From a virus, in the IMG/VR virus record IMGVR_UViG_3300031772_000199, positions 1-29,780 of that record: a stretch of DNA of 29,780 nt. The stretch is one strand, 5' to 3'. The notes below the pieces were generated by a model, which made no database searches, had not been told where the DNA came from, and saw nothing but the letters and a program-made list of their open reading frames with translations. Below are positions 1-29,780 of the stretch, piece after piece. How positions within the stretch are numbered: position 1 is the stretch's first letter; each line of letters starts with the position of its first letter. The translations under genes and the position numbers were made by a program.

Positions 1-1879
1 GAGCGGACGCAGCGGGAATTATTGGGGCGTCTGGTGAAATAGCGTTAGATGGGAGACTAGGAAGAGTGGTTAAAATAAATGTATTAACACCGCCTGGAAC
101 AGTTTCATACATTGCAAAATCTGGCGTAGGATTGAGCGATTGGGTATTAACTGGCACTGGAGTATTGATACTTGACAATACCCATTGATTAAGAAATCCA
201 ATATATTGATCACCACGGCTTGAAGTTACAAAAGGTGCCAACGAATCTGAATGAACGACTTTTCCATCAAAATCGACAGGAACTATTGGAAACGATCCAA
301 TAATTGTAATTTCTGTTCTATCTGGGATCGAGATAGCGTTATAGAAAAAGGAACTTACCGTATAAGTTCCGTTTAAGACTCCACTGCCAGTAGTAGAATC
401 TTTTATAGTTATTGTGTCTCCCGCAGTTAACTCACCAGTTCTATCGCCTTCAATATATACAATGTTAAAAGTTCCGCCGCGAATTGCCGTATCGATACCA
501 CTTATTGTTATAGGCATTTCTTGAATTTGTATAACAGTATTTACTATGTTTAAAGTTGATCCTACGGTTGTCCAATAACTAACATTATTAAATTCATCTT
601 CTGTGGAAAACTGGAAACCTGGAACGAAAGTAAGAGTATGATCTCCTGCAATTGTTATTGTATTTAGAAAAAAATCAACTCCAATAACTGGATAACGAAG
701 AGACATTTCTTCAATAGTAGGTTGAGTAGACGAAGAAATCCAAGGAGAAACTGAATTAATACGATACAACCAATTAGGATTTGCGTATGTCCATGCATTG
801 AGTTCTAGATATGGATTATACTCTATGATAGGTCGTCTTGCCTGAACGGCACCATTAACGTCTGGAACATCTAAGCGATGATACCAATAGTTAGTTTGAG
901 ACCACGGGTCGAGTTGTGGCACACAAATAATTGTAAAATCCCATGGAAAAGATCCGAGACCAGGATTTTGTAATGCAAGTATCCAAGTGCTGCTTAAAGG
1001 TTCCCAAATATTTAATTGACCATCACCAGCATTTGCAGTGCTATCCCACCAATATGGTGTGTCTTCAGGAAACCCCACGCGCGGGCCTGGAGGTGGATTG
1101 GCTGTAGTCCAGCCGCCGCCAGGGATGGCACCCCCGTTAACGTTAGTTGGATCGCTAGGGATTCCAATATTTCCAACTTGTGTCCACCAATCGAATGGAT
1201 TATCATCCCATTGGGTGGTATCCCACCCAAGACCACCTGAGTTACAAGAACAATCTTTCAATACTGCCAGTGCATTTAATTGGACTATGTAAGCTGCTAG
1301 CTCTGCGGGTGTTATTGTAGGTGTTATAAGTTGTTCATTGATATAATTATTCAATTCGTTATAACGAGCAGTATAAACTTGACAAATACTTTTGATCGTT
1401 ATGTAGTCTGGATCTGATCTTCCAATTGGGTCATACCAATAGTAATTGGTATAGTTGGCTAATTTATCTGGGTCAATTGGTGGTGCCCAGTTGAATTGTA
1501 GCGCGTTACCCCATACTGGAACACGTGCTATATCAACTTGTGTATTCATTAGTTCTGTCTTTACGTTTTCCCAGGACAGAATTGCTTCTACTGTGGCTAG
1601 TTTGGTGTAAAGGACTGGTTGTAACTGCCATGCTTGGCGCAATACAGTTAATTCTGGGAGCCTTGTGTCATGATAGACGTAATCACCGCTTGAAGTTATT
1701 TCAAGTGATGTTGTGTTTCTTTGCCCTATAGATCCAAATGTATATTTTGACTCGTCTTTAGATAGATATCTATTAAAAACGTTTGCTGAAATATATTTGT
1801 TAACATCTTTTTGGAAAACCGTAGGTAGAAAACTATACAAGTCCGTGAACGGTAACTTGTAATCTGAATTATTTTCCAT
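1..1879 (-). CDS. Large virion structural protein, C-terminus cut by window edge
   Basis: An open frame starts with ATG at 1879 and runs without a stop for 626 codons to the window edge, so the C-terminus is missing. It begins MENNSDYKLPFTDLYSF. AAGGAG lies about ten bases upstream. The visible part is rich in Trp, Pro, Asn and Tyr (for example YYWYDP near residue 146 and several WW or PW pairs), with no signal peptide or membrane segment. This composition fits a beta-rich tail or baseplate protein. It lies directly downstream of the gp6-like gene and has its own late-promoter-like motif, so a role in the baseplate periphery or tail fibre attachment is plausible. I do not recognise the family; only the virion assignment is inferred, from position and composition. 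Confidence 0.75.
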   Translation of the reverse strand, partial: MENNSDYKLPFTDLYSFLPTVFQKDVNKYISANVFNRYLSKDESKYTFGSIGQRNTTSLEITSSGDYVYHDTRLPELTVLRQAWQLQPVLYTKLATVEAILSWENVKTELMNTQVDIARVPVWGNALQFNWAPPIDPDKLANYTNYYWYDPIGRSDPDYITIKSICQVYTARYNELNNYINEQLITPTITPAELAAYIVQLNALAVLKDCSCNSGGLGWDTTQWDDNPFDWWTQVGNIGIPSDPTNVNGGAIPGGGWTTANPPPGPRVGFPEDTPYWWDSTANAGDGQLNIWEPLSSTWILALQNPGLGSFPWDFTIICVPQLDPWSQTNYWYHRLDVPDVNGAVQARRPIIEYNPYLELNAWTYANPNWLYRINSVSPWISSSTQPTIEEMSLRYPVIGVDFFLNTITIAGDHTLTFVPGFQFSTEDEFNNVSYWTTVGSTLNIVNTVIQIQEMPITISGIDTAIRGGTFNIVYIEGDRTGELTAGDTITIKDSTTGSGVLNGTYTVSSFFYNAISIPDRTEITIIGSFPIVPVDFDGKVVHSDSLAPFVTSSRGDQYIGFLNQWVLSSINTPVPVNTQSLNPTPDFAMYETVPGGVNTFILTTLPSLPSNAISPDAPIIPAASA

Positions 1880-1903
1880 TAGTCTTTAAGCTCCTTGATA
1901 ACA

Positions 1904-1916
1904 TATTTATCAGAAT
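1904..1916 (-). promoter_or_regulatory. Late-promoter-like motif ATTCTGATAAATA
   Basis: The minus strand reads ATTCTGATAAATA about 25 bases before the start codon of the truncated structural gene. The same 13-mer occurs before the gp25-like gene, and near copies occur before the oxygenase gene and the 518-aa gene. It resembles the T4 late promoter TATAAATA. No TTGACA-like -35 box was seen, as expected for a T4-type late promoter. Confidence 0.55.
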
Positions 1917-1949
1917 AGCGGCTTCCAAAAAATACTCTATTTAAGGGCA

Positions 1950-4900
1950 TTAAGATTGTCGCAAAACTGCCTTACTTAAAGAGGTAACTATGCTAATCTG
2001 ATTTACTGTTATATCAGGAACAAATATTTCATTATCAGAAACCTGAACTTGATACAAATCACCAAATGAATTATTCGAAGCGGCTGGAACCAATACTACG
2101 CTATTGATATCCGATGGCATCACAGCATGTATTGCTGCGGCTAATTCTGAAAAATAGAATGATTCGCCAAATTCAAAATTTGTAATATCAAAAAATTCTT
2201 GTGTGGTTTGAATTATATTTTGTTTAATTTCGTTACCAGTTAATGAAGTTAACGGCGACGGAATAACAACGATGGTAGCTTGTAATGATGGTTCGGCGTG
2301 CGGACCAAATAAAACTTTAAATCCACCAGATTGCAAAACTATCGTGTCTGAAAGCATTCTACTTTCTAACAAATAACCGTAATCTGTTCTTAGATCAAAA
2401 GGAGTTGGTGCTGCTGGTTGATTTGGAACCACCCCAGCTAACCAATTTTTAAAATTAATATAATAATCACGTTGAATTATATACGTATCAATTATGTTAG
2501 TTGCTGAAGGATCAATTAGGTTTCGTCCGCGAGTTTTGTGTGTCCAGAAGAAATTCAAACCACTTCTTCCCGGCAAGCGAGAATATACATCACCAGTGTC
2601 AGTGTTTGTGGATGAAGTATCATCAATAAATGCTTGAATGTTATCTAGTGTTGGGGGAATTGGAACCGTTTCTGTTTCTGGATCGGCTTGGAAAAAATAA
2701 ACATAATCTGTTACGACTACAGTTGCAGAGTTATTTCCATTAAAATTTGTAATAGCAACGGCATTTTGTATAGTATTAGAATTGCTATAAGGTAAAATAT
2801 TATTGAAAGTTATTGTGAATCCTAGATCTCCAGTTACTGTAACATCTCCGCGACCTTGAATATAAGAAATCGGTACTGGTACAATAAGTGGAGTTGCCGT
2901 ATTGATTAAAGTACCGGACCCAGTAACTGCAACGTCATTTGTTGGATTGTGCCCGAGATAATCAATATCCCAAGTTCCATAAGGAGTAAAATCTACATCT
3001 ATTGTGAAGTATGGATTAATAGTTCCACCCGCTCCTGCGGGTGCTCCTACGAGAGCGACCGAAACGAATGTATCTATGGCAAAAATAGATGAAAGTGTTA
3101 CATATGATCCATTGTTAGCACCAGCCCCACTTACAGTAAATTGTCTTCCTGGGACGAAAAAGTCAGTAAGATCGTTAGTGATTTCAAATGTGTTTGCGAA
3201 ACTATCAACAGCCACAATATTAAATGATCCTGGAATGGTCGAAGTTAATTTCATATTTCCACTTGGGAACGTGATTTGGACCAAAGGAGTTACCGGTATT
3301 TGTGATAAAATAGTATTAGCAAAATTCTGGTATGTTTGTGCTTCACTCATTCTAAATGTTACTGTTGACAGAAGACCAGCAACTGTAACATCCATGCTTA
3401 ATTGTTCATCGACTCCTTCTGTGTCTCCAGAATAAATGAAATCAATCGATTGGTTCAATGCTGTAGCTAAAGCTTGGATAATTCCATTAGAAGCTAAATA
3501 ATTTGTAACGTTTGTTTTCGATAAGAAACCAGTGGTATTGCTTGTAATTTTTATATTACCGTTGGAAATCTGAGCAACAGCTAAATTTTGCAAGTTAGCA
3601 TTAAGTACATCAATTAATGATGCATAAGTCTGAATTTGATTTCCATCTGTAGTGAATGAGATTCTATTTACTGCATTATGATAGTTTAAGTCACCATCAA
3701 AAATTCCTGACGGAATAGTTTCGAACGTTGTTATTTCAGTACCTAATGTATTTGTTCCAATTATTGGGGTGTTGAACGCTATGAATGTGTCTAGAGATCC
3801 AAATAATGGATTTATTCCTGGTACGCTAGATAGCAGTGCAACGAAGTCTACGAGATCGGGATTGAAAAATAGACCACCAAGTATCGCAGGTATTATAGCA
3901 ACAGTCGATGTACTACCAAGTGATGATGATGTTATTCTTACATTACCACCTACTATGGCTGCTGTTGCGGCGAGGCCCAAATCAGTGTTGAGTTCGGCGA
4001 TCAATTCAGTATATGTTTGTGCCAAGGAAGCATCAATAGAAATTGGAATTCCAATTCCGTCAATTGCAATAGTTGCTAGATATGTGGTATCTGTACCTGG
4101 AACGGCTATAGCAAATGATGTCCATGGTGTTGCTTCTGCGGCTAGACCAACACCAAACAAAAGTGGATTAACACCAGCATCAGTTAGTGCTACAGTTGAT
4201 GCAACGCCAAATGACGCACTTGTTACACGTATATAACCAGGAACTTCAAATGATGCTACCGCATTAGGAGCTAACGCTGCTGACATTGCTGCTATAACTG
4301 CTGCGTAGTCAATGAATGGACCTGTGATAGTGTATATTGTTGGACCCGCCCCGTCAATGTTTGCTGTAAAGTCCCATGAGCCAGGAGCGCTTAATGGACC
4401 AATTAGTAGAGTAGCAGGAGAAGGAATAACCGGAAAAAACACCGCATCTTGGAAACCGGCTGTTGCAACAAGTCCTGTCAATGATGGGCCAGTTATTGCG
4501 CCCCCAACGTCTATATCTTGATAACCAGACGATGCAACATCTGTTAATAAAACCGTAGATGTTGTACCAACGGAAGCACTAGACACTTGTAAGTTACCAT
4601 TCGTGATAGAAGCCAAACCTTGTGGAGAAGTAAACCCGTTTAATGTGTTAATTAAATCATTGTAAGTTTGTGAGGAACCCCCAGAAATTGTTATTGGTAT
4701 AGGAGCCCCACCATCAAATGTAATATTGGCTGAGTATAAAGTTAATACTGTATCAGTGCCAGGAACCGTGGTCCATAGGCCAGGGATATTAACACCTGTT
4801 AGTGAAGCAAATAATAAATTAGCACCAGTGTCAATTATTGCTACAGTAGAAATTGAACCGGTAGCAGCGTTAGTTATTTGAATATTACCACCAACTTGTT

Positions 4901-7721
4901 CAATAGTAGCTAAATTTCCCAACTGTCCTTGAATCACTCCTAGCAAAGTTGAAAATATTTGTGCATTTGAACCAGTTACTGCCAAATTAATTACTGTAGC
5001 CCCGTTTAATATTACATTTGCAGTATATACGGTAGATGCGTTAGCCAAGCCAGTAGAATCACTTGCAGTTTTAGGTACTGAGAAAGTAATAATTTGGGAG
5101 CCTGAAGTTGCTGCAATATTATTTACTAATCCAGTTATATTAGAAAGAATTTGAGCGCTTCCTATGTTAACTATCTGGAAACCAGATGTTCCCAAAACAT
5201 ATCTAAAATTTTGTATAGTGTAAACTGCATCATTGCTAGTTGAATCCGTTACCTCAAATTTTCGGTACACTGATAAATTTGAAGTTATATCTGGTGAAAC
5301 GTAAAATCTATTTAAAGATTGAACCCCATTTATTATTGGTAGCGTGTTTACCGCAGGTACTTGATCTATTTCAATCGCAAAGTTGTAAGAGGTTGAGTCT
5401 GCTGGTATATTAGTAGAAGAGTTGGCTGTTATTGTTCCACCAACATTTAGAATTGTATAACCTGCCGTTGGTGCCAACAAACCAGTTGGACCATTTGCTG
5501 ATGCGCGCCCATCAACATTTATCGTGTAAGATGCGGGTGAAACGTTAGGATCATCCACATCAATGGATGGGTTCAGAAGCGGGGTTAATAATACGTCTGT
5601 TGGGAATCCTGTATTATTTTGGTCAGATGGAACAATTTTCAATCTATGGATATTATCAAGACCAGTATTCAAATATTCTGCTAATCCGGTTACTATTAGG
5701 TTAAGATTATGTTGCAAGACTCCGTTTCTATCAGCATTAACATTTGCGGTCAATACAGAAACGAAATCGTTACTAGGATTTAATGTGCTAAAGCTTACAA
5801 CTGGTGTTGCGTTTGCAAACCAAAATTTAGTTACTTCACTGCCCCCAAATAAGGTTGATGAAGCATGGGTCACTTGCCATTGGGTAACGCCTGGATTTGG
5901 ATTAGCAATAATGAAATAATAAGCACCAAACGGTATTGGAGTGTATGTTGAGCTATCCATTGCCGTCCAAGTGTCGGTTGCAGCATCATGTACTAGATAA
6001 ACTGGAAACGCTACTGATGGTAGTGGTATTGGGTGAGTAGGAGTGGTATCCCCCAACGCATAGGATAATTCGTCTATTTCAGCCGTTGTAAATAATTTCC
6101 TACCTGGATTAGAATCACCTCGTTGCACTCTAATTGTGTAAACAGAAGGATTTGAAAGTAATGGTTGAATTACATTTTCAATTATGAAAGTACCACTTAA
6201 TGCTGGGGATAAGCTCGGTAATACTATATCTTGATTATTATAGAAAACTGCGAAATCGTCACCAAATATTTTTACGTTGTCATACGCTTGACTTGGATCA
6301 TTAAAATTTATGTAATTACTTTCGCCGGCAAAAGTTCTATTAATAGCACGTAATTTCAATATACTTGGATCTTGCAACATGAACGTGTTGTAGTCTTGTC
6401 CATTAACCATACGACTTTGGGTGTAATATACACCTGGGGCTGTTCTTCTTATATGTTCCAAATCTTCTGAAGGAGACGCATTTTGTATTGATGTAGTTAG
6501 ACTATATTTAAATCCTAATGTTTGGTTGTTGCCATTAGAATCCTGATATGATAGGCTTTGAGTAACAGAAGAAATGCTATTTTGTGGAACAATAACGTCA
6601 GCGTTGGCAGAAATACGATACCAAATATTAAACGTTCCAGATGGAATGTTAGCAAATTCACCGTCGCCAAAAATCAATCTAACATCGTCATTTTCGAGTG
6701 TTTCTGTTTCATACTTATTTCTAACTCGGTTTGTGTTGAAAATAATGTTTTGAGCACTTGCTACGTCAACTTGAATCCATTCGCCAGATGGGAAATCAGG
6801 TATGGTGCCATCATCTATTATTTCTCCGGTATTTGGGTTAATTTGATTTAACCACAAATCTGTTTCATTTATATTATCAGCACCAAGGTCAAATGTTTGG
6901 TTGGGGGTGACTCCATCGAATGTTTGTGTTATTTCAACTAATGAACCTTGCTTTGTGAACATTAAAAAACCAGTGGTGCTTGATCCGTCGCCCAATCCAT
7001 CATTTGCGTAAAGAACTGTGAAAGCTGAATTGTTTGTTGGACGTTTTTCTATTGGACCATTGCTGGTTAACGTAGTTGGTACAAGCTCAAAATCATAGCC
7101 AGCATTAGAAACTGAGACCGTGTAAGGAATAACCCCGTTTGGTAATGGGTTGTTGTTAAACGTGTACAGTTCAAAAAGAACGTCTTGCACTTGAACTCTA
7201 TCATTTGGAGAAACTGTACCAAAATTTCCATTAAGAGCACGATTAAGAACAAGAATGAATTGTTCTTTCCAATCTGGATTTGTTGGATCGTTCCATACAA
7301 TATTTGTATTTGTTAAATTATTTCCTTTTCCATCAATAACTACTTCTGTGGTTTGGATAGAAGTCATTTTAACAAACCCACGCGCTGGAATATTTCTAGA
7401 AGCGGTGTATGAAATGAATTTTGCTAAGCGTAAAACGTTGCCAGCGCGTTGTGCTACAGGCAAAAGGTTTTCGTGAGCATTTAAATCTACACGATACGCC
7501 ATCAATTCACCTACATAGGCGAATAATTCCATCCAAGCGATAAATTCACTAGATTCAATAAAATCATTAAATGTTTCTGGGAAGTAAATTTTTACGTAAT
7601 CAAGCGTACTTTGTTTGATTGCGTTGTAATCAAATGCGGTGAAGTTAATATTTTGAAACTGTTGATATACTTGTCGCCAAGTTTCAGCAGAGGATACCGT
7701 GGGGATCAACCTACTAGCCAT
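1950..7721 (-). CDS. Baseplate wedge protein, gp6-like, enlarged by repeat domains
   Basis: This 1923-residue protein has an N-terminal part (about 1-470) and a C-terminal part (about 1670-1923) of the kind seen in T4 gp6-type wedge proteins, the baseplate J-like family that builds the wedge ring and drives sheath contraction. The opening, with YVKIYFPETFNDF and a helical FAYVGELMAYRVDLNAHENLLP stretch near residues 44-88, is typical. T4 gp6 is only about 660 residues. The extra mass is a Gly/Ser/Thr/Ile-rich middle, about 730-1540, with six related units carrying GN-hydrophobic-x-hydrophobic-TS..G.(A/S)STVAI-type signatures at about 944, 1041, 1161, 1258, 1387 and 1487. The next gene upstream is gp25-like, the wedge partner of gp6 in T4. 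The start at 7721 is the first in frame; the region just upstream has AAGG about 17 bases away. Confidence 0.85.
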   Translation of the reverse strand: MASRLIPTVSSAETWRQVYQQFQNINFTAFDYNAIKQSTLDYVKIYFPETFNDFIESSEFIAWMELFAYVGELMAYRVDLNAHENLLPVAQRAGNVLRLAKFISYTASRNIPARGFVKMTSIQTTEVVIDGKGNNLTNTNIVWNDPTNPDWKEQFILVLNRALNGNFGTVSPNDRVQVQDVLFELYTFNNNPLPNGVIPYTVSVSNAGYDFELVPTTLTSNGPIEKRPTNNSAFTVLYANDGLGDGSSTTGFLMFTKQGSLVEITQTFDGVTPNQTFDLGADNINETDLWLNQINPNTGEIIDDGTIPDFPSGEWIQVDVASAQNIIFNTNRVRNKYETETLENDDVRLIFGDGEFANIPSGTFNIWYRISANADVIVPQNSISSVTQSLSYQDSNGNNQTLGFKYSLTTSIQNASPSEDLEHIRRTAPGVYYTQSRMVNGQDYNTFMLQDPSILKLRAINRTFAGESNYINFNDPSQAYDNVKIFGDDFAVFYNNQDIVLPSLSPALSGTFIIENVIQPLLSNPSVYTIRVQRGDSNPGRKLFTTAEIDELSYALGDTTPTHPIPLPSVAFPVYLVHDAATDTWTAMDSSTYTPIPFGAYYFIIANPNPGVTQWQVTHASSTLFGGSEVTKFWFANATPVVSFSTLNPSNDFVSVLTANVNADRNGVLQHNLNLIVTGLAEYLNTGLDNIHRLKIVPSDQNNTGFPTDVLLTPLLNPSIDVDDPNVSPASYTINVDGRASANGPTGLLAPTAGYTILNVGGTITANSSTNIPADSTSYNFAIEIDQVPAVNTLPIINGVQSLNRFYVSPDITSNLSVYRKFEVTDSTSNDAVYTIQNFRYVLGTSGFQIVNIGSAQILSNITGLVNNIAATSGSQIITFSVPKTASDSTGLANASTVYTANVILNGATVINLAVTGSNAQIFSTLLGVIQGQLGNLATIEQVGGNIQITNAATGSISTVAIIDTGANLLFASLTGVNIPGLWTTVPGTDTVLTLYSANITFDGGAPIPITISGGSSQTYNDLINTLNGFTSPQGLASITNGNLQVSSASVGTTSTVLLTDVASSGYQDIDVGGAITGPSLTGLVATAGFQDAVFFPVIPSPATLLIGPLSAPGSWDFTANIDGAGPTIYTITGPFIDYAAVIAAMSAALAPNAVASFEVPGYIRVTSASFGVASTVALTDAGVNPLLFGVGLAAEATPWTSFAIAVPGTDTTYLATIAIDGIGIPISIDASLAQTYTELIAELNTDLGLAATAAIVGGNVRITSSSLGSTSTVAIIPAILGGLFFNPDLVDFVALLSSVPGINPLFGSLDTFIAFNTPIIGTNTLGTEITTFETIPSGIFDGDLNYHNAVNRISFTTDGNQIQTYASLIDVLNANLQNLAVAQISNGNIKITSNTTGFLSKTNVTNYLASNGIIQALATALNQSIDFIYSGDTEGVDEQLSMDVTVAGLLSTVTFRMSEAQTYQNFANTILSQIPVTPLVQITFPSGNMKLTSTIPGSFNIVAVDSFANTFEITNDLTDFFVPGRQFTVSGAGANNGSYVTLSSIFAIDTFVSVALVGAPAGAGGTINPYFTIDVDFTPYGTWDIDYLGHNPTNDVAVTGSGTLINTATPLIVPVPISYIQGRGDVTVTGDLGFTITFNNILPYSNSNTIQNAVAITNFNGNNSATVVVTDYVYFFQADPETETVPIPPTLDNIQAFIDDTSSTNTDTGDVYSRLPGRSGLNFFWTHKTRGRNLIDPSATNIIDTYIIQRDYYINFKNWLAGVVPNQPAAPTPFDLRTDYGYLLESRMLSDTIVLQSGGFKVLFGPHAEPSLQATIVVIPSPLTSLTGNEIKQNIIQTTQEFFDITNFEFGESFYFSELAAAIHAVMPSDINSVVLVPAASNNSFGDLYQVQVSDNEIFVPDITVNQISIVTSLSKAVLRQS
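3209..5144 (-). repeat. Six diverged tandem domains inside the gp6-like gene
   Basis: Protein-level repeats, roughly 97-129 residues apart, occupy residues about 860-1505. Each contains a strand such as Y.A.I..DG, a helical segment like AQTY..LI..LN, then GN(I/V)(K/R/Q)ITS..G..STVAI. The pattern resembles the beta-alpha modules of flagellin IN-type and DUF3383-like tail proteins. The units are too diverged at DNA level to align by eye, so the duplication is old. Confidence 0.65.
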
Positions 7722-7741
7722 AATTTTAATTTAACCTTAGT

Positions 7742-8131
7742 TTATTGTTGAAATTGGATGTTAATATTCAGTGCATCTGTAATATTTAGCTCAAGATAAA
7801 ATAAATTTGCAGATACTGTAACACTTTGATCGTTAAAATTTGGGGTAACTGTAAAATCGATAATTTCAACCCTTGGGTCAAAATTTATTACCTGCAAAAC
7901 TTCGTCGTGAACTTGTCGAATTGTAGTTTCATCTAATGGTTCAAAAACTAAATCTGGTATGATAGTACCAAAACTAGCCATCATTACTCGTTCACCTTTG
8001 CGCGTAAATATGTGATTTACAATATCTTGTTTTACAATATCAACGTTTATTTTTTTGAATCGGCGTGTGATTAAAAAGTCCTGTGTTGAAAACCCTATAT
8101 AAAGTGGTTTTTGCTGTGCTAGTGACGCCAT
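7742..8131 (-). CDS. Baseplate wedge protein, gp25-like
   Basis: A 129- to 130-residue protein of the GPW/gp25 family, matching T4 gp25 (132 aa) in length. In T4, gp25 binds gp6 and gp53 and starts sheath polymerisation at the baseplate. Visible features are TRKGERVMMASFGT near residue 44, where the family has TRKGSR..P.FG, then PDLVFEPLDE and DPRVEIIDFTV, where the family has the EPR-like segment, and a closing beta-strand region. Two ATGs are adjacent (8134 and 8131). GGAGA ends 1 base before the first and 4 bases before the second, so I chose the second. It sits 20 bases upstream of gp6. Confidence 0.88.
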   Translation of the reverse strand: MASLAQQKPLYIGFSTQDFLITRRFKKINVDIVKQDIVNHIFTRKGERVMMASFGTIIPDLVFEPLDETTIRQVHDEVLQVINFDPRVEIIDFTVTPNFNDQSVTVSANLFYLELNITDALNINIQFQQ

Positions 8132-8158
8132 CATTTCTCCATCTGACTAATTACAATG

Positions 8159-8171
8159 TATTTATCAGAAT
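8159..8171 (-). promoter_or_regulatory. Late-promoter-like motif ATTCTGATAAATA
   Basis: Identical in all 13 bases to the motif before the truncated structural gene, and about 28 bases upstream of the gp25-like start. It lies in the short gap after the spike gene and would drive the gp25-gp6 pair. Confidence 0.55.
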
Positions 8172-8184
8172 GGGTGTGGGTATT

Positions 8185-9573
8185 TTATCTATGCCAATTT
8201 GGACCACGAACTTTAAATTGTCTGCCAACCTCTGGACTATCATATGGATATATTGGAGTATGCGTGAAATCGTCCGCTGTGGTAGTACGTGCCCAAGGTT
8301 CATGCTGAGGAACCATGTTTGTCCAAAATGCTGGTTTTGCATTTGGCGTAGTGGCTTGTGTAGCAGAAGGCCCGTTAAGATGAATTTGAGAACCAGTTTG
8401 TAAAATAGTTCCTGACGCAAGAATGTCCATATTTGCACCTGAAGTTAAGAACAAAGTTCCGCCTTTAATGTTTACTGCGTTAATTGCTTCCAGGAAATAA
8501 CTTTCTTGTACTTGTATTCTTAAATTTGTATCTGTTCTAAGATGGATATCTTGTCCTGACTGAAGTCTAATTTCTCCCTGAGAAACCATATGAATACCTT
8601 TGGTAGCATACATACGAATTGTGCCGTCTGCGGTAAAATTCATGTCTTCGGTTACACGGGCGGAAAATCTTTTTCCATACATATAAATGTTACCGTCTTG
8701 GTCCAGTTCAAGCCAATTTTCGCCTTCTGCGCTATTGATGTATAAACGTTCATTAGTATCATCAAGTATTATTTGAAATCCACCACTGGTACGCAAACGA
8801 ATTCTACAATTGTTAACACTATCGTCCATAGAGATCGCGTGAAATCCTGGTGTTACCCATGAATATACGTTAGAATCAAGTTTTCTAACGTTGGTAGTCC
8901 TGGTTTGGCGATATCCTTGCACAGATATTATAACATTTCCATCAGACTCTGTAAATTTAAATCCTTGGTCATCTATAACTTTAGTATCTATATCGTTTCG
9001 ATATGTATTTAAGGTATCAGTGTCTACCGCCGCTAGACTATGATCTGCTCCACGGGTTCTGTATTCATAGTTGTTAGTTCGAGAACCAAATGCTGTTGAT
9101 TGATTTTTATATAACGGTTGAATTGGTTTTTCTCTGGAAGAAAGTGGTCCTTCTGGTTGTCCTTTAGCTGAAAGTTCTTCTGTGTCGTAAAAATATCTTC
9201 CATGAGGCATTGTGTGATTGGTCGCCTGGACTGGTAAACAGCCCAAACAAATGCGATTCATTGGATCACCGTTTAGACAAGTGATAAGTACTGAGGCTCC
9301 TTCTTTTGGAACATTCCAAAACCCATATGATACTTGCCCATCCGTTATGTTATCATCTTCGGCTCCACGAGACACTTCAGGGGATTGAAGTATTCCCATA
9401 AACGGAGATGCCATCATAGCCCAAGGTAAATCTTTAGATAAAGCATATGGTCGGTCACCATACGCGGGTACGCGCACCCGAATTCTACCTTCTTGTTGTG
9501 GATCGTCTGTATCAACGACCACTCCAACTGTAACAGTCATGTAGATAAATCGAATATCGGAGGGATCAAACAT
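8185..9573 (-). CDS. Baseplate hub spike, gp5-like, without lysozyme domain
   Basis: A 462-residue protein. The N-terminal 120 residues look like the gp5 OB-fold (VGVVVDTDDPQQEGRIRVRVPAYGD, then LPWAMM and GFWNVPKEGASVLITCLNGDPM). After a linker, about residues 200-400 are short beta repeats typical of the trimeric needle (SDGNVIISVQG, DQDGNIYMYG, TADGTIRMYA, QGEIRLQSGQDIHLRTDTNLRIQV). The tail has HEPWAR at 424-429. T4 gp5 has a lysozyme domain between the OB-fold and the needle; here there is no room for one and no such sequence. The protein would form the membrane-puncturing spike but not digest peptidoglycan. The start overlaps the upstream stop as TAATG, with AAGGAA about nine bases before it. 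Confidence 0.82.
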   Translation of the reverse strand: MFDPSDIRFIYMTVTVGVVVDTDDPQQEGRIRVRVPAYGDRPYALSKDLPWAMMASPFMGILQSPEVSRGAEDDNITDGQVSYGFWNVPKEGASVLITCLNGDPMNRICLGCLPVQATNHTMPHGRYFYDTEELSAKGQPEGPLSSREKPIQPLYKNQSTAFGSRTNNYEYRTRGADHSLAAVDTDTLNTYRNDIDTKVIDDQGFKFTESDGNVIISVQGYRQTRTTNVRKLDSNVYSWVTPGFHAISMDDSVNNCRIRLRTSGGFQIILDDTNERLYINSAEGENWLELDQDGNIYMYGKRFSARVTEDMNFTADGTIRMYATKGIHMVSQGEIRLQSGQDIHLRTDTNLRIQVQESYFLEAINAVNIKGGTLFLTSGANMDILASGTILQTGSQIHLNGPSATQATTPNAKPAFWTNMVPQHEPWARTTTADDFTHTPIYPYDSPEVGRQFKVRGPNWHR

Positions 9574-10211
9574 TATTTAATTTCCTTAAACCATACAGAA
9601 TAATCCCCTTGAAAATCTGCTGGATAGTACAAAAAGATTTTTTGGTTTTCTATGAAGAATTTAATTTGGTATAGATCACCGAATTTAACTTCAGAAGTAA
9701 AATTAATAAAATGAGGTCCGCTAGGGTAAACAATTAAAGTTCCACGTTCTGGTTGAAACGCAAATCCATGCTGGGGGAATTCAAGTTTACCTCCATATAC
9801 TTCATAATTTTTATCAAATGGGATTTTTGGGTTATAATCACTTAAAAAAATGACACCAGAAAAGTCACGATTAGTATCTCGTATCCATTTTCTATTAACA
9901 TATTCACTACTATCACATCCTAGTTTTCCGGTAGAACCGGCAGGAAACCATTCTATAAAAGGGTCTTCTATTTTTTTACAATTAACATCATAATAGGATT
10001 CAATTCGTGGAATAAGTTCTGCAATAGGTTTTGATATAAATGGAAAGCAGATTTCTTTAAAAACGACTTTTTCTGGATTTTCTTTGTCTATCTTATTGGT
10101 ATGTGTTATATTGTAATGTGGTATACTGTTTACAATTTCTTCACACGCTAATGGTGATATAAAATTTTGTATTACTAAAAATGGTGACTTGTGTGTTATC
10201 TTAGCAGTCAT
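9573..10211 (-). CDS. 2OG-Fe(II) oxygenase-like protein
   Basis: This 212-residue protein resembles the 2-oxoglutarate/Fe(II) oxygenase (prolyl-hydroxylase-like) proteins common beside baseplate genes in T4-like marine phages. The conserved core is RDFSGVIFLSDYN (about 115-127), then YGGKLEFPQHGFAF and PERGTLIVYPSGPHFINFT, where His167 would be the second-His iron ligand, and GDLYQIKFFI, where Lys184 would bind 2-oxoglutarate. The first ligand pair, normally HxD, reads Gly98-Cys99-Asp100, so one iron ligand may be missing. Substrate unknown; a virion or host protein target is a guess. AAAGGAA precedes the ATG. It is translationally coupled to the spike gene. Confidence 0.7.
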   Translation of the reverse strand: MTAKITHKSPFLVIQNFISPLACEEIVNSIPHYNITHTNKIDKENPEKVVFKEICFPFISKPIAELIPRIESYYDVNCKKIEDPFIEWFPAGSTGKLGCDSSEYVNRKWIRDTNRDFSGVIFLSDYNPKIPFDKNYEVYGGKLEFPQHGFAFQPERGTLIVYPSGPHFINFTSEVKFGDLYQIKFFIENQKIFLYYPADFQGDYSVWFKEIK

Positions 10212-10232
10212 ATAAATTCCTTTTGTCTAGGA

Positions 10233-10245
10233 TATTTATTAGAAT
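10233..10245 (-). promoter_or_regulatory. Late-promoter-like motif ATTCTAATAAATA
   Basis: One base different from the motif before gp25, about 22 bases upstream of the oxygenase ATG, in the gap between two genes. Probably starts late transcription of the oxygenase and spike genes. Confidence 0.5.
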
Positions 10246-10269
10246 ATTTAGACGTTCGTTTAGTGGTAA

Positions 10270-11253
10270 TTAGCTTAGCAAAGTGTTGAGCTTGGCAGCA
10301 ATGAATTTCCAATCAACAGATTCCTTAGTTGGATCAATTAAAAATTTACCTTTTTCGAGTAAGTTAGATCCAATCAATAGGGAATCTTGCATATGACCAC
10401 GGTCATTTAAATTGAAGAGTATGTTATGATAAATTGCATCTTTAATGCGAACGTCAAAGCGAACCACCGGACGTTGCTCAACTCCACCATCTGCGGAAGA
10501 GATAGCTTGATATTGTTCTAGATTCATCGTATATCTTACTTCATTAAATACGAAAGATATTACTTGTTCTTCGGTGTCAGTACTTAATGGATTACGTTTT
10601 ATATTAATATTTTCAGCGTGTAATGAACAATATACTGCTCCAGTATCAATTTTTCCTTTTATTGGTTGATCGCGATTAAAACCAATCAATATAATATCCA
10701 TAGACTTACCAATAGTTCGACCCTCATAGTCTTGTTTTAATTTTTCACCTTTATCTGGCGATTTATCAAAAACTTGATTTTGTAAAGGATGTGTTGATAA
10801 ATGTCCTATCATATTTAAATCTTCTTCGGCGTCCTCTTCACCTGTTGGTTCTTCTTCATGTTCTGGATGGCTCGTAGTTGGCATAGAACCACTGGGTCTC
10901 ATTGGAGGATTGACATTTCCCCCACCGTTGATAGGAGGATGTGAAGCAGCTACATTGAACATATCTTTGGTTAAGCTAAGTGATTGAGGAATAGTAATGA
11001 CGGCACCTGGAACAATATGTGAATGGTCATTTAAAGTCCATGCGAAAACTACACAATTATCATGTGGAGTTCTGTCTGATGGACGATATATCACAACTGG
11101 TTTGTGCCCTTTGTTAAAGATAGAGCGAGCATCTCCGGTACGGTCGCTCATAAAAACATAAGTTATATCTCCGACAGTGAACTTCTCGGGTAATGAACCA
11201 AGTTTTCCAGCAGTAAAAGCTCTTTCTAAATCTCGGTAGTTATCAAATCTCAT
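10270..11253 (-). CDS. Retropepsin-like aspartic protease domain protein
   Basis: A 327-residue protein. Residues about 186-308 match the pattern of the RimB-like / Asp_protease family (formerly called ATP-dependent zinc protease): KGKIDTGAVYCSLHAENI with the catalytic DTG at 203-205, GGVEQRPVVRFDVRI, then NDRGHMQDSLLIGSNLLEKGKFLIDP. Retropepsin-like enzymes act as dimers, each chain giving one DTG. The N-terminal 100 residues form an unrecognised domain, followed by a Pro/Glu/Gly-rich acidic linker (about 105-147). The substrate is unknown; virion protein processing is one possibility, since the gene lies beside baseplate genes. AAGGAAC precedes the ATG with good spacing. Confidence 0.72.
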   Translation of the reverse strand: MRFDNYRDLERAFTAGKLGSLPEKFTVGDITYVFMSDRTGDARSIFNKGHKPVVIYRPSDRTPHDNCVVFAWTLNDHSHIVPGAVITIPQSLSLTKDMFNVAASHPPINGGGNVNPPMRPSGSMPTTSHPEHEEEPTGEEDAEEDLNMIGHLSTHPLQNQVFDKSPDKGEKLKQDYEGRTIGKSMDIILIGFNRDQPIKGKIDTGAVYCSLHAENINIKRNPLSTDTEEQVISFVFNEVRYTMNLEQYQAISSADGGVEQRPVVRFDVRIKDAIYHNILFNLNDRGHMQDSLLIGSNLLEKGKFLIDPTKESVDWKFIAAKLNTLLS

Positions 11254-11280
11254 GATAGTTCCTTATATTATCTTATTTAC

Positions 11281-11937
11281 TTATGTAGTCGCATAAAATT
11301 CATCTATTCTCTGTTTGAGTTTAGAAATATATGGAGTTATGGGTTTTTTAAAAATTAAAGGTGTTATACCTTTTTCAACAGCCATCAAAGTAATTATCTG
11401 TTCAATTTTCATACCAGTCATTTCGTAAAAAGCAAGAGCATAAAAGGTTTCTTGTAAAAAATAGTCTTCAATCATATCAGCAGATTTATCATTTGTTGAA
11501 GTTTTAAAATCTATGATTGATAGCACTTTATTGTATTCAGCTACACAGTCTACTCTTCCAGCTACCCCAAAATAATCACTAAACAACGCAACTTCTTGAG
11601 CATGTATTTTTGTTATTCTTGATAATAGGATTGTCAATTGATTAAAGTTTTTAATACAAGCTGGGTCTTGATCTTTGGTGGGGTCTGGATCATTGTTGAG
11701 ATATTTTTCAACCATTAAATGAACTGCTTCACCTCGTTTTTTAGTTCGTTCTGTTTCTTTTTGAGCTTTTTCTTTTCCTAAAGAATTTTGCCAATCTATG
11801 AGATATTGTTTTGGTTTATTCCCTAACACAGTAGTAATAGATGGATAATAGGCTCCATCAGGAGTTTTATACCAGCGTTGGTTGTTATGTGTGGTTACCT
11901 GTAATTCTGGTAACTCTATTTTATCATGAATAAACAA
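11281..11937 (-). CDS. PD-(D/E)XK nuclease, RecB/MGME1-like exonuclease
   Basis: A 218-residue protein with the RecB-type nuclease pattern: KKRGEAVHLMVEKYL (H73), GVAGRVDCVAEYNKVLSIIDFKTS giving D130, D143 and K145, and QETFYALAFYEMTG (Q162, Y166), the QxxxY motif. This layout fits single-strand exonucleases like MGME1 that are frequent in T4-like marine phages, with a likely role in recombination or DNA processing. The start in this frame is TTG at 11937, six bases after the preceding gene's TAATAA. No Shine-Dalgarno sequence is visible, so it is probably coupled to the upstream gene, and the exact start is uncertain. Confidence 0.8.
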   Translation of the reverse strand: MFIHDKIELPELQVTTHNNQRWYKTPDGAYYPSITTVLGNKPKQYLIDWQNSLGKEKAQKETERTKKRGEAVHLMVEKYLNNDPDPTKDQDPACIKNFNQLTILLSRITKIHAQEVALFSDYFGVAGRVDCVAEYNKVLSIIDFKTSTNDKSADMIEDYFLQETFYALAFYEMTGMKIEQIITLMAVEKGITPLIFKKPITPYISKLKQRIDEFYATT

Positions 11938-11943
11938 TTTTTA

Positions 11944-12252
11944 TTATGTTGATGAGGTACCAAATCCAACTCTTGGAGATGGGGCCATTTTTTGTGTTGT
12001 TTCAATACCGGATGGTGTATCGGTTGGAGTTTTTTCACCTTTAGCTTTTTGATCTGCTGTCTTTTGGTCTGCTATCTGTTTTAGAGAAAGAGTGGTAATT
12101 TGTTTTTGTAAGTTGCCGATATCACGATCTGCCACAGAACTTTGATCATTTTTCTTTTTCATCGCCATGAACTGTTTCGTCTTTAACTGTTGTATTTGAG
12201 CTTCTGTATTCTCAAGTTCACATAACAAATATTCTCTAAAAGTGCATTTCAT
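11944..12252 (-). CDS. Small coiled-coil protein, unknown
   Basis: This 102-residue protein is not recognised. Residues about 10-75 are rich in Glu, Gln and Lys and predict a long helix or coiled coil (ENTEAQIQQLKTKQF, DIGNLQKQITTLSLKQ). The tail (about 70-102) is a Thr/Pro/Ser-rich disordered stretch. The ATG overlaps the stop of the 518-aa gene as TAATG, so the two are translationally coupled and probably function together. Confidence 0.75.
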   Translation of the reverse strand: MKCTFREYLLCELENTEAQIQQLKTKQFMAMKKKNDQSSVADRDIGNLQKQITTLSLKQIADQKTADQKAKGEKTPTDTPSGIETTQKMAPSPRVGFGTSST

Positions 12253-13808
12253 TATAACCTCGCTGCCGATTCATCTTCGATGTTATTTACCATATCATTA
12301 CGATACTTAGCCAACAGAGCAAGTTTTTTAGCTTCTTGCTGTTGATTTTTTTGACCTTTATAATGTGCTTCAGCATCCAGTACTTCCTGTTCAGAACGAA
12401 TTTTACTATTTGCAATTTGAGCAGCATATTTTGCTTCTTCTGCTTGCGCCTTCGCTTTCTCGGCTTCGGCTTCGGCTTTGCGTGTATCAACGTCTGCTCG
12501 AAGCATATCAATAACTTTGTCTAACACTGATTTGGCTTCATTTTCATCAGGTGGAGCCGCCGCTCCTATATCTGGTAAACCACCTTCTTCACTGTTCAAG
12601 TTAGGCATGTCATCTTCACCACCCATACCACCCATACTGCCCGCGTCCCCTCCGGGAACTGCACCTCCGGGAACTGCACCAGCAGGTTCTTCTTGATCTT
12701 CTGGTACCTGTGGCCATTCTGCGTGAATTATATCAAATCTACCACGTAGATTGAATAGCAATTCAGCAATTTCATTCGGGCTTGATTCTGTTTGGTTTAA
12801 TTCAGCCGCAACAATATTTTCAAAATCATCAGCTTGATCGGGACGAATATAGACAACTACAATTTGTCCTTGCTCATCTTTGAGACCGAAAGGAACGGAG
12901 TTCCTTTGAAAATCTAGTCGTTTTTCGGCTGAACTTAGTTTAGATTGAACATCCGCAGGATTAAATTTTGGTTTTGCTTGAAATTCTAAAAGTTTATTTA
13001 ATGTACTTTCTTTTAGATTAAGCGGAGCAATTGATTCGTTATGATACCTAATCACTGGAATTTTTCCGACCTTAGTTCTACGACGAAACATCTTTGATTT
13101 TGAAAATAAACTTGTTGGATAAGCAGCAATAGCACCCCCACCAACCGATCCACCTGCGGCATCTTCACCTAACTCATCTCCATGTTTCGAACGATATGTA
13201 GACCACGCATCATAGCGGGCACGCCCTTTAAAAATATTTTTAGTATCTTGATCGGGCCAATCTCCCCAATAATTATGCCAATCTTGCAGTTGATCTGCGT
13301 AGAGTTCTTTGGCTAATTGTTGTGCTTCAGGCGGCAAAACCTTAGGAGGACGGCTACCCCCCGTCCATGCAACGATGCCACGCTCTTCTCTTTTTTCGCG
13401 CGACATGTTTCTAGATTTTATAGTGAATGGGGTGTTTTCCATGATACTTACCTTTTTGGGTACGGATTTAAATTTTATGTTATCAAAAAATAACACGTTG
13501 TCTAAGGCAAATTTTGTGTTCATAGAAGGTGAAAGAGTATACAAAAAATCGCGTATATCTTTATAACCTAAAGGATCTCCCAAAAATTCGTATCTAGCTT
13601 TAGGAATATTATTTTCTTTAATACGCGCAATAGCTTTTTCGAAGCCATTTATAATTCCTAATACACGACCTTTCCTTTCAGAATCTTCTTCAGCATATCC
13701 TTTTCTTCTTAATTTGAGAACCCCGCGCTCAAGTACATCCACAACTATATTAACTTGGAGTGGATCGATGTTTGCATCTCTTTGTAATATATCTTTCATT
13801 GGGCGCAT
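12252..13808 (-). CDS. 518-aa protein with acidic linker and C-terminal coiled coil, unknown
   Basis: Not recognised by family. Residues 1-365 look globular and mixed. Residues about 369-425 are low-complexity Gly/Pro/Met/Asp/Glu, including a doubled AVPGG unit encoded by an exact 15-bp tandem copy near 12650-12680. Residues about 426-518 are an Ala/Glu/Lys-rich helix (RKAEAEAEKAKAQAEEAKYAAQIANS) typical of a coiled coil. The two-part layout, charged C-terminal helix and late-like upstream motif suggest a virion, scaffold or assembly role, which is inference only. AAGG lies seven bases before the ATG; a second in-frame ATG occurs at codon 4. Confidence 0.8.
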   Translation of the reverse strand: MRPMKDILQRDANIDPLQVNIVVDVLERGVLKLRRKGYAEEDSERKGRVLGIINGFEKAIARIKENNIPKARYEFLGDPLGYKDIRDFLYTLSPSMNTKFALDNVLFFDNIKFKSVPKKVSIMENTPFTIKSRNMSREKREERGIVAWTGGSRPPKVLPPEAQQLAKELYADQLQDWHNYWGDWPDQDTKNIFKGRARYDAWSTYRSKHGDELGEDAAGGSVGGGAIAAYPTSLFSKSKMFRRRTKVGKIPVIRYHNESIAPLNLKESTLNKLLEFQAKPKFNPADVQSKLSSAEKRLDFQRNSVPFGLKDEQGQIVVVYIRPDQADDFENIVAAELNQTESSPNEIAELLFNLRGRFDIIHAEWPQVPEDQEEPAGAVPGGAVPGGDAGSMGGMGGEDDMPNLNSEEGGLPDIGAAAPPDENEAKSVLDKVIDMLRADVDTRKAEAEAEKAKAQAEEAKYAAQIANSKIRSEQEVLDAEAHYKGQKNQQQEAKKLALLAKYRNDMVNNIEDESAARL

Positions 13809-13843
13809 ACCATTACCTTAAAACATTTGTTGTTAGATAAAGG

Positions 13844-13856
13844 TATTTATTCAATT
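13844..13856 (-). promoter_or_regulatory. Late-promoter-like motif AATTGAATAAATA
   Basis: Located about 36 bases upstream of the 518-aa gene, in the 70-base gap before it. It shares the AATAAATA core with the other three copies but diverges in the first half, so confidence is lower. Confidence 0.4.
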
Positions 13857-13878
13857 CTTAAGAGAAATATAGTATTTG

Positions 13879-14190
13879 TTACTCTTTGGGAGTTTCCCAT
13901 TCATCAAGGATATTATCAATTTTAAAAGTGCGCCATTTTAAATTGTTAAAATCATGACCAGTATGAGAAAGCCAATCTTCAAAATTATACATTTTTTTTA
14001 TTTGACTTTCTTTATAATCTATATATTCTTTGGCCAGAGCTTCCAATTGTTTACAATCTTCTTTGGATGTTTCAGTTAGGTCAATAGCTTTTACGTAATA
14101 CTTCGGTGCATACATTGGAAGAATGCACCGAATGCTGCGTTCGTCATTTTCTTTTACATATTTAATAGAAACAATTTCTCCTTCTTTCAT
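13879..14190 (-). CDS. Small protein of unknown function
   Basis: This 103-residue protein is not recognised. The N-terminus (EGEIVSIKYVKENDERSIRCILPMY) looks like a small beta-barrel; the middle is helical and charged; the C-terminal FNNLKWRTFKIDNIL superficially recalls WYL-type endings. AAGGAG lies seven bases before the ATG. It is the third of three closely spaced genes after the helicase, so it is probably co-transcribed with it. Confidence 0.7.
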   Translation of the reverse strand: MKEGEIVSIKYVKENDERSIRCILPMYAPKYYVKAIDLTETSKEDCKQLEALAKEYIDYKESQIKKMYNFEDWLSHTGHDFNNLKWRTFKIDNILDEWETPKE

Positions 14191-14211
14191 TTTTTTCTCC
14201 TTAAATTTAAA

Positions 14212-14553
14212 TTATTGTACTGATGCTGATCCTTGTACGGTCTTCTTAGGAATTTTCGCTTTGATAGGTGTAACTGGGGTTGCCTGTTGAACTGGGGTTG
14301 AATTGTTTGTCGCTTGTGCTTGCAATTCTTTTACACGTTGTGCATTCCATTGACGGATGCCCATTATGATATTGTCGCTTAAAGCGCGTCGAGCAGCATC
14401 AAAAATTGCAGCTTGACGTTGTGCTTCTACTATTTTTCCGTTAGATTCTTGATAAAGCGAGAGTAACGCTTTTACGTTGTCTGGCAATTCATCTATTTTG
14501 TATTCTACGTCATCTACGCTAATTGTAACGATTGGTTCTTGTTGTTCAGCCAT
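14212..14553 (-). CDS. DUF6447-like small protein
   Basis: A 113-residue protein. The first 70 residues (VTISVDDVEYKIDELPDNVK, then ALLSLYQESNGKIVEAQRQA) resemble the short phage/marine family DUF6447: one beta hairpin with a V/I-x-G/D-x-EYK-hydrophobic-D-x-L motif, then a helix that predicts a coiled coil. The remainder is a Thr/Pro/Gln-rich disordered tail. Function unknown. AAGGAG is placed well before the ATG. It lies 15 bases after the helicase stop. Confidence 0.72.
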   Translation of the reverse strand: MAEQQEPIVTISVDDVEYKIDELPDNVKALLSLYQESNGKIVEAQRQAAIFDAARRALSDNIIMGIRQWNAQRVKELQAQATNNSTPVQQATPVTPIKAKIPKKTVQGSASVQ

Positions 14554-14568
14554 TTTTTTATCTCCTTA

Positions 14569-15885
14569 TTAATCTGGCATTATACCTATGAGGTCGTCCC
14601 CACGGTTTTTTTTATCTTGTTTTACCTCTTTACCACTTTTCCAGCCTTGTCCATCATTTTTAATAGGTTGATGACTTAAGTCTGATATTCGTAAACTATT
14701 TCTATCCCAAGCTAAATCTATCTGTGGGGTATCTACAGCAACGTTTCTATTAGCCAAGAATTGAAATGATATTATTCCTTGTGCTTTCATAACATCAGTC
14801 TGTAAAATCCCAATTAGATCATCTGTAGTATTTACTTTACTTATACCACCTGCAATCATACCCGAATTAAATGTTGATTCTCCAATGGCAATTCTACCTA
14901 ATTGTGAAGCAGAAGTTCCATACATATCAAAATCTACTATTATTTGTCTTATTTGTTCAGATACTAGCTTGTCTTTCATCCAAACATCACTAAGAGAAAC
15001 GCTTCGTTCGTTTGGATAACATAGCTCTAGATAGTCTAAAGCAAATAAATCTGGAATCCATCCATATTCTAATTCAAATTCTTTCAAATAAGAACGAATC
15101 TCAACTGGCCTAGTCCCAGCCGGCATCTGTTCAATAATAAAAGGTGCCATGCTGGTTCTCGCTTTCACAATTTTTTCAATAACTTCTGACGATCTATTAA
15201 CAATTTCTTTTGATGGTATTGATGTTATCATTTGAGCAATGCGTTTCCAAATAGTCCGTTTTGATAATTCTAGGGAAATGTACAGGACTTTCTTTCCTTG
15301 CAATGCAAAATTCAAACATAAATTTTGCATTGTTATAGATTTACCACCTTTCGGCGGTGCGCTCCAAAGTAATAATTCTTGTCTTTGCAAACCTCCTTCC
15401 ATCACTCTATCAAAAGATGCCCATCCAGATGATTGTTTTGGATTTTGTTTTAATTGTTCGATCATACCTTCTGGATCATCGGTAACACTTACGCCTAATT
15501 CTCGGTGCAACGTTACATCAGCAGCATCATTAATTAATTTTCTTACTTTTTCAACATCAACTACAGATTGATTTAAGATGCTAGCTGAATCTAATACAGC
15601 ATGAACTAATGCTTGATCTCTACAAAACTGTTCTATTTCAACAGCCGTATATTCAATTTGATCTTTTGTTAATGTATATTTCTTTAATTCTAATCCACTT
15701 TCTGCTTTAATTTGATCTACATCAGGAACGGCGTTATATTGCTCATTATATTTTTCAATAAACCGGACAGCATTTTGTAAGCTCGGTTCAAAATATTTTG
15801 CTTTGACAAGTCTGAAAGCAATAGCATATAACGCTGTAGATGAAATTAAGTAGCTGATAAGAAGAATTTGTTTTTCTTCGTTCAT
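14569..15885 (-). CDS. Replicative DNA helicase, gp41-like (DnaB family)
   Basis: A 438-residue protein with the order expected of a T4 gp41-type helicase: a helical N-terminal domain (about 1-130), then a RecA-like core. Walker A is APPKGGKS (176-183), Walker B LFALD (280-284) within PDLFALDYLELC, and the H3/H4 region includes YGTSASQLGR (322-331). The closing part (ANRNVAVDTPQIDLAWDRNSLRISDL) is the usual C-terminal strand pair. The hexamer unwinds DNA 5'-3' ahead of the fork and works with the gp61-like primase found at 24055-25095. The ATG overlaps the stop of the preceding 65-aa gene as TAATG. Its placement within a block of structural and unknown genes differs from T4. Confidence 0.92.
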   Translation of the reverse strand: MNEEKQILLISYLISSTALYAIAFRLVKAKYFEPSLQNAVRFIEKYNEQYNAVPDVDQIKAESGLELKKYTLTKDQIEYTAVEIEQFCRDQALVHAVLDSASILNQSVVDVEKVRKLINDAADVTLHRELGVSVTDDPEGMIEQLKQNPKQSSGWASFDRVMEGGLQRQELLLWSAPPKGGKSITMQNLCLNFALQGKKVLYISLELSKRTIWKRIAQMITSIPSKEIVNRSSEVIEKIVKARTSMAPFIIEQMPAGTRPVEIRSYLKEFELEYGWIPDLFALDYLELCYPNERSVSLSDVWMKDKLVSEQIRQIIVDFDMYGTSASQLGRIAIGESTFNSGMIAGGISKVNTTDDLIGILQTDVMKAQGIISFQFLANRNVAVDTPQIDLAWDRNSLRISDLSHQPIKNDGQGWKSGKEVKQDKKNRGDDLIGIMPD

Positions 15886-16082
15886 TATTCGTCCTCACGA
15901 ATGATAGTTAGTGTTTCTGATTGTTGAAGATCCGATACAAGGGATTCTGAAACTACCAATCGCCAAGTCCCATCAGTAAGAGGATCAAGATGAAAAAATT
16001 CTGTTTTGATTTTAAGGATCGTAAATTTGCTAATTATTAATTCACGACCAGTGCCTTCAAAACGAAACACTCGTTTTATCAT
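15885..16082 (-). CDS. 65-residue protein, unknown
   Basis: A short basic-to-acidic protein (MIKRVFRFEGTGRELI...) with alternating hydrophobic residues, likely a small beta fold. No family recognised and no clear Shine-Dalgarno. It is kept because it is tightly coupled to the helicase gene (TAATG) and lies 12 bases after the preceding stop. Confidence 0.6.
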   Translation of the reverse strand: MIKRVFRFEGTGRELIISKFTILKIKTEFFHLDPLTDGTWRLVVSESLVSDLQQSETLTIIREDE

Positions 16083-16094
16083 ATTTTTTATTTG

Positions 16095-17060
16095 TTAATT
16101 TGTTTTATACTTTATTGGGGGATACGTTGCTCGAATCATGCTAGGATTTACGAACAAATTTCCCTCTGTTACTGAGTTTACCGCCGCGCTCTCTGTTGTT
16201 GATATATCAAAAGCAATAACTATCTCAACCAATTTTTTATCTACAAACGTGAATGGAGAACTGCCAAGCAATATAATCACGTCTTCTAACGATAGCACAC
16301 TTGGTGGTGAAACAACAGAGGCATTTACAATATAAAATGGAGTCGAGTCGGGGATACTTAGCGTGTTAACGATAGCTTGTATATCTACTGTCTTAACCTT
16401 ATACACTAAACCAGCTATGCTAATTGTATTTACATCGCCCCAAGGAGATAATCCTGAAGTTAATGGACCAAAATTTAAATTAACAGCCACTAAAGGTAAA
16501 AAAGTATTAGCTGATAAAAACTGTATAACCATCGTTATATCAGAAGTTAATTCAGGTACCGCAATAGTTAAAATACCGTTTGCTGTTAAAGAAATTGATG
16601 AAGGAGGAACTATTACAGATGGTATACGAGCATTCAACGGTGCAGTGGTTCTCGCTATACATTGTGCAACACCTTCGACTTGATTTGCAAATTGTATAAT
16701 TAAATTGTTAGGATTTACGTAGGTAATAGACAATGGTTCGGTTTCTATTAATTCTTCATTATTTAGAACATAGGTGATCACACTAGGATTTACACCAAGA
16801 TTGTGTTCTACTTTCCAAACAGTATTTCTTAATGTTTGATTATGAGTGTATAAAATTTTTCGTGGTTGCCAATCTTGTAGACCTTGAACGATTGGGGAAG
16901 GTTGACCAGTTTTATAACTTTGAAGTATAGATTCAAAAACTAAATTACCATGGCAAGACTCGGTTATGATGCATGTTGCCATAACTTCTACGCTTTTGGT
17001 GTTTTGTGGAATTTGAATCGTCCGCTTACATCTATCACATTTGTAATTTACAATTGCCAT
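16095..17060 (-). CDS. Zinc-ribbon plus virion-type (HNLG) domain protein
   Basis: A 321-residue protein. The N-terminus has four cysteines, C8, C11, C30 and C36, arranged as a zinc ribbon. Next comes the VWKVEHNLG motif (81-89), followed by strands ending IIQFANQVEGVAQCIAR, a module common in phage tail and fibre proteins (typically W.(I/V).HNLG..P.V). The remaining 180 residues are hydrophobic beta-rich with SxG and Ser/Pro turns. A structural or virion-attached role is likely; no enzyme motif is seen. It starts directly after the stop of the 106-aa gene, so translation is coupled. Confidence 0.6.
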   Translation of the reverse strand: MAIVNYKCDRCKRTIQIPQNTKSVEVMATCIITESCHGNLVFESILQSYKTGQPSPIVQGLQDWQPRKILYTHNQTLRNTVWKVEHNLGVNPSVITYVLNNEELIETEPLSITYVNPNNLIIQFANQVEGVAQCIARTTAPLNARIPSVIVPPSSISLTANGILTIAVPELTSDITMVIQFLSANTFLPLVAVNLNFGPLTSGLSPWGDVNTISIAGLVYKVKTVDIQAIVNTLSIPDSTPFYIVNASVVSPPSVLSLEDVIILLGSSPFTFVDKKLVEIVIAFDISTTESAAVNSVTEGNLFVNPSMIRATYPPIKYKTN

Positions 17061-17381
17061 TTATTTGCCCATTATTAGTTTAGAATCGTTGGCTGTAGGA
17101 AATTGAATTCCTGAGGTTTCTTGTTGGTATATTTTTTCTAACTCAATTGGAAGTTTTTTCGGTGACGCTGTGACAGTATTACGATATAATTCTATTTCGG
17201 AGTCCTGTGCAAATTGAATCCAATGTGCTAGAGCCAATGCAGTTCCGCGCTCTGTCTGAGTTGGTACGAAAGTTCTAACTTTCTCAACAGTAATATGATT
17301 AAGATTGCGGTCGTTTTCTACTACTGTTGCTATAATTTCTTCACCGTTTATCATTTTAAAAAGTTTTATTTCTTTGGTCAT
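17061..17381 (-). CDS. Small beta-barrel (Sm-like?) phage protein
   Basis: A 106-residue protein beginning IKLFKMINGEEIIATVVENDRN, a pattern found in a widespread small phage family: five short strands with a central GEEIIA turn, resembling an Sm/LSm fold. I see no specific RNA-binding signature, so the Sm-like label is a structural guess. AAGGAGATAAAATG gives a near-ideal ribosome site. Confidence 0.7.
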   Translation of the reverse strand: MTKEIKLFKMINGEEIIATVVENDRNLNHITVEKVRTFVPTQTERGTALALAHWIQFAQDSEIELYRNTVTASPKKLPIELEKIYQQETSGIQFPTANDSKLIMGK

Positions 17382-17390
17382 TTTATCTCC

Positions 17391-18065
17391 TTATATTAGT
17401 ATGTCGTATAATTGTTCATAGTCTGGATAAACAGACTTTTTTATTGCGTAATAATATGGTATTCCGAAAAAGACGATTTCTGCCCCCTTATCTATGCCTT
17501 CATGTAGATTTTTGGACACATATGAATAACTCACTAAATCAGTTATAATTTGTTTTACTGTTTCTTCGTTTGAAAAGTCTTCTTGCAGTTCTTCAAAAGT
17601 CGTTTGATAGTTGTGTTTTATAGATGAAACTTCAGGATTGTAAATAAACTTATATCTATTACTAGGAAAGATATAAAAGGCTTCACATTCTTCTTGTAGT
17701 CTAAATGTTTTTGATCCGTTTGTAAAGATAGATCTTTGATGAATATTATGGATACCAAAAGTAACACCGAAAGCGTTATTAAAAGATTCAATTATTGGGT
17801 CCACCTTTTTATGGTGTCTGACTTTTATTTGACGAAACCAATCATTTGAGCTATTAATTGGAAAATTTTTCAATAATGGCTCTCCTTTTGATTCACATAG
17901 GTATTGTGTACATTTCTGTACCTGAAATAGTTCAGTTGGATACTGTTCAACAATTCCTGAAAATAATTCTTTTGTTCTCACAAGCGCCTCTGTAAACAAA
18001 TATTTATATGGGAATGCTTGTAGTAAAATAGGAGGAATTATTTTTATTATATTAAAAGGTACCAT
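17391..18065 (-). CDS. Unknown 224-aa protein
   Basis: Not recognised. It begins MVPFNIIKIIPP at 18065, and the body contains several aromatic-rich stretches (FRLQEECEAFYIFPSNRYKF). An alternative GTG start at 18134 would add 23 residues, but these are encoded by a GC-rich stretch and the terminator hairpin, so the ATG is preferred. Neither start has a good Shine-Dalgarno. The ATG lies directly after the terminator U-run, leaving its promoter unclear: read-through or a weak TATAAT at 18149-18154. Confidence 0.6.
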   Translation of the reverse strand: MVPFNIIKIIPPILLQAFPYKYLFTEALVRTKELFSGIVEQYPTELFQVQKCTQYLCESKGEPLLKNFPINSSNDWFRQIKVRHHKKVDPIIESFNNAFGVTFGIHNIHQRSIFTNGSKTFRLQEECEAFYIFPSNRYKFIYNPEVSSIKHNYQTTFEELQEDFSNEETVKQIITDLVSYSYVSKNLHEGIDKGAEIVFFGIPYYYAIKKSVYPDYEQLYDILI

Positions 18066-18098
18066 TAAAAACAAAATAGACCAGAATGGTCTATTTTG
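18066..18098 (-). terminator. Rho-independent terminator, 12-bp stem
   Basis: On the minus strand a perfect 12-bp inverted repeat (CAAAATAGACCA / TGGTCTATTTTG) with a 3-base loop is followed by TTTTT. It ends transcription coming from the 96-aa gene and sits immediately before the ATG at 18065. The plus strand lacks a following T-run, so it is one-directional. Confidence 0.85.
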
Positions 18099-18148
18099 TG
18101 GTGGCAAAGGCGCGCGGATCAGCGCGGCGTTCACCTTGGAGTGGATGT
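18099..18148. other. GC-rich island beside terminator
   Basis: About two-thirds G+C over 42 bases (GCGCGC, GCGCGG), in a genome that otherwise looks about one-third G+C. It holds an internal CGCGC...GCGCG hairpin and ends with CCACCA on the minus strand. No tRNA cloverleaf fits. It lies between two unrelated small genes. Confidence 0.6.
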
Positions 18149-18149
18149 A

Positions 18150-18440
18150 TTATACTTGTTCAGAGGTTTGAGATTGCGCCTTAAGCTCTGTAATTTTTAC
18201 GATCATTTCATTACATTCTGATACTACTTTCGGCACTATATATGTTGGTCCTCGTTGAATGTCATCAATCATGTAACTAAAATCTACATGAAATTGATAC
18301 AATGCAGTTTTAGTCCCATCTTTGGACCTAACAGCTTTGCCCATACCTTGTATAGCTTGTTTAAAGGCATGATTCAAAAAATCAACAATTTGTGTCTTCT
18401 CTTTTTCTCCTAAAACCTCTTTGGTACCATATTCGCTCAT
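18150..18440 (-). CDS. Unknown 96-aa early-type protein
   Basis: Not recognised. It has an alpha-helical look (EKEKTQIVDFLNHAFKQAIQGMGKAV) with few aromatic residues and a Gln/Ser/Thr-rich tail. The gene is a self-contained unit: its own TTGCAT-17-TATAAT promoter, GGAGAACGTATATG start site and a strong terminator shortly after the stop. That arrangement suggests early, high-level expression, for example a host-takeover factor, which is inference. Confidence 0.75.
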   Translation of the reverse strand: MSEYGTKEVLGEKEKTQIVDFLNHAFKQAIQGMGKAVRSKDGTKTALYQFHVDFSYMIDDIQRGPTYIVPKVVSECNEMIVKITELKAQSQTSEQV

Positions 18441-18468
18441 ATACGTTCTCCATATAGAGTTATTAATC

Positions 18469-18517
18469 GCTCAAAAATTTTGAGCCCATAAGATCATGTT
18501 GCAATCTATGAGCCCAT
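18469..18517 (-). promoter_or_regulatory. Inverted and direct repeats in the 96-aa gene leader
   Basis: The motif TGAGCCCAT (plus strand) occurs at 18481-18489 and 18509-18517, 28 bases apart. An 8-bp inverted repeat GCTCAAAA/TTTTGAGC with a 1-base centre lies at 18469-18485. Both sit between the -10 box and the start codon, so they could be operator or leader-RNA elements. Confidence 0.4.
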
Positions 18518-18544
18518 TATATAGGAATGCTACGTTAAATGCAA
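18516..18544 (-). promoter_or_regulatory. Sigma70-type promoter for the 96-aa gene
   Basis: The minus strand carries TTGCAT (18544-18539), a 17-base spacer and TATAAT (18521-18516). The -35 end reaches close to the stop of the 142-aa gene upstream. Confidence 0.75.
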
Positions 18545-18547
18545 GGT

Positions 18548-18976
18548 TCATTTGGGTTCTTTTTCTTTCTTTCCCCTTTTTTCGGCTTGCATTAATTTGT
18601 GCTCGGCTGCAGCCAATCTAGCTTCTAGATCATCCAATCTATCTTGCTCAGCAATAGTGCTTTGTTTTACATCAGTAATTTTTACACCGGACGTTCCAGC
18701 CATAGAACCGTCATTAACTTTACCACCAGCCATAAAAACATCATTAACTCTTCTTACTAAAATTGTTGGAAGGGAATTCCAAAGGTTAGTTGCTAATCTG
18801 TGCCAATTTTCATTACTAGTTTTAAAATTAAAAAGATGTGATTCAATAAATATTCGTTGTGGTTCAAGTAATGCAATTACTGCATCGAAGGCTTCTTTAG
18901 TACGTGGGGGCGTCGTTACGGAAACAAACTCCTCCAGCGTTTTTGGATGTGATTCATCAGCTAAAATTGCTTGCAT
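18548..18976 (-). CDS. Unknown 142-aa protein with C-terminal coiled coil
   Basis: Not recognised. Residues 1-80 are helical (LEEFVSVTTPPRTKEAFDAV); 85-105 are Gly/Ser/Thr-rich; the last 35 (EQDRLDDLEARLAAAEHKLMQ) form a heptad-type coiled coil, then a run of basic and acidic residues. It starts two bases after the RNA ligase stop, with AAGGAG upstream, so it belongs to the ligase operon. Confidence 0.75.
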   Translation of the reverse strand: MQAILADESHPKTLEEFVSVTTPPRTKEAFDAVIALLEPQRIFIESHLFNFKTSNENWHRLATNLWNSLPTILVRRVNDVFMAGGKVNDGSMAGTSGVKITDVKQSTIAEQDRLDDLEARLAAAEHKLMQAEKRGKKEKEPK

Positions 18977-18978
18977 TG

Positions 18979-19983
18979 TTAGAACTCCTTATTCATTTGT
19001 GCGAAATACCATTCGCGTGAACTGTTATTTATTTCTTTAACGACGTGCTTCCATTCGAAACCATTTTCTGTGATGGTATCATATTCTTCTTTAATAATGT
19101 CATTAGCTACCCATTTTAGAAATTTACCAACATTCTCAGGAATAAATTCAAGCTTTTCTTGCACGAGTAACCACTCTAACCCTTGTTTTAACCTACCTTC
19201 AGACAAAACAATATCAACACACGCTCTAATACTATTGATATGTTCAATATCAACTGGAACAATTGTTTTAACTTTTGACTTAGAATGTTTAGTTCCTTTT
19301 GTTTTAAACCATAAATTTTCGTCAGAAGGTCTGTCCTTACAGGTCCAAACAATACCTTCACCAATACCAGTGATATCAAATTTCTTACCCCAAGGACATT
19401 GTTCCTCGACTTCAATAGTATATTTCTCGAATTCGGCAACCGATGTTTCCGGTGTCTTAAAATTAACTATAATTTCGTAAATAGGAATTTCATAAATGTT
19501 ATAAATTCCAAATTTGTTGTTAACTCCAATTTGATGAAAATCAGTTACATCAAGCGTTTTAACTAAATCAGGTTCATATTTTCCATTTTTCTTAACAGCA
19601 AAAATAACCCATTGCCTACTTGGAAGCTGAGAAATAGCTACTGTGTCTTGAATGCCTTTACCAATCCATTCCCCATAAATGGTAATATCATCGTCTTCAT
19701 GAGTACCAATCTGATCGAATATTTTGTTAAGTGTTTCTTCACCAAGAGAAGCAACGAAGGCAGCAAAACCATAGTTGTCCCTTGTAATATCAAGAATACG
19801 TTCACGGGATTGAGGATGGAATTCGCCATGAAAACGGCGAATTCCAACGTTGGTACCATGGAGTTTTACAGTTCCGATAAAAGTATATGTAGGAATCAAG
19901 TGTGGTGAATCTATTTTATTAAAATACTTTTTGATGATCTTAACAACATTTCTAAATTGTTCAATTGATGTAAATTTTTCCAT
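18979..19983 (-). CDS. RNA ligase, Rnl2 family
   Basis: A 334-residue protein with the nucleotidyltransferase motif set of T4 Rnl2-type ligases: motif I TVKLHGTN with the adenylated Lys40, motif III YGEWIGKG (Glu105), motif IV EGIVWTC (209-215) and motif V LWFKTKGTKHS with Lys227 and Lys229. Such ligases seal nicked RNA after ATP-dependent adenylation and may repair RNA cut by host anticodon nucleases. The roughly 90 C-terminal residues are helical, matching the Rnl2 helical domain in position. Preceded by ACGGAG. It lies downstream of the 74-aa gene and its promoter. Confidence 0.9.
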   Translation of the reverse strand: MEKFTSIEQFRNVVKIIKKYFNKIDSPHLIPTYTFIGTVKLHGTNVGIRRFHGEFHPQSRERILDITRDNYGFAAFVASLGEETLNKIFDQIGTHEDDDITIYGEWIGKGIQDTVAISQLPSRQWVIFAVKKNGKYEPDLVKTLDVTDFHQIGVNNKFGIYNIYEIPIYEIIVNFKTPETSVAEFEKYTIEVEEQCPWGKKFDITGIGEGIVWTCKDRPSDENLWFKTKGTKHSKSKVKTIVPVDIEHINSIRACVDIVLSEGRLKQGLEWLLVQEKLEFIPENVGKFLKWVANDIIKEEYDTITENGFEWKHVVKEINNSSREWYFAQMNKEF

Positions 19984-20012
19984 AGTTTACTCCGTTTAAA
20001 AATATTACTTTA

Positions 20013-20237
20013 TTAATTACCCACTAACGCATAGCCCAGAATTTTTAAAATATTATCTGCCGCCTCTTCTGGGGTTGTAAAATTTCGTGATGTTTTAGTT
20101 CTCGATTTGGATTCGATTGGATCTGTCAATGTTGCTTCCCAGTAAAACGATTCTGTTTTTGTTGACATAATAAATTTAATGTCAACCATTAGAATTATTT
20201 CTTCCGTTTTTTCTGTTGATAGCGTTTGGTCGTTCAT
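20013..20237 (-). CDS. Unknown 74-aa early protein
   Basis: Not recognised. The sequence is acidic then basic (VDIKFIMSTKTESFYWEATLTDPIE, then KSRTKTSRNFTTPEEAADNILKILGYALVG), probably a compact two-strand, one-helix fold. AAAAGGAAATAATTATG is a good start site. It is the first gene after the TTGACA promoter at 20262-20290, leading into the RNA ligase. Confidence 0.75.
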   Translation of the reverse strand: MNDQTLSTEKTEEIILMVDIKFIMSTKTESFYWEATLTDPIESKSRTKTSRNFTTPEEAADNILKILGYALVGN

Positions 20238-20261
20238 AATTATTTCCTTTTATGGTCTATT

Positions 20262-20290
20262 ACTATACCAAAAATTTTAGGTATTGTCAA
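20262..20290 (-). promoter_or_regulatory. Sigma70-type promoter, leftward
   Basis: Minus strand: TTGACA (20290-20285), 17-base spacer, TATAGT (20267-20262). It drives the 74-aa gene and, by read-through, RNA ligase. Only 14 bases separate its -35 box from the -35 box of the divergent nrdJ promoter, and the two form an imperfect inverted repeat. Confidence 0.8.
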
Positions 20291-20304
20291 TACTAAATTC
20301 GTAC

Positions 20305-20333
20305 TTGACTTCGTTAGGTAAGTCACGTAGAAT
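20305..20333 (+). promoter_or_regulatory. Sigma70-type promoter, nrdJ
   Basis: Plus strand: TTGACT, exactly 17 bases, TAGAAT. Predicted start near 20340, giving a leader of about 250 bases before nrdJ. Confidence 0.75.
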
Positions 20334-20364
20334 TTGAATTCTATGAAACTAAGCCTGCAAAAAA

Positions 20365-20390
20365 TCTTTTAAAAGAACTTCTTATAAGAA
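20365..20390. promoter_or_regulatory. Two adjacent 12-bp palindromes in the nrdJ leader
   Basis: TCTTTTAAAAGA (20365-20376) and TTCTTATAAGAA (20379-20390) are each perfectly palindromic, with centres 14 bases apart. They begin about 25 bases after the predicted transcription start, a position suited to a repressor operator. Confidence 0.5.
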
Positions 20391-20439
20391 ATTGTTAGAG
20401 TCAACTTTATCGTAGATAAATAAACTAACCAAGAATAAA

Positions 20440-20511
20440 ATGCTGAGGACAGTGTCTTAAACGAGAGTCTGGAATATCTAAAAACAAGGCGTGTACTAAA
20501 TTACTCAGCAT
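20440..20511 (+). ncRNA. Structured element in nrdJ leader, candidate cis-regulatory RNA
   Basis: ATGCTGAG (20440-20447) pairs perfectly over 8 bp with CTCAGCAT (20504-20511), closing a 56-base interior with short candidate helices. It lies between the promoter and the start codon of a class II (adenosylcobalamin-dependent) reductase. A conserved RNA motif upstream of nrdJ genes has been reported; I cannot align this one to it. The length of 72 bases recalls a tRNA, but no T-arm fits. No GCCACTG-type B12 box is seen. Confidence 0.45.
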
Positions 20512-20588
20512 AGTGTATTAGGAATATTCTTTTTTCGTTTTGCGCTCTAAAACAAATACTCAAAAATAAAAACAAAAGGAGAATAACT

Positions 20589-23375
20589 ATGACGCTTGCG
20601 TCACGCGCCACAGAACATATTGCAATTATTGTACCAACAATTCATGACTACATCGACGAATTAAATCAATCTAATGAACCTGAAAGTCTAGGAATACCAA
20701 AGTATTATATCCGTCCAACAATTAATCCAGAACCAGAAAAATCTAAAACCTCTTTTGAAAAAATTAAATCTCAACATCATACTGAATTTGAAGATGAATT
20801 CTCAGAAGAAATCTGGAGAACAACCTACAAAGACCATAATGATAATTCAATTGATGACACGTTTCTTCGTGTTGCAACAGCAGTTGCTAGCGTCGAAAAA
20901 AATGATTCTTTACGTTATACGTGGACTGAAAAATTCTATGATTTATTAAGTAATTTTAAAGCCACTGCTGGGGGTAGAATTTATTCTAACGCTGGTACAG
21001 AATATGCTGGTACGACACTTCTAAATTGTTACGTAGGAAAACGTGTTGCTTATGACCCTGATTCTTTAGATGGTATCATTGAGCATTTGCGATCACAAAT
21101 GCAAACTCTTAAATCTGAAGGTGGTTGGGGAGAAAATTTTTCATATTTGCGACCAAGAGGATCATTCATCCATGGTATAGGAGTAGAAACTCCTGGGGCT
21201 GTAAAATATATGGAATTGTTTGATAAATCTAGTGAAATTATAACTGCTGGGTCTGGTCGAAAATCAAAAAATAAAAAAGCAAAAGGAAAAATTCGCAAGG
21301 GGGCACAAATGGCAGTTTTGGATGTTACTCATCCTGACATAGTGGAATTCATTACAGCAAAGCAACAACCCGGTCGTTTGACTAAATTTAATGTTAGCGT
21401 TAATTGCACAGACGAATTTATGAAAAGAATTGTGCGCGTTTATGAAATTGATAAAATTTTAGCAGACGAAATGAATTCTATACACCCAAATGAAGAACTT
21501 GTGGATATGCTAACTAAAGAAAAAGAAGAAGTCGATAAATGGAATTTACGGTTTCCAGATACTACTTATATGCATTACAAAAAAGAATGGAACGGTATAT
21601 TAAAAGAATGGGAGGGTAAAAATTATCCCACAATAATTTATCAAACTATTTCTGCTATATGGTTATGGAGTTTAATTATGGAATCAACATATAATAGAGC
21701 CGAGCCAGGAGTGTTGTTCGTTGATCGTGCAAATCATTTCAATCCACTATCTTATAGTGAGACGATAGTTAGTACTAATCCATGCGGTGAACAAAATTTG
21801 AGTTCTGGAAATGTGTGTAATTTAGGTTCTTTGAATTTGACTCAATTTATTAATGAAACAAGAACTGATTTTGATTATGATAAATTTAAAAAATATGCGT
21901 CTTATCTTGTACGTTTTTTAGATAATGTAGCATCATTAACTAATGCTCCTCTTCCTGAATATGTGGATGCATCAAGGAAAAAAAGAAGAATAGGCTGTGG
22001 TTTGCTTGGATGGGGTAGCGCTCTTTATATGATGAAAATTCCTTTTGGGTCTACTAGAGCAGCACAAATAAGAGACAACCTTATGGAAATCTATGCTAAA
22101 GAAGTTTATATGCAATCTATTGATTTAGCAATTGAAAAGGGAATGTTTGAATATTGTATTCCAGAAAAACACGCAGAAGGATGTTTCGTAAAAAATTTGA
22201 ATTTGTCGGAGGAATATACAAAAAAACTCTTAAAGTGTGGAATTAGAAATAGTAGTTTATTATCAATCCAGCCCACTGGTAACACTTCAATTTTAGCAAA
22301 TATAGTATCTGGTGGCGTCGAACCTATTTTTATGCCTGAATATGTTAGAACAGTTATAGTCCCAAATATGCCAAATCATATACAAGACGTTACTCCTAAA
22401 TGGTTTGAAGGAGAGTGGAACGAAACTGAAATGTTTAAGTTAAGTTACGAAGGTAATGATGAAATACTTAAAGGAACTGATAAAAACGGAACAGTTTATA
22501 AAATTGATAAAAATCGTGGCTTAACTAAAGAAGTATCATGTGAAGAATATAGTGTTAGATATCTTAAGAAATTTAATGAATGGGATGCTGATGCTGATTG
22601 GGCCAAAACTACTGTTAATTTAACTGTTCAGGAACATCTCGATGACCTAAAAGGTTTTGCTCGATGGGTAGATTCTGCAATTAGTAAAACAGTTAATGTA
22701 CCATTTAACTATCCATTTGAGGACTTTAAAAATCTGTACCTCGATGCTTATAAAACTGGATACATAAAAGGTATAACTACTTACAGGTCTGGAACTATGG
22801 CATCTGTTCTTTCAGCCAAGGAAGAAAAAGTTGCTGGAGTTTGTGATGAAGAAATTATCTTGACAGATGTTAAATTACCAGATTCTGCCCCATCAACGAT
22901 GAAGGTGTTAAGAGCCGAAAATAGGAAGTGGTATCTTTCAGTTGTTTGGAATGAAAATCAAACTAGACCGTTCGCTTTTTTTGTCCATACTAATAGTCCA
23001 GAAAAAAATGCATCTACAATGGATGCTGTTGAACTTCTTCTTAAGCTGGCACGAACAAAAGGTATTCCAGAGCAACATATTGAAAAAGTTGAAGAAAAAA
23101 TCAGTGGCGATTCCAATACAACCAAGCTTGCTCGTTGTATTAGTTTGTTGCTTAGACATGGGGTGTTGATGAAAAACATCGTGGCAGCTTTGGATAAAGT
23201 CGAAGAAGTATACGTAAATTCTTTCTTGTTCCAAATTAGGAAGTTCTTGGCTTCTTATATTAAAGATGGTGAAAAAGTTGAAGATGAAGTTTGTATGGAA
23301 TGTGATTCAAAACAAATAGTATATCAAGAAGGTTGTAAGAAATGTATGTCTTGTGGATCGAGTAAATGTGGATAA
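20589..23375 (+). CDS. nrdJ: Class II ribonucleoside reductase (adenosylcobalamin-dependent)
   Basis: This 928-residue enzyme reduces ribonucleotides to deoxyribonucleotides for DNA synthesis, using coenzyme B12 instead of an R2 subunit. Seen in sequence: Cys147 (LLNCYVG) and Cys410 (GNVCNLGS) as the expected redox pair, NPCGE at 397-401 with radical Cys399 and Glu401, and GNTSILANIVSGGVEPIF near 564-581. The C-terminal part (about 755-890) resembles the TSCPD-type domain of NrdJ. The tail holds six cysteines (902, 905, 916, 919, 922, 927), likely the reducing or zinc arm. No nrdB is visible in the window. AAAAGGAG precedes the ATG. It is the only plus-strand gene, and ends 3 bases from the convergent phosphoesterase stop, with no terminator hairpin between. 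Confidence 0.93.
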   Translation: MTLASRATEHIAIIVPTIHDYIDELNQSNEPESLGIPKYYIRPTINPEPEKSKTSFEKIKSQHHTEFEDEFSEEIWRTTYKDHNDNSIDDTFLRVATAVASVEKNDSLRYTWTEKFYDLLSNFKATAGGRIYSNAGTEYAGTTLLNCYVGKRVAYDPDSLDGIIEHLRSQMQTLKSEGGWGENFSYLRPRGSFIHGIGVETPGAVKYMELFDKSSEIITAGSGRKSKNKKAKGKIRKGAQMAVLDVTHPDIVEFITAKQQPGRLTKFNVSVNCTDEFMKRIVRVYEIDKILADEMNSIHPNEELVDMLTKEKEEVDKWNLRFPDTTYMHYKKEWNGILKEWEGKNYPTIIYQTISAIWLWSLIMESTYNRAEPGVLFVDRANHFNPLSYSETIVSTNPCGEQNLSSGNVCNLGSLNLTQFINETRTDFDYDKFKKYASYLVRFLDNVASLTNAPLPEYVDASRKKRRIGCGLLGWGSALYMMKIPFGSTRAAQIRDNLMEIYAKEVYMQSIDLAIEKGMFEYCIPEKHAEGCFVKNLNLSEEYTKKLLKCGIRNSSLLSIQPTGNTSILANIVSGGVEPIFMPEYVRTVIVPNMPNHIQDVTPKWFEGEWNETEMFKLSYEGNDEILKGTDKNGTVYKIDKNRGLTKEVSCEEYSVRYLKKFNEWDADADWAKTTVNLTVQEHLDDLKGFARWVDSAISKTVNVPFNYPFEDFKNLYLDAYKTGYIKGITTYRSGTMASVLSAKEEKVAGVCDEEIILTDVKLPDSAPSTMKVLRAENRKWYLSVVWNENQTRPFAFFVHTNSPEKNASTMDAVELLLKLARTKGIPEQHIEKVEEKISGDSNTTKLARCISLLLRHGVLMKNIVAALDKVEEVYVNSFLFQIRKFLASYIKDGEKVEDEVCMECDSKQIVYQEGCKKCMSCGSSKCG

Positions 23376-23378
23376 AAA

Positions 23379-24065
23379 CTAACCAATGTAGTTTAAACCT
23401 CTGTCTGCAATAATTGATGCAAGAGATTTTGGTTTGTAATTAACTTGTTCCACGCTTACGTTAATGTGTTTTGGGTGTAGAGTTCCCTTGTCATGAGTGT
23501 GCCCATGGATAGAGTAATATCCATCGGGCACATATACATTCCATGGATAGTGGGTAAAAATGAGATTGCCTAACTGATAAGCAGCGTGAATTTCATCAAA
23601 ATATAAATCTTTCAATTTACCCTTTTCAAGATCGTGATTACCAAACACCAGAATCTTATATCCTGGTAAGCTTTGCAACATATTATTGGTAATAGCTATC
23701 CCATGACGCTCAAAGGTAACATCTCCAACCCAAATGCTTATGTCGTTGGGACCGACCGTATTGCAAAAATTTTCCAATAAACAATTATTCATATGATCAG
23801 TACTACTAAACGGACGATTGCAATATCGGATAATATTGTTGTGAAAAAAATGAAGATCACTCCAAACCCAAATTTTATTTTGATCAAAGTTAGTCAAATC
23901 TTTAAAAGTTCCATTAGTAGATTTTGGTATGAAGTTTTTCCAAGGACGTGCATCCCTAGTTTGTGGGAGTGCCTTATATTTTGTGTCCGTTCGGTCACTT
24001 CGTTCCCGTTCATCGGGCGCGTTGAGATTTTGGATATATGCTTCTATTAATTTTTCATAATTCAT
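23379..24065 (-). CDS. Calcineurin-like metallophosphoesterase
   Basis: The metal-binding signatures of the family appear in order: WSDLHFFHNN (D-x-H), GDVTFERHG (GD), FGNHDLEKG (GNHD), FTHYPWN and IHGHTH. The family hydrolyses phosphomonoesters or phosphodiesters with two metal ions; the substrate here is unknown. The ATG at 24065 (MNYEKL) was chosen because it lies within the primase stop region and has GGAA nine bases upstream; a start at 24104 would add 13 residues. It overlaps the primase gene slightly and is probably co-transcribed from the promoter at 25105-25133. Confidence 0.85.
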   Translation of the reverse strand: MNYEKLIEAYIQNLNAPDERERSDRTDTKYKALPQTRDARPWKNFIPKSTNGTFKDLTNFDQNKIWVWSDLHFFHNNIIRYCNRPFSSTDHMNNCLLENFCNTVGPNDISIWVGDVTFERHGIAITNNMLQSLPGYKILVFGNHDLEKGKLKDLYFDEIHAAYQLGNLIFTHYPWNVYVPDGYYSIHGHTHDKGTLHPKHINVSVEQVNYKPKSLASIIADRGLNYIG

Positions 24066-25095
24066 TTTTACTATTTCCATATTTTGATTTATTAGTTTTT
24101 TCACAAAAAATCTTTGTTGCTACTTCACCTTGGATTCCAGAAAATGTATTTTCTATTATAGAGTGCATAACATAAATTTTTCCATATTTTACGACTGCAT
24201 CACAAACATCTTTGCAGTCATCTCCGACCTCTGGAATAGAAACTTGCCAATTTTGCTTTAATCCTTTAAGCGCCAATATATGTCCATCACCTTTTCGATC
24301 TGGTATAACAACTTTTGGTCTAGGAGATTTATTTAGTATTTTAATTTGATCTTCGGATAGTTCGTTTCCTAGAACGGCAACTCCATTTATATGATACGCA
24401 TCGAAAAATCCTTCTACTATATACAACGGATTATCTACTCTGCGATCAATTTCATCAAATCCATACATTATATTATTTCTTCCAACAGATGGGCTTTTAT
24501 ATTTTATTTTATCTGGAATATTGGATAAGTCTTTACCTTGATAAAAAATTAATTTTCCTTTATGGTAAAAAGGTATAATTAATCGTTCTAACCAAGTTTT
24601 AGAGTCAATAGTCCCATCATATTTAGCAGCATAAAATGTATAATCAGACAACGACATTCTGCGTTTTTCATTAAGATGTTGTTCTGCTTTAACTGCAAAA
24701 GCATCATTTGCATCGAATGTTAAATGCCTGAAAAATGTAGGCAATTGAAGTTCTTTTGGAAAGTATATGGAATCTATTTTCTTCTGTGGGGCAGATTTAT
24801 CTTTTGGTTGCCCCATATCATGTAATAGGACTCTACTTATTTCTTCACCGGAAACACCAAAAGAATTTAAAATGTTCTGCATGACCTTAGATAAAGGTCC
24901 AGAAGATGGATTATAAACTGCTTTTGCTGTACAGTTAAAGCAGTGATATGAAACTTTATTGCCTTCAAATTTGAAGCCACCCCGTTTTTTGTTAGCGTGG
25001 TCGTTGCAAACGAGACATCTGACTGTATGCCAACCTGAAGGCGTTTCACTGCCTAAAGAGATGTGTGTTCGTATGATTTCTTCTAAATTATCCAT
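24055..25095 (-). CDS. DNA primase, gp61-like (zinc finger + TOPRIM)
   Basis: A 346-residue protein. The N-terminal zinc finger uses C27, C30 (RCLVC), C52 and C55 (HCFNC) and would recognise the priming site. The TOPRIM core is YIVEGFFDAYHINGVAVLGNELS, with Glu228 as metal ligand, followed by VIPDRKGDG with D266 and D270; the acidic spacing here (D-R-K-G-D) differs from the usual DxD. KDVCDAVVKYG near 295-305 matches the family's KD..DA motif. It would work with the gp41-like helicase. The gene directly follows the TTGACA-17-TATAAT promoter. Confidence 0.87.
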   Translation of the reverse strand: MDNLEEIIRTHISLGSETPSGWHTVRCLVCNDHANKKRGGFKFEGNKVSYHCFNCTAKAVYNPSSGPLSKVMQNILNSFGVSGEEISRVLLHDMGQPKDKSAPQKKIDSIYFPKELQLPTFFRHLTFDANDAFAVKAEQHLNEKRRMSLSDYTFYAAKYDGTIDSKTWLERLIIPFYHKGKLIFYQGKDLSNIPDKIKYKSPSVGRNNIMYGFDEIDRRVDNPLYIVEGFFDAYHINGVAVLGNELSEDQIKILNKSPRPKVVIPDRKGDGHILALKGLKQNWQVSIPEVGDDCKDVCDAVVKYGKIYVMHSIIENTFSGIQGEVATKIFCEKTNKSKYGNSKNEL

Positions 25096-25104
25096 AGTAG
25101 ATGA

Positions 25105-25133
25105 ATTATACGATGGATTACTGCTTTTGTCAA
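25105..25133 (-). promoter_or_regulatory. Consensus sigma70 promoter for primase
   Basis: Minus strand: TTGACA (25133-25128), 17 bases, TATAAT (25110-25105), a perfect match to both consensus boxes and spacing. Only about ten bases separate the -10 from the primase ATG, so the leader is extremely short. The -35 box overlaps the clpP-like stop. Confidence 0.85.
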
Positions 25134-25732
25134 CGTCTAGTTCTTTTAGGTTTCTTTTCGATTTCTTCTTCTTTCGTCATTCTATTTAGACGCCGTTTAA
25201 TTTCGTCAGTTTCTAGCCAAAGGTCTCTGCCATCTATAACCTGTTCGATTTCTTCAGCAGTAAGAAATGGTACACAAATTTTTCTAAACATTTTATTATA
25301 CCATTTATTAACTGCTTCTAGTTCGGCAGTTAGTTCATGACCTTTACCGTACATACCAGCAGAAAAATTATGAAACATCATCAAACAATGGTCGTGGATT
25401 TGAAGTTCATCACCAGACAGAAAAATTAGAGTGCCTAAAGAATGTGCAGTACTTTCTAAACTAACGACTACGTGTGCTGGAGTGTTACGGATAGCATTTA
25501 TTATTTGAACCCCAGTTTCTAGATTTCCTCCTGGGGTGTTTAAATAAATGTAAATTACGTCATTTTCAGTTGCTTGCTTAATTTTATTGACCATTTCTAC
25601 ATATTCAATTGGATCACCAATTACACTTGATAGAAAAATAGATATTTGTTTTGATGGAATTTTTCTTTCAAAAATTTTATAACCGAATTGTTCACGTTCA
25701 TTTTTTTTCTTATTTGAAGTGTCTTGACCCAT
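25130..25732 (-). CDS. ClpP-like serine protease
   Basis: A 200-residue protein with the ClpP/crotonase-like fold pattern: IYIYLNTPGGNLETGVQIINAIR (61-82), the nucleophile motif ESTAHSLG with Ser98 (ClpP usually QAASMG), and HDHCLMMFHNFSAG with catalytic His121. The third residue, Asp in EYGLVD of ClpP, is not seen; the matching place reads RRLNRM, so the triad may be altered. Length is close to ClpP (about 207). ClpP forms tetradecamers fed by ClpX/ClpA, neither of which is in the window. In other phages ClpP-like enzymes are head maturation proteases, but the gene here directly follows a tmRNA. AAGGAT lies about nine bases before the ATG. Confidence 0.85.
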   Translation of the reverse strand: MGQDTSNKKKNEREQFGYKIFERKIPSKQISIFLSSVIGDPIEYVEMVNKIKQATENDVIYIYLNTPGGNLETGVQIINAIRNTPAHVVVSLESTAHSLGTLIFLSGDELQIHDHCLMMFHNFSAGMYGKGHELTAELEAVNKWYNKMFRKICVPFLTAEEIEQVIDGRDLWLETDEIKRRLNRMTKEEEIEKKPKRTRR

Positions 25733-25749
25733 ATATGGCTATCCTTTTA

Positions 25750-26050
25750 TTATTTGAAAAGTGGTGGGTTTTTCGGTTCCCAGGAAACCCACCGAAACTC
25801 GTGAAAACTATTACGCGGCTAGCGCAAAGTCTTCATGGTAAAATGCGTCGTTTGCATTTATGATTTTGCTACTTTTGATATTACTCAGTGTACGCCTACT
25901 GGGTTGCTCTTGTTGGTACATTATCATGTCCCCGTCGAATCCTGTCATCCCCGTGTCTTAAAAACTTAATTGGTGGAGATGCCGGTATATGATAACCGGG
26001 TCCGAAAACACTTTCCACAATTCGAGTTTACAACCATTTTTACTGCTTAC
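25750..26050 (-). ncRNA. ssrA: Circularly permuted two-piece tmRNA
   Basis: Trans-translation RNA that rescues stalled ribosomes. Read leftward, the acceptor piece comes first: TTTCGGAC, T-arm CCGGT..ACCGG (25999-25982), 3' acceptor strand CATCTCC (25981-25975) and encoded ACCA. An 18-base spacer follows, then the coding piece starting GGGGATG (25952-25946) and continuing GACAGGATTCGACGG, the tmRNA 5' signature. GGGGATG pairs with CATCTCC over 7 bp, with one G-U. The tag frame follows (25855-25811). A pseudoknot-like element (UUUCGGU/ACCGAAA and GGGUU/AACCC) lies at 25797-25766, and CACTTTTC (25763-25756) can pair with GGAAAGTG in the acceptor piece. Outer ends are approximate. This gene order is typical of alphaproteobacterial tmRNA. 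Confidence 0.9.
25811..25855 (-). other. tmRNA tag reading frame
   Basis: GCA AAC GAC ... GCC GCG TAA TAG encodes ANDAFYHEDFALAA, then tandem stops. The AND start and the ALAA end are the standard degradation tag ends, recognised by ClpXP-type proteases in bacteria. The resume codon is GCA. Confidence 0.92.
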
Positions 26051-26058
26051 TTATATTT

Positions 26059-26087
26059 ATAGTAACACTGTATTAAAGAGAAGTCAA
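26059..26087 (-). promoter_or_regulatory. Sigma70-type promoter for tmRNA
   Basis: Minus strand: TTGACT (26087-26082), 17 bases, TACTAT (26064-26059). Expected start near 26051, just before the acceptor piece. The -10 overlaps a perfect TATAAATA (26061-26054), so late transcription is also possible. Confidence 0.75.
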
Positions 26088-26103
26088 TAGATTCGTTAAT
26101 ATA

Positions 26104-26298
26104 CTAGTAATTTTGAGCTATTTTAGCTAATTGGTAATCAACCCAATCTAACGCTTTATTTTTTGAAAAAAAATTTTTAGAGTAAAATGGAGTTTCAGTT
26201 CCAATGTGGTAAAACGCTACATCCACACACGAATGATCTTGCCCATAAATTAAAAAAGTAATACCACGAACATTGCCAACAGTATAAATCTTTTTCAT
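26104..26298 (-). CDS. Unknown 64-aa protein
   Basis: Not recognised. Small mixed protein (MKKIYTVGNVRGITFLIYGQDHSC...) with a helical C-terminal third (KNKALDWVDYQLAKIA). AAGGAAATAACAATG is a good start, 2 bases after the DHFR stop, so it is the last gene of the ligase-DHFR operon before the tmRNA promoter. Confidence 0.75.
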   Translation of the reverse strand: MKKIYTVGNVRGITFLIYGQDHSCVDVAFYHIGTETPFYSKNFFSKNKALDWVDYQLAKIAQNY

Positions 26299-26300
26299 TG

Positions 26301-26834
26301 TTATTTCCTTACGTAATGAATAAAGTAAGCGTTATCAGTTTGGTTTCCTTCTGCAATTTGAAATTTTTTAAATTCCTGTATCGGAAACTTTTTTTCGCAA
26401 TTATAATAACCTTTAACAATCGTACAATAAACATCGGTTACTCTTGGGAGAGTTTCGATGCAAAGTTTTAAACCACCTATAACAAATAAAGACTGAACTA
26501 CTTCTGTATTCTCAATTTCTTTTAAGCGAAGTAACCCCAAAAATGAATCAGCTTTTATAGCCCCTAGAGGTTTAAACTCTGTATTTCTTGACAAAACAAA
26601 GCTCGTTCTTTCCCGGAGCAGGGGTCCATCTTCGCGCACCCCCCTACCTATTTTCATTTGGTGGATTTCTTCGTAAGTCCGACGCCCCATGAGAACAGCA
26701 TTGTTTTTGGTTAATTCTTTAAATCTTTTTTGGTCTTTTTTAAAAATTGGTTCGTTTTTCCAAGGGATTTGGCAATCTTTAGAAAATCCCCCTTCTTCGT
26801 CTAAGGCTATGATCATGGAAAGTTTATTGATCAT
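26301..26834 (-). CDS. Dihydrofolate reductase
   Basis: A 177-residue NADPH-dependent enzyme making tetrahydrofolate, needed for dTMP synthesis. Visible: MIIALDEEGGFSKDCQIPW (IPW 23-25), catalytic Asp34 in KKDQKRFKEL, VLMGRRTYEEI (50-57), the NADPH-binding VLSRN and FVIGG (117-121). The usual length is about 160-180. It complements nrdJ in supplying precursors. GGAGCATAAAAATG start site. Confidence 0.9.
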   Translation of the reverse strand: MINKLSMIIALDEEGGFSKDCQIPWKNEPIFKKDQKRFKELTKNNAVLMGRRTYEEIHQMKIGRGVREDGPLLRERTSFVLSRNTEFKPLGAIKADSFLGLLRLKEIENTEVVQSLFVIGGLKLCIETLPRVTDVYCTIVKGYYNCEKKFPIQEFKKFQIAEGNQTDNAYFIHYVRK

Positions 26835-26859
26835 TTTTATGCTCCAGTACCGGATGTTA

Positions 26860-27390
26860 TTATTTTGTTCCTTTAGTTTTCGCCCAGTTCAAATCAAGAT
26901 TTTCTTTATATTCGTCATCAAAGATTAACTCAAAATCTATCTTTGGTAATTTAGAAACATCCAAGTCTCCTATGTCATATGAAAACGTTACATGTGGAGT
27001 ATAGTTGTCATAATCAAAAGTAGCCGCATGTTCTTTCATCAAATTCTTGTGCCTTTTAATTAGTTCTGGACAATTAAGTTTAACAATTAAACAGTTAGTC
27101 TTTTCTTCATTTGGATCTGTTGGTGAAGTTTTCCATACAGTAAAATTTTCAGTTTTACATACATACGGTGTATCCAGTTTACCAGCAGGTTTGTAATTTG
27201 TCAAATATTTTCTACTGTATAACAATGTAACATGAAGCTTTTCTGGTTTTAGTGGTGTTGGTATTTTATTATCTTTAAGATATTTTGCTACTTTTTCTTG
27301 AGTTTCTTTACTGGCTTTAACACCAGAGTAGGTGCCTAGCTTGGAATTTTTATCGTGTTTTTCTACCAATATTTCGTTCAGAGTTACCAT
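26860..27390 (-). CDS. Acb1-like anti-CBASS 2H phosphodiesterase
   Basis: A 176-residue protein with two HxT motifs, LHVTLLYS (53-55) and PHVTFSYD (133-135), placed like those of T4 57B, now known as Acb1, which degrades cyclic di- and trinucleotides used by the CBASS defence. The stretch KIPTPLKPEKLHVTLLYSRKYL resembles Acb1 more than RNA 2',3'-cyclic phosphodiesterases, and the length (Acb1 about 150) fits. An RNA-repair role is an alternative, given the RNA ligase elsewhere. CAGGAAAGG precedes the ATG. Between DNA ligase and DHFR. Confidence 0.75.
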   Translation of the reverse strand: MVTLNEILVEKHDKNSKLGTYSGVKASKETQEKVAKYLKDNKIPTPLKPEKLHVTLLYSRKYLTNYKPAGKLDTPYVCKTENFTVWKTSPTDPNEEKTNCLIVKLNCPELIKRHKNLMKEHAATFDYDNYTPHVTFSYDIGDLDVSKLPKIDFELIFDDEYKENLDLNWAKTKGTK

Positions 27391-27448
27391 AAATTACCTT
27401 TCCTGTATTCAATATTTAGTGTTTATTCGTTGCAACTTTTATATAAAA

Positions 27449-29407
27449 TTAGAACCAAGATTCAACTTCTTCTACACTAATTACCGACAGACCTTTATCT
27501 TTTGCTTTTTTTACCTTACCAGAATTAGAATTGGGATCAGCCGCAACAACGTGTGTTACTTCTTTGGTTACACTGCTTGCCACTTTCCCACCATTTTCAA
27601 TAATCTTTTCTTCTAGTTCAGCAGACCTGAAGCCAGTAAAAACAAAGCATTTGCCAGTTAAAGTTCCTTCGATAGCCATAGTAAACTCCTTAAAAGTAAT
27701 ATAATTAACAAGTTCTGCAACGAATTCTCTATAAGCGGCATATCCATTAATAACGCGATTAGCCGTCTTTGCTTGAAAACCTTCTACGCCTATGATTCGA
27801 TTAAAATCAGTAAAAATAGTTTCATCACCATTGGAAGCCTCGAATAATTTCTTAAGCTTCTTACGACCAACACCACGCCCAAGATATCCGGTCGCAGCCA
27901 TTAGGATGTGTTTTTCAACACCATTAAACTTAACAAGCATTGTCTCATAAATCTTTGAACCATTTTCACCAAGAACTGACCGCAATTCACTCTCAGTCAT
28001 CTTTATAATCTTCATAGGTGAATTGTAACTAGCTTCAAATAATTTAACTAAGCTACCTTCACGTATGCCAGCGATGTCCAATGTAACGAAAAAGAATTCT
28101 GTACGTTCAAGTGCAATAGTTGGATGGTCGCTCAACAGAAAAGCATCAACCATAGTATCAGTCCACGTCCATTCACCGATTGCATCCAGTTGGATTTTGA
28201 ACCATTCATCATAATTCTCGACAGTGGCTGATTCGATAACTTCGGTGATAAAAGGAATAACATCTCCGCTTCTAGTTATTCTAATTTTTGAACCTTTCCC
28301 AATATGGTTTGAGTAAATAAACCAAGCATTAAACCCGGTTGCGTAGGTGACAGTTACGCCTACTAATTCAATAGGTTTAATTTCAATTCTAGGTTTAAGA
28401 TATCCATTCTTGGAAACCCCCCAATGCACGGCTACTACTTCCGCTACTGCCATATTAGAACCGTCTGCAACCTTATATTTGCGCGCATACTCAGGTTCTA
28501 GTGTTTCTGTAGAAGGCTTCAAAGATTCACGAAATTCTTTATTAAGAGCTTCGATAACCAATCCATCAATTTCATATGGTGAATGTTCACGCGCTGTTAC
28601 CAGATGTTCAGTTAGTTTATCTTCAGAAAAATCAACGCCTCGCCAAATTGAATAAACTGGTTTTTCAAAACCATTTTCATCTAAACTAACGAATTGATCA
28701 TTTTTAGAAGATTTAGCATTGTTCATTATTTCATACGCAACAACAGATAGTTCCTCTAGAACGGCTGAGTTGCTAATAGATGCGTTCATTAATCCGGCTA
28801 CCAAGTTACGCGGATTTTTGTAGGTGCGTTTAGCAATTTGTTGAACTTTTTCAAATTTGTCTTTACGAAGAATAATTTCGGCACGAACGGCTCGAATGCC
28901 TTTCGTTACCGTTTTTGGAAAGTTCATCTGCTTTAAGTGACGAGTAATATCAGCACCTTCGACCCCATCGCCACGAGTAAAGGCTGCGGAAAACTTTCCA
29001 TTAGCATCATAGACTAGTTCAACACTGTTACCGTCAAGTTTGTCAGAAATAAAAACAAAATCGTCATTCAAACCACACTTTGTAATCCATTTATGAACTT
29101 CACCTTCATAAGCTTGTTTCAACCCACCCATTGGATAAGGAAGTGGTACGGCGACTGTGCCACGAACGTTACTGCCAACTACTGCTGTAATGTCCTCTTC
29201 TGGTGAAGACAATGTAATATAGCGTTCTATTGTATCGTATTGTTCATCGGTAAGAATTGGCTGTCCGCTATTGTAATAAGCATTTTTAGCAGCCATTGCT
29301 AGATTAACTAGATCATTGATATCGCAATCTTCTAGAGTTGTGGTGTCCAAAAGAAAAAGTTCATTGCGAAGCTGAATTGCATCAATTTCAACGAAAACGT
29401 CATTCAT
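27449..29407 (-). CDS. ligA: NAD+-dependent DNA ligase
   Basis: A 652-residue ligase joining nicks in DNA. Domains in order: Ia with LTDEQYD (52-58), adenylation with DKLDGNS (Lys123 nucleophile) and TRGDGVEGAD, OB-fold (AVAEVVAVHWGVSKNGYLKPRIEIKPI), a helix-hairpin-helix region (LDIAGIREGSLVKLF, ATGYLGRGVGRKKLKKL) and BRCT (about 579-652). The zinc finger between OB and HhH is absent as a motif: no Cys is found between residue 112 and the BRCT. T4 uses an ATP-dependent ligase; this is a different class. GGAG lies 8 bases before the ATG. Confidence 0.92.
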   Translation of the reverse strand: MNDVFVEIDAIQLRNELFLLDTTTLEDCDINDLVNLAMAAKNAYYNSGQPILTDEQYDTIERYITLSSPEEDITAVVGSNVRGTVAVPLPYPMGGLKQAYEGEVHKWITKCGLNDDFVFISDKLDGNSVELVYDANGKFSAAFTRGDGVEGADITRHLKQMNFPKTVTKGIRAVRAEIILRKDKFEKVQQIAKRTYKNPRNLVAGLMNASISNSAVLEELSVVAYEIMNNAKSSKNDQFVSLDENGFEKPVYSIWRGVDFSEDKLTEHLVTAREHSPYEIDGLVIEALNKEFRESLKPSTETLEPEYARKYKVADGSNMAVAEVVAVHWGVSKNGYLKPRIEIKPIELVGVTVTYATGFNAWFIYSNHIGKGSKIRITRSGDVIPFITEVIESATVENYDEWFKIQLDAIGEWTWTDTMVDAFLLSDHPTIALERTEFFFVTLDIAGIREGSLVKLFEASYNSPMKIIKMTESELRSVLGENGSKIYETMLVKFNGVEKHILMAATGYLGRGVGRKKLKKLFEASNGDETIFTDFNRIIGVEGFQAKTANRVINGYAAYREFVAELVNYITFKEFTMAIEGTLTGKCFVFTGFRSAELEEKIIENGGKVASSVTKEVTHVVAADPNSNSGKVKKAKDKGLSVISVEEVESWF

Positions 29408-29439
29408 TTATAATACTCCAAGAATTATCGACAGGTTGT

Positions 29440-29468
29440 ATTTTACTCTAGATTTACTATGGTGTCAA
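29440..29468 (-). promoter_or_regulatory. Sigma70-type promoter for ligA operon
   Basis: Minus strand: TTGACA (29468-29463), 17 bases, TAAAAT (29445-29440), about 30 bases before the ligase start. Its -35 lies inside the end of the repeat gene. Confidence 0.78.
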
Positions 29469-29780
29469 GGTAATAATTGGATGGTAGTAAACTATTTTAA
29501 ATTGTTGTTCAAGTGTATTAAATAAAGCAGATGCTCTTGCCTCTTTGTATATCTTCCAAGCAGGTGATCTTGCCTCATCGAATATCTTCAAAGCAGATGC
29601 TGTTGCCTCATCGTATATCTTCAAAGCATGTGCTGTTGCCTCGTTGTATATCTTCAAAGCAGATGCTCTTGCCTCATCGAATATCTTCAAAGCAGATGCT
29701 GTTGCCTCATCATATATCTTCAAAGCAGGTGCTGTTGCCTCATCATATATCTTCAAAGCAGGTGCTGTTGCCTCATCATA
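29457..29780 (-). CDS. 11-residue-repeat helical protein, N-terminus cut by window edge
   Basis: The open frame runs from the window edge to a stop at 29457, so its start lies outside. It consists of near-identical 11-residue units of type KIYDEATASAL, followed by a non-repeat tail of about 25 residues (FNTLEQQFKIVYYHP). Hendecad periodicity with Ala/Leu and Lys/Glu fits a long amphipathic helix or right-handed coiled coil. No domain recognised. It may be a structural or membrane-surface protein; this is unproven. Confidence 0.6.
   Translation of the reverse strand, partial: YDEATAPALKIYDEATAPALKIYDEATASALKIFDEARASALKIYNEATAHALKIYDEATASALKIFDEARSPAWKIYKEARASALFNTLEQQFKIVYYHPIITLTP
29524..29780. 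repeat. 33-bp tandem repeats
   Basis: Seven full units (29539-29769) plus partial units at each end, running off the window. Copies differ at a few positions; the sixth and seventh are identical, and the second and fifth match each other, which suggests recent unequal duplication. Confidence 0.9.

Follow-up and report, generated by a model that had tools for sequence, protein, structure and literature searches.

A circularly permuted phage tmRNA with a variant T-arm, encoded beside a ClpP-type protease gene

The window, that is, the whole 29,780-base virus record analysed here, carries a real phage two-piece tmRNA that is ordinary in kind; what is unusual is the class of its T-arm and the order in which a ClpP-type protease gene follows it. 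Two-piece tmRNAs of phages are already known, and the present case is set apart by an altered-loop viral group that the standard gene finder misses. Both the 8-nt T-loop and the ClpP neighbour had been overlooked in the initial annotation of this DNA.

Anatomy of the permuted tmRNA gene

In a Rfam covariance model search, the core permuted tmRNA, comprising the tRNA-like domain and the tag frame, was found on the minus strand at 26035–25811, matching RF04321 (tmRNA_permuted; gathering score 47 bits) over the full model length (1–213) with 100.8 bits (E = 8.5e-19). RF01849 (alpha_tmRNA) also matched in full length, flanking structure included, with 61.6 bits against a gathering score of 50, and the outer limits of this match are 25763–26086 on the same strand. 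Chance is excluded as the source of these matches. The initial annotation had called a circularly permuted tmRNA of the alphaproteobacterial type and had proposed the Rfam alpha-tmRNA model as a check; both models bear it out.

The CCA-bearing 3' half of the acceptor is encoded upstream of the 5' half, which is the permuted order. Reading along the minus strand, the long-stem strand GGTTG of the acceptor piece (26031–26035; partner CAACC at 25906–25902 in the covariance model alignment) is followed by the T-arm CCGGT-TATCATAT-ACCGG (25982–25999), the acceptor 3' strand CATCTCC (25975–25981), the encoded discriminator and CCA (ACCA, 25971–25974), an 18-nt intervening segment, ATTAAGTTTTTAAGACAC (25953–25970), presumed from other permuted tmRNAs to be removed in processing, and the acceptor 5' strand GGGGATG (25946–25952). 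The earlier coordinates for the acceptor stem (GGGGATG at 25952–25946 with CATCTCC at 25981–25975), the ACCA and the spacer were thus exact. The D-region GGATTCGACG is also present. The third of the seven acceptor pairs is a G:U wobble (G3:U70), the alanine identity pair recognised by alanyl-tRNA synthetase (AlaRS), and the discriminator is A. G3:U70 occurred in 70/70 distinct permuted-type pattern matches, the window among them, a count that is merely descriptive because the search pattern itself demands G3 and U70.

The tag frame (25808–25855, minus strand; GCA AAC GAC ... GCG) is complete, as had been read initially; it encodes ANDAFYHEDFALAA, ending in -AA, and closes with the tandem stops TAA TAG. 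Behind it, an H-type pseudoknot can be read from the sequence at 25765–25797 (minus strand), TTTCGG/CCGAAA being interleaved with TGGGTT/AACCCA, in a region covered by RF01849; at the corresponding position, the relative L002 retains GGTGGA/TCCACC. The gene order, acceptor stem, D-region, tag type and terminal pseudoknot region are shared with the alphaproteobacterial two-piece tmRNA (RF01849; Caulobacter), whereas the window tmRNA differs in lying on a phage, in having the 8-nt loop in place of TTCRANY, and in belonging to virus records where no SmpB gene was found. A T4-type late promoter match, TATAAATA, lies just upstream of the tmRNA at 26061–26054. We do not claim it as a promoter, since the window holds two such matches against 4.4 expected by chance and L002 holds none.

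An 8-nt T-loop missed by ARAGORN and shared among viral tmRNAs

Compared with the canonical 7-nt TTCRANY, the T-loop of the window tmRNA has 8 nt, and it lacks TTC, the motif on which the tRNA elbow relies for support, close to the SmpB binding site. ARAGORN, which had also been suggested as a check, reported no tmRNA in the window, most likely due to this non-canonical T-loop. Taken alone, it would have falsely refuted a gene that the Rfam models match.

We searched IMG/VR with a pattern built from the acceptor 3' end, the spacer, the acceptor 5' end and the D-region, which leaves the T-arm free, and 100 stretches matched. Of the permuted-type genes, 56 distinct ones could be resolved; 42 of these have 7-nt T-loops, and ARAGORN detects 38 of the 42. 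It detects two of the eight genes with 6-nt loops, none of the four with 8-nt TATCRTAN loops and neither of the two others. A further 29 anchors with the 8-nt loop were all missed, giving 0/33 together with the four permuted genes, where one anchor (L164) is not a tmRNA. The 6-nt loops (TTCGAT or TTCGAC), mostly missed by ARAGORN, belong to the viral permuted tmRNAs L010, L015, L025, L047, L050, L062, L069 and L081. If UAUCGUAU loses one A and one U, what remains is UUCGAU, which some other viral tmRNAs have as their 6-nt loop, and the two loops may be linked by such a derivation.

Searches with T-loop patterns returned 46 IMG/VR stretches, or 59 with a looser stem. One-piece and permuted genes together gave 39 distinct viral T-arms in which a TATCRTAN loop sits on a covarying stem; the loop sequence is set by the search pattern, save in the four permuted genes detected by the pattern that leaves the T-arm free. 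Stem pair 1 is T-A in 17, C-G in 10, G-C in 8 and A-T in 4 of these T-arms, and pair 2 also occurs in all four Watson-Crick types, so that the 5-bp stem with its 8-nt loop is a real structure. The closing pair is C-G or T-A, the single G-C being that of L164. When 16 variant-loop loci were scanned with Rfam, 15 had a tmRNA at that place, 11 of them permuted (RF04321) and four of the standard one-piece form (RF00023). Tags ending in -AA were recognised in several members. Two other pattern matches, L073 and L117, were set aside, their T-arms not having the appearance of a clean permuted tmRNA type. In the tRNA-rich phage contig L144, a GOLLD RNA (2524–2979; 175.8 bits) lies about 2.5 kb before the variant-T-loop tmRNA.

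The variant T-loop was then sought in 84,980 bacterial and archaeal genomes, requiring CGG/CCG stems and an encoded CTCCACCA, and no cellular tmRNA with a TATCRTAN loop was found. The scan gave two matches. One, L163, is nominally a 'Bacteroidetes' contig of a metagenome bin and is a phage contig, with endolysin, phage exonuclease and endonuclease VII genes; the other, L164 (Paenibacillus), fits the T-loop pattern at a place where there is no tmRNA, a separate standard tmRNA being present elsewhere in that genome. With looser requirements, 395 genomes from the phylum of L163's bin returned only the same phage contig, and the cellular tmRNAs resolved in that phylum (26/30) all have 7-nt TTCRANT loops. 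These comparisons of sequences give good support to a T-arm class in tmRNA that would be specific to viruses.

This class was reached through structural DNA patterns, where back-translated ClpP (no relative in IMG/VR) and the exact tag pattern (no relatives) had failed. The tmRNA region and four variant tmRNAs gave no blastn match in 50,697 phage records, and a 33-nt T-arm query found nothing, so that these searches led to no named isolate carrying the 8-nt loop.

Permuted tmRNAs themselves are present in dozens of IMG/VR contigs, and two jumbo phages, XacN1 and Phosso, also have them. Xanthomonas, the host of XacN1, belongs to a group with one-piece tmRNA. The XacN1 tmRNA (AP018399, 37231–37530, where the record has no annotation) resembles that of the window in being permuted, in lying on a jumbo phage and in the presence of related ligase, ClpP and primase genes; unlike the latter, it is detected by ARAGORN, encodes the tag ANANTFDYALAA, and lies near tRNA genes and far from ClpP. 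It occurs a second time at 356026–356325, the two copies probably being terminal repeats. In Phosso (PV764938), a permuted tmRNA match of 113 bits, missed by ARAGORN, spans about 600 nt of an unannotated gap (349596–350198) and so has a long spacer or insert.

Among bacteria, three groups are known to make two-piece products from permuted tmRNAs (Keiler et al. 2000; Sharkady and Williams 2004, both as cited in PMC9004378). The initial annotation knew of no permuted tmRNA on a T4-type phage, which was wrong, as a two-piece tmRNA has been published for the T4-like methylophage Melnitz, along with a tmRNA of the Pelagibacter phage Mosig (PMC9004378). Like the window, these two are T4-like aquatic myophages with a tmRNA, which in Melnitz is also permuted; theirs were found by ARAGORN and are accompanied by a glutamine riboswitch, whereas that of the window is invisible to ARAGORN and a gathering-level Rfam search showed no riboswitch in the window. 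Among 18,146 phage genomes, the same study counted 53 two-piece structures, 50 of them aquatic (PMC9004378), and a tmRNA has been reported in the Sinorhizobium jumbo phage AP-J-162 (PMC11242549). Phages account for 79 sequences in the tmRNA database, whose main batches come from ARAGORN and BLASTN matches (PMC11915505). Huge phages likewise have tmRNAs in genomes above 200 kb; these were assigned by ARAGORN, a program that misses the T-loop class of the window, and the text of that paper does not mention ClpP (PMC7162821). In the open-access papers covered by our search, neither the 8-nt T-loop nor a tmRNA–ClpP neighbourhood is mentioned.

The ClpP neighbour and its genomic context

The first gene after the tmRNA (25130–25732, minus strand) encodes a ClpP-type serine protease (Pfam PF00574, 5.9e-14; PHROG 1827, 5.4e-59), whose Ser-His-Asp triad aligns with solved ClpP structures. 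Its homology to ClpP is clear. A ClpP gene follows the tmRNA on the same strand, 190–873 nt past the CCA region, in the window and in L002, L015, L018, L063 and L081. It is the next same-strand gene in all of these except L002, where it lies within 0.9 kb of the tmRNA with one ORF between. That 230-aa ORF (1292–1984, minus strand) looks like a putative insertion of the homing-endonuclease type. The six cases are not independent because some of these phages are clearly related; ClpP identity among them drops to about 38%.

The other genes of the window include T4-like baseplate genes, ribonucleotide reductase, NAD-dependent ligase, an Acb1 anti-CBASS homologue, DHFR, primase and RNA ligase. The nearest relative found, the 378,912-bp contig L002, shares the block ligA-Acb1-DHFR-orf64-tmRNA-ClpP-primase at 51–73% protein identity, and the window therefore probably represents part of the genome of a jumbo phage. 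As L002 also keeps the tag frame, the tmRNA has been maintained over this divergence. The homologue of the anti-CBASS nuclease Acb1 (26860–27390, minus strand; PF23474, 3.8e-34) is conserved in L002, L018, L081 and RAS14. At the record end (29457–29756, minus strand), the window has an ORF of tandem repeats (KIYDEATASAL units).

SmpB was absent from 30/30 virus records searched, and the window tmRNA would thus depend on the host. SmpB is present in some huge phages according to Al-Shayeb et al. (PMC7162821). Of nine records searched for ClpX, two had it (the L095 contig and Phosso), the window and L002 not being among the two; consequently, the phage ClpP would need a host unfoldase.

Proposed working and its alternatives

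Reasoning at every step from the biology of tmRNAs, we consider it quite likely that this is a functional two-piece tmRNA of the 8-nt-T-loop viral group. Once the gene is expressed, host tRNA-processing enzymes would cut the transcript at the spacer, leaving an acceptor piece (long-stem strand, T-arm, acceptor 3' strand and CCA) still paired with a coding piece (acceptor 5' strand, D-region, tag frame and pseudoknot). Host AlaRS would charge the CCA end through G3:U70, host SmpB would deliver the tmRNA to ribosomes stalled on broken mRNA, and the added tag would direct the product to degradation by a Clp protease. The T-loop without its canonical TTC motif and the need for host SmpB and a host unfoldase speak against a working tmRNA.

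The same T-loop could belong to a decoy that binds SmpB, AlaRS or ribosomes, tags poorly and shuts off host trans-translation. Such a role has been proposed for the tmRNA of mycobacteriophage DS6A, which consists of the tRNA-like domain only, a type able to inhibit host tmRNA (PMC4131195; PMC11915505), and the loop is non-canonical across the entire viral class. The window, however, retains its tag frame, tandem stops, CCA, G3:U70 and pseudoknot intact, and several variant-class members have -AA tag ends that a decoy does not need; we regard this alternative as improbable. We consider a functionless, decaying or accidental tmRNA derived from a host very unlikely. The failure of ARAGORN and the departure of the T-loop from the bacterial norm would fit such decay, but this deviation is common to many divergent viruses, with compensatory changes in the stem, and in L002 the tmRNA is intact although its ClpP is only 64% identical.

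Whether a working tmRNA is coupled to ClpP is a closer question, for which the gene order is only suggestive. The phage ClpP may help to dispose of tagged or other proteins during infection, a proposal that we hold to be evenly balanced. Only slightly less probable is a working tmRNA beside an unrelated ClpP, either a protease of general function or one related to those of head maturation, the order possibly reflecting inherited synteny and not function. ClpP and primase are adjacent in XacN1 and RAS14 with no tmRNA between, XacN1 has its tmRNA and ClpP about 49 kb apart, and head-maturation proteases are found among the ClpP-like PHROGs. On the other hand, the best PHROG for the window ClpP is an ATP-dependent protease, well above the head-maturation families, and the adjacency persists in contigs whose further neighbours differ (thymidylate kinase in L015, tail-related genes in L063).

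Taking the functional tmRNA reading further, there may be a virus-specific tmRNA class of one-piece and permuted members, marked by an altered T-arm (Y-R closing pair, 8-nt UAUCRUAN) and systematically overlooked by ARAGORN-based annotation, with one branch forming a tag-plus-protease module through a dedicated phage ClpP; for this whole picture, the chances seem to us about equal either way. Literature counts of phage tmRNA rest largely on ARAGORN, and as ARAGORN is blind to one tmRNA class, viral trans-translation is likely to be commoner than reported. That this T-arm recurs in diverse viral tmRNAs, and was found in no cellular tmRNA, points either to a tmRNA lineage of viruses comprising one-piece and permuted genes, or to an elbow, the part that faces SmpB, whose alteration was selected for more than once. 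The tmRNA–ClpP order offers a testable case of one phage encoding both tag and protease, in which the product of the adjoining ClpP gene could act on the tag that the tmRNA adds.
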